Shown here in pieces: positions 1 to 64,000 of a stretch of 64,000 nucleotides of DNA; positions within the stretch are counted from its first letter, which is position 1, and each line of letters begins with the position of its first letter. The position numbers were made by a program, and so were the translations under genes. This stretch comes from Akkermansia muciniphila (GTDB taxonomy: Bacteria; Verrucomicrobiota; Verrucomicrobiia; Verrucomicrobiales; V1-33), in NCBI GenBank assembly GCA_945861415.1, contig CAMAUV010000008.1, forward strand, positions 1-64,000, written 5' to 3'. The notes under the pieces are model-generated. The model saw only the letters and a program-made list of their open reading frames with translations. It did no database searches and had not been told where the DNA came from.

Positions 1-212
1 TGGGCCCTGTGCTAGACGAAGTTGCCACGGAGAAAGGCGCCGCCGTCAAAGTCGTGAAAGTGAACGTGGACGATGAGCAAGACCTCGCCGTGCAATACGG
101 TATCCGGAACATCCCCGCTCTACTTTATTTCAAGGACGGCGAGTTGAAGCACAAGGGCATCGGCGTGCAGCCTAAGTCCGAAATCGTGAAGCGGCTCGAA
201 TCGCTCGCCTGA
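1..212 (+). CDS. Thioredoxin, C-terminal part (gene cut by window edge)
   Basis: The reading frame is open from the left edge and ends at a TGA at 210-212. It begins GPVLDEVA, the helix that follows the WCGPC active site in thioredoxins (usually APVLDEIA), so the redox cysteines lie just outside the window. The conserved core strand with the cis-proline (IRNIPALLYF) and the turn FKDGE are present, followed by the usual C-terminal helix. The protein is expected to be a cytoplasmic disulfide reductase. The apparent GTG at 9 is an internal valine and not the start. A strong hairpin terminator follows the stop. Family assignment is firm; which thioredoxin paralogue it is cannot be told. Confidence 0.88.
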   Translation, partial: GPVLDEVATEKGAAVKVVKVNVDDEQDLAVQYGIRNIPALLYFKDGELKHKGIGVQPKSEIVKRLESLA

Positions 213-237
213 CCCATCCAGACGCACTCAATTACTC

Positions 238-277
238 AAGGCGCAGTGGTCCCCTTGGCCACGGCGCCTTTTGCTTT
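238..277 (+). terminator. Rho-independent terminator after thioredoxin
   Basis: AAGGCGC (238-244) pairs with GCGCCTT (264-270), and GTGG (246-249) pairs with CCAC (259-262) inside it. The stem is followed by TTGCTTTT. It lies 26 bases after the thioredoxin stop. Because argG ends at 388 on the other strand, it could also act in the opposite direction, but the T-rich side faces the thioredoxin gene. Confidence 0.7.
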
Positions 278-387
278 TCCCGGATCACTGGGGCAGCAGT
301 AATCCGGGCGCGGAGATCCGGATCATGCAGCCAAAGCGCTGCCACGGTGCGAAAGTGCCTAGGACGTAACCGCCGGAAGCAGCAAGA

Positions 388-1710
388 CTACTTCTTCCCC
401 TTCTTTCCGCCGCGGCGGGCGCTGGCCTTGAGGCGCAGGGCGTTGAGGGAAATGAAACCGGTGGCGTCGTTCTGGTTGTAGCTCTGCGTCGGGTCCTTCT
501 CCATGGTGGCGATGGCTTCGTCGTAGAGGCTGAGGGCACTCTTCCTTCCGGCGGGCAGGATGTTGCCTTTGTAAAGTTTGATCCGCACTTCGCCGCTAAC
601 GAATTTCTGGCTCTCGGTGACGAGGGCCTGCAGGGCGTCGCGCTCTGGGGAGAACCAAAAGCCGTTGTAAACGAGGGCGGCGTATTTGGGGATAAGGCTG
701 TCACGCAGGTGCATGACCTCACGGTCCATGGTGATGCTCTCCATTTGGCGGTGAGCCATATAGAGGATGGAGCCGCCAGGAGTTTCATAAACGCCGCGGC
801 TCTTCATGCCTACGAAGCGATTCTCCACCATGTCCACACGGCCGCAGCCGTTGCGACCACCGAGAGCGTTGAGCACTTTCATCACGCCGTAGGGGGTAAG
901 GCAGATGTAGGGGTCGTTGCTGCCGGCGAGGGTGACTGTGCCGGTGGCCTTAAGCTTGAATTTTTTTACCAGCGCCGCGACCCCGCTGCCGAAGAGACCG
1001 GTGCAGTTTCCTTTTTCGAATAACAATTGCACGTATTCCGCCTTGTCCGGAGCGTCTTCGGGCAGGCAGGAAAGGGTGGTGAAGTAGTTACGGTTCTTCT
1101 TAGGGTCCATGCTGTCGTACCAAACATCTTCGAGCATGCCGGCCTCGTAAGAGATATGGAGGAGGTTGCGGTCCATGCTGTAGGGCTTTTTGGCGGAGGC
1201 CTGCACGGGGATATTGTGCTTCTCGGCGTAGGCGATCATTTCGGCACGGCCCGGGAACTCGGCGCGGAACTCATCCATGCGCCATGGGGCAATGACTTTT
1301 ACGTGAGGAGCGAGCATGGCGGCACCGAGTTCAAAGCGCACTTGGTCGTTCCCCTTCCCTGTCGCGCCGTGGGCCACGGCGTCGGCTTTCTCTTTGAGCA
1401 CCACGTCAATCATACCCTTGGCGATACAAGGGCGGGCGATGCTGGTGCCGAGGAAATACTGCCCCTCATAAATCGCGCCGGCCTGGAACATGGGGTAGAT
1501 GTAGTCGCGGGCAAATTCCTCTTTCAGATCACCGATGTAACACCTCGAGGCGCCGGTGGTGGTGGCTTTCTTTTCCAGCCCGTCGAGTTCGTCCTCCTGT
1601 CCGACATCCGCGCAATAGGCGATAATTTCACACTGATACCTATTCTTCAGCCATGAGAGGAGGACGGAGGTATCAAGGCCACCGGAGTATGCAACGACGA
1701 TCTTTTTCAT
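388..1710 (-). CDS. argG: Argininosuccinate synthase
   Basis: The enzyme joins citrulline and aspartate with ATP to give argininosuccinate, the penultimate step of arginine synthesis, in the cytoplasm. The N-terminal P-loop-like motif AYSGGLDTS is at residues 7-15, followed by the family block [10 protein letters not shown] and a conserved DPKKN region. I start at ATG 1710 ([11 protein letters not shown]), which is where the family normally begins; an in-frame ATG 39 bases upstream would add an unconserved tail. The product is 440 residues, slightly longer than many homologues because of a Gly/Lys-rich tail (GGKKGKK). No other arg genes are adjacent. The upstream region shows no Shine-Dalgarno motif on the coding strand. 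Confidence 0.97.
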
Positions 1711-1844
1711 ATGTTGGGAAATGAGAGGAGGAAAGGAATGCGAGGCCAAGCGCCGGGCGCACCGGAATTGGTCATGGGGCCTCCCTCGGATTTTGCAATT
1801 CCGATTTGGCTGGAGAGCCTAAACTGCGCTGTCTGCGGAAACGA

Positions 1845-1876
1845 AAAGAGCAGACCGGTTGAACGCCGGTCTGCTC
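1845..1876 (-). terminator. Rho-independent terminator for the secreted thioredoxin gene
   Basis: A perfect 11-bp inverted repeat, GAGCAGACCGG (1848-1858) and CCGGTCTGCTC (1866-1876), has a 7-base loop. On the minus strand it is followed by TTTTCGTTT, giving the U-rich tail. It sits about 25 bases past the stop of the gene at 1901-2335. Confidence 0.85.
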
Positions 1877-1900
1877 CTGCGAAAATCGCTTGCTGGCGAA

Positions 1901-2335
1901 TTACTTGGCCTTAGCGAGTGCGGCTTCGAGCTTCTTGGCGAAGTCGGCGGGCTTGGACATGCCTTCCACGGAACCGAGCACCTTGCCATCGGCGCCGACA
2001 AGGCGGATGTAGGGGATGCCGTTGACGCCGTATTCCTTTAGCAGTTTCTGGTTCTCGTCATTGTCCGCATCGAGATAGGCCCAGACGAATTTGTCATGGA
2101 AGGGCTTCACTTCTGCGGAGGGATAGACCTTCTTTTTATTCACCTGGCAGGGGCCGCACCATGTGGCGGAGAGCACGACGACCATGGGTTTGCCGGCCTT
2201 TTTGGCTTCAGCGCTGGCTGTGGCATAGGATGTGAGGAATTTTGGGCTGCCTTCTGGGAAGTCGGCGGCGCTGGAGACGGCGGGAGCCACCAGAGCGAAG
2301 GCGGCGGCGAACGAGAGGAGTGTAGGGCGATTCAT
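1901..2335 (-). CDS. Secreted thioredoxin-fold protein with WCGPC active site
   Basis: 144 residues. An N-terminal signal peptide (hydrophobic residues about 5-22, Ala-rich cleavage region SSAA) sends it across the inner membrane. The thioredoxin active site WCGPC is at 59-63, in the context VVVLSATWCGPC, and the cis-proline is at about 107 (GIPYIRLV). The fold and intact CXXC support a periplasmic disulfide reductase or a thioredoxin-like oxidoreductase of the DUF255/thioredoxin-7 kind; the partner is unknown. It is a single-gene unit: a hairpin terminator follows it and rnhC diverges upstream. A Lys/Ala-rich C-terminal helix closes the protein. Confidence 0.85.
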   Translation of the reverse strand: MNRPTLLSFAAAFALVAPAVSSAADFPEGSPKFLTSYATASAEAKKAGKPMVVVLSATWCGPCQVNKKKVYPSAEVKPFHDKFVWAYLDADNDENQKLLKEYGVNGIPYIRLVGADGKVLGSVEGMSKPADFAKKLEAALAKAK

Positions 2336-2475
2336 GGATTTCGATTTTGGTTTCGTATTGGTTTTGATCAGGGCCTAGGAGGCCACTATGCATTAGAGCG
2401 AAGCTGGAGGCTAATTATTCTCCTTAATTTTTCTGGCGCTTTACGACGAGCCTCTTATCCCTCTCGTTAGACTCC

Positions 2476-3438
2476 ATGCCGGCCCCCAAACCCAACAGCT
2501 ACACTCGCGCCCTGACCCACGAACAGGCTGAGCGCCTTCGCGTCCTGCTCGTGGAACGCGCTTGGGCCTTTGAGAAGAAGGAATACACCCTCTACGCGGC
2601 CCGGAAGGACAAGACCACGGTGGCCGTTTACGAAAAAGGCCCGAAGGTGCTGGTGCAGGGCAAGGGCATGGAGGATTTTGTCTCGTTTCTCCTCGAACCG
2701 GAGGTGCTGGGCTCGGCGGAACTGGGCTACGATGAAGTGCTCCAGCCGGAGATGTTCACTCCACACTTTGGTATCGATGAGAGCGGAAAGGGCGACTTTT
2801 TCGGCCCGTTGGTGATCGCCGGAGTTTACACAGACCGGGATATCGCACGCCGGCTGATCGACGCCGGAGTGCAGGACAGCAAGGCTATCTCCTCCGACAC
2901 AAGGATCCGGGCTCTGGCGGAGGAAATTCGAAGTGTGCCGGGAGCGGAATACGCAATCATTAGTTGGGGGCCGGACCGCTACAATGAGTTGTATGCGAAA
3001 TTCAAGAATCTCAACCGCATGCTGGCGTGGGGGCACAGTCAGGTCATTGAGGGTCTGCTAGAGAAACAGCCTGACTGTCCGCGGGCGCTGAGTGACCAAT
3101 TCGCCCGCGAGGAGGTGCTGCAGAAGGCGCTGGGCAAACGTGCCAGGGCTGCCGGTATGGAACTGCAGCAGCGCACCAAGGGAGAAAGCGACGTGGCCGT
3201 AGCGGCAGCTTCCATTCTGGCCCGGGAGAGGTTTATCAATTGGATGCAAGAGGCCTCCAAAAGACTGGGGGTTTCCCTGCCCCGCGGCGCGGGTCTGGTA
3301 AAGACAACCGCAAGGGACCTTGTGGCCCAGCGCGGCACGGACTTTCTGCCAAAGGTGGCCAAAATGCATTTCCGCACAGCCTACGAAGTGCTCGGTCTAC
3401 CCGTGCCAGAGAAGAGGGAATGGCGGAGAGAAGGATAA
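2476..3438 (+). CDS. rnhC: Ribonuclease HIII
   Basis: 320 residues, the usual RNase HIII length. It cleaves the RNA strand of RNA-DNA hybrids in the cytoplasm. The type 2 RNase H catalytic core begins with FGIDESGKGDFFGP (acidic residues D101 and E102), where the Gly-Lys-Gly segment marks HIII rather than HII. The next conserved block is DAGVQDSKAIS (D134), and a later catalytic Asp lies in KGESDVAVAAASILARERF. Residues 1-95 form the N-terminal TBP-like substrate-binding extension typical of HIII. The last codons run close to a convergent small gene, with only 17 bases between the stops. Confidence 0.93.
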   Translation: MPAPKPNSYTRALTHEQAERLRVLLVERAWAFEKKEYTLYAARKDKTTVAVYEKGPKVLVQGKGMEDFVSFLLEPEVLGSAELGYDEVLQPEMFTPHFGIDESGKGDFFGPLVIAGVYTDRDIARRLIDAGVQDSKAISSDTRIRALAEEIRSVPGAEYAIISWGPDRYNELYAKFKNLNRMLAWGHSQVIEGLLEKQPDCPRALSDQFAREEVLQKALGKRARAAGMELQQRTKGESDVAVAAASILARERFINWMQEASKRLGVSLPRGAGLVKTTARDLVAQRGTDFLPKVAKMHFRTAYEVLGLPVPEKREWRREG

Positions 3439-3455
3439 CGGACGGGACATCGGGG

Positions 3456-3686
3456 CTAACCCGCAGCACGTCCGGCGATGCGGCCGGTTCCGAAATCGTA
3501 GGTGCACAATTCTACCGTCACCCGGTCGCCTGCTGCAAAACTCCAATCGGCCGCTTTCCATTGCGGCACCCATGCGATGAATTCGCATCCGTTGGGCAGG
3601 GTCGCCGCCCACGTTCGTTCACCGGTACGGGTCTGCAGGACGGCCGTGGCAATGACAGGGTGGGGCCGGCGAGGAGCTACAGTCAT
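3456..3686 (-). CDS. Small OB-fold protein of the translation initiation factor IF-1 family
   Basis: 76 residues, close to IF-1 length (about 72). The C-terminal half is very IF-1-like: GDRVTVELCTYDFGTGRI lines up with the IF-1 signature GDKVTVEL..YDL..GRI. Earlier residues also match (VLQT for VLET, LPNGCEF for LENGHVV). The segment that in IF-1 carries the basic ribosome-contacting loop (SGKMRKNYIRI) is replaced by a Trp-rich stretch (VPQWKAADWSF). The start ATG overlaps the TGA of the upstream gene by one base (TGATG), so translation is probably coupled. It may be a divergent or secondary IF-1, or an unrelated OB-fold RNA-binding protein; whether the genome has a canonical infA is not visible here. 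Confidence 0.72.
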   Translation of the reverse strand: MTVAPRRPHPVIATAVLQTRTGERTWAATLPNGCEFIAWVPQWKAADWSFAAGDRVTVELCTYDFGTGRIAGRAAG

Positions 3687-4363
3687 CAGGCGTTTTCCTT
3701 TTTTGACTCCGTTTCGGTAGGGGTCTCGCCGGCATCGCTGTCTCCGGCAGAGGCCTCCGGAGCGGTCTTGGCCAGATCGACGACCTCGCCCTTAAAGTTC
3801 GCCTGCAATCTCTCCAGCACCTTCACGGCGCCACCAAAGATCAAATCATCGATCACCGCGCGCTGCTTTTTGTCGCCTGAATCCTTGTAGTATACATAGG
3901 CGAGGCCCTTGTGATCCCACTTACGGCGGTCGATCCGGAAGGCGCTGGAAAACAGCACTCGTTTCCCCCAGTGAGTGGTAAAGCTCTCAGCATCCGCGCT
4001 CAGAGTGCCGCGGGAGGTACGGATGTAGAAGTAAAGCATCCCAAGGCCGATAATCCCGCAGACCGCGGCACTGATTGGTTGCTCGCCTGCAATGGCCTTA
4101 GCGTAGTATGCGGAGTCGTGGTCCAGTTTCTCCGGGTAGTCCTTCTTGCGGGCTAGTTCGAGATATTCGGCTTCCCCGGCTTTCTCCCCCTTGTCTTTCT
4201 TTAGCTCCTCCAATTTAGCGGCGGCATCCCGCAGTTTAGGATATCCAACCTTCCAGTCGTAGAGGAAGTAACCGCAAAAGAACCAAACCAGCACAAGCAT
4301 GGGGATCCGGCGCTTGTGATACCAGGGTGTAGAACGGCAAACTATTGGGTCGACGGCGGACAT
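3686..4363 (-). CDS. Uncharacterised two-helix membrane protein
   Basis: 225 residues. I do not recognise the family. Two hydrophobic segments are visible, at about 21-38 (MLVLVWFFCGYFLYDW) and about 97-112 (AAVCGIIGLGMLYFYI), separated by a charged Lys/Glu-rich, coiled-coil-like stretch (KLRDAAAKLEELKKDKGEKAGEAEYLELARKK, split here as KLRDAAAKLEELKK and DKGEKAGEAEYLELARKK). After the second helix comes a soluble domain with several aromatic and basic residues, and an acidic, Thr/Ser/Glu-rich tail. The stop codon overlaps the start of the IF-1-like gene by one base, so both are read from one message. rlmH is divergent in function but lies on the same strand upstream, 69 bases away. An ATG 60 bases further in (MLVLVW) is a less likely start. 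Confidence 0.8.
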   Translation of the reverse strand: MSAVDPIVCRSTPWYHKRRIPMLVLVWFFCGYFLYDWKVGYPKLRDAAAKLEELKKDKGEKAGEAEYLELARKKDYPEKLDHDSAYYAKAIAGEQPISAAVCGIIGLGMLYFYIRTSRGTLSADAESFTTHWGKRVLFSSAFRIDRRKWDHKGLAYVYYKDSGDKKQRAVIDDLIFGGAVKVLERLQANFKGEVVDLAKTAPEASAGDSDAGETPTETESKKENA

Positions 4364-4432
4364 GGGCAGATAGCAAACGGTGGCGGCGCGATTTGTCGAG
4401 TGGAAATGCCGTAGCGCGGTCTACGCGGACTT

Positions 4433-4873
4433 TCAGCGGTGGTAGGGCTCCCCGCGCCTGATAGTTTGGACTCGGTATAACTGCTCCAGCAGCACAACGA
4501 GCGCCAGTTCGTGCTGGAGGGTCATGGGACTGAGCGCCCAGAGTTCATGGGCCGCACTGCGCAGTTGCGGCGGATGCCCGTCGGCTCCCCCAATGAGAAA
4601 AGCCACGCGCTTGATGCCTGCGTCTATTTCCCAGCGGTCTAATGAGGCACGTGCTGCGGCGGTATCGCAAAGACGGCCACGTTCGTCGAGCACCACACGA
4701 TGGCACCCGTCCGAGGCTTTGAGCAACCGCTCTGCATTCTGCGCCTGAGTGCCCTCCTTCAGGCATTCCATTTCCGCCCGGCCATAGCGTTGCAACCGAT
4801 ACATGTAGTCCTCCGCTCCAGCTTTGGCCCACACAAGCGAGGGCTTTCCAATTACGAGAATTTTGAAATGCAT
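4433..4873 (-). CDS. rlmH: 23S rRNA (pseudouridine-1915 N3) methyltransferase
   Basis: 146 residues; the SPOUT-class RlmH family is about 155. It methylates N3 of pseudouridine 1915 in helix 69 of 23S rRNA, acting on the 70S ribosome. Visible hallmarks are the N-terminal KILVIGKPSLVW strand, LDERGRL in the middle (family LDxxG), the SAM-binding knot segment FLIGGADGHPPQLR, and the C-terminal RGEPYHR, since RlmH ends in an invariant PYHR-like motif. IGGADG differs slightly from the common IGGPYG. An AGAAGGAG lies directly against the ATG with no spacing, so it is not a usable Shine-Dalgarno site. Confidence 0.93.
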   Translation of the reverse strand: MHFKILVIGKPSLVWAKAGAEDYMYRLQRYGRAEMECLKEGTQAQNAERLLKASDGCHRVVLDERGRLCDTAAARASLDRWEIDAGIKRVAFLIGGADGHPPQLRSAAHELWALSPMTLQHELALVVLLEQLYRVQTIRRGEPYHR

Positions 4874-4941
4874 CTCCTTCTCATGGGCTGTTGGGAACAG
4901 AAAACACCCGCAATCTGCTACGTATTAGTTAAATTCTTAAA

Positions 4942-4971
4942 TTACTTGAATATTTTTACAATTATTATAAT
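4942..4971 (+). promoter_or_regulatory. Putative sigma-70 promoter for the amidase operon
   Basis: A perfect -10 hexamer TATAAT at 4966-4971 lies in an AT-rich island (about 4915-4985) just before the amidase start. A plausible -35 is TTACTT (4942-4947) with an 18-base spacer; the better-looking TTGAAT at 4946 would leave only 14. The leader to the ATG is about 20 bases. Confidence 0.5.
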
Positions 4972-4994
4972 CTCAAGGTATTCTGATTACCACC

Positions 4995-5588
4995 ATGCCT
5001 CCCAAACTGCGATACCTCCTCATCGGTTTGTTTTTGTGGGCGCAGTCTGCCGCCGGGAGCGGAACGGTGGTGGTGCTCGATCCCGGACACGGAGGCAAAG
5101 ATCCGGGCACCATATGGGGAGGCGTCTCAGAGAAAACAGTCACCTTGAGCATTGCCCTTAAAGTGGAGAAGCTACTGCGGGCTCGCGGGATTAAAACCGC
5201 GCTGACGCGGCGCTCAGACTTATACCGTTCGCTCACATCGCGCAAGGCGGTGGCCAACAGTTTCAGACGAAGCATTTTTGTGAGCATCCACTGCAACGCC
5301 GACCGGAGCCATCGGGCCAGGGGGATAGAAACCTTTTACTGCGGCCAGCAGGGTTACCGCTTGGCCAAGTCGATTCACAGCATTTTGGACAACAATACCA
5401 CCACCACTGACCGCGGATTGAAACGGGCCGATTTTTCGGTTCTGCGCAATACAAACGGTGCCGCTGCTCTCGTGGAATGCGGCTTCCTCACTTGCCCCAG
5501 TGAGCGGCGCCTGCTCACCACCGAAATCTACCAACAACGGGTGGCCAGCGCCATTGCCTCGGGAGTCATTCGCTCACTCAACCGCTGA
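4995..5588 (+). CDS. N-acetylmuramoyl-L-alanine amidase (Amidase_3, AmiC type)
   Basis: 197 residues: a signal peptide (about 1-21) followed directly by one Amidase_3 domain. It cleaves the amide bond between N-acetylmuramic acid and L-alanine in peptidoglycan, in the periplasm. Zinc ligands are visible as H32 (DPGHGG), E46 (SEKTV) and H99 (SIHCNA), and the catalytic glutamate as E161 (ALVECGF). There is no AMIN or LysM targeting domain, so it is a minimal form. It is the first gene of a two-gene operon; the next gene starts 3 bases after the stop, and a TATAAT promoter precedes it. Confidence 0.92.
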   Translation: MPPKLRYLLIGLFLWAQSAAGSGTVVVLDPGHGGKDPGTIWGGVSEKTVTLSIALKVEKLLRARGIKTALTRRSDLYRSLTSRKAVANSFRRSIFVSIHCNADRSHRARGIETFYCGQQGYRLAKSIHSILDNNTTTTDRGLKRADFSVLRNTNGAAALVECGFLTCPSERRLLTTEIYQQRVASAIASGVIRSLNR

Positions 5589-5591
5589 ACC

Positions 5592-6044
5592 ATGGAAACC
5601 AACAAAGAATCCAACCTGCTCTGGGTCTTCGGCGGACTCGCCGGCATCGTTATCGTATTTCTTTTCTTAACTGACACCAAGCTGAGTCTCCTTACGGCAG
5701 AAAGTGAAAGACCTACGCCGGGCAAAGTCTTCCGGCTCGATGGCGATAACCTCGCCAAGGTAAAGCACCAGGTGCCTTTGCTGGTGGCTCTCTATACCGG
5801 CGGCGGCGTCAGTGGTGAGCGCATGGCGCGGAGCCTTGACGGACTGGCCAAGGACTACAAGGATACGGCTATTATTGGGGTGGGACCGGCAGACAAAGAC
5901 GGCGCCCTGCGCACAAGGGCAAAACTTGAGCAGCTTCCTGCTTATATCATCTACCGCGACGGCGAGGAAATTCACCGGGCCACCGGCGAAAATGCGGATA
6001 TCAGCATCCGCCGGCGGATTGCTGAAGCCACCGGCAAGCAGTAG
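5592..6044 (+). CDS. Membrane-anchored thioredoxin-like protein lacking redox cysteines
   Basis: 150 residues with one N-terminal transmembrane helix (about 9-27) and a soluble domain that would face the periplasm. The domain reads like a thioredoxin fold: strand VPLLVALYTGGG, a helix (SGERMARSLDGLAKDY), strand TAIIGVGPADKD, then a cis-Pro strand QLPAYIIYRDGEEIHRATG. Where a CXXC is expected after the first strand there is TGGGVSG, and the protein has no cysteine at all, so it cannot be a disulfide exchanger. It may instead bind a partner, possibly the amidase encoded 3 bases upstream. The fold call is by pattern only. Confidence 0.7.
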   Translation: METNKESNLLWVFGGLAGIVIVFLFLTDTKLSLLTAESERPTPGKVFRLDGDNLAKVKHQVPLLVALYTGGGVSGERMARSLDGLAKDYKDTAIIGVGPADKDGALRTRAKLEQLPAYIIYRDGEEIHRATGENADISIRRRIAEATGKQ

Positions 6045-6061
6045 TCTGGGGCTTAGCCAGC

Positions 6062-7084
6062 CTATTTCCCGGATTGCAGTATTAACTTCGAAAATCCCGC
6101 GGTTTCCCTCACTACTGAAGCGCCATCCCCGCCTTTCGCTAAAACTCGCGCCTCGGCCTTCGGATGATGCGTAATCAGCCACTCGATACCCTTTTCCGGC
6201 CCCATGAGGCAAAGCGTGGTAGCTAACCGGTCTGCATCCACGGCTAAACCCGCGACGACTGACGCCTGAGTCGGCCGGATCATACCGAGACCGGTCGTTT
6301 TATCGATAATGTGACTGTAACCCACCCCGTCGATTTCCACCGACTGCCGGAGGTCCCCGGAAGTGGCCACGCAGGTGTTTTCGACTAGGAGGACGATGTC
6401 AGGATCTGAGTCGGTGGTTTTACCCAGTTGCACATTCCACCCGTCGCGGCCCGGCGGCTTTCCGGTGACAGCCACGGCACCGCCGGCATCCAGCAGGGCA
6501 CTGGTGATGTTGAATTTCGTGCGCAACAGCATGAGGGCTTCATCCTGAGCGAATCCCTTGGCGATGCCTCCCGTGTCCAGCCGCATTCCGGGCTTTTTCA
6601 GCAGAGCCGTGCGGGCGGTTTCATCCAACGCCAGCGACTCCCAACCAGTCGACTGCCGGGCCGACTGGATGTCTTCCGGAGAAGGAAGCGTGTGGGACTT
6701 GCGGGATTTGCGCCACAACTGTACGCACGGGCCGATCGTGATGTCAAAGACGCCGCCGCTCTCTACGGCTGCAGCTTGGGATAGCCGCAGGACCGCTAGG
6801 AGGTCCCCTGATACGGTCATGGGCTTGCCTGTCCCTGCAGTCGCTGAGAGTCGGCTTAGTTCACTTTCCTGAAGGTAGTCGCTGAGAACGGCATTGAGGG
6901 CCTCTACCCGGGCAAACGCTGCTTCCGCAGCTTCTTTGGCCGCATCTTCATCCTCAGCGTAGAGCTTTAGCCTCCACACAGTGCCCATGCAGGGACGGCG
7001 GAAAGTGAAGTCACTCACTTGCTGCGCAGAGACAGGCAACCCGGCCGCAAGGAAAGTGATAGTGGAGAGAGCGAGCAGGCGCAT
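6062..7084 (-). CDS. apbE: FAD:protein FMN transferase (ApbE), paralogue 1
   Basis: About 340 residues with an export signal (RLLALSTITFLAAGLPVSA). ApbE attaches FMN from FAD to Thr/Ser of extracytoplasmic target proteins. Family blocks are present in order: RPCMGTVWRLKLY, the FAD/metal-site block DTGGIAKGFAQDEAL, SGDLRQSVEIDGVGYSHIIDKTTG, and VDADRLATTLCLMG, which contains the Mg-ligand pair Asp and Thr. All expected catalytic positions look intact. I start at ATG 7084, directly before the signal peptide; ATG 7105 would add seven residues. No FMN_bind or NqrC-like target gene is nearby. A second apbE at 56615 is more divergent. Confidence 0.92.
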   Translation of the reverse strand: MRLLALSTITFLAAGLPVSAQQVSDFTFRRPCMGTVWRLKLYAEDEDAAKEAAEAAFARVEALNAVLSDYLQESELSRLSATAGTGKPMTVSGDLLAVLRLSQAAAVESGGVFDITIGPCVQLWRKSRKSHTLPSPEDIQSARQSTGWESLALDETARTALLKKPGMRLDTGGIAKGFAQDEALMLLRTKFNITSALLDAGGAVAVTGKPPGRDGWNVQLGKTTDSDPDIVLLVENTCVATSGDLRQSVEIDGVGYSHIIDKTTGLGMIRPTQASVVAGLAVDADRLATTLCLMGPEKGIEWLITHHPKAEARVLAKGGDGASVVRETAGFSKLILQSGK

Positions 7085-7248
7085 ACTGGAGTTAGGCCGC
7101 ACCATGCCCGTTCATGATGAAATGCGAAGCGCAAATCTGTGTAGCAGCCCCGTTTATCTACATTCCCGGGAAGTCGCCGGGCATCGGCATTTGACAAGCC
7201 CCCTGCCCCGCTGACACACTCGGCTTGCCGACCCATCCCTCACTTCCC

Positions 7249-8388
7249 ATGATTTCAGCTCCCGCAGTGCTCATCGCCTGCGACAAATTTAAAGGAACCC
7301 TCACCGCAGCGCAAGCCTGCGCTGCGGTAGCCGCGGGTATCCGCCGGATTTGGCCCGCTGCCGGCATCACTACGCGGCCCATGGCTGACGGCGGCGACGG
7401 TACGGCGCGGGTGATTTGCGAAGCATGCAGCGGGCAATGGCTGACGGAAACAGTCACCGGGCCGTTGGGTGATAAAGTGAAGGCAGGCTGGGCGTGGCTG
7501 AACTCGGAGAAGACCGCCGTCATTGAGATGAGCGAGGCCTCCGGCTTGCGCCTCGTGCCACCCGAGCGGAGGAACCCGTGGCGCGCCACCACCATCGGCA
7601 CCGGGGAACTCATGAAGGCCGCAATCCGCAAAGGCGCGGAAAAAATTGTCGTAGGTATCGGCGGCAGTGCCACCAATGATGGCGGAGCAGGCATGGCATG
7701 GGCACTGGGCTACCGTTTTCTGAATACAGCCGGAGCAGAACTGGAGCCGCAGCCCGCGAATTTGGAATCGGTGGCAAAGATTGTGCCGCCGCAGGATTTT
7801 CGGATGCCCGAAATCGTCGCCGCATGCGATGTGACCAATCCGCTCCTCGGTCCGCACGGCGCCACCGCGGTCTACGGCCCGCAAAAAGGCGTCCGCCTCG
7901 AACGCATTCCTGCGTTCGAATCTGCACTGGCGCACTTCGCCGACATCGTCCGGCGCGATCTGGGCATGGACCCCACGGAAACGCCAGGCGCTGGGGCCGC
8001 GGGGGGACTGGGCTTCGGACTTTTGACCTTCGCCCGCGCCCGGATGGAGCCCGGCTTTGATCTTGTGGCTCGCATCACCGGACTGGAGTCCGCAGTGCGG
8101 GCCGCCGACCTCGTCATCACAGGCGAAGGCAGCGTTGATCACCAAACCCTGAACGGCAAGGGGCCCGCAGGCGTCGCCGGCATGGCCCGCCGCATGGGGA
8201 AACCCGCTGTCGCAGTAGGTGGTTTAGTAGACGAATCCGCCATCAATGGACTCAATGCTGTCTTCCATGCCGTCATCGCCGCGGCCCGGCGCGATAACAT
8301 CGAGGAGGCCATCAAATCGCCATCTCGATTCGTAGAGGAAGCCGTGGCCGCCGCGGGGGCGCAACTCTCGGAGTTGCTGGTCGCCTGA
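7249..8388 (+). CDS. Glycerate kinase (GlxK/GarK family)
   Basis: 379 residues, the normal size of the family that phosphorylates D-glycerate to 2- or 3-phosphoglycerate. It shows the N-terminal ACDKFKGTLTA block, MADGGDGT, the glycine-rich IVVGIGGSATNDGGAGMA segment, ACDVTNPLLG, and LVITGEGSVDHQTLNGKGP. I choose ATG 7249 (MISAPAVLIACDKFKG); an upstream TTG would add eight unconserved residues. The stop TGA (8386-8388) abuts the convergent gene's stop with no base between, making TGATCA, so no separate terminator fits between them. Confidence 0.93.
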   Translation: MISAPAVLIACDKFKGTLTAAQACAAVAAGIRRIWPAAGITTRPMADGGDGTARVICEACSGQWLTETVTGPLGDKVKAGWAWLNSEKTAVIEMSEASGLRLVPPERRNPWRATTIGTGELMKAAIRKGAEKIVVGIGGSATNDGGAGMAWALGYRFLNTAGAELEPQPANLESVAKIVPPQDFRMPEIVAACDVTNPLLGPHGATAVYGPQKGVRLERIPAFESALAHFADIVRRDLGMDPTETPGAGAAGGLGFGLLTFARARMEPGFDLVARITGLESAVRAADLVITGEGSVDHQTLNGKGPAGVAGMARRMGKPAVAVGGLVDESAINGLNAVFHAVIAAARRDNIEEAIKSPSRFVEEAVAAAGAQLSELLVA

Positions 8389-10095
8389 TCACTGCGGAAC
8401 CTCCCGCACCGCCCTTGCCAGCACCCGGCTGATGAAGGGAAAGAACTGCTTTTTACGGCTCACCACGCCATCCATTTCAAAAACGCCCCGGCCCAGCGGC
8501 GGGTAGTCGATTTCATTATCTACGGCCCGGCTTCCTGCCGTCAGCAGCACACTGTAGTGGCGCGAAATATCGGTCACGATGAGACACGCAAAATCGCACT
8601 CCCGGGCCACCCTGAGTTTCTCCAGTTCCGCCTGGAGTTCCCCGATGCGGGCGGCCAGATCCTCCAACCCCAGTTCCTCAATCTGACTGATACTGATGTG
8701 CCAGCCGTGCTCGTGAAACTCCTTCCGGTCTGTGTTCAGGATCACGTCCACTGGTGACGAGCGCAGCAGCGACCCCGCGGCAAAAAAGTCCCGCGCAAAA
8801 TCATCCACCACGATGCCCCCCTGCCCCGCCAGCCATGCCAGCATCTCGCGGTCCATCGTGCGCGCCGTGGGCGATGTGAGCTTCAAAGTATCACTCACGA
8901 TTCCAGCGCACAAGCACAGCGCCACTCCCGGCGACGGTCGTTCGCCTACCATTTGAAACAACCGCGCCACAATCGTCGACGTCGAGCCCACCGGTTCATT
9001 GATGAAACGGATTGGTTCACGAGATACCAAATCACCGCCCAAGCGGTGGTGATCGATCACCTCCAGTATCTGCGCATCGCTCGCCCCGGGCACCGCCTGA
9101 GAGAGTTCATTGTGATCCACCAGCACCAGCCGCTGGCGAGGGGGATCAAGCAGGTCGCTTTTGGAAAACACCCCGACCAGATGCCCGTTCTCCTCGCGCA
9201 CCACGGGGAACAATGGCTGCTGGGAATGCTGGATTTCCTGACGAATGTGCGCGATGTGCACACGGGATCCGTAGCTTTTAAAGCTCCGGTCCACCGCCTC
9301 CTCGATCCGGCGCGAGCAGCGGATTAGTTGCGCAGTGCTCGCGGTGTCGTGCGTGCAGGAAACGACCGTGCAGCCCTGTGCCCGCGCCACCTCTTGCAGT
9401 TCCGGCTGCAGATGCGCCCCCGCCGTTAACACGATAGCGCGCACTTTATACTCAAGCGCCATCCGGTGCACCTCCGGACGGTCCCCTACCACCACAACCA
9501 GTTCGTCAGGCGCAAACTCATGAAGGCGCGCATCCACCGTGCGCTCGCTACTAGCGGAAACGGTGAGCACAAAATCCTGCTCCTTATCCAGCCGTGCCCC
9601 GCAGTCGATATGTCCCTCGAGCGTCCGCGCCATATTCGCAAGCGTCGTCCGCACCCGCCGGGCTTGCGCCTTATCTTCGAAGTTGTGCATCAGCAGCTTC
9701 AGCAAATCTTGGGCACTGGCCAACCCCGTCACCTGCTGCTGATCATCCACCACTGGAATAGCACGAATTCCCGCCCGCACCATCCGCTGATAGACGTCCA
9801 GAAAAGTCTCATCCTCACGCGCCACTATCACATCCGCCCGGCAAATCGTCTCGCACGTCGGCCGTAAATCGATCAAGAGCTTCGGAGCCGGCAGCCCCGC
9901 CTGCTGCAACACCCATTCCGTCCGCTGATTGAGCCCTCCGCAGCAGGCCGCCACCGCATCCGGATACCGCGTCTGCCGCAATAGCTCAGCATAACCGATG
10001 GCGCTACAAACCGCGTCGGTGTCAGGATTCTTGTGGCCTATAACATAAACCGGCTGCTTACCTGCGCCGGTCTTTTCATACTCAGGATGGATCAT
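8389..10095 (-). CDS. ppaC: Mn-dependent inorganic pyrophosphatase with CBS and DRTGG regulatory domains
   Basis: 568 residues, typical of the long, regulated family II (DHH) pyrophosphatase. It hydrolyses PPi to phosphate in the cytoplasm. The DHH half-domain starts with VYVIGHKNPDTDAVCSAIGYAE and the ligand motif VIDHHRLGG follows after the insertion. The insertion carries two CBS repeats (about 80-150 and 270-330) around a DRTGG-like domain (about 180-260); in characterised homologues this module binds adenine nucleotides and controls activity. LCLCAGIVSDTLKLTSPT and the C-terminal DHHA2 domain complete the enzyme. It is monocistronic and ends back-to-back with the glycerate kinase gene. 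Confidence 0.92.
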   Translation of the reverse strand: MIHPEYEKTGAGKQPVYVIGHKNPDTDAVCSAIGYAELLRQTRYPDAVAACCGGLNQRTEWVLQQAGLPAPKLLIDLRPTCETICRADVIVAREDETFLDVYQRMVRAGIRAIPVVDDQQQVTGLASAQDLLKLLMHNFEDKAQARRVRTTLANMARTLEGHIDCGARLDKEQDFVLTVSASSERTVDARLHEFAPDELVVVVGDRPEVHRMALEYKVRAIVLTAGAHLQPELQEVARAQGCTVVSCTHDTASTAQLIRCSRRIEEAVDRSFKSYGSRVHIAHIRQEIQHSQQPLFPVVREENGHLVGVFSKSDLLDPPRQRLVLVDHNELSQAVPGASDAQILEVIDHHRLGGDLVSREPIRFINEPVGSTSTIVARLFQMVGERPSPGVALCLCAGIVSDTLKLTSPTARTMDREMLAWLAGQGGIVVDDFARDFFAAGSLLRSSPVDVILNTDRKEFHEHGWHISISQIEELGLEDLAARIGELQAELEKLRVARECDFACLIVTDISRHYSVLLTAGSRAVDNEIDYPPLGRGVFEMDGVVSRKKQFFPFISRVLARAVREVPQ

Positions 10096-10175
10096 GGAGG
10101 CATATCTCTTGGCACGCTACCCGCCGGAAACAAGCGCGCGCGGCAGATTCCTCTGGGCGGCGCGTGAGTCGTGGC

Positions 10176-10217
10176 TCGGGCTTCCAGCGCGCAGAACACT
10201 TCGGACTGGAAGCCCGA
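10176..10217 (-). terminator. 12-bp perfect hairpin, likely terminator of a decayed gene
   Basis: TCGGGCTTCCAG (10176-10187) and CTGGAAGCCCGA (10206-10217) form a perfect stem with an 18-base loop. It starts 4 bases past the TAG (10222-10224, minus strand) of the PEP-CTERM-like fragment, the position expected for its terminator. There is no long U tract. Confidence 0.5.
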
Positions 10218-10221
10218 ATCA

Positions 10222-10320
10222 CTAGCGGCGCAGGCCGGCGAGCAGGAGGCCTGAAAGCCCGATGAAGCTGGTTAAGGCTTCGGGAGTAGCGGTGCCATTC
10301 ACGGTGTTAATTGCTTTGAG
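10222..10320 (-). pseudogene. Possible PEP-CTERM protein remnant
   Basis: A 32-codon minus-strand frame between two stops ends in TPEALTSF, a hydrophobic stretch (IGLSGLLLAGL) and RR-stop. That is the layout of a PEP-CTERM sorting signal: Pro-Glu, then a transmembrane helix, then basic residues at the very end. No long frame continues upstream, and a TGA at 10321-10323 cuts it off. A strong hairpin sits immediately downstream. I read it as the surviving tail of a decayed exported protein gene; chance similarity remains possible in so short a stretch. Confidence 0.4.
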
Positions 10321-10610
10321 TCAATGCGTGCATGGGAATCGCGGAATGAAGAGCTTCCCGGCGCCCTGGGTTTGTGCCAAGCTTGAGGCCAAGTGAGACC
10401 CAACCCCACGCCGCCGCCAAATGCCTCCGACGCCGCGCTGTAGTGCCTCCGCCTTTCCTCATATCGAGAAAAGGAAACAGACCAACTAATCTTCCTTAGG
10501 CCCGGAGAAATTAGACGGTGCGGCTGCGAAACGGATTACCAAGCGCTCCCCGGCGTCCGGTCATCTACAAACATTCCAGAGGGCCTCCCTTCTTCCTATC
10601 CTCTGGTCTA

Positions 10611-11759
10611 CTAACCGAGGGCGGCGGTAAGGCTGAGGGCTTTTTCGCCGGGCATGACGCCTTGTTCCATCTGGTTCATGACGTATGCGAAGGCGAGGTC
10701 GAGGGCAGGGGCAGCGAAGGCGAGACTGCCGCCAGCACCGGGATGTCCAAAGGCGTTGGGGGAGGAGCCGAAGCGATGGGTGAGCTTTTTGCCGGTGGCG
10801 GGGTCCACGGGGTCCATCATGCATCCGGCCGAGAAGGCGGTGGGCATGAGCAAAACGACGTCGCTGCCCTGAGTAATCGGGCTACTCAGCCAGCGAATGA
10901 CCGTCTCGGGCACCAGCCTCCGGCCCTGCCACAAGCCTCCAGCGGCGAGCAGGGCGTAGATTTTCCCCAATCCACGCGCGCTCCCCGCGCCGCCAAACGC
11001 AGCGAGGCCGGCGCTCCACGCGGCAGGGAGATTCATGTCGGAAATGGCGTGCAGTCCGGCGGGCGAAGTAAAGGCGCGGCGGGTGAGGGAATGGGGCAGG
11101 CCAAAGGCGGATAGGAACGCACCCTCGGGGTCGCCGGGTGTGTGTGTTCTAAGACGACCCGGATAGAGTCGGGCCACGCGATGGTGATGTTCCAAGGGCA
11201 GGCCGATCCAGAATTCGGCATCAAGCGGCCCGGTGATACGCTCGTGCAGGATTTGACCAATACCCCGCCCGCCAGTGAGTCGGCGCGCGCATTCCTCCAG
11301 TAAAAATCCGAACGTGCGCGGGTGGTAGCCGTGGGCGGTTCCGGGCTCCCAGTGCGGGGCTTGCTTAGCAAGGGCAGCCGCGACGGCTTCGTGATGGAAG
11401 ACAGACGGCGGGGCATCCAGCGCCGGGAGCCCGCCCTGGTGGCTGAGCATTTGGCCAAAGGTCATGCGGGCGCGTAGTTCCGGCCACACTTCCATCACGG
11501 GGGTGTCAAGGTGTAACCCGGCCTCGTGGAGGGTGAGCAGAAAGGCGAGCGCGGCAGGGCCCTTGGTGACCGACCACACGGGCACGAGGGTGTCGCGGTG
11601 CCATGTGACGACTTCGTCCTTCGTGCGAGAGCCATGATGCAGAGAAAGGATTTCCTCCCCGCCGCTCCAAATGGAAACAGAGGCTCCTATTTCTCCCCGC
11701 TCAGAGAAGTTGCGTTCGAAGGCTTCGGCAACGGCGCGAGTGTCAAGAACTGTGCTCAT
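10611..11759 (-). CDS. Beta-lactamase-family serine hydrolase (class C/EstB-like)
   Basis: 382 residues with no signal peptide, so probably cytoplasmic. The catalytic SxxK is S63-V-T-K66 in VPVWSVTKGPAALAF, and the second motif, usually YxN, appears as GYHPRTFGFLLEECARRL, with Tyr present but His-Pro following. Later family features are THRFGSSPNAFGHPGAGGS, containing the HxG-like third motif, and MNQMEQG. This pattern fits esterases such as EstB and D-aminopeptidase relatives more than true beta-lactamases. The substrate is unknown. It is a single-gene unit. Confidence 0.85.
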   Translation of the reverse strand: MSTVLDTRAVAEAFERNFSERGEIGASVSIWSGGEEILSLHHGSRTKDEVVTWHRDTLVPVWSVTKGPAALAFLLTLHEAGLHLDTPVMEVWPELRARMTFGQMLSHQGGLPALDAPPSVFHHEAVAAALAKQAPHWEPGTAHGYHPRTFGFLLEECARRLTGGRGIGQILHERITGPLDAEFWIGLPLEHHHRVARLYPGRLRTHTPGDPEGAFLSAFGLPHSLTRRAFTSPAGLHAISDMNLPAAWSAGLAAFGGAGSARGLGKIYALLAAGGLWQGRRLVPETVIRWLSSPITQGSDVVLLMPTAFSAGCMMDPVDPATGKKLTHRFGSSPNAFGHPGAGGSLAFAAPALDLAFAYVMNQMEQGVMPGEKALSLTAALG

Positions 11760-11909
11760 GGAAGACGGGGGCGTCGATGAACTTCTGCGAGTCTACTCCC
11801 GAGCCGATCCATGGCGCACGAGCCCAAGGAGGGGAAAGCGACGACGGACCTTCGCAGTCGATAGTGGCTTCGCCACGGACCCAACCGACAAATTGAACTA
11901 TTGGAACCA

Positions 11910-13577
11910 CTACCTCAGAGCCGGCGTGGTCGGCGCGGCCTTGGTTGCCGGTTTCACCCTGGTCCTAGTTGCAGGCTTAGTCTCCGGCTTGTTCGCCTTC
12001 GTATCCGCCTTCATGGCGGGGTCCACCGTGGCGGGTTTCGCTGCAGGATCTCCTGCAGGTGCAGGTGCGGAAGAAGGTGCCGAGGTGTTCTTGCCGCCCG
12101 AGGCGACAAACGCTTCGGCGATCTTGATTTGCTCGGAATTCAGGCTCTTCTTGAGTTTTTCCAGACGCTCCTCAGCTGGCTTGTAGCCGCCGTTGGAGGC
12201 GAGATGATACTGCATGTAGGCTTGGCGGTAGTCAGCCGGAACGCCGCGGCCGTTTTCCAACATTCCACCTAGGCCAACCATAGAGGGCAAGTGGCCTTTC
12301 CCGCCGAGCTCTTTATAAATTTTAACGGCCATCTCGTAGTTCACGAACCCTGCCTCTCCGGACTCTAAGATGGAGGCGTAATTCACCGATGCATTCGGAT
12401 CGTTGTTTTGCATTGCTCGCTCCAGCCATGCGAGCGCCGCTTGGGTGTCCTGCATCACTCCTTTGCCCTCACGATAGCGGAGGGCGATCCCGATCTGCGA
12501 TGGGACGAACGCCTTGAGCGCAGCTTTATAAAACTGACCGAAGGCTGCTTTATCATCCTTTAAGAGACCGCCTTTGCCTTCTTCATGGAAGATGCCGAGA
12601 TTGTGAATACACACGGGGATTTCTTTTGCCGCACCTATCTTGTACCACTCGAGCGCCTTCACTTCGTTTTTCTTGGTGCCGATTCCATTTTCGTTCAAAT
12701 AGCCGAGCTTGTTGATGGCATCAATGTCTCCCTCGGCTTCCGCCTGGGCGTAAAGCTCGAAAGCTTTCTTTTCGTCTTTGGCGAGGCCGATGCCGGTTTC
12801 ATATACCGCTGCGAGGGCGGTCTTGGATCCCGGAACATTGGCGGCGATCGCTTTTTCGTATAACGCCTTACCTTTCTCCGGCTCGGCTTTGATCCCTTGG
12901 CCGGCTACCAGCTTGGCGGCCAGTCGCAGCATGGCACGCTGGTTGCCTTTATCCGCGGCGGTCTGGAGCAGACTGGTGGCCCTCGCCTGATCAGCCGTGA
13001 CACCGGTGCCGTTTTCATACATGAGTCCGAGTGTGAGACTGGCATCGTCATCACCCGCGTCGGCAGCTCGCTCAAACCACACACGGGCCTGATCTAAATC
13101 GCGCGCGATACCGGCAGGCTGCACGCCATCGAGGAACATCTGGCCCATGCTGACTTGGGCGGGGGAATATCCAGCATTGGCCGACTCCTCCACCAGAACG
13201 ATGGCCGCCTTTGCGTCCTCCCCGAGTGCGAGACGCAGCAGGCCGAGATTGTTTTTGGCACCAGGGACTCCATCTTCGGCGGCCTTTTCATAGGCGGCCT
13301 TGGCCTTATCATTGCCCTGCTCCGGAGCGAGTCCAGAATGGTAGAGAAAAGCCAACATGAAATTTGCCTCCCCGCTCCCCGTGGCGGCGGCAACTGAGAT
13401 TTCCTTAAAGATGGGCTCAGCGTCTTTCTTGTCTTTCAGTGTCCGCAGTTTTTCCGCGGCAGCCTTCACCACGGGTTCCTTGGCAATTTCAAACGGCTCA
13501 ACAAAGCGCGCCCGTGCTGTGGTGGCGACAAATGCGATGGCAGCAAAAATTGGGCAAAGCTTGAGGCGGAGATTCAC
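11910..13577 (-). CDS. Secreted Sel1-repeat (TPR-like) protein
   Basis: 555 residues. A signal peptide (about 1-23) is followed by a long run of roughly 36-residue Sel1-like repeats (about residues 30-480), seen as repeated patterns such as ANFMLAFLYHSG, AQVSMGQMFLDG, ASLTLGLMYENGTG, AINKLGYLNENGIG, CIHNLGIFHEEG and SMVGLGGMLENGRG. Sel1 repeats form alpha-solenoids that scaffold protein complexes; no enzyme motif is present. The C-terminus (about 495-555) is low-complexity Pro/Ala/Lys/Thr. It is probably periplasmic or surface-exposed. Partner unknown; neighbours give no clue. Confidence 0.88.
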   Translation of the reverse strand: MNLRLKLCPIFAAIAFVATTARARFVEPFEIAKEPVVKAAAEKLRTLKDKKDAEPIFKEISVAAATGSGEANFMLAFLYHSGLAPEQGNDKAKAAYEKAAEDGVPGAKNNLGLLRLALGEDAKAAIVLVEESANAGYSPAQVSMGQMFLDGVQPAGIARDLDQARVWFERAADAGDDDASLTLGLMYENGTGVTADQARATSLLQTAADKGNQRAMLRLAAKLVAGQGIKAEPEKGKALYEKAIAANVPGSKTALAAVYETGIGLAKDEKKAFELYAQAEAEGDIDAINKLGYLNENGIGTKKNEVKALEWYKIGAAKEIPVCIHNLGIFHEEGKGGLLKDDKAAFGQFYKAALKAFVPSQIGIALRYREGKGVMQDTQAALAWLERAMQNNDPNASVNYASILESGEAGFVNYEMAVKIYKELGGKGHLPSMVGLGGMLENGRGVPADYRQAYMQYHLASNGGYKPAEERLEKLKKSLNSEQIKIAEAFVASGGKNTSAPSSAPAPAGDPAAKPATVDPAMKADTKANKPETKPATRTRVKPATKAAPTTPALR

Positions 13578-13681
13578 ATCGGTCCTTTCACCGACAGACT
13601 GCGGGAAGTCAAATGCGGTCCATAGTCCTGCCTCCTCCCCTGCCCTTCATCAACTCCTTACGCTTCCTTTAGCCTGTCGCC

Positions 13682-14251
13682 TCAGCCGGGGATAGCCCCC
13701 GGAGGATGATCCCAAAGTCCGGCAGCATGGACAAAGGTTCGCAGCACCAGTAGGCTGGCCACTGCATCGTAGAGAGCGTCGTGGAACTTCAGTCGCGGGC
13801 AAAGCGCGTCTAATTCTAGGCTAAATCCCAGCGCTTCCGCGAGGGCCTCCAACGAGTAGTCCGGCAGTCCCGGCCACGCCCGCCGGGCCAGCGTCAGTGT
13901 GTCGACCCACGGTCCAAAACCGTGCACCGGAAACAACCGGAGGAAGCGCTTTTCCGTCCCGGCCGAATGAGCCACCACCACGCGGCCCGCGAGCCGGTTG
14001 CGGAACTCCGGCCACAGCGCCGACATTTCCGGGGCACAGTGCAACTGCTCTGTCGTGATGCCATGCACCCTCCTCGCCGCCCATGTGACACTCCGGCGCG
14101 GATTGAGATAGCTGCGAAAAAACGTGTCAACCATCATCTCAGGACCCTTCATGCACGCCATGCCCGCCTGCACCGGAGCATCCGTCTGCCCCGGGGCTTC
14201 GCCCGCGCTTTCAAAATCGATCGCCGCGAAAATGGTGTCGCTTATGGTCAT
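13682..14251 (-). CDS. DnaQ-like DEDDh 3'-5' exonuclease
   Basis: 189 residues. The three Exo motifs are visible: Exo I AAIDFESAG with the D-x-E pair, Exo II VVVAHSAGTEKRFL followed by WVDTLTLARRAWP, and Exo III with a His five residues before the final Asp, KFHDALYDAVAS. This is the stand-alone exonuclease form related to DNA polymerase III epsilon, not a fused polymerase. It could act in repair or RNA turnover; the sequence does not decide which. Exo II has HSAGTEK where HNAxFD is usual, so the central Asp may be the one in WVDTL. Confidence 0.83.
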   Translation of the reverse strand: MTISDTIFAAIDFESAGEAPGQTDAPVQAGMACMKGPEMMVDTFFRSYLNPRRSVTWAARRVHGITTEQLHCAPEMSALWPEFRNRLAGRVVVAHSAGTEKRFLRLFPVHGFGPWVDTLTLARRAWPGLPDYSLEALAEALGFSLELDALCPRLKFHDALYDAVASLLVLRTFVHAAGLWDHPPGAIPG

Positions 14252-14367
14252 TCTTTATTGAGTTAAAGGGTCTCGCGGAATTGGCAATGCGCAAGACTTG
14301 CGGGTGCCGACTTTTCCGCGTTGAGTAAAAGGGATTCCTGTGGATCGGTTCCGCCAGCCACTGTCCT

Positions 14368-15372
14368 ATGCGATTCACAACTTTCATCCTCCTTGCCTCT
14401 GCTGCCTGCGGTCATGCAGAGCCGGGAAACTATTACGCCAGCACAGCCGAACTCTCAGGATCGGCGTTGCGCGCGGAATTGCACCGACTGGTGAAGGCCA
14501 CCCACGTCCCCATGGACTACACCCCCTCGCGCGCGGCGCTTGAGTCTATCGATGAAGACCCGGCCAATCCTGCGAACCTTATCATGATCTATACTCGCCG
14601 GAGCGAACCAAAGACGAACTTTGTAAAGAGCCCGCCGCAAAACACCACGGAATGGAATCGTGAGCACCTCTGGCCAGACAGCCGCGGAATCCTGGGGAAC
14701 GGAGCGGATTATTCCGACCTCTTCAATTTGCGTCCGGCGGATGTCACGGTGAACTCCGACCGCGCGAACCTCGCCTTCGAAGAAACCAGCACTGCGGGAT
14801 CCGGGGCCGTCGTTCCTGGCAGCCCAGAGGCGCCGCAGACCACCCGCGATGTCAACTCATGGGAGCCTCCTCCGGAGGTTAAAGGCGACATCGCCCGCAG
14901 TATGTTCTACATGGTTCTGCGCTATGATGGCGATGCTTCGCAGGAACTGGACCTCACGCTCACCGATAACATGGCGCTCGTCACGGGAAGCCAGCCCGTG
15001 ATGGGCCGGCTCACCACCCTGCTGCTCTGGCATCTCGCCGATCCCGTAAGCCCGGAGGAATCTATCCGCAATGACCGCGTACAGGCGAGACAAGGAAACC
15101 GGAACCCCTTCATCGACCGCCCGGAATGGGTAAAAACCATCTACGGCGACCCGATCGCCATGGAGAGCAGTCGCACGGCCACGCAACTTACCATTCGCTG
15201 GTGGGCAGGGCTGGAAAACGGCGTGCTGGAGACATCCCCAACAATCAGTGGCTCTTGGACCACGGTCATCGGCACACCCACAGTAAGCGGCAATTCCGCC
15301 ACGCTCATCACTTCCGCCAGCGCCGGGCGGCGGTTCTACCGTGTGCGGTATCGGGGGATTGAGTCGCCTTAG
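14368..15372 (+). CDS. Secreted endonuclease I (EndA/NucM family) with C-terminal FYRVR module
   Basis: 334 residues: signal peptide (about 1-17), an Endonuclease_1 domain (about 20-255), then a beta-rich tail. The His-Me finger motif is WNREHLWPDSRG, followed by DLFNLRPADVTVNSDRAN, as in EndA and NucM. Such enzymes degrade nucleic acid outside the cytoplasm. The last 75 residues (about 260-334) form a separate module with Trp-rich and SGSWTTVIGTP segments that ends GRRFYRVRYRG; a similar ending occurs in the large secreted protein at 58734. The tail probably sets localisation or substrate contact. It is single-gene, with a convergent neighbour. Confidence 0.9.
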   Translation: MRFTTFILLASAACGHAEPGNYYASTAELSGSALRAELHRLVKATHVPMDYTPSRAALESIDEDPANPANLIMIYTRRSEPKTNFVKSPPQNTTEWNREHLWPDSRGILGNGADYSDLFNLRPADVTVNSDRANLAFEETSTAGSGAVVPGSPEAPQTTRDVNSWEPPPEVKGDIARSMFYMVLRYDGDASQELDLTLTDNMALVTGSQPVMGRLTTLLLWHLADPVSPEESIRNDRVQARQGNRNPFIDRPEWVKTIYGDPIAMESSRTATQLTIRWWAGLENGVLETSPTISGSWTTVIGTPTVSGNSATLITSASAGRRFYRVRYRGIESP

Positions 15373-15381
15373 AATTCGCGA

Positions 15382-16383
15382 TCAATTCACCGTATCGCCC
15401 GGGAAAGGATCCGCGGTGAGACGCAGGTCCACTTCTTTGGCCATCGGCGAACCCGGCAGCGGCGGCGGCGGGCGCGGAATGAACGTCGCGGCTGCGGTGG
15501 CTAGCACGCCGGCGGTGAGTGTGGCAGCAACGGCCATCCCCTTCCGACCACCGGGGGGACGTGGCACATAACTAAGGATGCTGCGCACGCGCTGTTCCAA
15601 TCCAGGACCGGCCATCGCGGCGGAGAGCATCGGACGGTCGGTCATGTGGCGGAAGCGGTCGGCGATATCGATGAGGTGCATGGCGTAGCATTTGGGCGCG
15701 ACGCCGGTGCTCAGCACTAGGGCATCCGTAGCGGTCTCGCGCTCGCGCATCCAGATGCGGTGAAGCACCCAGACGAAAGGATTGAACCAGTGCAGCGCGC
15801 AGGCCAAGTAGCCCAGCGTGGCCATGCCCGGATCGCGGCGTTTGAGGTGAGCAAGCTCGTGCAGCAGCACCATTTGGAGTTGCTCAGTGCTCCACTCCAG
15901 TGCGTCCTCCGGCAGAAAAACGGTGCCGCGCCAGAAGCCGCAGGCCGCCGGCATTGTGCGCCATTTAGTCAGCCGCACTTCCGGCACGGCAGGAAGGTCC
16001 AGAATCATGGCTGCCTCGCGCGTCTCGGCCATGATGCGCATGTTAGTCGCCCGCGTCGAGCGGCGCAGCCATTGCTGGAGACGAATCCAACCAGGCAACA
16101 GGCGACCGGCCACCAGCAAAAACCCCGCAGCCCACACCGTGACGGGTAGTTTCCACGATACCGTGAATGCAGCCACGCTATCCACTGCCGTAGCAGCCCG
16201 CGGCATGGTCACTTCCCAGCGCGGGAGAAACAGCCCCAGTGGCAGAGCCAGCAACGCCAAGAGACCAAACGCCGCAGCCACCGTGCGCATTCGCCCACGT
16301 AGTTTCCAAACAGCAAATGCGGCCGCGCCGCTGATGACGAGGCCACGGAGGGCGAGATCAAGGAAGAAAAGTGGCCAGTTCAT
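15382..16383 (-). CDS. BlaR1/MecR1-type M56 zinc metallopeptidase
   Basis: 333 residues with about four transmembrane helices (near 7-26, 36-54, 78-97 and 282-302). The gluzincin motif HELAH is at 175-179, with a downstream glutamate in RERETATDALVL. In BlaR1 systems such a membrane protease senses a signal and triggers cleavage of the BlaI repressor. Here it lacks the extracellular penicillin-binding sensor domain and ends in a short Pro-rich tail after the last helix (PRPPPPLPG). The repressor gene lies upstream on the same strand, but an unrelated small gene lies between them. The signal sensed is not evident. Confidence 0.88.
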   Translation of the reverse strand: MNWPLFFLDLALRGLVISGAAAFAVWKLRGRMRTVAAAFGLLALLALPLGLFLPRWEVTMPRAATAVDSVAAFTVSWKLPVTVWAAGFLLVAGRLLPGWIRLQQWLRRSTRATNMRIMAETREAAMILDLPAVPEVRLTKWRTMPAACGFWRGTVFLPEDALEWSTEQLQMVLLHELAHLKRRDPGMATLGYLACALHWFNPFVWVLHRIWMRERETATDALVLSTGVAPKCYAMHLIDIADRFRHMTDRPMLSAAMAGPGLEQRVRSILSYVPRPPGGRKGMAVAATLTAGVLATAAATFIPRPPPPLPGSPMAKEVDLRLTADPFPGDTVN

Positions 16384-16433
16384 AGGAGGAAGGCTAAAGG
16401 ATGAAGGCTATGCGGGGCTAGTGACTGGGAAAT

Positions 16434-16925
16434 CTAATAAGAGGATCGAGTGAAGGAGTTTTCAGTTTTTGAGGGACTGTTTTTAAATTGCGGCTGACCA
16501 TCGGGCTCAAGACCAGCCAACCTGAATGATTCGGCGACTACTTTGTTGTGAGTAGTGGCTCCACGCATCCGTGGTTCCTCTTCAGGGTCCCGTATCCTCC
16601 GCTCCCGTCTGCCAGCCGCCACATTAACCAGAGTGAAGTTCATGCCACTTATCTCGCAATAAACAATCTTATCCCAGCGAACCGAATCAATCAGCCTTCT
16701 TAGTTGGGTCCCCTCGTAAGGCAGAACCTTTTTGACCAGCCCAGCCCGGTGCTGTCCTGCAGTTATGAACGTCAGTTTGAGATCACCACATGCTCTTACT
16801 TCAATCTCTATGGAATCACCTTGATCGTCAAAGCCGATCAGCGGCGAATCTTGAAAGGACGGCCAGTAGCCGTAAGTGGACGCCGCTTCTTCGTATCCCT
16901 TCAAGTATGTCTGGGCAGGCCACAT
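16434..16925 (-). CDS. Possible Imm50-family immunity protein
   Basis: 163 residues, no signal peptide. The N-terminal segment YGYWPSFQDSPLIGF (from residue 18) resembles the YWPSFHDAEV-type opening of Imm50 polymorphic-toxin immunity proteins, and the following beta-strand pattern (DSIEIEVRACGDLKLTF) fits. The C-terminal 60 residues look disordered and basic. It sits 15 bases after the BlaI stop and 50 bases before the M56 start, so it is probably in one operon with both. No toxin is adjacent. The family match is from memory and short; an unrelated small protein is a real alternative. Confidence 0.5.
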   Translation of the reverse strand: MWPAQTYLKGYEEAASTYGYWPSFQDSPLIGFDDQGDSIEIEVRACGDLKLTFITAGQHRAGLVKKVLPYEGTQLRRLIDSVRWDKIVYCEISGMNFTLVNVAAGRRERRIRDPEEEPRMRGATTHNKVVAESFRLAGLEPDGQPQFKNSPSKTENSFTRSSY

Positions 16926-16940
16926 AGTGCGGGGCGCAGA

Positions 16941-17330
16941 CTACTTACCATCCGGCGCGGCGTTCACCAGTGCGCGGATGCGTTCGATTTCCCGGTCTCC
17001 CAGTTTTCCGTCATCCGGATCGAGCAGGGCGGCGACGAGTTTTTCGGCGGAGTTGTCGTAGAAGGTGTCGAGGAGGCGGCGGAGGGCGCTACGTTTGGCA
17101 CGGTCAGCGCTGACGGTGGGCTTATAAATATACTTGCGGCCGTCGCGCTCGTGTTTGAGCACGCCTTTGTCCACTAAAATGGCCAAGAGGGCTCGCACGG
17201 CGGAATAGCTGGGTGGCTCGGGGATGTTCTCCTGAATTTCCTGCGCGGATGCCTTACTGAGCCGGTATACGACGTCCATGATCTGGCGTTCACGGCGGGA
17301 GAGGTGCTGATTGTCATTCACAGGAGTCAT
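16941..17330 (-). CDS. BlaI/MecI/CopY-family transcriptional repressor
   Basis: 129 residues, the family size. The N-terminal winged helix is clear: SRRERQIMDVVYRLSKASAQEIQENI, then SYSAVRALLAILVDKGVLKHERDGRKYIY, the recognition helix and wing. The C-terminal dimerisation part (AKRSALRRLLDTFYDNSAEKLVAALL) matches family members that bind as dimers and are inactivated by an M56 protease. It most likely controls its own operon and perhaps the divergent lipoprotein gene; repeated TGCTAA half-sites lie in the shared upstream region. Confidence 0.92.
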   Translation of the reverse strand: MTPVNDNQHLSRRERQIMDVVYRLSKASAQEIQENIPEPPSYSAVRALLAILVDKGVLKHERDGRKYIYKPTVSADRAKRSALRRLLDTFYDNSAEKLVAALLDPDDGKLGDREIERIRALVNAAPDGK

Positions 17331-17348
17331 TAAATTGTATGAGTATTC

Positions 17349-17464
17349 TGCTAAGTTTTAAGCAACAACTCGGCAACGTCAACCACTCGTCTCGACTTTA
17401 TGCTAAAATGTTTAACAGAATTCCAGTTGACTCTTTCTGATTAATGCTGAAATCTTAGCATAAA
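17349..17464. promoter_or_regulatory. Candidate BlaI operator region (TGCTAA/TTAGCA half-sites)
   Basis: Between the divergent blaI-type and lipoprotein genes there are two TGCTAA copies (17349-17354 and 17401-17406) and one TTAGCA (17455-17460). The last two extend into a 10-bp inverted repeat, TTTATGCTAA (17397-17406) and TTAGCATAAA (17455-17464), 48 bases apart. A TTGACT -35-like element is at 17427-17432 between the arms. The AT-rich context fits a shared regulatory region. Confidence 0.4.
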
Positions 17465-17485
17465 ATTCCAACTCCTGCAACTTTT

Positions 17486-18325
17486 ATGCTCCGACGTTTT
17501 CTGTCACTACTCGCCGTCCTATCCGCCGCTGTCGTCCTTAGCAACTGCGCCAGTTCCGGCGGAGCGCCTTACGCTTCTGCCGCAGTAGCGCGCTTCGGAG
17601 CAGACAGCTATTCCCGCTCCACGGAAGCCAGGCCAATGGTGGCATGCGCCCCGCAGGAACGCTATGGCCTAGCCACCGTCTGGGGCAACAAAGTGGACGA
17701 CAAGGCGAACAGCACCATCTTTGACCGCGACAGCGGCAAACCGGTAGGTGTGGCCAAAGTCTTCTACAATAACAACGCCGGTGCCTCCGCCATGGCCGGC
17801 TCCGACTACAGCTACAGCAATTCCTTTCGCGACTACGCCGGCGGCATTTTCCGCCTAGGTCTGCGCAACCACCGCGGTGCCGCGCTCTCCGCCTACCAGA
17901 CCAACGGCAACCTCGTCTGCATCGGCGAAGAAGGCCAGCGCTACTCCATGGAAGTGGAAAACCTCAGCAATCACCGGCTGGAATTTGTCGTCACTGTCGA
18001 TGGACTGGATGTGCTCTCCGGCCAGTCCGGCAGCTTTTCCCGCCGCGGGTATGTGCTCGACCCCGGCGAGCGCCGCGAGGTCAAGGGCTGGCGCACTAGC
18101 ATGAATGAAGTGGCCAGCTTTAAATTCGGCGGTGTGGACGACGCTTACGTGGGCAAAAAGACCGGCGATACCCGCAACGTCGGCGTCATCGGCTGCGCGG
18201 TCTTCTCCGAACGTGGGACCAATCCCAAGCCCTATGCCGGCACCGACAGCTACCGCCGCCTGCGCGCCGATCCCTTCCTCGCCAGCCCAGTCGGCAGCGG
18301 GTTCGCAACCCCGCCGACGCGCTGA
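17486..18325 (+). CDS. Uncharacterised outer-envelope lipoprotein
   Basis: 279 residues. The signal ends in a lipobox VVLSNC with the lipidated cysteine at 21. Residues 60-235 look like one folded domain with strands typical of a beta-sandwich (RYSMEVENLSNHRLEFVVTV, LDVLSGQSGSFSRRGYVL, DPGERREVKGWR, EVASFKFGGVDDAYVGKKTG). I do not recognise a named family. Tyr- and Ser-rich segments around residues 100-120 may be flexible. It is divergent from the BlaI-type repressor across a shared regulatory region, so it may belong to that regulon. A strong terminator follows. Confidence 0.8.
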   Translation: MLRRFLSLLAVLSAAVVLSNCASSGGAPYASAAVARFGADSYSRSTEARPMVACAPQERYGLATVWGNKVDDKANSTIFDRDSGKPVGVAKVFYNNNAGASAMAGSDYSYSNSFRDYAGGIFRLGLRNHRGAALSAYQTNGNLVCIGEEGQRYSMEVENLSNHRLEFVVTVDGLDVLSGQSGSFSRRGYVLDPGERREVKGWRTSMNEVASFKFGGVDDAYVGKKTGDTRNVGVIGCAVFSERGTNPKPYAGTDSYRRLRADPFLASPVGSGFATPPTR

Positions 18326-18358
18326 ACCATTCTCTTGTAGCAGTAACCAGCAAAGCGG

Positions 18359-18402
18359 CCCGCCGGCTGAGATGAAGGCCCCCTCGCAGCCGGCGGGTTT
18401 TT
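18359..18402 (+). terminator. Rho-independent terminator after the lipoprotein gene
   Basis: CCCGCCGGCTG (18359-18369) pairs with CAGCCGGCGGG (18387-18397), an 11-bp stem with a 17-base loop, and is followed directly by TTTTT (18398-18402). It is the clearest terminator in the window. Confidence 0.93.
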
Positions 18403-18515
18403 GTTCGTAATGATCACGCCTGGCAGGAACGCAATTCCTTCAGCCTGCCGGATAGGATAATAAAGCGGTACCGACGGCCCGGCGTCTATGCCGTCCAGCA
18501 GACAGCGACACTCTC

Positions 18516-19397
18516 TTAAACTACACCGAGCCCGGCCAGCACGCCGCGGAGTTCCTCGCGCTTCGCATCCGACATAGGCACCATCGGCAAGCGCAGATCG
18601 CCGCGCATCATGCCCTTCAGCGCCATAGCGGTTTTGATGGGCACAGGATTAGTGTCGAGGCGCAGGAAGGCACTCATAAGCGCGTAATACTTGCGGTGAA
18701 TGGCGCGCGCCTTCGCGTAATCCTCAGCGAGTGCCGCGCTCACAAGTTCACTCATTTCCCGCGGGATCACATTGGAGGCAACGCTGATCACCCCTGTGGC
18801 GCCCACGGCCATAAAGGAGAGCGTGAGGCTGTCATCGCCGCTGAGCACTGTGAATCCCGGCGGGCACGCGGCAACCAACTGATTCACCCGCTCCACACTG
18901 CCGCCGGCTTCCTTCATGCACACGATGTTCGGACACGCCGCGGCGAGACGCACCGTGGTATCCACGCCAATCTCAATGCTGCTGCGGCCCGGGATGCTGT
19001 AGAGAATGATCTTGCACTTCGTGTTGTCGGCCACGGCCTTGAAGTGCTGGAAAAGCCCCTCCTGCGAAGGTTTATTGTAATAAGGGCACACTTGGAGCAC
19101 TGCTTCGCAGCCGGCAGCTTCAGCGGCTTGAGTGAGTTCGATTGCTTCCGTGGTGCTGTTGCTACCCGTGCCACCGATAACTGGACCGCGGCCGCGCGCA
19201 TACTCGACGGCCAGCGCGATCGCGCGCTTATGCTCATCATAGTCCAGCGTTGGAGATTCTCCAGTGGTGCCCACCGGCACGATGCCAGTGACGCCGTTGT
19301 CAAACTGGAAGTCGACAAGCTTCCGGAACGCCTCCGTATCAATTTGATTATCGGGTGTGAAGGGAGTGACGAGAGCTGTGAAAGTACCGCGATACAT
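18516..19397 (-). CDS. dapA: 4-hydroxy-tetrahydrodipicolinate synthase
   Basis: 293 residues, normal size. It condenses pyruvate with aspartate semialdehyde in the lysine/meso-DAP pathway. The Schiff-base lysine is K162 in VCMKEAGG, the catalytic Tyr is Y133 (ILYSIPGR), and the GTTGESPTL block (43-51) and YYNKPSQEG are intact. It follows dapF on the same strand with a 39-base gap, so the two probably form one transcript supplying meso-DAP for peptidoglycan and lysine. ATG 19397 opens directly into the MYRGTFTALVTPF start that the family shows. Confidence 0.96.
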   Translation of the reverse strand: MYRGTFTALVTPFTPDNQIDTEAFRKLVDFQFDNGVTGIVPVGTTGESPTLDYDEHKRAIALAVEYARGRGPVIGGTGSNSTTEAIELTQAAEAAGCEAVLQVCPYYNKPSQEGLFQHFKAVADNTKCKIILYSIPGRSSIEIGVDTTVRLAAACPNIVCMKEAGGSVERVNQLVAACPPGFTVLSGDDSLTLSFMAVGATGVISVASNVIPREMSELVSAALAEDYAKARAIHRKYYALMSAFLRLDTNPVPIKTAMALKGMMRGDLRLPMVPMSDAKREELRGVLAGLGVV

Positions 19398-19436
19398 GAG
19401 GAAGGATAGAGGATGGATGCTAAGGGCTAAACGGGA

Positions 19437-20249
19437 TCAGGCGGGCATTTTGATTTCGCCTTCAAAGACGATGTCTGCCGGGCCGGTGAGGGTGACATTG
19501 CTGAACGTGCCATCCGGGTTCTTGTCGAAGGCAATTTCCAGCGTGTCTCCACCCTTCACTTTGACCTTCACTGGCGAAGCCGCTCCGGCGAGCAGGTGAT
19601 ACACCAGAGCGCAGGACACCATGCCGGTGCCGCAGGCCAGCGTCTCGTCCTCCACGCCGCGCTCATACGTACGGATGGTGATGCCTTCCGGCGTGACTTT
19701 GAGGAAATTCGCATTCGTGCCTTTGGGCTGAAATTCCGCGTGATACCTCAGCGCCGCACCCCACTCACGCACCGGCACGGCGTCGAGATCATCCATGATC
19801 ACCACTACATGAGGCACGCCGGTGTTTAAAAAATGAACCGTCTTCTGCTGCCCGCAGAGATCGAGGGCGATATTCAACCGGAGCGAATGGGGATCGCTCA
19901 TGGCGATGCGCACGTTGTCACCGTGATAGCTGGCTTCGATCAAACCCGCAGGCGTCTCGAAGTCCACCTTTTCCAGAGACCATCCGCTCAGCATATTTGT
20001 AAACCGGCCAAAGCATCGCGCCCCGTTCCCGCACATCTCCGCCTCGCCGCCGTCAGCATTGTAATACCTCATGCGGAAATCCGCGCCGCTTTGCGCCGGT
20101 TCCACGGCGATCAATCCATCCGCCCCAACACCGTGATGTCGGTCACAAAGCGCCGCGATTTGCTCACGGCCAAGGTCATAGCGGAGAGTTCGGTTATCGA
20201 TCATTACGAAGTCGTTTCCGGCCCCGTTCATTTTCCAAAAGTGAATCAT
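19437..20249 (-). CDS. dapF: Diaminopimelate epimerase
   Basis: 270 residues from ATG 20249 (MIHFWKMNGAGNDFVMID), where the family starts; the frame remains open for 12 more codons upstream but these are not conserved. It interconverts LL- and meso-DAP by a two-cysteine proton transfer. The first catalytic Cys is C73 in NADGGEAEMCGNGARCF, and the second is in DETLACGTGM near residue 217. Both halves of the pseudo-symmetric fold are complete. It is upstream of dapA on the same strand. The divergent TIGR01777 gene begins 117 bases away. Confidence 0.96.
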   Translation of the reverse strand: MIHFWKMNGAGNDFVMIDNRTLRYDLGREQIAALCDRHHGVGADGLIAVEPAQSGADFRMRYYNADGGEAEMCGNGARCFGRFTNMLSGWSLEKVDFETPAGLIEASYHGDNVRIAMSDPHSLRLNIALDLCGQQKTVHFLNTGVPHVVVIMDDLDAVPVREWGAALRYHAEFQPKGTNANFLKVTPEGITIRTYERGVEDETLACGTGMVSCALVYHLLAGAASPVKVKVKGGDTLEIAFDKNPDGTFSNVTLTGPADIVFEGEIKMPA

Positions 20250-20365
20250 GCGTTGGTTCCTAGGCATCCTCCGCGCCGGACTCAAGGGATTTCCCGAGGT
20301 GGCACCTTATCCGAAAATGCAGCCCGGGCTTGGCAGCGGGCGTAACTGGTGGCAACGCACAACAT

Positions 20366-21253
20366 ATGAGAATAGGTATCACTGGCGCGACAGGTTTCAT
20401 CGGGAGGCATTTGCTCACAGCGGCGCGGAATGCCGGGAACGATGTGATCGGCTACAGCCGCCGTCCGGCTCCGCGGGCGGGCTTCGTTGAAATGCGGGCA
20501 TGGCAGCCAGTTAGGGAAGCAGATTTTAGCGGACTGGACGGGCTGATTCACCTTGCTGGTGAGAACCTGCTGGGGCTCTGGACAAAAAAGAAACGTGACT
20601 CCATCTACCGAAGCCGGGTTGACGACACTCGTGCGCTGATTGCGAGGCTCCGGGAACTCCCCCAACCGCCCCGCGTGCTGGTAAGCGCCGGTGGCAGCAG
20701 TTATTATGGGGACGCCGGTGAGGGGGAACTAACGGAAGCTGCAGCACCCGGGAGCGGATTTATTTCGGAAGTGGCGCGGGCTTGGGAAGAGGCAGCTATG
20801 AAGGGTTCGGATTTCATGCGGGTGGTGACAATGCGCACAGGCGTTGTTCTGGGCGCGGATGGAGGTGCCGTTCCCGCGCTGCGGCTACTCTTTAAGCTGG
20901 CACTGGGCGGGCGGCTCGGCAACGGGCGGCAATGGATGCCATGGGTTCACGTGACCGATCTCGCGCGGCTGTTTCTCTTCGCCGTGGAAAATGAGGCGCT
21001 GAGGGGGCCCGTGAACGGAGCCGCCCCGGGATGTGTGCGAAATTCGGATTTTACCCGTTCGGTGGCTGCGGCGGTCAATCGGCCGGCCATCTTCCCGGCC
21101 CCGGCTTTTCTACTTCGCCTTCTGCCGGGCGGCATGGGCGACATTTTTCTGCACAGTCAGCGTCTGGTTCCGGAAGCCGCGCAAGCCGCAGGCTTCGCAT
21201 GGCTCTTTCCGGAGATTTCCACAGCCACGAAGGATGTCTTTGACCCGGCGTGA
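20366..21253 (+). CDS. TIGR01777-family NAD-dependent epimerase (YfcH-like)
   Basis: 295 residues. It has an extended short-chain dehydrogenase fold with the dinucleotide-binding GITGATGFIGRHL at the N-terminus, the family block LIHLAGENLLGLWTKKKRDSIYRSRVDDT, SAGGSSYYGDAGEGELTE, and PWVHVTDLARLFLFAVEN, then a C-terminal helical part ending in FLHSQRLVPEAAQAAGF (DUF1731). The cellular substrate of this family is not established. I start at ATG 20366 (MRIGITGATG); an upstream start in the same frame would precede the Rossmann strand with 12 unconserved residues. Confidence 0.92.
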   Translation: MRIGITGATGFIGRHLLTAARNAGNDVIGYSRRPAPRAGFVEMRAWQPVREADFSGLDGLIHLAGENLLGLWTKKKRDSIYRSRVDDTRALIARLRELPQPPRVLVSAGGSSYYGDAGEGELTEAAAPGSGFISEVARAWEEAAMKGSDFMRVVTMRTGVVLGADGGAVPALRLLFKLALGGRLGNGRQWMPWVHVTDLARLFLFAVENEALRGPVNGAAPGCVRNSDFTRSVAAAVNRPAIFPAPAFLLRLLPGGMGDIFLHSQRLVPEAAQAAGFAWLFPEISTATKDVFDPA

Positions 21254-21280
21254 GGCAACGCCGCCGTGGGGTAGCGGCGA

Positions 21281-22321
21281 TCATTCATGCCAGCCCTGCC
21301 AGAGCCAAACGAGCGTATCAGCCAGCGTCTGCTGGAAGACACGTTTGTCGCAGTGCCCAGTGGCTTTGGAGAAAACGTAGCGGTGGTGATAGCCTTTGGC
21401 TTGAAAAGCCTCGGCAGTGCGCTGTCCGGCCATGAGCCAGTTGTGATAGGTTTCCTCGGCCTCGTGCGCACCGTTGTCATTTTCTGATACGTGCGTGAAC
21501 ACGCGCAGTGGCTTAAGTTCGCTCTTTTCGATAAGCTTCATGCCAGAGTGGTATTCCCAAGCTCCCAGCGGAAACTGCTTCTCCTCCGGCGCATCGTCAT
21601 CCTGCTGATCAACAAACGTGCCGGAATAGGCCACGATGCGGCGGAACATATCCGGTCGGAACCATCCCATGCTCAGCGCCGCAGCACCGCCGGAACTGCA
21701 GCCGATGACACCGCGGCCCCATGGGTTCTCAGTCAACTTGAGCTTCGGATAAGCAGCCCTGATCGCCGGGTTGGCGAGTAGGGCCGGGAGCACTTCGTCG
21801 TAAATGAATCGAGCCAAGCGGTCACTCATCGTGTCATATTCCAAACCGCGCTGGCTGTTCTTGCCGTCGTCGCCACCATTCTCTACAGCGATGGCAATGA
21901 ATGCCGGAAGCTTGCGCTTAGGGTCTTTGGAAACCGTGAGGTTATCGAGAGCATTGCGGATGAGACCGATCTGCCCAGGGCCGTCATGAATGATCATGAG
22001 CGGTGCGGGAGTCCCGTCCCTGTATGCGGAGGGAATATAAATGCTGATGCTCCGCTCCATGCGCACGCCCTTCTTGTCAGGCTCCAGCGTTTTGTCATCC
22101 CCCCGGAAAATCTTGCTGTCCGCCAGCTTCATTTTGAAGTCGAACGACTTGCCTTTGGGGTTTCCAAGGTCCGTGAGGTCACGGTCCATTTTGTATTCTG
22201 GTCCCACAGAGAAGATGCCGTCGCCCTCTTTGCCCGGAGACTCAGCGTAGTCTCTAGCGCATGCCGTGCATGACAGCAGGAATGCAAGGAATAGACGTTT
22301 TGCAGAAAGCAGAAAATTCAT
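21281..22321 (-). CDS. Secreted esterase (enterochelin-esterase-like alpha/beta hydrolase)
   Basis: 346 residues from ATG 22321, which opens a signal peptide ending in LLSCTACARD, possibly lipidated at a Cys. The nucleophile elbow is GCSSGGAAALSMGW, and the region IYIPSAYRDGTPAPLMIIHDG is typical of the esterase D/Fes-like group. A late His in SKATGHCD would complete the triad, with an acid in VSENDNGAHE. Frame homology upstream of 22321 stops, so longer starts are rejected. The natural ester is unknown; relatives act on siderophores, feruloyl esters or related compounds. Confidence 0.85.
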   Translation of the reverse strand: MNFLLSAKRLFLAFLLSCTACARDYAESPGKEGDGIFSVGPEYKMDRDLTDLGNPKGKSFDFKMKLADSKIFRGDDKTLEPDKKGVRMERSISIYIPSAYRDGTPAPLMIIHDGPGQIGLIRNALDNLTVSKDPKRKLPAFIAIAVENGGDDGKNSQRGLEYDTMSDRLARFIYDEVLPALLANPAIRAAYPKLKLTENPWGRGVIGCSSGGAAALSMGWFRPDMFRRIVAYSGTFVDQQDDDAPEEKQFPLGAWEYHSGMKLIEKSELKPLRVFTHVSENDNGAHEAEETYHNWLMAGQRTAEAFQAKGYHHRYVFSKATGHCDKRVFQQTLADTLVWLWQGWHE

Positions 22322-22349
22322 AAGTGTCTTCTCATAAGTGGCGGACACT

Positions 22350-22545
22350 CCCCGGCAAGGCCGCTGCCCGCCGGAAGTGCGGACGTCACCATCATCGGCA
22401 ACGTGCTCACCGGCAGCGGGTCGAAATTTGGCAACGCCGCGGGCGGCGACCTCAGCGATTTCACTGCAGTCACGTGGGATGGGCTGAACCACGATGTTAC
22501 TCCATCGAAAACCGGAGCGCTGAACCGGGCCGACCCCATAAATCT
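22350..22545 (+). pseudogene. Possible remnant of a secreted beta-helix-like protein
   Basis: In the gap between the esterase and fmdB, the plus strand encodes a protein-like stretch in one frame: ADVTIIGNVLTGSGSKFGN, AAGGDLSDFTAVTWDG, LNHDVTPSKTGALNRAD. Repeating Gly/Asn/Asp and Thr/Val composition resembles a right-handed beta-helix rung and the C-terminal end of a secreted protein. There is no credible start or stop around it, and the frame degrades on both sides. I infer the tail of a decayed gene; function unknown. Confidence 0.3.
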
Positions 22546-22622
22546 AGTGCCGGCGGATCTAAGGAGAAATGCCCGGGCACCTCAAAACACTTCATGTGCC
22601 ATCGCGCGCAAAAACCAGCCTC

Positions 22623-22937
22623 TCAGGTCGCGGCCTTTTCCTTTTTGGCAGGTTTTTCTGCAGGCTTTGACTCCGATTTAGGGGCACTTTCTGCAGCAGG
22701 TTTACTCTCGCCGCCGCCGGAGTCCTTCTTCGCAGCCGCTTTGTAGCCCTCGCTGCGATAGTCAGTGATGTAGAAGCCAGAACCCTTGAAAACAAGCCCT
22801 GCGCCCATTCCAATCTTGCGCTCCACTTTTCCGCGGCAGCCTTTCTGCGGGCATTTGGTTAGGCGCGCGTCATTCATGCTTTGAAAAATCTCAAATTCAT
22901 GACCGCATTTGGGGCAGGCGTAATCGTAGGTGGGCAC
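22623..22937 (-). CDS. FmdB-family zinc-ribbon protein
   Basis: 104 residues from a GTG at 22937, giving VPTYDYACPKCG, which matches the family start MPTYDYxCxxCG exactly. Zinc-ribbon cysteines are CPKC (8-11) and CPQKGC later. The conserved FYITDYRSEGYK follows the second knuckle, as in the FmdB regulator family, and the tail (about 70-104) is low-complexity Lys/Pro/Ala/Ser. FmdB proteins are implicated in regulation in some methylotrophs but the general role is unclear. An upstream ATG in the same frame gives an unconserved extension, so the GTG is preferred. Confidence 0.87.
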   Translation of the reverse strand: MPTYDYACPKCGHEFEIFQSMNDARLTKCPQKGCRGKVERKIGMGAGLVFKGSGFYITDYRSEGYKAAAKKDSGGGESKPAAESAPKSESKPAEKPAKKEKAAT

Positions 22938-23063
22938 GGAAAGTAAGACAGTGAATGGATTGGAAGAACCGCGACAGTGGATGCCCTTTGGCGGAATGCA
23001 AGGCCCCGGCGGACAAAGGCAACGGACTTGCACACGGCCAATTTCTCCTAGAAAGTCTGCCGC

Positions 23064-23759
23064 ATGTCAGTCGAATCTACTCCACCCACCACCGTAGCCG
23101 CGAGGCGCACATTTTGGTTCCGCCGTCGCAGTATTCCGCTGCCAACATGGCGCACGTGGTTCGTCGTGCTTTCCTCCATAGGAATCGCGTCATGGCTACT
23201 GCTACCGCGAGTCCACGCCTGGCTGGCTGTGATTGAGCCTCTCGATAAGCCGCCCTACATGATCGTGGAAGGTTGGCTGCCGGACTATGCCCTAGAGGAG
23301 GCGATGGCGGACGCCAACGGGCAGCCGGTGAGGCGGATTTTCACCACCGGCATTCCATTGGAAAGAGGAACCTTTCTTTCTGGATTCCGGGACTACGCCA
23401 CCCTCTCCGCCGCCTCTCTCGCCAAGATGGGCATCAATTCCGAATTGATCTGTCCGGTACCGTCTAATGAAGTGAACACTGAGCGTACCCGCGCCATGGC
23501 AAGGGCTCTGAAAAAGGTGCTCGATGCCGAAAACATCCCCGCTGCGGAGCGCCGCATCAATCTTTACACCCTAGGCGCCCATGGACGGCGCAGTGCCCGC
23601 ATTTACCGCGATGTCCTTGGCAGCTCATGGCAGGTGGGTGTGATATCCGTGCCCAGCAAAGACTACGATGAAACCAAGTGGTACCGCAAAAGCTCCGGAG
23701 CAAAAAGCGTGCTTAGCGAACTCGTGGCGCTCACCGTGCAATCCGGCGACGGGGATTGA
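23064..23759 (+). CDS. ElyC/SanA/YdcF-like (DUF218) membrane-anchored protein
   Basis: 231 residues with one N-terminal transmembrane helix (about 31-53) preceded by basic residues, leaving the domain outside the cytoplasm. The opening strand YMIVEGWLPDYALEEAM and later IFTTGIPLERG, SNEVNTERTRAMARAL and NLYTLGAHGRRSARIYRDVLG follow the DUF218 pattern of strand, Gly-rich turn, a conserved T-x-E-N/T segment and a His region. DUF218 proteins such as ElyC and SanA are linked to envelope integrity in E. coli. The assignment is by pattern; the usual SGG motif is weak here. Confidence 0.7.
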   Translation: MSVESTPPTTVAARRTFWFRRRSIPLPTWRTWFVVLSSIGIASWLLLPRVHAWLAVIEPLDKPPYMIVEGWLPDYALEEAMADANGQPVRRIFTTGIPLERGTFLSGFRDYATLSAASLAKMGINSELICPVPSNEVNTERTRAMARALKKVLDAENIPAAERRINLYTLGAHGRRSARIYRDVLGSSWQVGVISVPSKDYDETKWYRKSSGAKSVLSELVALTVQSGDGD

Positions 23760-24075
23760 AGCATTCAGCGGATGCCGGCAAGAGTTCGGAAATGGACGGA
23801 CTGCGCCGCATCCCTTCCAATGATCCCGCTGCCCCCCGCGAATATTTGATCCGGAGCAGCCCACTCAGACCGGTCATCCCCTCAACCCGGCCAGCCTATT
23901 AGCCGAAAGCAGCACGCCCCGCCCACCCATGCGTAGCACTTCCGCAAGGCAGCAGTCGGTTCCCCATTGCACCGCAAAGCCGCTTGCGCCCCGCAGACCC
24001 GCAAGGCACGGCACATACTCCGAAAAGGCGCATTACCGACGCTCTTCGGTTCTTAACCTCTCCCGCTCACCCGCC

Positions 24076-25608
24076 TTGGACTCGATCAATCCTTTCCGCG
24101 AAGACCTCTCGACCCGCTGCAGGCCGGAGCCCTGCAGCGTCGTCATCTTCGGTGCCAGTGGGGACTTGACCGGGCGCAAACTCATCCCTGCGCTCTACAA
24201 TATCGCCGCCGATGGCGACCTACCGCCCACTCTCAAGGTGGTAGGTTTTGCACGCCGCGAGAAATCCCATGAGTCGTTCCGGGCCGAACTGGAAACAATG
24301 AACCGTAAAGTTTCCCGCCAGGGACACAATGACGACCTGTGGCGCACCTTTTCCCAAAACATCTGCTATCATTGCAGCGAATTTGAGGAAGCCGAAGGAT
24401 ACCGAAAACTGGCGGAGTTCCTTGAGGAACTGGACGCTCAGGGTGCCGGTGGAAACCGGTTGTTCTATCTTTCCACCGCTCCGGAATACTTTCCGGTAGT
24501 GCTTCAGCAACTCGCCGCCGCGGGTTTGCACAAGGCGAAGTCTGGAAAGTGGGCGCGCGTCGTCATTGAAAAACCCTTTGGCACCGACCTCGCTACCGCC
24601 CAGTCCCTCAACACAGCCGCGAACGAAACTTTCGATGAGGCAGACACCTATCGCATAGACCATTACCTTGGAAAGGAAACTGCGCAGAACATAATGATCC
24701 TGCGCTTCGCCAATTCCATGTTCGAGCCGCTCTGGAACAACCGGTTCATCGACCACGTCCAGATTTCCTGCGCGGAAAATCTGGGCATGGAAGGCGGCCG
24801 CGGCGGCTACTATGACAAGGCCGGATGCCTCCGCGACATGGTGCAGAATCACCTACTGCAACTCGTCATGCTAATCGCCATGGAACCGCCCGCCGATCTG
24901 ACCGCGGACGGCATTCGCGACGAAAAAGTGAAGGTGCTTAAGAGTCTCCGGCACTACAAGGACGCCGACGATGTGGCGCGCAATGTAATCCGCGCCCAAT
25001 ACACCGCAGGCACTGTAGCCGGCAAGGCAGCCAAAGGGTATCGCGAAGAGGACCGTATCCCCCCCGACAGCATGACCGAAGCCTACGTGGCCATGCGCAT
25101 CAACATCGACAACTGGCGCTGGGAAGGCGTGCCCTTTTATTTGCGCGTCGGCAAGCAACTGCCAAAGAAGGCGACGGAGATCAGCATTCATTTCCGGAGA
25201 CCGCCTCACGTACTTTTCAATCGCGGCACGGCGGACGATCCTGCGAATGTCCTCGTCATCCGCATCCAACCGGACGAAGGCATAAGCCTGCGCGTGCAGG
25301 TCAAGAAACCCGGACCAAGTGTGGTCACAGAGCGTGTGAAGATGGACTTTCACTACGCAAACAGCTTCGGGAAAGGCAGCCCGGAAGCCTACGAGCGCCT
25401 GCTCCTCGACGCTATGGCAGGCGACGCTACGCTCTTCGCCCGCCGGGACGAGGTGGAGAATGCGTGGCGCTATATCGACCTCATTGAGCATGCATGGCAC
25501 CAGAGCCCTAATAGCCCGCCCATGCGCGAATACCCTGCAGGATCGTGGGGACCGGAAGAAGCCGACCGCCTAATCGAAGAGGACGGTAGAAACTGGCGGC
25601 GCATCTGA
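24076..25608 (+). CDS. zwf: Glucose-6-phosphate 1-dehydrogenase
   Basis: The first oxidative pentose-phosphate enzyme, making 6-phosphogluconolactone and NADPH. The Rossmann block VVIFGASGDLTGRKLIPALYN, the active-site RIDHYLGKE and the C-terminal conserved sheet region are all present; length is about 510 residues. The start is uncertain: the frame opens at ATG 23929, but 49 residues before the TTG at 24076 are basic and unconserved. TTG followed by DSINPFREDLSTR looks like the family N-terminus, so I place the start there. The 316 bases before it hold no other gene that I can support. ruvB lies convergently downstream. Confidence 0.95.
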   Translation: MDSINPFREDLSTRCRPEPCSVVIFGASGDLTGRKLIPALYNIAADGDLPPTLKVVGFARREKSHESFRAELETMNRKVSRQGHNDDLWRTFSQNICYHCSEFEEAEGYRKLAEFLEELDAQGAGGNRLFYLSTAPEYFPVVLQQLAAAGLHKAKSGKWARVVIEKPFGTDLATAQSLNTAANETFDEADTYRIDHYLGKETAQNIMILRFANSMFEPLWNNRFIDHVQISCAENLGMEGGRGGYYDKAGCLRDMVQNHLLQLVMLIAMEPPADLTADGIRDEKVKVLKSLRHYKDADDVARNVIRAQYTAGTVAGKAAKGYREEDRIPPDSMTEAYVAMRINIDNWRWEGVPFYLRVGKQLPKKATEISIHFRRPPHVLFNRGTADDPANVLVIRIQPDEGISLRVQVKKPGPSVVTERVKMDFHYANSFGKGSPEAYERLLLDAMAGDATLFARRDEVENAWRYIDLIEHAWHQSPNSPPMREYPAGSWGPEEADRLIEEDGRNWRRI

Positions 25609-25689
25609 TCGGCTTTAGAGGCGCCAATGGCTGAGCGCTAGATCACATAGCAAAATTTGCCGCGCCAAACCGCTTAGCCAGCATTCTTC

Positions 25690-26724
25690 TCAAAACAACT
25701 CCTGCTGCCGCTCGGTGTTTACGGGTGCGGGGACGCCGAGTTTTTCGTAGGCGGCAGCGAGGGCAACGCGGCCCCGGGGGGTCCGTTTGAGGAAGCCTTT
25801 CATAATGAGGTACGGCTCGTTCACTTCCTCCAGCGTAGTGGAGTCTTCGCCCACGGCCACAGCCACCGTGTTGAGGCCCACGGGGCCACCGTCGAAGCGG
25901 TGAATAATGGCCTCGAGGATGCGCTTGTCCATTTCATCTAGGCCGTCGGCATCGATCTCGATTAAGGTGAGCGCTGCGTCTGCGACATCGCGCGTGATGA
26001 TGTTATCGGCGCGCACCTGAGCGTAGTCGCGCACGTAGCGAAGGAGCATGTTGGCTACCCGAGGGGTGCCACGAGCCCGCAAGGCGATCTCATCGGCGCC
26101 GCCGCGCTCGATTTGCATATCAAGGAGACTGGCGCTACGCTCAATGATGTTAGTGAGTTCCGTGGCGGGGTAATAGTCCAGCCGGTTCACCATGCCAAAA
26201 CGGCTGCGCAGCGGCGCGGTGAGCATCCCGCTGCGCGTCGTTGCGCCTACGAGCGTGAACCTCGGCAGCGGAAGTTGAATGCTGCGCGCGCTGGGCCCCT
26301 GGTCGATGATGATGTCCAGCTTATAGTCCTCCATCGCCGGGTAGAGATACTCCTCCAGCTTCGGGTGGAGTCGGTGGATTTCGTCAATGAAAAGCACATC
26401 ACTGCGTTCCAGCTTAGTGAGAATGGCTGCGAGGTCGCCGGCCTTTTCGATCTGCGGTCCGTTGCAAGTATGGATACGGCTGCCTATACTGGCGGCGATG
26501 ATGTGCGCGAGGCTCGTCTTCCCAAGGCCCGGAGGCCCGCACAGCAGCACGTGGTCCAGCACATCCCCGCGCTGTTTGGCCGCCTCCACGCGCATGGTCA
26601 GCAATTCTACCACCTTTGCCTGCCCCACGAAGTCCTCAAACCCGGGAGGGCGCAGCGAAATATCGAACACCGTTTTGGGTGACTCGCTGACCTCCTCGTA
26701 GAAATGGTTGCCGGATTCTGACAT
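25690..26724 (-). CDS. ruvB: Holliday junction branch migration helicase RuvB
   Basis: 344 residues from ATG 26724 ([11 protein letters not shown]); 14 further in-frame codons upstream are unconserved. RuvB is the hexameric AAA+ motor that drives Holliday junction migration with RuvA. Visible are the PGFEDFVGQ region, Walker [13 protein letters not shown], Walker [10 protein letters not shown], sensor 1 VGATTRSG, the sensor 2 region [18 protein letters not shown], and a C-terminal winged helix. ruvA and ruvC are not adjacent. No unusual residue is seen. Confidence 0.97.
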
Positions 26725-26898
26725 GATTACCATGCTTATGCGGCCCACAGAGCACTTTTCCAGCAAAGAATCAGCTTAAGGTGAAATCCGGGCCCAAAAA
26801 GGGTTCTGCCCGTAGTCCCTGCTCGGTGGTCAGAATAATCATTCCGCAGGCTTAGCGGTCCAATGCAGCGAATCAAAAACGCGCCCCTGATCCGCGAC

Positions 26899-28227
26899 CT
26901 AAGGATTGCTGTCCTGCAGGATCAGCCGTTCGCGGAACTTTACAGCAAAAGGAATAAACAAAACCGCCGCCGCAAGCATGCATCCCGAGAAGAACAGGTA
27001 ATAGGAGGCACCCGTAAGCTGTGACGCTCCGAAAATATTCACCAGGGCGGTAAATGCATTCCCTAGAGCCACGCTGGCCATATTCACCCCCAACATGAGT
27101 GACTTTCCGCTCTTTGCCGCCTGCGTGTAGGAGAACTCCAGTAAGGTGGGTGAGATCATCACCTCCGCCATCGTGATGAATACGTAGGCTAAAATCTGCC
27201 ATGCAATCGATGGGGTAGCTCCATCGGCAATGCGGTGCTCGAGCCACGCCGGAATAAGAAACGATATCACGGCGAGGAAAAAGCCGATACCGATCTTTCG
27301 CAGAGGAGTGAGGGGAAACGCCCGACTGATTGCCGGATAGATAACGAAAGCGCAGAGCGGCAGAAAGAGCATGACCATGATCGGGTTGGCGGCCTGCATT
27401 TGAGCTGGAGTAATTTTGATTCCTAGCAATATTTGGTCAAGATGCTTACCCTGCAATACCCACCGGGATCCGCACTGATCAAAGAGCGCCCAGAATAAAG
27501 CCACAAAGATAAAAAGAAGGGCCATTCGCCCCACCGCCGCGAGGTTTTCTGGGCTGAAGGTCTCTCCCCAATAAGCAGGGCCCCGGGCAGGTATGTGCGC
27601 GTAATTCCTGCGCCCAAGCCAAAAGATAAAGGTCGCCACCGCCATAAGGATGCCCGGTATGCCGAAAGCAAGATGGGGACCGTGATGGTTCAGCACGCGT
27701 GGAATGATCAGAAATGCCAGTGTAGAGCCAAGATTAATGGCAAAGTAGAACATCTGATACACGCGGGGCAGCAGGTGCTGATTTTGCGAGGAGAACTGAT
27801 CCCCCACGTGCGCAGACACGCAGCCCTTGATCCCTCCCGACCCAAAAGCAATAAGAGCCAGTCCTGTAAACAGCCCCACCCTTGAGGTATCCAGCGCCAG
27901 AGCAAGATGCCCGGCGCAGTAGACAATAGAAAGCAGCATGATGGTCGTGTATTTACCCAGCCACCTGTCGGCCAAAATGGCACCGAGGAGCGGCGTAAAA
28001 TAGACCGCTGTAATGAATGCGTGATACCATGATGTTGCCTCTCCGTCGCTCATCGCTGCGAGGACACCCCCTGCCATGAGGTGCAGCGTCATGAAGTCGA
28101 AAAGGATCCCCCTCATGCCGTAAAAGCTGAACCTTTCGGCAGCCTCGTTGCCAATGATTGGCGGAATGCCTGATGGCATTTTTGACGTCGGTTCCGGAGT
28201 GGTGCGGTAAGAGGTAGCGGCTGACAT
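26899..28227 (-). CDS. POT/PTR2-family proton-dependent oligopeptide transporter
   Basis: 442 residues from ATG 28227 with about 12 hydrophobic helices. The N-terminal helix begins NEAAERFSFYGMRGIL, the ExxERF-type proton-coupling motif of the family, and the later family motif FYFAINLGS is intact. POT members import di- and tripeptides with protons. The 97 codons upstream in the same frame lack helices and are basic, so they are excluded. It is divergent from the feo operon, with 281 bases between. The loop around residues 180-190 is short compared with DtpA. Confidence 0.9.
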   Translation of the reverse strand: MSAATSYRTTPEPTSKMPSGIPPIIGNEAAERFSFYGMRGILFDFMTLHLMAGGVLAAMSDGEATSWYHAFITAVYFTPLLGAILADRWLGKYTTIMLLSIVYCAGHLALALDTSRVGLFTGLALIAFGSGGIKGCVSAHVGDQFSSQNQHLLPRVYQMFYFAINLGSTLAFLIIPRVLNHHGPHLAFGIPGILMAVATFIFWLGRRNYAHIPARGPAYWGETFSPENLAAVGRMALLFIFVALFWALFDQCGSRWVLQGKHLDQILLGIKITPAQMQAANPIMVMLFLPLCAFVIYPAISRAFPLTPLRKIGIGFFLAVISFLIPAWLEHRIADGATPSIAWQILAYVFITMAEVMISPTLLEFSYTQAAKSGKSLMLGVNMASVALGNAFTALVNIFGASQLTGASYYLFFSGCMLAAAVLFIPFAVKFRERLILQDSNP

Positions 28228-28460
28228 GAACTCCGGTATCGGCTGGACTGTCCGGGGCTGCAAACAAAATTCGCCGGTGCGCCGGGGATCACACAGCGGA
28301 GTCGACAATCTAGCGAGCCCGCAGGCGCCCGCTCCAAAATCCTTTTGCTCTGTTACGGCGATAGCCCGCGCTTTCGGGGCTGTCCGGCCTACAATTATCG
28401 CCCGCCAGGGACACGGAGTCGCACAGACTCCCACAATCCCCTTGCCAATCTTCCAGAAAT

Positions 28461-28493
28461 TTGAAATGGGATTGAATCTGAGACGTAATCTCA
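28461..28493 (+). promoter_or_regulatory. Putative feo promoter with an operator-like inverted repeat over the -10
   Basis: TTGAAA (28461-28466), a 17-base spacer and CGTAAT (28484-28489) make a sigma-70-type promoter. An inverted repeat TGAGA-CGTAA-TCTCA (28479-28493) covers the -10 exactly, as an operator would. It starts about 30 bases before the first FeoA ATG. I cannot assign it to Fur or DtxR type; it does not match the classic Fur box. Confidence 0.4.
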
Positions 28494-28508
28494 ACACATC
28501 AGTAATCC

Positions 28509-28763
28509 ATGCTTTCACCTTCCTGCCCCGACGATGGCTGCATTTGCAAGCCGCTAACCTCCGCCCGAAGGGGCGATCGGGTGGTGGTCAGGCACTTGCA
28601 AGGCGCGGAGGCTGACCGCACGCGGCTTCGGGAAATGGGAATCCGCGAAGAAGTAGAAGTCCACATGGTTTGCGGAGGCGGACCGGTGATTGCCCACGTG
28701 CAAGGCGCGAAAGTTTGCCTTAGCGTGCGCTTGGCTGAGACCATCCTTGTGGCCCCGGCCTGA
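28509..28763 (+). CDS. feoA: FeoA-domain protein, first copy
   Basis: 84 residues, one SH3-like FeoA domain. Conserved features are GDRVVVRHLQG, DRTRLREMGIREEVEVHMVCGGGPVIAHVQGAKVCL in the usual order, and a final LVAP. The first 18 residues contain a Cys-rich CPDDGCICK that is not part of the core and could bind metal. FeoA assists the FeoB ferrous iron transporter, probably by binding it. It is the first gene of the feo operon; the next gene starts 4 bases after the stop. The ATG 28509 start is the natural one. Confidence 0.88.
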   Translation: MLSPSCPDDGCICKPLTSARRGDRVVVRHLQGAEADRTRLREMGIREEVEVHMVCGGGPVIAHVQGAKVCLSVRLAETILVAPA

Positions 28764-28767
28764 CGGC

Positions 28768-29004
28768 ATGAAACGCACGCGCCTTTCCGACCTCAAGCCC
28801 GGAGCTCGGGCTGTCATCGCCAGCCTGCCGGAAGGCATCCCTAGCCTGACGCGGATCCGTGAATTGGGCCTGCTGCCCGGCACACGAGTGCAATTTGTTC
28901 GCCGTGCCCCGCTGGGAGATCCTGTGGAAATCTGTGTACGGGGTGCTTTGCTCTCGCTGCGCGACAGCGAGGCCATACACATTGAAGTTGACCCCCTGCC
29001 ATGA
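28768..29004 (+). CDS. feoA: FeoA-domain protein, second copy
   Basis: 78 residues from ATG 28768 (MKRTRLSDLKPGARAVIASLP), a second SH3-like FeoA domain: LTRIRELGLLPGTRVQFVRRAPLGDPVEICVRGALLSLRDSEA shows the family ELGLxPG and GDPxxxxVRG segments. It is closer to the standard FeoA than the first copy. Its stop overlaps the feoB start by four bases (ATGA at 29001-29004), indicating translational coupling. Two separate feoA genes before feoB suggest one helper for each of two contacts, but this is inference. Confidence 0.9.
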   Translation: MKRTRLSDLKPGARAVIASLPEGIPSLTRIRELGLLPGTRVQFVRRAPLGDPVEICVRGALLSLRDSEAIHIEVDPLP

Positions 29005-31127
29005 CCGCAACCACGATGCTCACCCCACTCAAGGAAGGCATGGTCTACGCTCTGGTAGGGAATCCCAACTGTGGGAAAACCACACTGTTCAATGCCCTCA
29101 CTGGCCTCAAGCAGCGCGTGGGCAACTACCCGGGGGTGACGGTGGAGCGAAAGGAGGGTGAGTGCTTTTCGCAACACGGCGTGCGGCTGAAAGTGATCGA
29201 CTTGCCCGGTGCCTACAGCCTCAACGCCCGCTCGCCGGACGAAGCCATTCTGCGCGATGTCCTGCTCGGCCGCCGAAAAGACACCCCTCGGCCGGACCGC
29301 ATCATTTGCGTGGTAGATGCCTCCAATCTGGAGCGCAATCTCTACCTCTTCACTCAGATCCTTGAGTTGGGCGTTCCCTGCATTCTCGTGCTCAATATGG
29401 TGGATGTGGCGGAGAAAGCCGGGACGCGATTTGATATCGACAGGCTCTCCGATAGGTTCGGCATGCCGGTTATCCCGATGGTGGCGAGTCAAAAGAAGGG
29501 GCTGGTGGAATTAAAAATGGCCATGAGCCGCCCTGATCTCACGGCACCCAAACCGCTCCTTGATGCCATGCCCGTGCCTATACGCGGAGCGCTCGTGCGC
29601 AGCCGGGAAAATCTGGCCACGTCGGGCATCGTCAGCGCCACGGCCTCCCCGCTGGAGCCGCTTTATCTAATTTCCGGCCACGATCCCACGCATTACGGGA
29701 TCGAAGCCTCGGCGGTGAAGGCCATAGAGCAGGCCCGCGAACAGGTGGAGCGTGAAATCCCCGGATGGGAAGATCGTCTGGTGGCAGCCCGCTACGATGC
29801 CATTCACGCGGCTCTCGACGGCATTATCCGGCGTCCGGACAATGCCTCTGCGACGCTCACCGACAAACTCGACACTTTTCTGCTCCACAAATTCTGGGGC
29901 TGGCTCACGCTCGTGAGCACTCTCGGGTTTCTCTTCTACCTGATCTTCTCCGTGGTGGAAATCCCGGTGGGCTGGATCGAGGGACGCTTTGAGTGGCTCA
30001 ATGATATAGTGAAGGGCTGGATGGCCGATGGCGATCTGCGCGGTCTCATTACCGATGGAATTCTTGCGGGTGTGAGCGGAGTTCTGGTCTTCCTTCCACA
30101 GATTCTCATCCTGTTTTTCTTCATCGGGTTCATGGAGGACACGGGCTATATGGCCCGAATTGCCTTTCTAATGGACCGCATCATGAGCCGCGTAGGACTC
30201 ACAGGGAAAAGCTTTCTGCCGCTGCTAGGCTCGCACGCCTGTGCAGTGCCCGGCGTCATGGCCACGCGAACGATTGAGAGTCCGCGGGACAGGCTCATCA
30301 CCATCCTCGTATCCCCGCTCGCAGCGTGTTCGGCCCGACTTCCGGTGTATCTGCTGCTCATTGCGGCTCTAGTACCCGGTGAAATGGTGCCGCCACTGAC
30401 TAAAGCCAGCATTTTACTCGGGCTCTATGCGATGGGCATCATCGGGGCTTTTCTCTTTGCCTGGCTATTCAACAAGAAACTTCTTCCCGGCGCTCCTTCG
30501 GCCATGATCCTCGAGCTACCGGCATATAAGCTGCCCGCTTTGGGCAACATCGTGCGCCAAATGTGGAGCCGCGCGTGGATGTTCATCCGACGTGCGGGCA
30601 CTGTCATCATGGGGTTGAGCATTCTTCTTTGGGCGCTGCTCACCTATCCCAAACTGGGGGCTGATCCTGCAAAACCTCTCAGCGAAGCAGCGTTTAAGTC
30701 CGCTGCGCTTGAGCACAGTCTTGGCGGAAGACTCGGCCAGGCGATTGAGCCCGTCGTACGGCCCATGGGTGGCGACTGGAAGATCGGAGTAGGCTTAATC
30801 GCATCCTTTGCCGCTCGCGAAGTTTTCGGGAGCACCCTCGGCATCATCTACAGCGTCGAGGAAACCGAGGATGAGGATGAAAGCCAAACCCGCCTGCGTG
30901 ACCGACTCGCCCTAGAAAAACACCCCGACGGAAGGCCTGTCTATACCCCCGGCCTTTGCGTGGCGCTGCTTGTCTTCTTCGTCTTTGCAATGCAGTGCCT
31001 AAGCACCGTCGCCGTCGTGCGCCGGGAGACACAAAGCTGGAAGTGGCCCCTCTTCCAGCTAGCCTATATGACCGGAACCGGCTACCTGCTGGCAGTGGCC
31101 GTGTTTCAAGTGTCGAAGCTGTTTTAG
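29001..31127 (+). CDS. feoB: Ferrous iron transporter FeoB
   Basis: 708 residues. An N-terminal G domain has G1 GNPNCGKTTLF (from residue 20), G3 DLPGAYSLN and G4 LNMVDV. A helical insertion follows, then Gate-type transmembrane regions (about 300-705) with the FMEDTGYMARIAFLMDR and LPLLGSHACAVPGVMATR signatures characteristic of FeoB. It imports Fe(II) across the inner membrane. Translation overlaps feoA by four bases. No feoC is seen. The C-terminal region has an acidic loop (EETEDEDESQ) between the last gate segment and the terminal helices. Confidence 0.97.
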   Translation: MTATTMLTPLKEGMVYALVGNPNCGKTTLFNALTGLKQRVGNYPGVTVERKEGECFSQHGVRLKVIDLPGAYSLNARSPDEAILRDVLLGRRKDTPRPDRIICVVDASNLERNLYLFTQILELGVPCILVLNMVDVAEKAGTRFDIDRLSDRFGMPVIPMVASQKKGLVELKMAMSRPDLTAPKPLLDAMPVPIRGALVRSRENLATSGIVSATASPLEPLYLISGHDPTHYGIEASAVKAIEQAREQVEREIPGWEDRLVAARYDAIHAALDGIIRRPDNASATLTDKLDTFLLHKFWGWLTLVSTLGFLFYLIFSVVEIPVGWIEGRFEWLNDIVKGWMADGDLRGLITDGILAGVSGVLVFLPQILILFFFIGFMEDTGYMARIAFLMDRIMSRVGLTGKSFLPLLGSHACAVPGVMATRTIESPRDRLITILVSPLAACSARLPVYLLLIAALVPGEMVPPLTKASILLGLYAMGIIGAFLFAWLFNKKLLPGAPSAMILELPAYKLPALGNIVRQMWSRAWMFIRRAGTVIMGLSILLWALLTYPKLGADPAKPLSEAAFKSAALEHSLGGRLGQAIEPVVRPMGGDWKIGVGLIASFAAREVFGSTLGIIYSVEETEDEDESQTRLRDRLALEKHPDGRPVYTPGLCVALLVFFVFAMQCLSTVAVVRRETQSWKWPLFQLAYMTGTGYLLAVAVFQVSKLF

Positions 31128-31146
31128 CCCTGCCCGCCCGGAGGGC

Positions 31147-32700
31147 TTACCTGACTACATAGTCGGACGGAGCAGTAAGCTGAGGCTGGACGCGCTTTTC
31201 CCAGATGTAGCGGCGGAAGAGAACCTTGAGTGAGGCCGTGAGCGGCACCGCAAGCAGGGCCCCCAGCAATCCGCCGATGAGGAGAGACCAGAACAACACG
31301 CTGAAAATCACCGTCAGGGGATGTAGTCCCACCGCGTCTCCCACGATACGGGGAGCGGTGACAAGAGAATTTAATTTCTGCACCAAAACAAAGATCACTG
31401 TGACGATCACCGGATAGGCCCACACTTCCTGGATGCCCCACAGAGTATTCACCAACTGACCTTCCTTTGTGATACCGAAGTGGGAAATTGATATGCCGAC
31501 TGCGGCAAACCAGCAGATCACATTGCCAACATAGGGAATGAGACCGAGCATCGCCACAAAAACACCAATAAGCATGGCGTAGGGTAGTCCGATCAACGCC
31601 AGACTCACACCGACGAGTAGCCCATCAATCATGCTCACTAGCATCTGCCCCCGGAAGAACGCGATGAGGTATCCATTGATATCACTGAGCACATCGACCA
31701 GTTCAGCCTTGAATCGGGAGGCGCGTAGAGGAATGTAGTGGCTCCAACCCTGCTTGATAGCCGCGCTCTCCTTGAGGAAGTAATAGAGGTAGAGTGGAAC
31801 GAGGACAAATCCGACAAGGTAGCCGAACAATCCGACAAACCCCTGAAAGCTACGGCTTAGCCCGCCACTGATTCTCGCGGCCACTTCGCTTCCATTAACA
31901 GCAATCCATGAGTTTACCTTCGCCCGCACCCACGATTCCTTCGACCGGCTAACGGCATCCGGAGCCTTTGCTTCCAGAGGCAGGGAAAGAATGAGACCTG
32001 GAGCGAAGGTCCGGCCGGTATTGCCATTCTGTAGGGCTTCGGCCGGGATTGAATAATGTTCGGCGATGCTGGCTATGGTTTCTCCAGATTTGACCGTGTG
32101 CGCTCTTAGCTCTTTCGACGGGATCGGCGTAGTGGCAGGATCACTTTTTTTCGCCGGCGACTGGCCCTTGATGCGTTCCACCAGACGATCCACACTTTCG
32201 ATAGTGTCGCTGACAAAGCTGGAAACACTGCTCACCAGTTCCCCCCGCTTCTCGGGACTTAAATACTGACCTGCGCTGCGAATTGTTGGCACGGCCACCG
32301 AGAGAAAGAGCAGCAGCAGAATCCCATGAAAGCTGACCCACACCCATATCATGGCACGAAAGCGAGGGGTGCCGCGGGCGGTCAGTTTTTTCACCAGCGG
32401 CTCCAGTAGATAAGCGAGAATACCAGCGAAAGCGATGGGCACCAGCACCGGCTGCAAAAACTGAAGCACATCCGTAAAGATGCCGACAGAATAGACGATT
32501 ACTGCAGCGACAGCCAGCATCGACACGGCCGTAACCGCCATCCACAGCATGCGACGCTGAAATTCATTGGGGTAATCCTTTTTGGGGGGAGTGGCGTCGG
32601 AGAGTCCGGTCTTCACAGGCAGTTGGTATATTGCACGCGGGGGTGTAGCACTTGACACTGCACTGGCAAGGCACACTTTGCCCTTCAATCTGTAGCTCAC
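31147..32700 (-). CDS. AI-2E-family transporter with an inserted LysM domain
   Basis: 517 residues (a GTG at 32616 is an alternative start that drops 28 unconserved residues). The PF01594-type core is clear: N-terminal helices at about 52-70, 80-100 and 117-137, and the C-terminal block FVLVPLYLYYFLKESA, LIAFFRGQMLVSMIDG, GLIPYVGNVICW, LHPLTVIFSVLFWSLLIGG. Between helix 3 and the core lies a long loop with a full LysM repeat at about 201-242 (HTVKSGETIASIAEHYSI followed by LQNGNTGR and PGLILSLPL). With this topology the loop is extracytoplasmic, so LysM could hold the transporter to peptidoglycan. Family members include TqsA-like exporters and Na+/H+ antiporters; the substrate here is unknown. 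It is convergent with feoB. Confidence 0.9.
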   Translation of the reverse strand: MSYRLKGKVCLASAVSSATPPRAIYQLPVKTGLSDATPPKKDYPNEFQRRMLWMAVTAVSMLAVAAVIVYSVGIFTDVLQFLQPVLVPIAFAGILAYLLEPLVKKLTARGTPRFRAMIWVWVSFHGILLLLFLSVAVPTIRSAGQYLSPEKRGELVSSVSSFVSDTIESVDRLVERIKGQSPAKKSDPATTPIPSKELRAHTVKSGETIASIAEHYSIPAEALQNGNTGRTFAPGLILSLPLEAKAPDAVSRSKESWVRAKVNSWIAVNGSEVAARISGGLSRSFQGFVGLFGYLVGFVLVPLYLYYFLKESAAIKQGWSHYIPLRASRFKAELVDVLSDINGYLIAFFRGQMLVSMIDGLLVGVSLALIGLPYAMLIGVFVAMLGLIPYVGNVICWFAAVGISISHFGITKEGQLVNTLWGIQEVWAYPVIVTVIFVLVQKLNSLVTAPRIVGDAVGLHPLTVIFSVLFWSLLIGGLLGALLAVPLTASLKVLFRRYIWEKRVQPQLTAPSDYVVR

Positions 32701-32794
32701 TTGCCTGAATCAAAAGACTGATTGTCCGTTGGCCAGTGGCCAACACACAATCGCTACAGTAAGCGATTTGATTGAATCCATCCCTCCGCCGACC

Positions 32795-33829
32795 ATGAAG
32801 TTGCCCGCAATCGCTCTCTCCTTCGCACTCCTGACGGCCTCCCTGGTTGCTCAGGATAAACCTACTCCCGACCACCCCCTCTATGGCACCTACTCACTAT
32901 CATTTGAGAACGACATCATTTCCGAAAAAGATCAGAATTACTCTAATGGCCTGCGCTACAGTTGGACTTCTCCTTCGCTGAGGAAGTTCTCAGAGCAATC
33001 CAGTATGGGGCGGTTTGGGAAATGGCTGGACACCCTACCGTGGCTCGGACTTTACGAATATGAGCGCAACGTTGCCGTTATCCTCGGCCAGGCCATGTAT
33101 ACACCGGCAGACACCAAGACGACCGCGCTCCTGCCGGACGATAGGCCCTACTCGGGCTATCTTTACACGGGCCTCGGGCTGATCTGGAAAAATGATCGCG
33201 TCAGGAATTCCCTAGTGCTGAATTTCGGCGTCGTGGGGCCATGGTCTCTTGCGGAGGAAACGCAAAAGCTGGCTCACGAACTCACCGGTTCCGCCGAAGC
33301 GCTGGGATGGGACAATCAGTTGGGAAATGAACCCCTCATCGCGCTTGCCTACGAACGGATGTGGCGACTGCGGCCAACGACCAGAGACACTGGCTGGGAC
33401 TGGCAGGTCTTTCCCTACGCTGGTTTCACGCTGGGAAATCTCGCCATAAATGTCCGCGCCGGTAGCGAGTTACGCTTCGGATTTAATCTGCCGGACTCCT
33501 ATGGCATGGGATCCATTGATCCCGCCTCCACCACCTCCTCACCTCTCGAAGGGTTTAGCTCCAAACGGTGGCGGCACAGATTCGGTGCCCATCTGTTCAT
33601 TCGCGGAGAGGCCCGGGGGCTTGCCCATGACATCTTTCTGGACGGCAACACATGGCGCGACAGTCACGCCGTGGAGAAGGAACTTTTCGTCTTCGACCTC
33701 TCCGCCGGCCTTTCTTTCAACTGGAGAAACACCTCCATGACTTACTCCCTCGTGCGCCGCTCGCGCGAATTCGAAACGCAGGGGAATGAGCAAATTTTCG
33801 GCTCTGTGACCTTCAACTGGACTTTTTAG
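32795..33829 (+). CDS. LpxR-like lipid A 3'-O-deacylase (DUF2219)
   Basis: 344 residues from ATG 32795, which opens a clean signal peptide (MKLPAIALSFALLTASLVAQ). The family pattern is seen as SFENDIIS with NYSNGL shortly after, FGKWLDTLPW, DRPYSGYLYTGLGL and LGWDNQLGNEP, alternating strands of an outer-membrane beta-barrel, and a terminal aromatic residue (FNWTF) fitting BAM recognition. LpxR removes acyl chains from lipid A at the outer membrane. The catalytic His/Ser positions were not checked residue by residue. The upstream frame from 32729 is non-homologous and rejected. Confidence 0.82.
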   Translation: MKLPAIALSFALLTASLVAQDKPTPDHPLYGTYSLSFENDIISEKDQNYSNGLRYSWTSPSLRKFSEQSSMGRFGKWLDTLPWLGLYEYERNVAVILGQAMYTPADTKTTALLPDDRPYSGYLYTGLGLIWKNDRVRNSLVLNFGVVGPWSLAEETQKLAHELTGSAEALGWDNQLGNEPLIALAYERMWRLRPTTRDTGWDWQVFPYAGFTLGNLAINVRAGSELRFGFNLPDSYGMGSIDPASTTSSPLEGFSSKRWRHRFGAHLFIRGEARGLAHDIFLDGNTWRDSHAVEKELFVFDLSAGLSFNWRNTSMTYSLVRRSREFETQGNEQIFGSVTFNWTF

Positions 33830-33950
33830 GAGGAGCGCATCAAATTACCCTGAGAAACCCGAATGAGCAATGTCCAACCTGATTCGCGGCGACAAAGGGC
33901 GGACTGCGTTACACCTTGCGCCCCGCACCTGCACCTGCATCATCGCGCTT

Positions 33951-34952
33951 ATGTCTCCGGCTACGGAAAACCTCATTCTCCTCATCTATCTCGGCGTAAT
34001 CCTGCTCTCGCTGCCAATAGCGGTTGTACTCACAGGGACGCGCCGCGCCAGTTTTCCTCCAGAGGAGACACAGCTTCTGCCACCGCCGGATGACAGACCC
34101 ATGTGGATGACGCCCGAAGGACCATTCCCTGCTCCCGTGTCCAAACTGGCGCCCTCTTACGGAATGGCCAGCCCTTATGCCGCCCCGCAAACTCATATAC
34201 CAATACTAGCTCCTCATGCCCTTGGAGGCTCCATGCACAATCACTGGAATCGCCCGGATGCTTGGTTTGCTATCGTGCTCATGTGCCTCATGGCCGTGCT
34301 GCTTGGGCCGCTTGTCTCCGGACCTGCCGCCATGGACGGCGTAGAATTGGACCTCACCAGCGCACTATTCATTGGCCAGTTGATCTTCCACGGTGCCATC
34401 GTCGGTATTGTCCTTGTTTACCTGAGAGTGTTTCGCAAATTGGATCCATGGCGCGCCTTCGGCATCGGAAACAAAGGCTTTTTTCTGAGCCTCGGCCTAG
34501 CCCTCATGTTGATCGTGCTTTGCACGGTCGCGCTTAGCGTCATCGTCGCCGCGCTCATGCCACTGATGGAGCAGATGGCCGGAGGTGAACTCAAGCCGCA
34601 GATGATCGTGGAAAAGAGTTCCGCCATCACCGATTCCACGACCCGCCTGTGGATGCTCATCACGCTGGCCGTCGGCGCCCCGCTGATGGAGGAGATCGTA
34701 TTCCGCGGAATCCTCTTCAGTGTGGCCGCCCGCTTCACGCATCCCGTCTATGCGGCCGTGTCCACTGGCGCCTTCTTCGCGGTCATCCACAATAGTCTGT
34801 ATGCGCTTCTACCCCTCACCCTTCTTGGGACAGCTCTGGCCTTTGCGTATCACAAAACGAAGACCCTCGCTGTGCCCATCCTGATGCACTCTATCTTCAA
34901 TGGCCTCCAGTTTGCTGTTCTCTTTTATGGCCCTCCGGCACTCCGCCATTGA
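33951..34952 (+). CDS. CPBP-family intramembrane metalloprotease
   Basis: 333 residues from ATG 33951 (MSPATENLILLIYLGV); an ATG at 33870 would add 27 basic residues. There are about seven transmembrane helices after a Pro-rich cytoplasmic-like segment (about 50-95). The CAAX protease/bacteriocin-processing motifs are in order: MEEIVFRGILF (EExxxR type), FAVIHNSLYAL with His, and LMHSIFNGLQF. These residues bind the catalytic metal in the membrane. The substrate is unknown. Its 3' end overlaps the thiL start by 26 bases, so the two are co-transcribed. Confidence 0.88.
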   Translation: MSPATENLILLIYLGVILLSLPIAVVLTGTRRASFPPEETQLLPPPDDRPMWMTPEGPFPAPVSKLAPSYGMASPYAAPQTHIPILAPHALGGSMHNHWNRPDAWFAIVLMCLMAVLLGPLVSGPAAMDGVELDLTSALFIGQLIFHGAIVGIVLVYLRVFRKLDPWRAFGIGNKGFFLSLGLALMLIVLCTVALSVIVAALMPLMEQMAGGELKPQMIVEKSSAITDSTTRLWMLITLAVGAPLMEEIVFRGILFSVAARFTHPVYAAVSTGAFFAVIHNSLYALLPLTLLGTALAFAYHKTKTLAVPILMHSIFNGLQFAVLFYGPPALRH

Positions 34953-35838
34953 TCCTGTCTCCGCACTGGGCGAGAACGAGTTGGTGCGACTGCTCACAAA
35001 GGGTCTCCCGCAATCCGACCGCACCCTGCATGGCCCCGGAGACGATTGCGCCGTCATTGATCCCGGTCGCGGGCCGCTGCTTCTTTTTAAAACCGACTGC
35101 GTCATCAGCGGCATTCATTTCACGGCGGAGACCGATGCCGCGCTCGCGGGCCGCAAGGCTCTCAACCGGCTTGTCAGCGACATGGCCTCCATGGGAGGCA
35201 TACCTCGCGAAGCCCTGATCACGCTCGCTCTGCCGCGTACCACTTCCGTGCAGTGGCTACAGCGGCTTTACTATGGAATTAGCAAAGCGGCGAAGGCATG
35301 CCGCTGCGGCATCGCCGGCGGAGAAACCTCCTCCCTTCCGGATGCATGTCCTGTCGTCATTTCCGTGGCCATGACCGGAGAAGTCCCGCGGCGAAGACTA
35401 GTCCTTCGTAGCGGTTCCTCGCCGGGCGATCTCGTCGCTGTCACCGGCCGGCTCGGCGGCAGCATCCGAGGGCATCATTTGAAGTTTACTCCGCGAATCG
35501 CCGAGTCACACTGGCTCGTGCAGCACGCCCGCCCCACAGCCATGATAGACCTCAGCGATGGTCTTGCGAAAGACCTTCCTCGGCTGGCCGATGCCAGCGG
35601 CACGGGCTATGAAATCGATCTCTCTTCCCTGCCCTGCAGTCCCGGCTGCACCGCCGCGCAGGCCGCTGGCGACGGCGAGGATTATGAACTTCTTTTCACA
35701 CTCCCGCCGCGACGTGCGGTCTCGGCGTTGAAAGCATGGCGTAGAGCGTTCCCCCGCGTGCCCCTCACTGTCATCGGTATCATGCTTCAGAACAAATCAC
35801 AGCGCACCCCGCTCCATGGAGGATGGGCGCATTTTTAA
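34927..35838 (+). CDS. thiL: Thiamine-phosphate kinase
   Basis: 303 residues from ATG 34927 (MALRHSAIDPVSALGENELVRLL), which overlaps the upstream protease gene by 26 bases. ThiL phosphorylates thiamine monophosphate to the active diphosphate. Family blocks are GPGDDCAVID, LLLFKTDCVISGIHF, GRKALNRLVSDMASMGG, AGGETSSLP, TGRLGGS, DLSDGLAKDLPRLADASGTGYEIDLSSLP and AGDGEDYELLFTLP. All the Asp-rich metal sites look intact. No other thi gene is close by. Length is typical. Confidence 0.95.
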   Translation: MALRHSAIDPVSALGENELVRLLTKGLPQSDRTLHGPGDDCAVIDPGRGPLLLFKTDCVISGIHFTAETDAALAGRKALNRLVSDMASMGGIPREALITLALPRTTSVQWLQRLYYGISKAAKACRCGIAGGETSSLPDACPVVISVAMTGEVPRRRLVLRSGSSPGDLVAVTGRLGGSIRGHHLKFTPRIAESHWLVQHARPTAMIDLSDGLAKDLPRLADASGTGYEIDLSSLPCSPGCTAAQAAGDGEDYELLFTLPPRRAVSALKAWRRAFPRVPLTVIGIMLQNKSQRTPLHGGWAHF

Positions 35839-35896
35839 AGTCCAGAATTTCCCTGATCAGCAGTTGCACAGGAAACCGTTCCCTTAACTCCAAAGC

Positions 35897-36541
35897 ATGG
35901 ACATTCTAGCCATCGAAACCTCCACCGCGCTCGGCTCCGCCGCGCTTTGGCGCGACGGTCGCCTTGTCGATGTGCAGGACTTTCAAAGCGAGCGCAACCA
36001 CAACGCCGTGCTGTTCGCGCCGCTCGCCGCTCTGGTGAAAGAATTACAAGATCTCGAATGCATCGTCTGCGGCACCGGACCCGGTAGCTACACCGGCATC
36101 CGGGTTGGTATCGCGGCGGCCATCGGCGTATCCCTCGCCAAAAATACCTCCCTCATCGGACTGTCATCCCTGCTCGCTCTGCGCCACACGCAGGGCCTTG
36201 AGCGATTTGCCGTGTGTGGCGACGCCCGCCGTGGGTCGTGGTGGTGGGCCGAAGTAGTAAATGGCCGGCTGGCGGTGCCCCCGCTCAACGGCACCGCGAA
36301 TGAGGCCGCGGCCCGCGCGTCCGCATGGTGCGGTCAGATTTTTACAATCGACCCGGCCTCCCCGCCTTTCTGCGAAGCCACGCACACATGGCCACGCGCT
36401 GACATCCTCGCCACCACGGCCGCCGGCCTATCCGAAGCCACCGTGGCACAACTCGCCGCTCAACCCGTCGAACCCATTTACCTCGGACCCGCCTTCGTCA
36501 CCCAGTCCAAAAAGTCAGTCTTTGCCTCCCCGTATGCCTGA
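35897..36541 (+). CDS. tsaB: tRNA threonylcarbamoyladenosine biosynthesis protein TsaB
   Basis: 214 residues. TsaB (YeaZ) partners with TsaD and TsaE in making t6A37 of ANN-decoding tRNAs. The ASKHA fold starts MDILAIETST and contains NHNAVLFAPL and the signature GTGPGSYTGIRVG. Length and ending are typical. It lies 58 bases downstream of thiL, and its last 8 bases overlap the next small gene (ATG 36534), so these four genes appear to form one operon. tsaD and tsaE are not in the window. Confidence 0.93.
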   Translation: MDILAIETSTALGSAALWRDGRLVDVQDFQSERNHNAVLFAPLAALVKELQDLECIVCGTGPGSYTGIRVGIAAAIGVSLAKNTSLIGLSSLLALRHTQGLERFAVCGDARRGSWWWAEVVNGRLAVPPLNGTANEAAARASAWCGQIFTIDPASPPFCEATHTWPRADILATTAAGLSEATVAQLAAQPVEPIYLGPAFVTQSKKSVFASPYA

Positions 36542-36992
36542 CCTTGCGACCTCACCGAAACCCGGCCTCATTGAAGGGCCGAAAGAATTGACCGGTGCCA
36601 CACCGGAGCCGGAGCGCGCACCACCGCCCGCCTACGACGCGCCGCCTCCCGTGGACAAGCTCATTGCAGGCATACGTGATGGCATTACTCTCGCCGTCGC
36701 CTGCGGAATCGCGGCCACCGTGCTGAGCGTAGCTCTTGCCACACGCGCCTGCCAAAGCGCCAAACTTCTCTGTCGCATGGCTGGCCGGAAATCCCGTGAG
36801 TGGGGCAACAAAGCCGCGAACATTTCCCGCAAATCGCTGCAAACCCTTCGGCAAAAATTCGCCACCCTGCGCTCCCGTCGCCACGCCCTTTCCTCTCCCT
36901 TAGAAACGCCGCCGGCCATCACTTCCGAGAACACCGGACCTCAGCCAATTGCGGAAAAACACGTTAGCCCGCGAAAAGAAGCCAAGTCCTAG
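36534..36992 (+). CDS. Small single-helix membrane protein of unknown function
   Basis: 152 residues starting at ATG 36534, which overlaps the tsaB stop by 8 bases; an upstream start would lie entirely inside tsaB. The N-terminus (about 1-45) is Pro/Glu-rich and disordered, followed by a transmembrane helix (about 52-72, LAVACGIAATVLSVALAT) and a basic, Ser/Arg/Lys-rich C-terminus (RKSREWGNKAANISRKSLQTLRQK, split as RKSREWGNKAAN and ISRKSLQTLRQK). No domain is recognised. The basic tail could contact membranes or nucleic acid. Its short overlap with tsaB supports a real, co-translated gene. Confidence 0.6.
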   Translation: MPDLATSPKPGLIEGPKELTGATPEPERAPPPAYDAPPPVDKLIAGIRDGITLAVACGIAATVLSVALATRACQSAKLLCRMAGRKSREWGNKAANISRKSLQTLRQKFATLRSRRHALSSPLETPPAITSENTGPQPIAEKHVSPRKEAKS

Positions 36993-37135
36993 ACGCAGCA
37001 CGTAGAGAAGACACCGGCCCACCCCTCTCCGCAGCCTCGGGCGACAATCCAAGGTGCGCGCAAAGCGCCCGCTTTATTGCTACATGCGCACTCTAAAACG
37101 GCGAAAGCACCACTGCCACGATGCTCAGCACGGGA

Positions 37136-37154
37136 AGAAGGCACTGTGCCTTCT
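37136..37154. terminator. Near-perfect palindrome, candidate bidirectional terminator
   Basis: AGAAGGCAC (37136-37144) and GTGCCTTCT (37146-37154) form 9-bp arms around one base. It lies between the operon ending at 36992 and the convergent ABC exporter ending at 37196. There is no clear U tract on either strand, so termination is a guess from position. Confidence 0.35.
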
Positions 37155-37195
37155 AAGATAAACTGGGCTAGTTCGCTCTGGCGAAGAATTGCGCC

Positions 37196-39520
37196 TCAGG
37201 CTCCGTGGAACTGCATGTTGTAGAGCGTACGGTAAATCTCGCTGCGGGTGAGGAGCTCGTCGTGGCGACCGGCGTCCGAGATAGCGCCGTTTTCCATGAC
37301 GACGATGCGGTCGCTCTTGATGACGGTGGCCAGACGGTGGGCGATGGCCAGCACGGTCTTGCCTTCGGATAAATCGCGGATGGCTTCCTGGATGGCTCGC
37401 TCGGCTTCCGGGTCGAGGGCGCTAGTGGCTTCGTCGAGCAAAAGGATAGGCGCGTTCTTCAGAAAGGCACGCGCGATGGAAATTCGCTGGCGTTGGCCGC
37501 CGCTGAGATTGCAGCCTTTGTCGCCGATGACAGTCTGGTAGCCTTGAGGCTGGGCGCGGATGAAGTCGTGCGCATGGGCACGGCGGGCGGCTTGATGGAT
37601 CTCGGATTCCGTGGCGTCGAGGCGTCCGTAGCGGATGTTTTCGTAGATGCTGTCGTGGAAGAGGAAGACGTCTTGACTAACGACGCCGATCTGAGCACGG
37701 AGGCTGTCTTGGGTGACGTGCTGAATATCGTGTCCGTCGATGAGCACGCGTCCGGCGCCTGCATTGTAGAAGCGGAGAAGAAGATTGAAGATGGTGCTCT
37801 TACCCGCACCGCTACGGCCCACGAAGGCGATGGTTTCGCGCGGGGCGATGTCGAGGCTCACACCGCTCAGCGCGGTGGAGTCCTCGGTGTAGGAAAAGCC
37901 GACATTTTCGAGGGTGATGCGGCCTTCCGCAGGCGGGAGGACTTTGGCAGCGGCGGCGTCTTGCACTTGGGGAACGCTGTCCATGAGGTCGAAGACATTC
38001 TGCGTGGAGGTGAGGCAGCGCTGAAGGATGACGGGGATTTTGCTCAGCCCTTTAGCCGCAGGGTAAAGCATGACGAAGCCGCCATTCAGCGCGATGAACT
38101 TCGAGGCGGACATTCCGTTGTAATAGACGTGAACCAGCGCCAGCGCCACACCAACGGAGGCCATGACTTCGACTGATGGCCCCACGGCTTCGAGCATTTG
38201 CCGCCAGCGCTGCATGTTGCGCAGCATTCGCCAGTTGGTGGCGCGGAAGCGTTCAATCTCGTGTTCCTCTCGGCTGTAGGCTTTCACTTCGCGCACGCCA
38301 ACGAGCGCCTCCTGCATGATGACGCTCATATTGCCAGCTTCCTGCTCCTCACACTTGGCGAACTTCTTAACGCGCTTCCCGGCGATGCTGATGGGCACGA
38401 TGCAGAGGGGGAATAGCACAAAGGCCATGGCAGTGAACACCGGGTCGATAGCGAAGAGTACGATGAGGGCGCTGAGGATAGCGACGGGTTCCTTCACGAC
38501 TTCGCTGGCGACGGTGCTCAGGGATTCCTGGGCGGTGCGCGTTTGCACGAGCAGGGTCTGCATGAGCACGCCGGATTTCCGCCGGTGGAAGAAGTCCATG
38601 CTCTGGCCCATGATGCGGGCGAAGAGTTTCCCGCGGATATCATTGAGCACGCGCAGGCTGACCCAAGTCATGTTGTAACTGTTGAGGTAGCTGAAGAGTC
38701 CGCGCAGCAGCATCAGCAGCGGCAGCAGGGCGCAGAGCATAAGAATCTGCCAGACAGCTGCGGGGCGCGGGGCGGCCAAGGCGAGATTGAGTTCATCGTT
38801 GAATATCTTCCGGTCTGCCTGCGCGTGCATGGCCTCCAGCCCGGTGCTGCGCTCCTTTTTGTTTGGCTCGGTGTGGGTGAGGAGAAAGTGCGCCCAGAGG
38901 GTACGGTGACGGCGCTGAGACTCCGGCAGGTCCAGCAGGGCTTTCCATTTCGCGCGGGCGGTGCGGATGTTTTCCGGTAGCCCGTCCTCGCTGAGATTTG
39001 CAGCGAGGGATTCGCCGTGGTCGCGTTTGAAAAGCAGCTCAGCCTCGCCTTCGAGGCAGAGGCGAAATTCCTTCGGCATCTTTGCGGGCAGCGGTGGCAG
39101 CGCAGGCAGCGGTGTTTCCACGCTGGTGAGGGAATGGTCATGCAGCATGCTGCGATAGCGTGAGTAGACAGCCACGATGACCTCGTGCTCAGCCTCGGGA
39201 AGAGCAGCGGTCTCCGGCGCAGCAGCGAGGGCGGAGCGCAGCACGGGCAGTTCCTTCTCCGCGTGCCATGACTCCGCCACGGTGGTTTCATTGCGCCCGG
39301 TCACCTCGCCGGAGGGCAGGACTTTCTCGGTGACCTTGTGCACTCCGTAGATCATGAGGCCATTGCTGACGCCAAAAAGCGCGCCGCAGAGCAGGGCGAG
39401 GAAGAAGCGTTTCTTGTAAGGCAGGATGAATTCGAAGAGCCGCCGGTAGGGGCCACGGGCAGCAGCAACGAGGTCGCCCGCGCTGATACGTTTACTTTCC
39501 GGTTTGGTGTGGTCTGACAT
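37196..39520 (-). CDS. MsbA-like ABC exporter with a large periplasmic insertion
   Basis: 774 residues from ATG 39520 (MSDHTKPESK), against about 580-600 for typical homodimeric exporters. The ATPase half is canonical: Walker A GRSGAGKSTIFNLLLRF, signature LSGGQRQRISIARAF, Walker B ILLLDEATSALDPEAE and an H-loop AIAHRL. Six helices are present, but between TM1 (about 39-60) and TM2 (about 258-275) there is an extra soluble domain of roughly 190 residues in the first extracytoplasmic loop. It is helical, with a segment LPESQRRHRTLWAHFLL. The relation to MsbA suggests lipid or lipid A export; the insertion could contact a periplasmic partner. No adjacent accessory genes. Confidence 0.9.
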   Translation of the reverse strand: MSDHTKPESKRISAGDLVAAARGPYRRLFEFILPYKKRFFLALLCGALFGVSNGLMIYGVHKVTEKVLPSGEVTGRNETTVAESWHAEKELPVLRSALAAAPETAALPEAEHEVIVAVYSRYRSMLHDHSLTSVETPLPALPPLPAKMPKEFRLCLEGEAELLFKRDHGESLAANLSEDGLPENIRTARAKWKALLDLPESQRRHRTLWAHFLLTHTEPNKKERSTGLEAMHAQADRKIFNDELNLALAAPRPAAVWQILMLCALLPLLMLLRGLFSYLNSYNMTWVSLRVLNDIRGKLFARIMGQSMDFFHRRKSGVLMQTLLVQTRTAQESLSTVASEVVKEPVAILSALIVLFAIDPVFTAMAFVLFPLCIVPISIAGKRVKKFAKCEEQEAGNMSVIMQEALVGVREVKAYSREEHEIERFRATNWRMLRNMQRWRQMLEAVGPSVEVMASVGVALALVHVYYNGMSASKFIALNGGFVMLYPAAKGLSKIPVILQRCLTSTQNVFDLMDSVPQVQDAAAAKVLPPAEGRITLENVGFSYTEDSTALSGVSLDIAPRETIAFVGRSGAGKSTIFNLLLRFYNAGAGRVLIDGHDIQHVTQDSLRAQIGVVSQDVFLFHDSIYENIRYGRLDATESEIHQAARRAHAHDFIRAQPQGYQTVIGDKGCNLSGGQRQRISIARAFLKNAPILLLDEATSALDPEAERAIQEAIRDLSEGKTVLAIAHRLATVIKSDRIVVMENGAISDAGRHDELLTRSEIYRTLYNMQFHGA

Positions 39521-39964
39521 GCTGAGTTCGCGCCCCAAGCGCATGAAGAATAGGGCTAGACCTTTAGACTTCCCCAACGGCCTGCGCGGCGCAAGGCGTT
39601 ATCAATTTCCTCCTGCGACCTTCGCGGTCCTGTTTTACAGCGCCGGTCAGGACAGTTTCATGGTCACTGCTCGGGTATAGAAAACAATCGGCAGGTCGCC
39701 GTAATGCGTTTCATGGAAAGTGCGGTAGCGACATGAGCCTGAAGGCATTCGACGAAACGGTCACAGCGGGCGGGATCGCGAGCGAGGTCGATGATGAACG
39801 CGGCAAGAGCTATTGGACCGGCGGGCGGGCACAGCAGCACTTTCCGCTAGCCGGGCGCACGGTATCGGCGGCTTTCTCCAACCGCGGCGCAATCGGGAGT
39901 AGAGCGCAGGTTCATCACGACGCTGGAGAGTAATGGCTTCCAATCCGGATGCGCTCGATCAGGG
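39521..39964. other. 444-bp gap with no intact gene
   Basis: Separates the ABC exporter start from the nuoN stop. The middle (about 39647-39930, minus strand) contains protein-like fragments in more than one frame, annotated separately. The rest shows no RNA fold, terminator or promoter that I can support. Confidence 0.5.
39647..39930 (-). pseudogene. Frameshifted gene remnant of unknown family
   Basis: Reading the minus strand, one frame gives PIALAAFIIDLARDPARCD followed by RFVECLQAHVATA, and a second frame then gives CRYRTFHETHYGDLPIVF and YTRAVTMKLS before a TGA at 39647-39649. Both pieces have the look of protein but lie in different frames, with stops in each, so a frameshift near 39720-39740 is implied. 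The family is not recognised. Short lengths make this tentative. Confidence 0.3.
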
Positions 39965-41407
39965 TCAGAGCAGACCGAGAATGAGTTGCGGGTAAACCCC
40001 CAGCACCAGCGTCGCGGCGATCAAAATGATCAGTAGGGATTTGGCGACCGGGCTGACGGGAATGGCGGCAGCCCCTTCCGGTGCGGTATTCCAGTAGACG
40101 TGCCGGATGACTTTGAAGTAGTAGTAGAATCCCGCGGCGGCTCCGGCGACGGCGATGCCGATGGCCAGCCATTGCTGAGCACCGGCGGCGGCGATAAAGA
40201 CGAAGAATTTGCCAAGGAAACCAGCCGTGAGCGGCACTCCCGCGAGCGAGGCCGCTGCGATGAGAGTGGCGAAACCAAGAAACGGATTTCGCCGGTGCAG
40301 TCCGTCGAAGGCTTTCAATTCATCGCTCCCGGTGGATTTGTTGATGATGATCAGCACCGCAAAGGCGAGCAGGGTCATGCACAGGTAGGCGCTTAGGTAG
40401 AAAGCAATGATCCGGGTGGAGGTCAGTTCACCGGTGTGGCGGTCGCTGGCCAGTGCGAGCAGAAGGAATCCCGCGTGGGAAATGGAAGAGTAGGCAAGGA
40501 GACGCTTGAAATTCCCCTGCGGAATGGCGGCGAGATTTCCGAGAATGAGCGTGGCACAGGCGACGGCCACCAGAATGGCGATGCAAGTGGTGCGTAAACT
40601 TTCGACCGCAAGGAAGGGCTCCATGAGACGAATGGCGACGAGGAAACCGGCGGCTTTCGAGCCCACGGAGAGAAACGCTGTCACTGGGGTCGGTGCGCCC
40701 TGATACACATCCGGCACCCAGAAGTGAAAGGGCACGGCGGCGATTTTGAAGCAGAGTGCGATGAGGATGAGCGCGAAGGCAAAGAGCGCCGGCCCGCGAG
40801 CGGCACTCGGGAGGGCGGTGCGAATAGCGTCAAGTCCGGTCTGCCCGGTGGCGCCGAAGAGCCATGAGAGACCGTAGACGAGTATACCGGTGCTCAGCGC
40901 GCCAAGGATCAGATACTTGACCCCGGCCTCAAGGCTGCCCACATTGCGCCGCATGTAGGCGACCATGATGTAGAAGCCGATGGTGGTGAGTTCGAGGCTC
41001 AGGAAAATGGTGGTGATGTCGATAGCGGAGGCCATCCACATGAGGCCCGCGCAGATGAGCACAGGCAGGGCAAAGAATTCCCCGGTGGCCGGCCCGCCGC
41101 CGGCGCGGGCGCTGTATTTTTCTAGCACTGGAAGGTATTCGAGCCCTAGCATCAAAACGAAGGCCGTGCACAGGAGCGCGAGGCCTTTGAAGAACAGCGA
41201 AAGGGAGCTGTCATCATAGAACTGCCACATGGGGGAGTCGCAGCCGCAGTGGGATTTGACGGTGAGCAGGAGCAGGAAGGTGGCGGCGATGCCGGCGAGA
41301 GCGGCCCAGCCGATGCGGCGCTTGTGCTGCGGCGGGGTGAAGGCTTCGACGAGCAGGAGGACCAGCCCGAGCACCACAACTGCAATTTCCAAATAGTAAG
41401 CCGGCAT
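39965..41407 (-). CDS. nuoN: NADH-quinone oxidoreductase subunit N
   Basis: 480 residues, about 14 transmembrane helices, the antiporter-like subunit N of complex I. Hallmarks are the mid-protein Glu and Lys helices of the Proton_antipo_M domain (LFSLELTTIGFYIMVA-like, seen as IFLSLELTTIGFYIMVAYMR), a conserved FHFWVPDVYQGAPTPVTAF motif and LLAYSSISHAGF. It begins 6 bases after the nuoM stop. The remaining nuo genes are not in this window, so the operon is split or its other part is elsewhere. The protein ends in a short VLGVYPQLILGLL, typical of NuoN. Confidence 0.95.
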   Translation of the reverse strand: MPAYYLEIAVVVLGLVLLLVEAFTPPQHKRRIGWAALAGIAATFLLLLTVKSHCGCDSPMWQFYDDSSLSLFFKGLALLCTAFVLMLGLEYLPVLEKYSARAGGGPATGEFFALPVLICAGLMWMASAIDITTIFLSLELTTIGFYIMVAYMRRNVGSLEAGVKYLILGALSTGILVYGLSWLFGATGQTGLDAIRTALPSAARGPALFAFALILIALCFKIAAVPFHFWVPDVYQGAPTPVTAFLSVGSKAAGFLVAIRLMEPFLAVESLRTTCIAILVAVACATLILGNLAAIPQGNFKRLLAYSSISHAGFLLLALASDRHTGELTSTRIIAFYLSAYLCMTLLAFAVLIIINKSTGSDELKAFDGLHRRNPFLGFATLIAAASLAGVPLTAGFLGKFFVFIAAAGAQQWLAIGIAVAGAAAGFYYYFKVIRHVYWNTAPEGAAAIPVSPVAKSLLIILIAATLVLGVYPQLILGLL

Positions 41408-41413
41408 GGGAAG

Positions 41414-42901
41414 TTAGCGGGAGACGGGTGCAAGGGCTTCGACGACGGGACGCACGAGGTCGAGGAGGAGATTCGGGAAGAAGCCGGTGATGAGCAGCGC
41501 GGCGACGAGGAGCAGCGCGGGGATGCGTGTGTCCTGACCAATGTCTGTCACGCCATAGACGGCCTGCCCCGGCTGGCCTTTGAATACGGCCCGGTAGGCG
41601 CGCAGCATATAAACAGCGCTCATCACCACGCCCCACAAGGCAAGGATGGTCGCCCATTCCAGCCAGCCGAGGCATCCGCAGTCGGATTTGTTGGCGAATC
41701 CGCCAAAGAAGATGTTCACCTCACCAGCAAAGTTGGCAAAGCCCGGCAGCCCGATGCTGGCAAAAGCTCCCATGCCGAAAAGTAATCCAAGGACGGGGGC
41801 GCCTTTCGCCATTCCTCCCAGACGGTGAAATTGCAGCGTACCTGTTTTCTCCCGCACCGCCGCGCACAGCGCAAAGAGCAGCGCAATGCTGATGCCGTGG
41901 GCGAACATAAGCAGGACCGCCCCCCCGTAGCCGATAGCATTTCCGCTGGCAATGCCGAGGAAAATGTATCCCATGTGCATCACCGAGGAATTACCCAACA
42001 CCATGTCAAGTTCCTTCTGGGCGATGGTCACGAGACCGATAAAGAGAATGTTCCCGAGGAGCAGTATGATCAGAATATGCTGAATCCACTCGGCGCTTTG
42101 CCCCAGCGGCAGCATGGGCACCGCAACCCGCAACAAGCCGTAAAGACCGAACTTTTTGAGCACCCCGGAATGGAGCATGGCGACCGGGGCCGGAGCCGAA
42201 GCATAAGCCGGGGCCGCCCATGAATGGAACGGAAAGAGTGAAATCAGGATACCGAATCCAATGAGCAGTGTCAGGTAAATATGCTCCTGCGTGCCCCCTT
42301 CTATGCCCCTAGCCTGCGCCGCGAGTTTCGCCATGTCGAAGGTCATCTCCCCTCCCTTCGCAGCAGCTGCAACCACCAGCCATGCAAGACCGGCTAGCAG
42401 GACCAGACTCCCGAACCCCAGATAGATAGTGATCTTCCACGCAGCGTCCTTGTTGTTACCTGTGCCGCGCATCCCAATCATGAGGAAGGTGGGGATCAAC
42501 GCGAGTTCGTGAAAGGCATAGAAGAAGACGAGATCCGTGGAAACGAATGCCCCCATGGCCCCCGCCGCTATCAACAGGGCGCTGCTATACCAAAAGCCTT
42601 CGCCGCCCTCTTTTGGAGGCCTGACCCACACGGCAGCCAAAGTCACCAGCACCGTCAAGAGGACCATGACCAAGCTCAACCCGTCGATTCCGACGTTGAA
42701 ACCCATGGCCGGAGAATTCAACACGGCCCGTCTGGCCTCAAACTGAAAGCCATCACCGGGCACAAAAGTAAACGCAAGGCAGAGAGCGATGAGGAGATTC
42801 GCCCCAGCCGCCGCCAGTGCGGCTGAGCGCGCAGGCGCTCCAAATGCCATCGCCACAGCGGCGATAATGGGGAGGAAAATCAGCAGGTCGAGCGGACTCA
42901 A
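41414..42901 (-). CDS. nuoM: NADH-quinone oxidoreductase subunit M
   Basis: 495 residues from a TTG at 42901 (LSPLDLLIFLPIIAAV), which fits the family start better than ATG 42982, whose extra 27 residues are polar and unconserved. It is a proton-pumping antiporter-like subunit: GIDGLSLVMVLLTVLVT, FFYAFHELALIPTFLMIG with the conserved Glu, PFHSWAAPAYASAPAPVAMLHSGVLKKFGLYGLLR, and SSVMHMGYIF are all present. nuoN follows 6 bases later. nuoL would be expected upstream but is absent; instead there is a 600-bp gap and the pseudopilin genes. Confidence 0.94.
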   Translation of the reverse strand: MSPLDLLIFLPIIAAVAMAFGAPARSAALAAAGANLLIALCLAFTFVPGDGFQFEARRAVLNSPAMGFNVGIDGLSLVMVLLTVLVTLAAVWVRPPKEGGEGFWYSSALLIAAGAMGAFVSTDLVFFYAFHELALIPTFLMIGMRGTGNNKDAAWKITIYLGFGSLVLLAGLAWLVVAAAAKGGEMTFDMAKLAAQARGIEGGTQEHIYLTLLIGFGILISLFPFHSWAAPAYASAPAPVAMLHSGVLKKFGLYGLLRVAVPMLPLGQSAEWIQHILIILLLGNILFIGLVTIAQKELDMVLGNSSVMHMGYIFLGIASGNAIGYGGAVLLMFAHGISIALLFALCAAVREKTGTLQFHRLGGMAKGAPVLGLLFGMGAFASIGLPGFANFAGEVNIFFGGFANKSDCGCLGWLEWATILALWGVVMSAVYMLRAYRAVFKGQPGQAVYGVTDIGQDTRIPALLLVAALLITGFFPNLLLDLVRPVVEALAPVSR

Positions 42902-42982
42902 GCGGTCGGGATCGTTGGTGTTGGTGCCGCTCCGTGCGGCAGGTTGCCGATTATTGAATGCGCCCCCCGGCGGCAAGGGCAT

Positions 42983-43536
42983 TTTGTGAAATCTTTCACA
43001 AGCTCTGGCGCTGATTCAATATTTGGATCGTGACCACAGCGATCGTTGCTCGCTGCGGAATTTTATAACTCGCTGATGAATATTTAACAGGTTCTCGACG
43101 AATTTTGGGCTTCATTGTTCTGGCTTCGTCATTCCCGGCGCAGTGTTCAGAAATCAGACAGTTCCAGCACCGCCGGTCTGGAGACAATGATTTCAGCGTG
43201 AGGAATCCTAGCGTGGGCATCTCCACCACAAACTGAACCACCGACTTCTAGGCAAGATGACCCGTTACTTTGCCTGCGGCGATTAAATCGGCGTTTCCCA
43301 AGAAAGCACCCAAGAAGTGCCACCCAAAAGCTCCGGCAAGGCAGGACCTCAGGTAGTAAAGTTCGCGCGACCTCGCAGGCACCAATTCAAGAAAAACTCA
43401 CGCCACTTAGCTTAAATTCCCCAAAAAAGCAGTTTTTCTTTTTTTTATTGAAATTATATTGACGTGAACCTTTTATGTGCGATAGTCGCATTAACCATAC
43501 CCACCATAACCAAAGCAACCAGCACAAAACGAAAAT
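42983..43536. other. 554-bp AT-rich gap between nuoM and the first pseudopilin
   Basis: No gene is supported. A short minus-strand frame (about 42996-43241) is open but has no recognisable domain and no good start. A homopolymer-rich stretch (43425-43450, mixed A and T runs) precedes the pilin promoter. I see no RNA fold in the middle. Confidence 0.5.
43459..43486 (+). promoter_or_regulatory. Putative sigma-70 promoter of the first pseudopilin
   Basis: TTGACG (43459-43464) and GATAGT (43481-43486) are separated by 16 bases, in an AT-rich stretch about 50 bases before the ATG at 43537. A similar TATTGACG element precedes the secreted protein at 58734. No sigma-54 motif is seen. Confidence 0.45.
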
Positions 43537-43938
43537 ATGAAAAACCTAAAAGTCAGCAACAAGAAGGGATTCAGTCTTGTCGAACTCCTCGTGGTCATCG
43601 CAGTGATCGGCGTAATCGCCGCTATCGCGATTCCCGCGATGACCAACATCTTCGGCAACAGCCGCACGGCTAAGAGCAAGCGCAATGCCCAAAACATCGC
43701 CAGCGTTTACTCTGCAGCGCGCGCTGCTGGCGCTAGCTTCATCGGCAACGGCGGAAATGGAACCACTGTGTCGGATATAACGAGCCAACTAGCATCAGGA
43801 ATTAACGGTTCCGGAAGCTTCAGCACCAGCAAGTTCCAGATTTCCCTAGCCCCCACCGAAATCATGGAAGCTACCGCTTTTCTCGATGCTGCTGACATCA
43901 TCAACGGTGTGCTGAAGTATACCGGCACCGCCCCTTAG
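43537..43938 (+). CDS. Type II/IV pseudopilin, cluster copy 1
   Basis: 133 residues. A short basic leader ends KKG before FSLVELLVVIAVIGVIAAIAIP, the classic prepilin peptidase site: cleavage after Gly, N-methylated Phe, Glu at +5, then a hydrophobic helix. The remainder is small and Ser/Thr/Gly-rich with no cysteine pair. It is followed by its own terminator, so it may be expressed alone and strongly, as a major pilin would be. It belongs to a cluster of four such genes with an assembly ATPase (46465). Whether it forms a pilus or a T2SS pseudopilus is undecided. Confidence 0.93.
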   Translation: MKNLKVSNKKGFSLVELLVVIAVIGVIAAIAIPAMTNIFGNSRTAKSKRNAQNIASVYSAARAAGASFIGNGGNGTTVSDITSQLASGINGSGSFSTSKFQISLAPTEIMEATAFLDAADIINGVLKYTGTAP

Positions 43939-43964
43939 TCGTCAGCTTGAGACTCCCTATCAAA

Positions 43965-43998
43965 CCCCATCCGGTCTAAAGACCGGGCGGGGCTTTTT
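43965..43998 (+). terminator. Rho-independent terminator after pseudopilin 1
   Basis: CCCC-AT-CCGGTC (43965-43976), a TAAA loop and GACCGG-GC-GGGG (43981-43992) form a stem with one small internal bulge, followed by CTTTTTG. It ends transcription of the single pilin gene. Confidence 0.88.
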
Positions 43999-44260
43999 GA
44001 ACCCAATTTGTTTCACGGTTTTGGCGCGCCGCCTAGTAGTCAGGTAGGCGCAAGTTTGTTTTCTAGGCCTCGGGCCAGACCTACTTCCTTTCGCAGACAA
44101 GGTTTTACTGTTTGATCCCCGGGAGGCAATCTACCATGGTTCCTGCTTTCAGCTTATGGCCATCTGATCTAATTTAGCCGCCAAGTCGCTGGACCTAACC
44201 AGCAGAGAGCTGCGCTACCGGCGGTTTACAGACTTCGAACTCCTGAAGACGGTCGCCATT
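43999..44260. other. Intergenic stretch before a small membrane protein
   Basis: No gene is seen before about 44168, where an open frame begins that leads into the small protein at 44261. A short hydrophilic stretch in that frame (SLDLTSRELRYRRFTDFELLK) would precede the ATG if a non-ATG start were used. Confidence 0.4.
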
Positions 44261-44476
44261 ATGGTAGTTTTCGCTTTGGCTGCCCCCGGAGTCTATGCCG
44301 GAATCCACGGCAGTTCCGAGGCAATCAAAGACCTCAAGAACGGGTTAAAAACTGTGGGCTTTCATGCTGCGGCCTTCCTTGTCTCCATGTGCTGTGTCTG
44401 GGGCAATCAGCGCACGCAGGGATGGAGTGACCGGAACAAAATCCTCGCGGATATTCTCGAAAAATACCCCCCGTAA
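44261..44476 (+). CDS. Small membrane protein in the pseudopilin cluster
   Basis: 71 residues from ATG 44261, with two hydrophobic segments (about 1-14 and 33-48) and a charged C-terminus (NQRTQGWSDRNKILADILEKY). The frame is open 31 codons further upstream and continues in a protein-like way, but no ATG, GTG or TTG is found there, so the true start is unclear; a non-canonical start such as CTG 44189, or a truncated gene, is possible. No domain recognised. Position between pilin genes suggests a link to the same machinery, but this is inference. Confidence 0.5.
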   Translation: MVVFALAAPGVYAGIHGSSEAIKDLKNGLKTVGFHAAAFLVSMCCVWGNQRTQGWSDRNKILADILEKYPP

Positions 44477-45012
44477 CATCTGGTCCGCACTCAACTTTAG
44501 GCTGTTCACATTGACGAGGGACACAACTCCGGGGTGATCCGACTGCACGATAAACTCTTTGCTGTGGTTGATAAGCTTGATGCAATTAATGACGCCAGCA
44601 TATCGGTGAAATTTGAAATGAAGGAAGTGGCCATGGCCCCGTTCCGCTCTTTCCAGTGGATGATTTACGCCCTCGCCGGTCATGATGTCCGCGGTCCAGC
44701 TAAGCAACGGGCCGGAAAGATCATCCCGGCCTTTGAGCGCCGTTGCCTTCAGCACTTTGACCGCGTGGCGTTTCTCCAGAACCCTCGAAATATGCCAACG
44801 GGCTGTCCTCACCCCATAACCTGCAAAACGGTGAGAGACCGTGCAGCAGAAATCGATGCCCTAGGGAGCGCCAAAGAGGACGATTTGGCACTTGATCCCA
44901 GAAATTTAGGCAGAGCCAATACTTTAAATATGGAAATTCTTGAAATCCTTGCTATTTGAGCTACAGTAGCGTAACTTGCCCCCATCCTGTAACTCCATGC
45001 CTTCGCCAGAAT
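44477..45012. other. Region with open frames on both strands, none convincing
   Basis: A plus-strand frame (44534-44959, GTG start) and a minus-strand frame (44345-44812) overlap. The minus frame has higher GC at third positions over 44480-44790, closer to real genes here, but it runs antisense through the small membrane protein and is His-rich like many shadow frames. The plus frame has lower third-position GC. No domain is recognised in either. I leave the region unassigned. Confidence 0.3.
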
Positions 45013-45468
45013 ATGCTTAAGACCAAAATGAAACGCGCATTCAGCCTCGTGGAAATGCTTCTCGTCATTGCTATCATAAGCATTCTGGCTGCTATGGCCA
45101 TTAGCAATTTCTCAAATGCCTCTCAGGACTCCCGCGACATCATCTCCCGGCAGCAGTTGGCCGTGTTGCAGCAAGCGCTAAACCACCACGTGAACAAAGA
45201 AATCGGCAGAGTCACTAACTCAGGTGGCTCCCCGCAGACAGTCTCTCAAGTCATGATCGCCTACAATGCAAAGGCTGGGCAGCAGCGATTCGACACCCTA
45301 AAACTTTTCCTTGATGACTCGCTCTGGTCGGGTCCGACGGGGACGGAGAATCTTCAGTTCAACTTATCTACCCAGAGGATAACCACCAAGGCCATGCGCG
45401 ATACGAACAACTACATGACCCTTCCCAACTGGGTCTCAGGATCCTTTCCCAAAGTCCAACTCAACTAA
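45013..45468 (+). CDS. Type II/IV pseudopilin, cluster copy 2
   Basis: About 151 residues from ATG 45013 (MLKTKMKRAFSLVEM); ATG 45028 is an equally good start. The prepilin site is KRA-FSLVEMLLVIAIISILAAMAI, with Ala in place of the usual Gly before Phe and Glu at +5. The soluble part has a helical segment (IISRQQLAVLQQALNHHVNKEIG) followed by a beta-rich end with LPNWVSGSFP. It is likely a minor pseudopilin. It is followed by two similar genes at short spacing. Confidence 0.88.
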   Translation: MLKTKMKRAFSLVEMLLVIAIISILAAMAISNFSNASQDSRDIISRQQLAVLQQALNHHVNKEIGRVTNSGGSPQTVSQVMIAYNAKAGQQRFDTLKLFLDDSLWSGPTGTENLQFNLSTQRITTKAMRDTNNYMTLPNWVSGSFPKVQLN

Positions 45469-45501
45469 TTCGCACCGGCCAACCTTTACCATTATGAGAG
45501 A

Positions 45502-45897
45502 ATGACTCGCTCCAGCAAAAAATCCTCCGGCTTTTCACTCGTTGAAGTGCTCGCAGCCGTGGCCATCATCGGCATTCTCGTTTTCATCGCCATCCCGAAC
45601 GTCGTGCAATCCCGGCGGGATGCCGAAGAGCACTTCGCCATCGCCCGGGCTGAGGCCCTGAATTCTGCCGTCAGCCAGTATATTCAGTCCGTGGGCCGCG
45701 GCAACGCCGGCACGACATGGACGGGCAAAGACAACGCTGAAAAATACGCTCTGGTGAAGGGCTATCTGGCCTATTCTCCTGCAACCGTGGGCAGCTATAT
45801 GCCTAATGGGTATACCTACAACTTTGGTTTCACGCCGGATACCAAGGTCACCATCACAAGAGGCAGCGGCACCAGCGCGGAATCCATTTTCTACTAA
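45502..45897 (+). CDS. Type II/IV pseudopilin, cluster copy 3
   Basis: 131 residues. The prepilin site is SSG-FSLVEVLAAVAIIGILVFIAIP, fully canonical. Mature residues 25-75 form the amphipathic helix (VVQSRRDAEEHFAIARAEALNSAVSQYI), then a compact Gly/Thr/Tyr-rich beta region ending TSAESIFY. It lies 33 bases after copy 2 and 34 before copy 4, so the three are probably one transcript with the ATPase gene. No cysteines. Confidence 0.92.
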   Translation: MTRSSKKSSGFSLVEVLAAVAIIGILVFIAIPNVVQSRRDAEEHFAIARAEALNSAVSQYIQSVGRGNAGTTWTGKDNAEKYALVKGYLAYSPATVGSYMPNGYTYNFGFTPDTKVTITRGSGTSAESIFY

Positions 45898-45931
45898 GCT
45901 CCTGTACTAGAACCGCATCCTAGGCAATTAT

Positions 45932-46417
45932 ATGCTCCAAACGCTCATCCAACGGAAGCCTCGCGCCGGTTTCAGCTTTGTTGAATTGATCATCACCCTT
46001 GCCATCATGGGCTTGCTGGCTGCCGTCGCCATTCCAGTATATTCGAACGTGACGAAATCTTCCGGGGAGACGATCGCCACGGACCACGTGGAGAGCCTGA
46101 ACCGGGCGGTGGCAAAGTTTTCCCAGAACTGCTGGAGGCTGCCCTCCCCGGCGGATAACTCGGTCACCACCGATGAGTTTGTGGTTCTGCGGAGCATTCA
46201 ATACAGGTTCCCGATATCCAATCCCAAAGTCGGATCACCCTATTTCGACCCACGATACAACCCAACCGCATCCTCCAGCACGAATGATCTGCGGATTCGC
46301 TGGAACGGCACTGGTTTCGAACTGCTCAAGACCGGGACAGCCGGAAGCGGACTGCGATACAACGGCGGCAACGAATACACGCCCCCCTCCAGTTTCCCGA
46401 ATGGCTACCAGCCTTGA
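45932..46417 (+). CDS. Type II/IV pseudopilin, cluster copy 4
   Basis: 161 residues. The leader is ten residues long and the site RAG-FSFVELIITLAIMGLLAAVAIP is canonical, with Glu at +5. The soluble part contains TDHVESLNRAVAKFSQNCWRLPSPADN, a single Cys, and a C-terminal half with strand-turn pattern. It is the longest of the four and may be the minor pseudopilin that caps the filament, but the sequence does not prove this. The ATPase gene starts 47 bases downstream. Confidence 0.92.
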   Translation: MLQTLIQRKPRAGFSFVELIITLAIMGLLAAVAIPVYSNVTKSSGETIATDHVESLNRAVAKFSQNCWRLPSPADNSVTTDEFVVLRSIQYRFPISNPKVGSPYFDPRYNPTASSSTNDLRIRWNGTGFELLKTGTAGSGLRYNGGNEYTPPSSFPNGYQP

Positions 46418-46464
46418 ACAGCTTCCTAAGAACAGCCGCCACACTCCTTTTTCACCTGTAAAAA

Positions 46465-48657
46465 ATGCCGACCAATCCAGCCAACATCTTACCCGCCGTG
46501 TCCTCCCGCTATCCAGTCGAGGATTCGAGCGGCATGGAAGATAACTTCTGGAACAAAGTAGCAGAAAGAGGCCGATTCCCTGCCCCGGCTCCAGTTGCCC
46601 GTCCGGACAAGGTGGACATTGAGCAACTTGCCTCCTCCATTTCCGTTGCGCCGGTCAAACTGCCTCGCGGAACCTGTTCCATACCTGCGGAAAACCTCCT
46701 GCGCCTTCTTGGCCGTAAACCACGCACATCGGAGCCATGGATACCAGTAGGCACCCTTGGTCCACTGCTGATCATGGCGCACTGCCGCACGGATTCTGAT
46801 GACTTTTGGGGCGTCCCAAAGGCGCTCACAGTGCCCATCATGATCGATGTCGCCCAATACGATTCAATCCTCAAAGATCTCTGTTCCCGCATTGGCCATA
46901 AACCTCTGGCTGATTCCAATCCAGTGGAAAACCTGCCGGCACCGCCCGTCGGCGAACCGAAGGCGGCACTGCGCTGGTTCACCGAGAACTACCCGCTCAG
47001 CCAGGATGAGAAAGAAAAAATGATGCGGCTTTACGAGGAGAACGAGAACAAGCCGCTCGCTTCCCTCGATGACCTCAAGTTCCTCCCCCGCCATTACAAC
47101 GCGGCCATCCTCCGCATCGCTACCGGACAACTGGCGTTCAATCCGGAGGAGGCTCCCTCACAAAACATGTTCCCGGACACGCTCTTGGACAAGCATACCG
47201 TTTTCCCTCTCTACTGCGGCAGGCGCCATGTATACATGATGTCTCCGGTGACTTCGAACTATGCGTTCGAGGACGAGTGGCTCTCCGGCGGGAACGACCC
47301 CGTCAAAATCATTTCCGTTCTCGCCGATCCGGCCGCCATCCGCGCCGCTATTGCCCGCAACCGCAGTAAGGCCGCCCGTGAAACCAGCGGCACGAAGGTC
47401 GGGGAACTGACCTACTCGGACACCCAGAGCATGGTGGAAATCGACCCGGTCGATATCTCCCGAATCAACCCGGCAAATCCCAATAATACCGCCGAGCAAC
47501 TGGTCCAGTGGGCGATCTACCGTGCGCTGACGATGCGCGCGTCCGACCTTCACATTGAGAAATTCTACAACACCGCCCGATTCCGCGCCCGCATCGACGG
47601 CGAACTGGTAGTCATTCATTCCTGCTCAGAGGAAAGCCTCCCTCGCTACATCGCGATGATCAAAAACTGGGCCAACCTAGGCCAGGAGCGCCAGACCTGT
47701 CAGGACGGTCGCTTTGCAATGCGCATCGGCCAGCGCCGCGTGGACGTCCGGGTCGCTGCCGTGCCCCACCGCAAAGAGTTCCAGAAGATCATTATGCGCT
47801 TCCTAGACAAACAGGACGGCATCCGCAAACTCAGCGAGCTCAATCTCGGCCCGCGCCAGACGAGCATCATCAAAAGTGTCATGGGACGCGACCAAGGACT
47901 TGTGCTCGTCACCGGTCCCACCGGCTCCGGCAAGACCACCACGCTCTACGCCTTTCTCAATTCGATCAACGATGACAACATCAACATCCAAACGATCGAG
48001 GACCCCATTGAATATGAAATCGAGGGCATTAATCAAACGCAAACGGACGCCTACCATGATCTGACTTTTGCCAATGGTCTGCGGGCACTGCTCCGGGCCG
48101 ACCCCGATGTCATCCTCATCGGTGAATCCCGGGACGGAGAAACTGCCGGTGCCGCCATCAATGCAGCGCTCACCGGACACTTGGTGCTCACCACTTTGCA
48201 CGCCAACGACTCCCTGCGCGCCATCTCCCGTTTGCTCAGCATGGGTGTGGAACCTTATCTACTCGCTGACGCACTGTGCATGAGTCAGGCCCAGCGTCTC
48301 GTGCGCCGCCTTTGCCCCTACTGCAAGCACCCGCTGCCTGCGAGCCAGGAGGTCCAGGACTTCCTCTACCATCAGGGAATCATCACCGAACCAATCACTG
48401 AACCCATTTACCAGAAAGTGGGCTGTGAGGAATGTAATGGCACGGGCTACACCGGACGGATCGCCCTCATGGAAGTTGCCCTCATCACAGCCGAACTCTC
48501 CACCCTCATCGCCACGCGAGCCCCGGTGAATGAGTTGCGAAAAGTCGCAGTGAAAGATGGATTCAAGTCGCTCTATCAGGAAGGGTTGATCCAAGTCCTT
48601 GGCGGCCACACCACCTTCGATGAGATCAACTGCCTGAGCTATACGGCTATGGAGTAA
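46465..48657 (+). CDS. GspE/PilB-type assembly ATPase
   Basis: 730 residues. The C-terminal motor is complete: Walker A GPTGSGKTTTLYAF at about 484-492, the Asp box DPIEYEIEGINQTQ, Walker B-type DPDVILIGESRD, and the His-box region HLVLTTLHANDS. A zinc module follows (CPYC near 617, then CEECNGTGYTGR). N-terminal residues 240-335 resemble a degenerate MshEN/T2SSE_N domain (LDKHTVFPLYCGRRHVYMMSP). Residues 1-230 are unusual, with a Pro-rich start and no family match. It would power assembly of the pseudopilins encoded just upstream. No inner-membrane platform (GspF) or secretin is in the window. Confidence 0.95.
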   Translation: MPTNPANILPAVSSRYPVEDSSGMEDNFWNKVAERGRFPAPAPVARPDKVDIEQLASSISVAPVKLPRGTCSIPAENLLRLLGRKPRTSEPWIPVGTLGPLLIMAHCRTDSDDFWGVPKALTVPIMIDVAQYDSILKDLCSRIGHKPLADSNPVENLPAPPVGEPKAALRWFTENYPLSQDEKEKMMRLYEENENKPLASLDDLKFLPRHYNAAILRIATGQLAFNPEEAPSQNMFPDTLLDKHTVFPLYCGRRHVYMMSPVTSNYAFEDEWLSGGNDPVKIISVLADPAAIRAAIARNRSKAARETSGTKVGELTYSDTQSMVEIDPVDISRINPANPNNTAEQLVQWAIYRALTMRASDLHIEKFYNTARFRARIDGELVVIHSCSEESLPRYIAMIKNWANLGQERQTCQDGRFAMRIGQRRVDVRVAAVPHRKEFQKIIMRFLDKQDGIRKLSELNLGPRQTSIIKSVMGRDQGLVLVTGPTGSGKTTTLYAFLNSINDDNINIQTIEDPIEYEIEGINQTQTDAYHDLTFANGLRALLRADPDVILIGESRDGETAGAAINAALTGHLVLTTLHANDSLRAISRLLSMGVEPYLLADALCMSQAQRLVRRLCPYCKHPLPASQEVQDFLYHQGIITEPITEPIYQKVGCEECNGTGYTGRIALMEVALITAELSTLIATRAPVNELRKVAVKDGFKSLYQEGLIQVLGGHTTFDEINCLSYTAME

Positions 48658-48667
48658 GCGGCCCTTT

Positions 48668-48696
48668 TGATGGCGCGGTCAACCACGCCGCCATCA
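48668..48696 (+). terminator. Hairpin after the assembly ATPase gene
   Basis: TGATGGCG (48668-48675) pairs with CGCCATCA (48689-48696) around a 13-base loop. It lies just after the stop of the ATPase gene. There is no U tract, so it is a weak terminator or attenuator at best. Confidence 0.4.
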
Positions 48697-48838
48697 GGCA
48701 ATTCCCTAAACAATTGTGAGGAATCCCGACTTGCGGCTTACCCCCCTTGCCGTACTATCAGACGAGAGGGTTTTCACCGGCATCCCGCATCGGGGGCGTA
48801 GTTAAGGTGTCGGCCCTACGCACCCATTTCCTCAAGCC

Positions 48839-51616
48839 ATGACCCGATCAATCCTCATCCTCAGCTTTACTGCGCTAACGGTTTCCGCAGACGACGCTTT
48901 TTTCAAAGAAAAGGTCCAGCCTCTCCTTGAACAAAACTGCGTTGGCTGCCACAATCCGGAAAAAGCTAAGGGCAAGTTGCTAATGCACACTGCCGAGGGC
49001 ATCGGCAAAGGCGGCGACGGAGGTGCCGCCACCGTCGCCGGCAAACCGGACGAGTCCTCCATAATTCAGCGCATCAATCTTCCCAAAGACCACGATGACA
49101 TCATGCCTCCTGAGGGCGAACCGCTCACTACCGGGGATATTGACATTCTCAGGAAATGGGTCACCGACGGGGCCAAATGGCCGGAAGGAGTGACCCTGAC
49201 CGCGGCAAAGAAATCACCCACCGAGGTCAAATCCGCGAAGGAAACCACCACTAAACTACGCAGCTTGGCCGCCTACCCGGACACCATAACACTGGAAACG
49301 GCTAGGGACTTTCACTCATTTGTGGCCGTGGCCACCTTCGAGGACGACGTCACCCAAGACGTGACCGCGAAAGCAAAGATATCTCTCGCCGATCCCGCGG
49401 TGGCAAAGCTCGACGGGTTCAAACTCCTGCCTCTCAAGGACGGCGTGACCACACTCACCGTGGAATGGCTGGACAAAAAAGTCGACATCCCGGTGACCGT
49501 CAAGGATGCCGCAAAAGACCGTCCCGTCAGTTACAGCATGGACGTCATGCCGGTTTTCATGAGGGCCAACTGCAACACCGGCTCCTGCCACGGTTCGGCG
49601 CGCGGGCAGGACGGCTTCAATCTCAGTCTCTTCGGCTTTGATCCAGTAGGCGACCACTTCCGACTCACCAAAGAAATCGCCGGCCGCCGTCTCAATATGG
49701 CGCTGCCTGAAGAAAGTCTGCTGATAACAAAATCTATCAATTCCGTGCCCCACACCGGAGGCAAGAAAATGGAAAAGGACTCCCCGATGTATAAATCGCT
49801 GGTGGAGTGGATTACTAACGGTGCCGCCGAGGACAGTGCCACGGCTTCAAAAGTGGTCGGTGTGGACATTTTCCCGAAAAGTGCCGTGCTCGAAGGAGCA
49901 GACTCAAAACTCCGGTTCACAGTACGCGCCCGTTATGCCGACGGCCATGACCGAGACATCACTCCGCTCGTGGTCTTCTTTTCCAATAACGACCCCACCG
50001 CCAAGGCTTCTCCCGACGGCACCGTCACGGCAGCCGCTCGCGGCGAAGCCTTCGTCATGGCCCGTTTTGACGTCTTCACCGTTGGCAGCCCCGTGATCGT
50101 TATTCCCGATGGATTGAAATACACCAAACCGGAATTCCCGGCGAACAATTACATCGACGCCTTTGTAGCGGACAAACTCCACCGCCTGCGCATCCTGCCC
50201 AGCGAGCCATGTGATGATGAATCTTTCCTCCGCCGCGTGTCGCTGGACATTATTGGCACTCTGCCCACCGAAGAGGAATACACTAACTTCATGGCTGACG
50301 CCTCTGCGGACAAGCGCTCCAAACTCGTGGACGAACTGCTGAATCGCAAAGAGTTCACCGAAATCTGGGTCATGAAGTGGGCCGAACTGCTTCAAATCAA
50401 AACCAACAATACCAATCAGGTTAGCTACAAGGCCACCCTTCTGTATTTCAACTGGCTCAAGGACCGCATCTCCCAGAATGTTCCGTTCAACAAGATCGTC
50501 CAGGAACTCCTCGCGGCTGACGGCGGAACCTTCACTAATCCCGCCACCAATTATTATCAGATTGAGCGGGATACCCTCAAGGTTTCGGAAAACGTCGCTC
50601 AGGTCTTTATGGGCATGCGCATGCAGTGCGCACAGTGCCACAACCACCCGTTCGACCGCTGGACCATGAACGATTATTACGGCTTCGCCTCCTTCTTCAG
50701 TCAGATCGGGCGCAAACAGGCCGAAGACCCCCGCGAAACCGTCGTCTACAACAGCGGTGGCGGCGAAGTGAACCACATCGTCACCAAAGCTCCCCAAAAG
50801 CCCAAATTCCTTGGAGCCGCAGAGCCGGACACCGCAGGAAAAGATCGACGCAAGATCCTCGTCGAGTGGCTTGCCAGTCCGCAAAATCCATACTTCGCGA
50901 CAAATCTCTCCAACATCACATGGCAGCACTTTTTCGGTGTGGGCATCATTGAACCCGTAGATGACGTCCGCATTTCCAACCCCGCCAGCAACCGCGAGTT
51001 GCTCGACGAGTTGGGCAAAAAACTCACGGAATATAACTACGACTTCAAACGCCTCGTCCGCGACATCTGCACCAGCCGCACCTATCAGCTCAGCAGCCGG
51101 GTGAATGAAAGCAACGAAGGCGACAAAAAGAACTTCGCCAAAGCCATCCTTCGCCGCCAGCGCGCAGAGGTCATGCTCGACAGTATCAGCAGTGTCACGG
51201 ATACGCGGAACAAATTCCAAGGTCTGCCACTTGGAGCCCGCGCTGTACAGATAGCCGATGGCAATGTGAGCACTTACTTCCTGCGCACATTCGGTCGGGC
51301 CGAACGGGCCACGGTTTGCTCCTGCGAAGTGAAGATGGACCCAAACCTCGGCCAGGCGCTTCACCTGCTGAACGGTGATGTCACCCAAAACCGCATCAAC
51401 GAAGGTCAGGTGATCAAAAAAATGCTCGATGCCAAAAAGACGCAGGAACAAGTCTTGGAATCCCTCTACATCCGCTGTCTCTCTCGCAAACCCACCCACG
51501 GGGAAATCAAAGCGACGCTTGAAGCTATCGCCGTCACTCCGGCGGAGACCCAAGCGATTTTTGAAGACACCTTCTGGGCTCTGCTGAACTCCAAGGAGTT
51601 CATGTTCAATCACTAG
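48839..51616 (+). CDS. Planctomycete/Verrucomicrobia-type multidomain cytochrome (PSCyt1, Big_2, PSCyt2/DUF1549, PSD1/DUF1553)
   Basis: 925 residues with a signal peptide. Domains in order: PSCyt1 with heme motif CVGCH at 34-38; a second CNTGSCHG-type site near 242; a bacterial Ig-like Big_2 region (about 340-440); PSCyt2/DUF1549 (about 445-640); and PSD1/DUF1553 to the end, containing CAQCHNHPFDRW (Cys 597). Such proteins are expanded in Planctomycetes and Verrucomicrobia and often sit next to a DUF1501 protein; here the next gene is different and DUF1501 is missing. Role unclear, probably envelope electron transfer linked to degradation. The DUF1549-type CAQCHNH likely binds heme too. Confidence 0.93.
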   Translation: MTRSILILSFTALTVSADDAFFKEKVQPLLEQNCVGCHNPEKAKGKLLMHTAEGIGKGGDGGAATVAGKPDESSIIQRINLPKDHDDIMPPEGEPLTTGDIDILRKWVTDGAKWPEGVTLTAAKKSPTEVKSAKETTTKLRSLAAYPDTITLETARDFHSFVAVATFEDDVTQDVTAKAKISLADPAVAKLDGFKLLPLKDGVTTLTVEWLDKKVDIPVTVKDAAKDRPVSYSMDVMPVFMRANCNTGSCHGSARGQDGFNLSLFGFDPVGDHFRLTKEIAGRRLNMALPEESLLITKSINSVPHTGGKKMEKDSPMYKSLVEWITNGAAEDSATASKVVGVDIFPKSAVLEGADSKLRFTVRARYADGHDRDITPLVVFFSNNDPTAKASPDGTVTAAARGEAFVMARFDVFTVGSPVIVIPDGLKYTKPEFPANNYIDAFVADKLHRLRILPSEPCDDESFLRRVSLDIIGTLPTEEEYTNFMADASADKRSKLVDELLNRKEFTEIWVMKWAELLQIKTNNTNQVSYKATLLYFNWLKDRISQNVPFNKIVQELLAADGGTFTNPATNYYQIERDTLKVSENVAQVFMGMRMQCAQCHNHPFDRWTMNDYYGFASFFSQIGRKQAEDPRETVVYNSGGGEVNHIVTKAPQKPKFLGAAEPDTAGKDRRKILVEWLASPQNPYFATNLSNITWQHFFGVGIIEPVDDVRISNPASNRELLDELGKKLTEYNYDFKRLVRDICTSRTYQLSSRVNESNEGDKKNFAKAILRRQRAEVMLDSISSVTDTRNKFQGLPLGARAVQIADGNVSTYFLRTFGRAERATVCSCEVKMDPNLGQALHLLNGDVTQNRINEGQVIKKMLDAKKTQEQVLESLYIRCLSRKPTHGEIKATLEAIAVTPAETQAIFEDTFWALLNSKEFMFNH

Positions 51617-51633
51617 ACATTGTCTCTACACAA

Positions 51634-51648
51634 AACCGCTCGGCGGTT
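51634..51648. repeat. Short hairpin after the cytochrome gene
   Basis: AACCGC (51634-51639) and GCGGTT (51643-51648) with a TCG loop. A 6-bp stem between two convergent genes, without U tract; too short to call a terminator. Confidence 0.3.
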
Positions 51649-51698
51649 CGACAAAGCAGCACGGCAAAAGAGAGTGTAGATGCGCCACCCCAAACAAA

Positions 51699-52304
51699 CT
51701 ACGGCGCGTTATCCGGAACCCCGCCGCTATTGTCGGGCTGAGGAACAGGCTGAACATCTTCCGGAACGGAATTTTCTTGCGGTAGGGCTACGGGCGGAGG
51801 GGCGTCTCCCGCGCCCGGTGCCAGCGGAGGATGGAGAGTGGGCCGAGTGAGCCTGCTCCTTCTTTTGTTGAGCCCATAAGTCAGAATCCCGCTGCCGACC
51901 TTGCTTACGGAGCCGATCAACCTGCGCGTGTGCTCTTTACGCTGCCCAGCGGTGAATCCTTTGAGAAATTTTCCCCGCTCGACAACCAGGACTTGATGCT
52001 CTGACCTTATGGTATTAAGAGCTTCGTCTGTTTGCTGATCCGCCGGCAACTTGAGGAATGCATCCCAGCGCTGCGCCAGTTCGTCCGCCTTTCCTGTAAA
52101 TGTCTGGATTTCCTCAGATGAAATCATAGCCACCTCTTGGGCGGGCGCCACTGTTCCCGCAAGAATGGCGGTCCGGCGGCCTGAATCCGGCACCATGCGC
52201 TTCGAATCTGGCCCCTGCGGTGTTACCGGCGAAGCGGGCTTCTCTTCCGCTTTATCGCAGGCAGAGAAAAGGATCACGGGCAGAAGGAGGATGGCGAATT
52301 TCAT
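51699..52304 (-). CDS. Uncharacterised lipoprotein
   Basis: 201 residues from ATG 52304; an upstream in-frame ATG (52355) would put 17 polar residues before the signal. Lipobox FSAC with the lipidated Cys at 16. The middle (about 60-135) is a helical domain (EEIQTFTGKADELAQRWDAFLKLPADQQ) with a later GYGLNKRRSR-like basic segment, and the C-terminus (140-201) is Pro-rich and disordered. No family is recognised. It is divergent from the kinase-like gene, across a 147-base region. Confidence 0.75.
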   Translation of the reverse strand: MKFAILLLPVILFSACDKAEEKPASPVTPQGPDSKRMVPDSGRRTAILAGTVAPAQEVAMISSEEIQTFTGKADELAQRWDAFLKLPADQQTDEALNTIRSEHQVLVVERGKFLKGFTAGQRKEHTRRLIGSVSKVGSGILTYGLNKRRSRLTRPTLHPPLAPGAGDAPPPVALPQENSVPEDVQPVPQPDNSGGVPDNAP

Positions 52305-52451
52305 GGAGTTTCTTCTAGCCAGTTTAGCCGTAGGTTCAAGCCAGCCGTTACCCAAAATGTTGCCGTTAACGAGGAAAATCCTTTGTCGCCCGCCTCCAAG
52401 CTGCTATATTACCTGATAGACTCGCCAACTTTCGAAATTCCCGCACCCACC

Positions 52452-54470
52452 GTGCCCAGCCAAAACTCCGAGGACACCACTTCCGTGCTGCCAGCCCTTG
52501 CTGTCGGCTCCCCCATTCAGCTCCTGCGCACTCTGGTCGTGGACCCCAACCCGGTCTCGGTTAGCGCCATTCTTTCGCTCCTCGCCGGACGCGGCCATGA
52601 CTTCGCTCACTGTTCCTCCTTCGCCGCCGCCGCGGAAGTGATCAACACAGCTATGCCGGATTGTGTCATGGTCCGGCTCAATCACCAGACCGCTCCGGAT
52701 GCGGCGGAACTTGTGCGCTTCGTCCGTTCCCGCAGCCTGCCGTGCCTTATCACCGCCGTAACCGATGGCGACGAAAACCCTGCCCGCGTAGAGGCGTGGG
52801 TAAAAAGGGGATTTGATGAATTCATGATCGACCCCTCGCGCTCCGGGGAAGATGCCGCCATGGCCCGCCTAGCCATCGCAGAGCACTCCATCCTGCGTCG
52901 GCGGGATCGCGAGCACGTGGACATGGAAGCAGTGCGCCACTCGCGCCGCTACGAAGAAATCTTCCACCGATCGCCGGAAGGCAATCTTGTCATTTCGGCA
53001 CGGGACGGCCTGATCCTTGAGGCCAACGTGGCCGCGGAGACAACGCTCGGTTTTACCCGCGGCGAAATGCTCCAGCGCTATCTCTCGCTGGTGCTGCCGG
53101 ACCTTTTTGACCGCGACGACTATGATCCCCGGGTGCTCTCGGTGAGCGATACCATGCACATCGCCGAGGTGCGCCACCGTCGACCGGACTCCACTTGTGT
53201 GTGGATGGATGTGCTGGTCACCCGCATTCCGTGGACCCCCGGGCAAGCGCTCCTACTAAAATTTCACGACGTCTCCGCCATCAAAGGACGTGAGACCCGT
53301 CGGCTACACGAAGCTCGCATGGACACCGCCTCCCGAGTCATGGCCGGAGCGGCGCGGGAACTGGGCGACTCACTTACCGCCTTGCGCGGCCACCTTGAAT
53401 TGCTCACTCGCCAACCCGCTCCGCGTCAAGAAACCCGCGATCTTTTGCTCAGCGCGCAGCAATCCTGCGACGCCGCCGAAGGCCTCGCACGAAAGCTCTC
53501 GCGCCTCGCCCGCGCTCCCCACGGCAGCGACCTGCGCAAGCGGCCAATGCATTTGAAACAGTCACTTGAAAAGGCCGTTCCTTTTGCCCTGCTTCAGACG
53601 CAGAGCCGTCCGGTGATTCACCTTCCGGAAGACCTCTGGGTGGTTGAGGCGGACGAAGCCGCGATCGAAGATCTCGCTACTCGGATTGCTCAAAACGCCG
53701 CGGATGCCATGGCGGCTAATGGCACGCTCTTCGTGGATGCCCAAAATGTGTATGAACCCACCGCCGTGGTCGGCGTAGCGTCCAGCGTCCTGCTCCGCTT
53801 CCGGGACCAGGGGCACGGCATTCCGGCAGAGCATCTCGGGCGTGTGTTTGATCCGTGGTTTTCCACCCGTCAGGGTCGTGAAGGCATGGGGTTGACCCTG
53901 GCAGCCGCCATCGTGCGCGCCCACGGCGGGCACATTGAAATCGACAGCAACGGCCAGGGCACCACGGTGAGTATCTGGCTGCCGGTCAACCCCGCGCTTG
54001 TCTCTGGCGCGCCCGGCCGGATCGCCGCTCTCCCGGACACTGCAGCTCTGCCCAAAATGCCCTCCCGCCAGAAGCAACGCCGACCGCGCGTGCTCTTTAT
54101 GGACGACGAGGCTCCCATCCGGAATGTGTTGAAGAAAATCCTCACGGCCCACGGATACGACGTCCACTGCACTGCGGACGGCTTAGAGGCTATTGATGCG
54201 TGGAGGCGCGCCCGGGACTTCGGCTCACCCTTTGATCTTATCCTTGTAGACCTCGACGTCCGAGGCGGCATGGGCGGTCAGGAAACCGTGGCCCGGTTGC
54301 GCGGGGAATTCCCAGGGCTCAGGGCGCTCCTTACTACCGGCTACATCGACGACCAGCTCATGGAAACGTATCGCGACCATGGCTTTCTTGGAGTCATACC
54401 CAAACCCTTCCATCTGGACAAACTCGTCCAAGCAATCGGCCGGATCGTGGGCATCAAAGTGGAGGATTGA
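52452..54470 (+). CDS. Hybrid sensor kinase-like protein with Arg in place of the phospho-histidine
   Basis: 672 residues from GTG 52452; a TTG at 52383 would add 23 residues over a TATATT element. Domains in order: an N-terminal receiver-like domain with degenerate sites (DP instead of DD; MVRLNHQ where the phospho-Asp should be), a PAS domain (RRYEEIFHRSPEGNLVISARDGLIL), a dimerisation/HisKA region, HATPase (NAADAMA, RDQGHGIP, GREGMGLTLAAAIVRAHGG), and a C-terminal receiver with intact LFMDDE and DLDVRGGMGG. In HisKA the segment AGAARELGDSLTALRG aligns with AGVAHEINNPLTAIxG, so the His position (codon 53355-53357) is Arg. Classical autophosphorylation is not possible as read. It may act as an ATP-binding scaffold. 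Confidence 0.87.
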   Translation: MPSQNSEDTTSVLPALAVGSPIQLLRTLVVDPNPVSVSAILSLLAGRGHDFAHCSSFAAAAEVINTAMPDCVMVRLNHQTAPDAAELVRFVRSRSLPCLITAVTDGDENPARVEAWVKRGFDEFMIDPSRSGEDAAMARLAIAEHSILRRRDREHVDMEAVRHSRRYEEIFHRSPEGNLVISARDGLILEANVAAETTLGFTRGEMLQRYLSLVLPDLFDRDDYDPRVLSVSDTMHIAEVRHRRPDSTCVWMDVLVTRIPWTPGQALLLKFHDVSAIKGRETRRLHEARMDTASRVMAGAARELGDSLTALRGHLELLTRQPAPRQETRDLLLSAQQSCDAAEGLARKLSRLARAPHGSDLRKRPMHLKQSLEKAVPFALLQTQSRPVIHLPEDLWVVEADEAAIEDLATRIAQNAADAMAANGTLFVDAQNVYEPTAVVGVASSVLLRFRDQGHGIPAEHLGRVFDPWFSTRQGREGMGLTLAAAIVRAHGGHIEIDSNGQGTTVSIWLPVNPALVSGAPGRIAALPDTAALPKMPSRQKQRRPRVLFMDDEAPIRNVLKKILTAHGYDVHCTADGLEAIDAWRRARDFGSPFDLILVDLDVRGGMGGQETVARLRGEFPGLRALLTTGYIDDQLMETYRDHGFLGVIPKPFHLDKLVQAIGRIVGIKVED

Positions 54471-54482
54471 TGCCGCAACGCG

Positions 54483-55253
54483 CTACTCGGTGAAGGCGGT
54501 ATCCGCCTTCTCGAGGTTCATTTTTTTGATCCATATGTTGCGGTATCGCACATCATGCCCTTCACACTGAAGCTTCAAGCCTCCGGGCGTGTCGGTGATG
54601 CCTTTGCCGCCATCGTTGCCGCCATCAATCCCGGAGTTGGCCCCCCCGTGCACCTGATTGATGGAGACATTCTCATGAACCTTCTTGCCGTTGAAATACA
54701 TGCTCACCATCGCTTTCTCCACCAACCTGCCGTCCTTGAAACGCGCCGCCCGGAAGAGGATGTCGTATGAATTCCACTTCCCGGCCCCGTTGTAGGCCTC
54801 GTAAGGAGATTCGGATTCATTGATGACCGCGCCCATTCCGTGATTTGTTTTGTCTCCGTCGAGGATTTGAATCTCGTAGCGGTTTTGGAGGTAAACGCCG
54901 CTGTTGCCGCCGGGCTTGGCAACAAGGAACTCCACATGCAGCCGGAAGTCACGATACTCCTCCTTCGTCACGATGTCCGCGGACCCGTACGCGCCACCGG
55001 CCGCTGCCGGGTCATCCGATTGGACCGCGGTGCCCTTGTCCACTGTATCTTCAACCACCTTCCACTTAATCGGCAGTGAGGAACTGAAGCGCGGCCCCTG
55101 CCAATATGTCCATTTTGCGTCCAGCATCTCACGGGTTCCATCAAGAACAACCTCTGCCCCCTCTATCGGCTTAGCGCCCACACCGACTCCTGCGCGGGTG
55201 TTGATTTGGCTGGCTAGAACGAAAAGGGAGAAAATGGTTGCTGACAGTTTCAT
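54483..55253 (-). CDS. DUF1080 (3-keto-disaccharide hydrolase family) secreted protein
   Basis: 256 residues with a signal peptide (about 1-22). The DUF1080 jelly-roll is clear: a FRLHVEFLVAKPGGNSGVYLQNRYEIQILD stretch (split as FRLHVEFLVAKPGGN and SGVYLQNRYEIQILD), GAGKWNSYDILFRAARF, MSMYFNGKKVHENVSI-type VSMYFNGKKVHEN, and TPGGLKLQCEGHDVRYRNIWIKKM. Members hydrolyse 3-keto-glycosides in some species and are abundant in this phylum. The gene ends 12 bases from the convergent kinase-like gene. Likely periplasmic; the exact substrate is unknown. Confidence 0.9.
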   Translation of the reverse strand: MKLSATIFSLFVLASQINTRAGVGVGAKPIEGAEVVLDGTREMLDAKWTYWQGPRFSSSLPIKWKVVEDTVDKGTAVQSDDPAAAGGAYGSADIVTKEEYRDFRLHVEFLVAKPGGNSGVYLQNRYEIQILDGDKTNHGMGAVINESESPYEAYNGAGKWNSYDILFRAARFKDGRLVEKAMVSMYFNGKKVHENVSINQVHGGANSGIDGGNDGGKGITDTPGGLKLQCEGHDVRYRNIWIKKMNLEKADTAFTE

Positions 55254-55437
55254 GCTGCGCTCTCTACGGAAACTGTCCGCGCACCTTTCAGCCTGAAGCG
55301 GATAACTGGCCTTCCCTAGTCCAAATTTCCAGTTGGACGGATTCTTACGGGACCGCTACAGTATTGATGTTCTTCTGTGGGTTAAGTTAATGCAACCCAA
55401 CACCACACAAGATTATAAACCCGCTAACGACGAGCTC

Positions 55438-56607
55438 ATGACCCTTCCCCGCCCCATTTTATTCAGCTCTCTGGCCTGCACGACAGCCCCTGCTCCGGCC
55501 TTCACGGCGATACCGCAGCAATACGAATACGCCTTCCAGCTATACGAAGAGGACGGCGAACGCATCAACATCGAGAGCCATTACTTTCGCGGCTGGCTGA
55601 GCCTTGATGACGAGACCCAGTTCCGCTTTCAGTGGCTGAGCGACGCCATCTCCGGCTCATCCCCTACAGGAGCCCAACCAGGCGGCACCCAACCGTTCTA
55701 TGCCGAACTGGATGACCTCCGGATCGGGATCATGGGAGCGGTTTCCCGCAAATTCGGCCGCCATACTGTCGAACTCGAAATCTCCCGCAGCAGCGAGGAG
55801 GATTACCTTTCACGGGGCTACGCGCTCAAAGATGTGTGGGAGTTAAACGAACAGAATACGACTCTCACCTTTGGACTGAACTACCTTGATGACACCGTCA
55901 CGGTGCCGGAGTTGGGCTTCAGGAATAAGAATACCTACGATGTGTTCGCCGGCATCAGCCAGATCATTGACAAAAACACCTTCGTGACGGCCAACTTCAC
56001 CCTCGGATATGCGGACGACTATCTCAACGATCCCTACAAAGTGGTGCAGCGATCGGGTTTCGTGCAGGTGCCGGATGGCGGCGGCGGTTTCATCTCCGTT
56101 CCGGTGACGGATATTCACCGCGAAAACCGTCCGGACAGCCGCCTGCGTCAAGTGTTCCAGCTTGAAGGCCGCCACTATTTCGAGCGCGTCAACGGAGCCC
56201 TCGATGCCATCTACCGCTACAGCCACGACGACTTCGGAGTCAACTCACATACTTTCCAGGTGGAGTGGCGGCAGGCTATTGGAGGGCATCTCTACATCAC
56301 ACCGTTCTTCCGTTATTACCGCCAGAGCGAGGCGGATTTCTTTGTGCAAACTCTGGACGACGTGCCCATTGATGAGCCTTACGGAGACCCATCCGGTCAG
56401 GGGCCGCACTACTCGGCGGATTACCGGCTCTCGGCCATGGATGCCACCAGCATCGGATTGAAACTGCGCTGGCAAATCAACGAGACTTTCTCCCTCAACG
56501 CCGCCTACGAGCTCTACGATATGGAAGGCCGCGGATCCGATGCCGCGCCCTCGCAGGCCTACCCGGACGCCGACATGTGGACTATCATCGTGACAGCCGA
56601 ATTCTAA
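55438..56607 (+). CDS. DUF3570 outer-membrane beta-barrel protein
   Basis: 389 residues from ATG 55438, which opens a hydrophobic leader (MTLPRPILFSSLACTTAPAPAF); upstream start codons extend into unconserved sequence. The rest is alternating strands with frequent Tyr/Phe (NINIESHYFRGWLSLDDETQF-type, DVFAGISQIIDKNTFV, GRHYFERVNGALDAIYRYSHDDF), ending VTAEF with a terminal aromatic, the usual sign of a barrel. Family members sit with ApbE and DUF4266, exactly as here (apbE 8 bases later, DUF4266 lipoprotein after it). Function not established; I infer an outer-membrane component of a flavin-linked redox system. Confidence 0.83.
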   Translation: MTLPRPILFSSLACTTAPAPAFTAIPQQYEYAFQLYEEDGERINIESHYFRGWLSLDDETQFRFQWLSDAISGSSPTGAQPGGTQPFYAELDDLRIGIMGAVSRKFGRHTVELEISRSSEEDYLSRGYALKDVWELNEQNTTLTFGLNYLDDTVTVPELGFRNKNTYDVFAGISQIIDKNTFVTANFTLGYADDYLNDPYKVVQRSGFVQVPDGGGGFISVPVTDIHRENRPDSRLRQVFQLEGRHYFERVNGALDAIYRYSHDDFGVNSHTFQVEWRQAIGGHLYITPFFRYYRQSEADFFVQTLDDVPIDEPYGDPSGQGPHYSADYRLSAMDATSIGLKLRWQINETFSLNAAYELYDMEGRGSDAAPSQAYPDADMWTIIVTAEF

Positions 56608-56614
56608 CTCCTCC

Positions 56615-57586
56615 ATGCAAGCAGTCCCTCCAGAACCGGATCTCGCTCCCGACCCCAGAGGCGTGCGCCGGTTGGCCTTTCGCGCCCTAGGCACGCCGTG
56701 CAATATTCAGTTCCGGCTGACGGAAGAAAAGGCCGCCCTGCTCTTCGCGGCCGAGGCCATCAACTGGCTCAGCGACTTCGACGCGAAGTGCTCCCGTTTC
56801 CGCCCGAATTCGATGGTCTCGCGAATCAATGAAGCGGCTGGCAGGGAATGGGTGGCGGTGGATGCGGAAATGGAGCGCCTGCTCGACATAGCGGACGGTC
56901 TCTATTTTCTGACCACCGGGCTCATCGATGCGACAATGCTTCCACTGCTCCATGTCTGGGACTGGAAGAGAGTCCATACCCGTCTCCCCGCCGCGGAGGA
57001 GGTCAAAAACGCGCACGCCCTGACCGGCTGGAAAAAGGTGCAGCGCCGCAAAGGCGCGGTGTTTCTGCCAACCGCCGGCATGGGACTCGACTTCGGCGGA
57101 TTCGGCAAAGAGTTTGCCGTGGACCAACTGGCGGCGATTGCGAAGCGCTTCGGGATTCGCGATGCCCTCATTGATCTCGGACGCGACATCATGGCGCTGG
57201 GCGGCAATGGCGTGCATCCTTTCTGGCATGTGGGCGTTGAGGACGGGATCCATCCGGGCCAGTGCCGCGGCGGACTGGGCGTCACCAACCGTGCAGTGGC
57301 CTCTTCCGGTGACTACGCCAGACATTTCACTCACAACGGCGTGCGTTACGGGCACATCCTCGACCCGCGCACCGGTTGGCCCGTCGGTAATGAAATGCGC
57401 GCCGTGACCGTCATCGCGCCGTCCTGCCTTGAGGCTGGCGTTTTGAGCACCTCTATCTTCATCCTCGGCGGCAAAGAAGGCATGTTACTCGCCGGACGTT
57501 CGCCCCACATAGCTGTGAGCGCCCAGACAGATCGCGGCGTTCTTGACACCCGTGAGTTTGTCCGCTGGCAGGTCCGAGCAGCCTGA
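56615..57586 (+). CDS. ApbE-family protein, divergent paralogue 2
   Basis: 323 residues, no clear signal peptide. ApbE blocks are present: FRALGTPCNIQFR, SDFDAKCSRFRPNSMVSRIN, LDFGGFGKEFAVDQLA (the DxGGxxKG region), SSGDYARHFTHNGVRYGHILDPRTGWPV, and the C-terminal IAPSCLEAGVLSTSIFILGG. In the last block, standard ApbE has EADALSTAL with a Mg-binding Asp; here it reads EAGVLSTS, so the Asp appears lost (Gly) while the Thr remains. It sits 8 bases after the DUF3570 gene and 30 before the DUF4266 gene. It may be an inactive or specialised flavin transferase, or may use other ligands. Confidence 0.9.
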   Translation: MQAVPPEPDLAPDPRGVRRLAFRALGTPCNIQFRLTEEKAALLFAAEAINWLSDFDAKCSRFRPNSMVSRINEAAGREWVAVDAEMERLLDIADGLYFLTTGLIDATMLPLLHVWDWKRVHTRLPAAEEVKNAHALTGWKKVQRRKGAVFLPTAGMGLDFGGFGKEFAVDQLAAIAKRFGIRDALIDLGRDIMALGGNGVHPFWHVGVEDGIHPGQCRGGLGVTNRAVASSGDYARHFTHNGVRYGHILDPRTGWPVGNEMRAVTVIAPSCLEAGVLSTSIFILGGKEGMLLAGRSPHIAVSAQTDRGVLDTREFVRWQVRAA

Positions 57587-57616
57587 TTTTCTCAATCTAC
57601 AATCACCTAACAATTT

Positions 57617-57844
57617 ATGAAAACGATCCTTTCCAGCTCCGCCCTCGTTGCCGCTCTCGCGCTCTCCAGTTGCTCCCCCACCCTCGTTAGAGTGAAGCAG
57701 TTTGAACGCGGGCGCCTCGCCAAACCCGTGATGAGTAGTGAGCACTTTGGCCTTCATATGGCCATGACCGAACACGCCTACTTCTCCCGCGAAGCGAGTT
57801 CCGGCGGCGGCGGCGTGGGCGGCGGTGGCTGCGGCTGCAATTAA
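57617..57844 (+). CDS. DUF4266 lipoprotein with Gly/Cys-rich tail
   Basis: 75 residues. The lipobox ends LSSC with lipidated Cys at 19. The DUF4266 signature follows: VRVKQFERGRLAKPVMSSEHF, i.e. the family ERGxLAxPxM. The final residues, GGGGVGGGGCGCN, include two extra cysteines that could carry a metal or a thiol link. It completes the DUF3570-ApbE-DUF4266 set; in many genomes these three genes occur together, which supports a common function at the envelope. The downstream 889 bases hold no clear gene. Confidence 0.85.
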   Translation: MKTILSSSALVAALALSSCSPTLVRVKQFERGRLAKPVMSSEHFGLHMAMTEHAYFSREASSGGGGVGGGGCGCN

Positions 57845-58733
57845 AACTTTTCCCCAGCAAAGACCGGACTCGTTCCATGACCACACCCGTTCTCACCGGG
57901 CAGTGCGCTCGTGAGCACCGCCACGCTCTTCCTTCCCCCGCCAACTCCCTGATCCTTCTCCTTCAACGCTCTCCCCTCGTGAAAATCTTGATGCCGGAAC
58001 CCCGCATCACCAGCTCCAGTGGATTCCCCGAAGCGATGAGGTCCGCGGTGACCGCCGTGGCGAGGCTGGGCGCATTTGATTCCGTTCCGGGCGTGACTAC
58101 CGTTCTTCAGATCGCTCCGGCCCCTCGGTAAAACCCTCTGGCGATGCCATGAGAAACGAAGCAGGATTTGTCTTAGGCACACGGCCACTGGTCTTCGACC
58201 TCGCGCCGCAACTCTTCATCCTTCCGCGCAGCGGCCCGGGCTAAGCCAACCGCATTCGCCACCACTCCATTCAAGCAACTGACAATCTCGTGCTCGCAAG
58301 CCGATGGAAAAGCTCAATGGCAGCACCGCACCCCCCTGAAACGATACTATTCAGCTAATACCAGCCCCGGCTTCTGGTCACCGTTACTTTGGGCTGCAAG
58401 GGAGCCTCGTGCCCTGATTCGTCACGACCACCGCCTGAAAACCAGAGCCGGAAGGGTGCCGGCATACCCGCCGCGGCTTAGCATCCGTCGGTCGCCGGAT
58501 CGAGCCGCGAAGAACGAAGCCCTATCTGTGCATTCTAGACCTCTCTTCCTAAGAATCGTTACTCTGCCACGCAGTCGGTTCTTTAAACTACGGAAATGGC
58601 GGGAATTTCATAAAATTAGCAGACCTGAAAAAGACCGCGTATTTCCCAATAAATAATATTGACGACACCGGCGGGATAATCCTAGATGTCATTATTGGCA
58701 AATTAAAATACTCCAAAAAAGCACACTCAATCC
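57845..58733. other. 889-bp gap; no gene supported
   Basis: A plus-strand frame (57877-58131, 84 codons) starts 32 bases after DUF4266, but it lacks a recognisable domain and reads as unconserved. A second short frame near 58150 (MRNEAGFVLGTRPLVFDLAP) also has no support. The last 130 bases are AT-rich and likely hold the promoter of the following secreted gene, with a TTGACG at 58659-58664 and GATAAT at 58675-58680 (spacing too short for a normal promoter). Confidence 0.5.
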
Positions 58734-60854
58734 GTGAAATTAAAAACGAGTTACACCCTGCTCAGCCTGCTTGCGGCGGCACTTCCTGCCAGTGCTGTAG
58801 AACAAGTCCTCCTCGACTGGGGAGCCGATTGGGCCTACTTCCATCCCATGAGTGATGACCCCGGCGCCGATGACGCCGCCATCCCGAACGCTGGCGACGG
58901 CGCAGCTCCTAATGCCGGACCTGATCTGATTCATACCAGCTTCGATTCAGGTCCTGGTGCATGGTTTGCTCCTGAGGCGGAGTTCATCAGTGCCACGGGC
59001 TATCAAAGTGTATTTGCCAGAGGATTTGATATTGACGGCTCCCTGACCGGGAATCCGGCCAACTACAGTTCCTACGATGGCGGGCGGGGACCGGGACCGT
59101 TTGGTTTCGGAGCTATCGTTTACTTTGCGTCTGGACCAGAATTTTTGATGTTTGGTACGACCCTGACCACTACTCCAGCCAACCGTAGGTGGGCCTCCTA
59201 CTACCGCACCACGTTCACTACGACTCAGGACCATACAAAGCCACGGGTGCGTATACTGATTGACGACAACGCGGTCATTTTCATCGACGGGGTCCTAGTC
59301 GCACGGGTCAATCGCACAAATAATCTCCTAACCTACAACGATACCGGCAACTCTGACACCACTGCTACGAATAACGAAAACGGTAACGCTGCGGGCAACG
59401 AAGATGTCATCCAGTCCTTCCGTCTGGATCAGGCCGGTGGACCGGCTCCTTCCGCTGACTCCTTCGTCGTTGCAGTCCTCCCGAAGCTCCCTGCCGGCGA
59501 GCGCACCATCGCTGTCATGGTTCGCAATAGCGGGGGCAACAGTTCCGACAAAGTATTCGGAATGCAGTTGCTCGGCGACGACGCGGGCCTCAGCGCGGCA
59601 GTAAGCAATGTTACCAGAAACGATAATGGCACTATTCTCGACGTTTCGGATGACACCTATTCCTTCGACGTAAACGTGACCACCATTAACCTGCCTGATT
59701 CCACGACGTGGACGAGTGATGCCGCTGCGCCCAACCCCGTCACCGGTATCTACTCGGTGTCCTCCACTTTCACCTACCCTGCTCAGGCAAACAGTGCAGC
59801 TCCGGTAAATACCAACACCATCACCTTCACAGACAGCGTCAATACGTTAGTGACTACTTCAGTGACCGTCACCGCCCCTGAATCTCCAAACGGTGCGCCG
59901 CTGGTGCTGGCTCCTGCCACTCCCATGTTCAGCACCGGATTCGAAGAGCCGCCGGTGACGACGCAGAACCACAACCGGAAGGTCTATCATACGGAATTGG
60001 GCTTTACTTCAACAGCCGGTTCCGGGCCGCAGTCACCAGGGGGAACCACGCTCCCGGGCGGCGTCTATCAAGACGCCGCATCAGTCACCCCAGAGACCAA
60101 CAAGAGCTGGCGCGCCGTCAACGGCACCTGCGCTTTGACCACAGAGGCCATCGGCCTCGATCCCTCGGTCAAAGGTGTGCAAGTCACCATGAAGGCTCGG
60201 GCCTTTACCACCTCCGGAACCAGCTTTGAAACTGCCGACGCCATCTCACTGGGAGTGGAAACCAGTACGGACGGCATTACATGGACACTCAGAGGCAACG
60301 TTCTGCCGATGCTCAATGGTAGCCCGGATGCCACTGCCAATCAGGCTGCTGACCGCATCGTCAACCTGCTCGGCGATGATGCCTCCAGCGTAAACAACGG
60401 GGCCTACATCACCCTCAGCCGGGAGACAGTTCCAGTTAGCGGCGGCACCTCTGTGCGCCTGCGCTACACAAATGCTGCTGACCTCTCCACCAGTGAGAAC
60501 ATTCTGCTCGACGACCTTAAGATCGAAATTGCCAGTGCTGATCCGGACGCAGACTCTGACAACGACGGCGCTACCAATTCACAGGAAGAGGAGTGGGGCT
60601 CCGACAGAGGCGATCCTGCATCCCGCCCTGGCTACCTTTCTCACAGTATCCGCCCGGGAGCTAACCCGGGAGAAACAGTTCAGCGTCTGGAGTTCTCCAC
60701 TGGCGGCCCATTCCACAGCTACTCGGTGCGGGCAAGTGATGACCTTGTGACATGGGCGGACACACCACCCTACCCCGGCATTGATGACGTGCAGGTGCAT
60801 GAAGATACCGGCACCGGCTCTCGCCGGTTCTTCCAAATACGGAGTAATTATTAA
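58734..60854 (+). CDS. Large secreted protein with Ca-binding and FFQIR C-terminal modules
   Basis: 706 residues from GTG 58734 (a signal peptide KLKTSYTLLSLLAAALPASA follows). The N-terminal region (25-270) is a beta-rich domain with a PA14-like or carbohydrate-binding look (RILIDDNAVIFIDGVLVARVNR). A middle Thr/Ser-rich part follows, then DPDADSDNDGATNSQEEEWGSDRGDP, a thrombospondin type-3-like calcium-binding repeat, split here as DPDADSDNDGA and TNSQEEEWGSDRGDP. The final segment (YSVRASDDLVTWADTPPYP to RRFFQIR) resembles the C-terminal module of the endonuclease at 14368. It is probably exported or surface-attached. Substrate unknown. A terminator follows. Confidence 0.8.
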   Translation: MKLKTSYTLLSLLAAALPASAVEQVLLDWGADWAYFHPMSDDPGADDAAIPNAGDGAAPNAGPDLIHTSFDSGPGAWFAPEAEFISATGYQSVFARGFDIDGSLTGNPANYSSYDGGRGPGPFGFGAIVYFASGPEFLMFGTTLTTTPANRRWASYYRTTFTTTQDHTKPRVRILIDDNAVIFIDGVLVARVNRTNNLLTYNDTGNSDTTATNNENGNAAGNEDVIQSFRLDQAGGPAPSADSFVVAVLPKLPAGERTIAVMVRNSGGNSSDKVFGMQLLGDDAGLSAAVSNVTRNDNGTILDVSDDTYSFDVNVTTINLPDSTTWTSDAAAPNPVTGIYSVSSTFTYPAQANSAAPVNTNTITFTDSVNTLVTTSVTVTAPESPNGAPLVLAPATPMFSTGFEEPPVTTQNHNRKVYHTELGFTSTAGSGPQSPGGTTLPGGVYQDAASVTPETNKSWRAVNGTCALTTEAIGLDPSVKGVQVTMKARAFTTSGTSFETADAISLGVETSTDGITWTLRGNVLPMLNGSPDATANQAADRIVNLLGDDASSVNNGAYITLSRETVPVSGGTSVRLRYTNAADLSTSENILLDDLKIEIASADPDADSDNDGATNSQEEEWGSDRGDPASRPGYLSHSIRPGANPGETVQRLEFSTGGPFHSYSVRASDDLVTWADTPPYPGIDDVQVHEDTGTGSRRFFQIRSNY

Positions 60855-60886
60855 GCTCCCCTAGCTCCTCAGACTCAAACGAATGA

Positions 60887-60920
60887 CCGGAATCCCCAGA
60901 AGATTCCGGCTATTTTCTTT
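60887..60920 (+). terminator. Rho-independent terminator after the secreted protein
   Basis: CCGGAATC (60887-60894) and GATTCCGG (60902-60909) form an 8-bp perfect stem with a 7-base loop, followed by CTATTTTCTTTG. It sits 33 bases after the stop codon. Confidence 0.8.
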
Positions 60921-60993
60921 GATCTCACCGCGCAGTCTCCAAACCTCAAAACAGGTTTGAGGGGATTTTCGGTCTTCGTCATTCTGCATTCCA

Positions 60994-61040
60994 GGCGCAG
61001 CCTATATAATTTAGACGCGTCTCGTGGTTCCGGCTGCGCC
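60994..61040. other. Orphan structured element with TATAAT inside a hairpin
   Basis: GGCGCAGCC (60994-61002) and GGCTGCGCC (61032-61040) form a 9-bp perfect inverted repeat. The 29-base loop contains TATAAT (61005-61010) and a perfect 10-bp palindrome AGACGCGTCT (61013-61022). No gene starts nearby. It could be a promoter/operator left by the lost gene, a small RNA, or an insertion scar; nothing decides. Confidence 0.35.
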
Positions 61041-61128
61041 GGGCTATGGATTCACTCCTTTGGAGAGCCTCGCCGGCAGGAATTCCGCTAGGCATCCGTA
61101 GTCTTACCGCCAAGACTTAGCCTCAGCC

Positions 61129-61725
61129 TCACCGCGAGGTTAAGACCAGCCACAGGACTTCCTCCGGCGTTTCCACCGTCTCCGCGCTAACGGACAGCCC
61201 CATGGCCGACGCCTTATCTGCATGCGCAACTGGTTACAGCCCCTGCAAAAGATAAACCTTCGGCCACCCAAAGCAGATCCCCTGCCCCGCCCCCCGCGAC
61301 AGCACTGTCCTCGCCAAGCGCCGGTCGCAGGGCGTTTCCGGAGTTTCATGATCGCGCGGTTCTAGTATGTTTCGCCGCCCACGTTCTAGCGCGTCCATGC
61401 AGACAATCGTTTTGCCGCTTGCCTGCTTCTGCGTATTGTTGCGCTTCCATTTCTTCACGAGGAAATGCTTAAGAAACGCCAGCAGACATGAACGGAACAT
61501 GCCCTTCTGCGGAGCCACCGCGGCGAGTGAATCATCCGCCAAAATCTGCGAAAAGAATTCCTGCGTCAGGTCCTGCGCCTCATGCAGACTGTAGGCCGAC
61601 CGGCGCACATTTGCATGCAACGGGGGCCAGTAGGCAGGGCACAACTTTTCCAACCCCTCCGCGCTGCTATCCGTCCACCGTCCCGCCGCCAGCAGTATCG
61701 CGCGTAGTCGAAGGTGGTCGCGAAC
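61129..61725 (-). pseudogene. Decayed ECF-type RNA polymerase sigma factor
   Basis: On the minus strand the pieces of one sigma factor appear in shifted frames: FATTFDYA at the N-terminus, then AILLAAGRWTDSS and AEGLEKLCPAYWPPLHANVRR, AYSLHEAQDLTQEFFSQIL, FRSCLLAFLKHFLVKKW, and HETPETPCDRRLARTVLSR in one frame, and LSVSAETVETPEEVLWL and VLTSR before a TGA (61129-61131) in another. DLTQEFF and KHFL are hallmarks of a Verrucomicrobia/Planctomycete sigma-70 subfamily. At least two frameshifts are needed, so the gene is dead as read. lgt lies upstream on the same strand. Confidence 0.7.
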
Positions 61726-61781
61726 AGTCCACCCCTAGGCATAATCCGCGAATTCGCCGGATGAAAAAAGGAAATCCATGC

Positions 61782-62750
61782 TCACCCCTCCACTGGCCAA
61801 CGCTTCTGCTTCAGCGCGAAAACGAGAAACACCGCCCCTATGAGGATCATGAACGTCGAGTAAAACTGTCCCTCCGTCAGCCCCGCGATGTAAGCATCCG
61901 GTTCGCGGAACTGCTCGCCGAAAATCCGGAACGCAGCGTAGAGCAGAAAAAAGAGCGCGGTCAGCAGCCCGTGCGGCGCCCGCGGCCATTTCTCCCGCAC
62001 GATGAACAGGATCAAAAAAAGGGCCACCCCTTCCAGGGCCGCCGCATAAAGCTGCGACGGATGCCGCGACGTTAGAAGCGGTTCCAACCGCGTCGCAAAC
62101 TCATCATTTTCAAGCACCAGCCGTCCCAGCGAGCCATCGCCCCCGCCGAACTCATCCAGCAGCGTGCGAATCCCAATTGCCCGGTCGAGATCCTCCGGCC
62201 GGGCAGAATTGAGCAGCCGCTCCGCCTCATCCGGAAACTTCATCGCCCACGACACATCTGTCGCCCGCCCGTAGAGCTCCCCATTAACGAAATTGGCCAT
62301 ACGCCCGGCAAACAGCCCCACCGGTGCTGCCACCACCAGATTGTCCCCCAGCCCCGTCCACGACGCCTTGCGCGTCCTGGCCCAGTAGAGCGTGAAAAAG
62401 AAAAGCCCGATAATTCCCCCGTGGCTGGCCATTCCGCCTTTCCATACCTTTACCCACCACCACGGGTCACTGTTTTCCTCCCGTATTCCGTAGAGCAGCG
62501 CCCAGCCCAGCCTTCCCCCCAGTAGCACCCCAAACAGCGCGGCATAGGTAATGAAATCCGCCACCTCTTTCTCCTTCAGTCCTCCCACACCCCTCCGCGC
62601 CCAGCGCCGAAGCAGCCAAAAGCCCGCAAGAAACCCCAGCACGTAGGCGAGCCCATACCAGCGCAGTTGGAGGCTATCGTTAAACCGGATGATCACCGGA
62701 TCGAACCGGTGGATGGAAGCAAGAAGCGAGAACACTCTACTCCCTGCCAT
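61782..62750 (-). CDS. lgt: Prolipoprotein diacylglyceryl transferase
   Basis: 322 residues from ATG 62750 (MAGSRVFSLLASIHRFDPVIIRF); 82 upstream in-frame codons are unconserved. Lgt transfers diacylglycerol to the lipobox cysteine at the inner membrane, the first step in lipoprotein maturation. Signature elements are LRWYGLAYVLGFLAGFWL, GGRLGWALLYG, WKGGMASHGGIIGLF, GRMANFVNGELYGRATDVSW and RHPSQLYAAALEGVALF. Family members are about 270-290 residues; the extra 35 come from an insertion near residues 190-230 after ATDVSWAMKFP. Four or more lipoproteins in this window would be its substrates. Confidence 0.95.
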   Translation of the reverse strand: MAGSRVFSLLASIHRFDPVIIRFNDSLQLRWYGLAYVLGFLAGFWLLRRWARRGVGGLKEKEVADFITYAALFGVLLGGRLGWALLYGIREENSDPWWWVKVWKGGMASHGGIIGLFFFTLYWARTRKASWTGLGDNLVVAAPVGLFAGRMANFVNGELYGRATDVSWAMKFPDEAERLLNSARPEDLDRAIGIRTLLDEFGGGDGSLGRLVLENDEFATRLEPLLTSRHPSQLYAAALEGVALFLILFIVREKWPRAPHGLLTALFFLLYAAFRIFGEQFREPDAYIAGLTEGQFYSTFMILIGAVFLVFALKQKRWPVEG

Positions 62751-62904
62751 ACCCCCATCGCCACGGCAACCGTGAGGTATTGCGCCCAAAACCACAAAAG
62801 AACCCAACGTGACAAGCCTCCCGAACCAGCAACCAGCGTCGCACCACCGCCTTTGGCGGCCTTTGAGCAGGGGGAGTAGAGGTTTCAGGGCCGAAGTGGC
62901 TGCA

Positions 62905-63286
62905 CTACAGTTCCCAGTCTTTTCGGTATTCTTTGATCCAGAGGGTTTCGAATTCTCTGGAGGCTGTGGCGAGTTTGCTAGCGATGGGGTCCACATGGAC
63001 GGTGCCCGTGGTGCACAAGGCGATCTTGCCCATGTGCCAGAGGAGAGGAGGCGCTGCCCTTCTTAGGCCGGGCAGTGGAGCGCGATTCCGGTGCGGATGG
63101 TATCGGCGGGATTTTGGCTGCTGCGGCACTTCGGTGAACGCGGGCCCGTCATTATGAATTTCTTTTCCACCGGCCGCGTCAGCGATTTCGCAACAAACCG
63201 CGGGCGGAATTGATGGCCATGCTCGACTCCAGTGAGATGGCAGACGAAGAAATGACCACCTCTTTACCGCGCTGGTATAAAGCTTT
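62905..63286 (-). pseudogene. Gene remnant upstream of lgt
   Basis: A minus-strand frame ends in the clearly protein-like MGKIALCTTGTVHVDPIASK then LATASREFETLWIKEYRKDW and EL-stop (stop at 62905-62907). Further upstream in the same frame CCEIADAAGGKEIHNDGPAF is also protein-like, while the part between reads as non-coding, and another frame there gives NPADTIRTGIALHCPA. The pieces suggest a gene broken by frameshifts. I do not recognise the family. The intact 42-codon end from ATG 63033 could also be a small gene on its own. Confidence 0.35.
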
Positions 63287-63712
63287 TTAGCTACGGCCTT
63301 CTTCGGCGTCCATGAGTTGGAAGAATGTGACAATGTCTTCGCGGTGAGCGAGACCGGCATCTGCTTTTTGTTTTGCCAAACCAGCGCTGGCGGGGTCGTT
63401 CCATCCGCGCTTTTGCATGAAGGCGTTCCAGACTTCGATCTGCTCCGCATCCGGACGGCGACCGGTAGTGAAACACCACTCGAGCATATCTTCATCTGTT
63501 CCGCCCTCCAACATACGGCGCGTGAGGTCTTCAAAGGCTACATTGAGAAAACGACACACCCGGTCATCAAACGTGCGGCTGCCGGGGAGAAATCCGAGAT
63601 GGTATCCGGCAGGTAGTTTACCTTCAGCATGGAGGCGGATCTTATCAAGGATTCGACCGAAAATGACAATGTCACCGACGGTGACCCCGGGACTGCGAAG
63701 AGGAAAAGACAT
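63287..63712 (-). CDS. DUF5069-family protein
   Basis: 141 residues, the usual size. The family pattern is clear: SPGVTVGDIVIFGRILDKIRLHAEGKLPAGYH near the N-terminus (split as SPGVTVGDIVIFGR and ILDKIRLHAEGKLPAGYH), CRFLNVAFEDLTRRMLEGGTDEDMLEWCF, and GRRPDAEQIEVWNAFMQKRGW, ending in a helical segment. DUF5069 proteins are frequent in Verrucomicrobia and some Planctomycetes with no known function. The gene is divergent from tpiA across about 160 bases. No signal peptide. Confidence 0.9.
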   Translation of the reverse strand: MSFPLRSPGVTVGDIVIFGRILDKIRLHAEGKLPAGYHLGFLPGSRTFDDRVCRFLNVAFEDLTRRMLEGGTDEDMLEWCFTTGRRPDAEQIEVWNAFMQKRGWNDPASAGLAKQKADAGLAHREDIVTFFQLMDAEEGRS

Positions 63713-63871
63713 GCGCCTTCACTGCCTTGTGCAGTCGATTAGTCCAGCCGGAAATCCTCTGTGCCGCGGGACGTGGCCATATGTCGATTGAGAGAGCGGC
63801 CCTTCGCGTTTGACGGTGCCGGAGAATGCACCCAACTGCTGGACAATCTTTTTACCTAACGACCCAAGAAA

Positions 63872-64000
63872 ATGCGCAAACCGATCATCGCCGCCAATTG
63901 GAAGATGCACAAAACCCCGACTGAGACGGCGGAGTTTTTGAAGAGCTTCAGCGCCTTGGCCAGGGGCGAAGATCGTGTCGATATTGTGGTCGCGCCTCCC
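63872..64000 (+). CDS. tpiA: Triosephosphate isomerase, N-terminal part (runs off the window)
   Basis: ATG 63872-63874 opens MRKPIIAANWKMHKTPTETAE and continues to the window edge with IVVAPP, the first 43 residues of the TIM barrel. The signature AANWKMHK, containing the catalytic Lys, is intact. It interconverts dihydroxyacetone phosphate and glyceraldehyde 3-phosphate. The rest of the gene lies to the right. No Shine-Dalgarno motif precedes it (AACGACCCAAGAAA). It shares an intergenic region with the divergent DUF5069 gene. Confidence 0.95.
   Translation, partial: MRKPIIAANWKMHKTPTETAEFLKSFSALARGEDRVDIVVAPP

What the first reader, a model, noticed from the sequence alone, without database searches (positions are those of the whole stretch)
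31147..32700. AI-2E-family transporter carrying a LysM peptidoglycan-binding domain
A full LysM repeat (about residues 201-242) lies in the long loop after transmembrane helix 3 of an otherwise normal PF01594 protein. With a cytoplasmic N-terminus and three preceding helices, the loop faces the periplasm. An inner-membrane transporter tied to the cell wall would be an unusual way to fix or gate it. Domains seen in sequence; topology and tethering are inference.
Basis: partly seen in the sequence, partly recalled or inferred. Interest (0 to 1): 0.62.

Follow-up and report, generated by a model that had tools for sequence, protein, structure and literature searches.

The report
Membrane transporter with cell-wall-binding LysM insert
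In one genus of uncultured Verrucomicrobiota, an otherwise ordinary inner-membrane transporter of the AI-2E family has gained a small LysM (cell-wall-binding type) domain in its outward-facing loop, which probably holds the transporter against the cell wall; the combination is real and conserved, but binding is untested.

Summary
The minus-strand gene encodes an AI-2E (PF01594) protein with a LysM domain between transmembrane helices 3 and 4. The conserved GTG start is at 32616, so the protein is 489 aa, not 517. Pfam matches only LysM positions 1-27 of 43, because the stretch before strand 2 is two residues short. A four-species profile still finds LysM domains in the PDB (E 9.9e-9), and the modelled domain is beta-alpha-alpha-beta and lands on solved LysM folds. 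All four species of the genus carry it. No other AI-2E orthologue found does, in surveys of 13 family, 289 order and 388 phylum genomes and 80 named loci; others have a variable linker there. Within the genus the LysM is an island of conservation (about 53% identity, dN/dS about 0.24) between linkers at 13-38%. Charge distribution and a published PhoA fusion on a relative put the loop outside. Best reading: a genus-specific periplasmic LysM that retains or localises the transporter at peptidoglycan, as LysM does in HubP. Peptidoglycan binding, substrate and any gating are untested. Rare variant of known parts; modest interest.

The parts
31147..32616 (-).
   Evidence: PF01594 130.6 bits; homology starts at a conserved GTG/ATG
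32278..32544 (-). Transmembrane helices 1-3, with a Lys/Arg-rich turn between TM2 and TM3
   Evidence: predicted helices, hydropathy and charge
32107..32277 (-). Loop before the LysM: predicted helix (residues 120-150 of the 488-residue model) and a low-confidence linker
   Evidence: helix then pLDDT about 47; 36-38% identity to congeners
31969..32106 (-). LysM domain, RAHTVKSGETIASIAEHYSIPAEALQNGNTGRTFAPGLILSLPLEA
31896..31968 (-). Variable linker after the LysM, leading into the helix that becomes TM4
   Evidence: 13-17% identity to congeners; low confidence at residues 212-223
31150..31895 (-). TM4 to TM8 region and basic C-terminus; the conserved AI-2E core
   Evidence: matches PF01594 and TqsA (7nb6)

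Best explanation
It is an AI-2E family inner-membrane transporter, orthologous across Verrucomicrobiales, into whose variable periplasmic TM3-TM4 loop the ancestor of this genus acquired one LysM domain. Shown here: both domains, the insertion site, restriction to the genus within the sampled phylum, and purifying selection on the LysM. Inferred: the loop faces the periplasm; the LysM binds glycan strands of peptidoglycan through flexible linkers; if the protein forms a pentamer like TqsA, five weak LysM contacts would add up. The result would be retention or positioning of the transporter at cell wall of a given state (for example septal or polar), leaving the transport cycle itself that of an ordinary AI-2E protein. 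The substrate is not known.
For: Domains. LysM fold: pLDDT 85-88 over the domain, beta-alpha-alpha-beta; the listed matches are nearly all LysM domains, including 4uz3, the ligand-bound form of the Thermus LysM pair. Orthologues across the order with a variable linker in place of the LysM. All four congeners have it and nothing else sampled does. Selection. Topology: plus the PhoA-tested cytoplasmic N-terminus of H. andaensis UPF0118 (PMC7221264). TqsA is the only solved relative and its entry holds five chains. Precedent for LysM positioning an inner-membrane protein: HubP, whose periplasmic LysM is necessary and sufficient for polar targeting (PMC8789113).
Against: The LysM is divergent: two residues are missing between the conserved Asn and the Pro-Gly, and the usual PGQ reads PGL, so ligand binding may be altered or lost. 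A single LysM usually binds weakly (general knowledge). The same PhoA study found a periplasmic C-terminus in UPF0118, which disagrees with the basic, inside-looking C-terminus here. The TM region superposes only loosely on TqsA (TM-score 0.36/0.48), so oligomeric state is carried over from a distant relative.
Confidence: 0.6

Rival explanations
1. The LysM is periplasmic and folded but does not bind peptidoglycan; it serves as a stabilising or protein-protein interaction module, or binds another glycan.
For: Shortened stretch before strand 2 and loss of the PGQ motif; sub-threshold Pfam scores in congeners.
Against: The first-half LysM signature and the conserved Asn are kept, and the domain is under purifying selection between less constrained linkers.
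Confidence: 0.22
2. The LysM senses the wall: binding, or wall-membrane distance, alters the elevator-like movement and so gates transport.
For: The insert sits in the loop joining the TM1-3 and TM4-8 parts of the transporter, where a tether could restrain relative movement.
Against: Low-confidence, divergent linkers on both sides would transmit little force, and orthologues do without the domain. No direct evidence.
Confidence: 0.08
3. The TM3-TM4 loop lies in the cytoplasm, so the LysM never meets peptidoglycan.
For: No topology data exist for this protein; reported termini of one family member (C-terminus outside) do not fit the pattern here.
Against: Charge pattern over 29 orthologues, cytoplasmic N-terminus by PhoA in a relative and three preceding helices all put it outside.
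Confidence: 0.06
4. Chance similarity or an assembly or frame artefact.
For: Only half of the Pfam profile matches.
Against: An open frame with the domain is present in four separately assembled genomes, with profile and fold support.
Confidence: 0.02

Closest known systems
AI-2E family (PF01594); TqsA of E. coli, PDB 7nb6
   Same: Same family, helix order and conserved C-terminal core
   Different: TqsA has no LysM and a much shorter TM3-TM4 loop; sequence identity is low (16% in the Foldseek alignment)
Verrucomicrobiales AI-2E orthologues without LysM
   Same: Clear orthologues, 39-63% identical to the window protein, same loop position
   Different: A linker or low-complexity stretch of variable length in place of the LysM; in many of the more distant ones the gene follows nusB-like and ribH-like genes
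LysM domains of Thermus NlpC/P60 endopeptidase, PDB 4uz2/4uz3
   Same: Fold and sequence signature; best profile and structure match
   Different: Those are on a cell-wall endopeptidase with two LysMs and a canonical length before strand 2
HubP of Vibrio cholerae
   Same: Inner-membrane protein with a periplasmic LysM that directs its place in the cell (PMC8789113)
   Different: Single-pass scaffold protein with large acidic cytosolic region, not a transporter; here the LysM is inserted in a loop of a multi-pass protein

Membership tests
AI-2E family (PF01594) | Match above the curated Pfam score | tested here: met
   130.6 bits against 34.3; all 29 aligned orthologues match
AI-2E family (PF01594) | About 8 transmembrane helices with a TqsA-like fold | tested here: met
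   Hydrophobic peaks and predicted helices consistent with 8; the only Foldseek match at E <= 0.001 is 7nb6 (1.2e-6), though superposition is loose
AI-2 exporter (TqsA function) | Export of autoinducer-2 | not testable with these tools
   Needs a transport assay; distant homology to TqsA only
AI-2E Na+(Li+)/H+ antiporter group | Signature residues D251, R292, R293, E296 of motifs C and D (PMC7221264) | tested here: not met
   Compared by eye with the published consensus: motif C DF.PI.G reads GLIPYVG here, motif D RRTVEPKVMG reads SLVTAPRIVG
CxpE chloramphenicol efflux (NF045801) | Score above the equivalog cut-off | tested here: not met
   84 bits against 675
LysM (PF01476) | Match above the curated score | tested here: met
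   23.7 bits against 20.9 for the window protein; congeners 17.5-19.8, below it
LysM (PF01476) | Beta-alpha-alpha-beta fold | tested here: met
   Model E8-11 H18-24 H29-35 E46-49; Foldseek top matches are LysM, best E 3.9e-3, probability 1.00
LysM (PF01476) | Binding to GlcNAc-containing glycans | not testable with these tools
   Needs a binding assay; the shortened stretch before strand 2 makes it uncertain
HubP/FimV-type polar landmark | Single-pass protein with acidic cytosolic repeats and TPR | tested here: not met
   Multi-pass AI-2E protein with only PF01594 and PF01476

The most novel reading that the evidence does not exclude
A multi-pass transporter physically coupled to the peptidoglycan by a loop-inserted LysM, so that wall contact or wall-membrane distance regulates its transport cycle.
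Probability: 0.07. Interest if true: 0.75.

Novelty: new variant of a known kind. Interest (0 to 1): 0.38.

Why it matters
LysM is best known on hydrolases, lipoproteins and single-pass scaffolds. A selected LysM inside a loop of a polytopic transporter would be a natural example of a transporter fixed to, or positioned by, the cell wall. AI-2E proteins are widespread but mostly of unknown substrate, so a wall-linked member hints that some act near wall growth or division sites. A simple LysM-deletion test could decide.

Tried and rejected
Artefact or chance: rejected by conservation in four genomes and profile/fold matches. Start at 32700: rejected for the conserved GTG at 32616. Link with the neighbouring feoAB, LpxR-like or ruvB genes: none of these lies next to the orthologue in the 80 named loci, including three congeners (some contigs are short). 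Borderline hits reaching into the LysM part of the query in other genera (G445, G437, G547, G502, G453, G506): the AI-2E frames were read and have no LysM; for G434 and G439 the reading frame shown was a wrong, opposite-strand-like one, so those two were not checked by eye. Other Pfam domains in long loops of eight orthologues: none above cut-off. M. tuberculosis PerM was considered as a functional parallel and dropped: its papers do not mention AI-2E and homology was not tested. The first genome-contig scan with the single protein found nothing. The TqsA structure paper (EMBO J 2022) is not held.

Full report
What is there. The minus-strand ORF at 31147-32700 is real, but its start is most likely the GTG at 32616. 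Homology to congeners begins there, and relatives carry GTG or ATG at the same place. The product, 489 aa, matches the AI-2E family at 130.6 bits and LysM at 23.7 bits, above the 20.9 cut-off.

Is the LysM real? Pfam aligns only positions 1-27 of 43. The second half is recognisable (N....APGLILSLP), but the stretch between the Asn and the Pro-Gly is two residues shorter than in other LysMs. In the three congeners the score is 17.5-19.8, so automatic annotation would miss it. Independent support is strong: a profile of the four sequences finds LysM structures in the PDB at E 9.9e-9, the isolated domain is predicted as beta-alpha-alpha-beta at pLDDT 85-88, and Foldseek's top matches are LysM domains at about 1.2-2 angstrom rmsd. 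The E-values of that Foldseek search are modest (best 3.9e-3), as expected for 60 residues.

Where it occurs. Nearly all sampled members of the order have an AI-2E orthologue, but only the four species of this genus have the LysM. A LysM-plus-TM4 profile matched end to end (or from position 4) in these four and not in the rest of 13 family, 289 order and 388 phylum genomes. These three sets overlap, and the longest tables were cut. Among the 80 named loci, nearly all titled as Verrucomicrobiota, only the three congeners carry it; a LysM profile run on all retrieved orthologues separates them cleanly (71-74 bits against below 0). In the rest the loop is a linker of variable length, often Pro/Ala-rich. 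The simplest history is one insertion on the stem of the genus into a tolerant loop. The congeners come from metagenome assemblies, one labelled as from a pond; I could not establish a name for the genus.

Is it kept for a reason? Between the window species and its congeners the LysM is 51-53% identical with dN/dS about 0.23-0.26, while the linkers before and after are 36-38% and 13-17% identical. Synonymous sites are near saturation, so the ratio is rough, but the contrast with the flanks is clear. The domain is under purifying selection.

Which side? In 29 orthologues the N-terminus, TM2-TM3 loop, TM4-TM5 loop and C-terminus are rich in Lys/Arg and the TM3-TM4 loop is net acidic on average (10.9 basic, 15.0 acidic; in the window protein itself 18 and 15). 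A PhoA fusion in another family member puts the N-terminus in the cytoplasm (PMC7221264). With three preceding helices this puts the loop in the periplasm. The same study puts that protein's C-terminus outside, which I cannot reconcile with the basic C-terminus here, but it does not bear on the first three helices. This remains inference.

How it most likely works. The transporter part is an ordinary AI-2E protein of unknown substrate. It is outside the published Na+/H+ antiporter signature (motifs C and D not met, compared by eye) and far below the CxpE equivalog cut-off. The LysM sits between low-confidence linkers of roughly 10-20 residues, enough in principle to reach towards the peptidoglycan layer (inference). 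If the protein is pentameric like TqsA, whose PDB entry has five chains and whose structure paper is titled as pentameric (cited in PMC9045395), five weak LysM contacts would give useful avidity (inference). By analogy with HubP, where a periplasmic LysM is necessary and sufficient for polar targeting (PMC8789113), I expect retention or positioning rather than gating.

Is it known? A full-text search for AI-2E together with LysM returned three papers, none of which by title or abstract describes such a fusion (they were not opened). I did not survey other phyla, so the fusion may exist elsewhere. It is a new combination of two well-known parts, conserved in one genus: a new variant of a known kind, of modest interest until binding is shown.

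Noticed in passing
window 28690-33829: The gene is flanked by feoA/feoB (plus strand, feoB ending 19 bases from its stop codon) and a divergent LpxR-type outer-membrane protein gene (PF09982, 329.5 bits). Neither neighbour was found next to the orthologue in 80 named loci.
   Followed up: partly
L041:4004-5587 (same contig as L144): This orthologue has a different, about 170-residue loop at the same place (NYELQIVKDRASLPSKGQNLIAIS...), with no Pfam match; possibly another, unnamed periplasmic insert.
   Followed up: partly
L051, L052, L055, L056, L058 and others: In about 30 of 80 named loci a NusB-like gene lies just upstream of the AI-2E orthologue, often with ribH-like and ribBA-like genes; identified by eye from the sequences, not by profile.
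   Followed up: partly
G000 contigs C30, C32, C44, C53, C75: The genome's other LysM domains sit in open frames of 167-375 residues, one with four LysM copies (C75).
   Followed up: no
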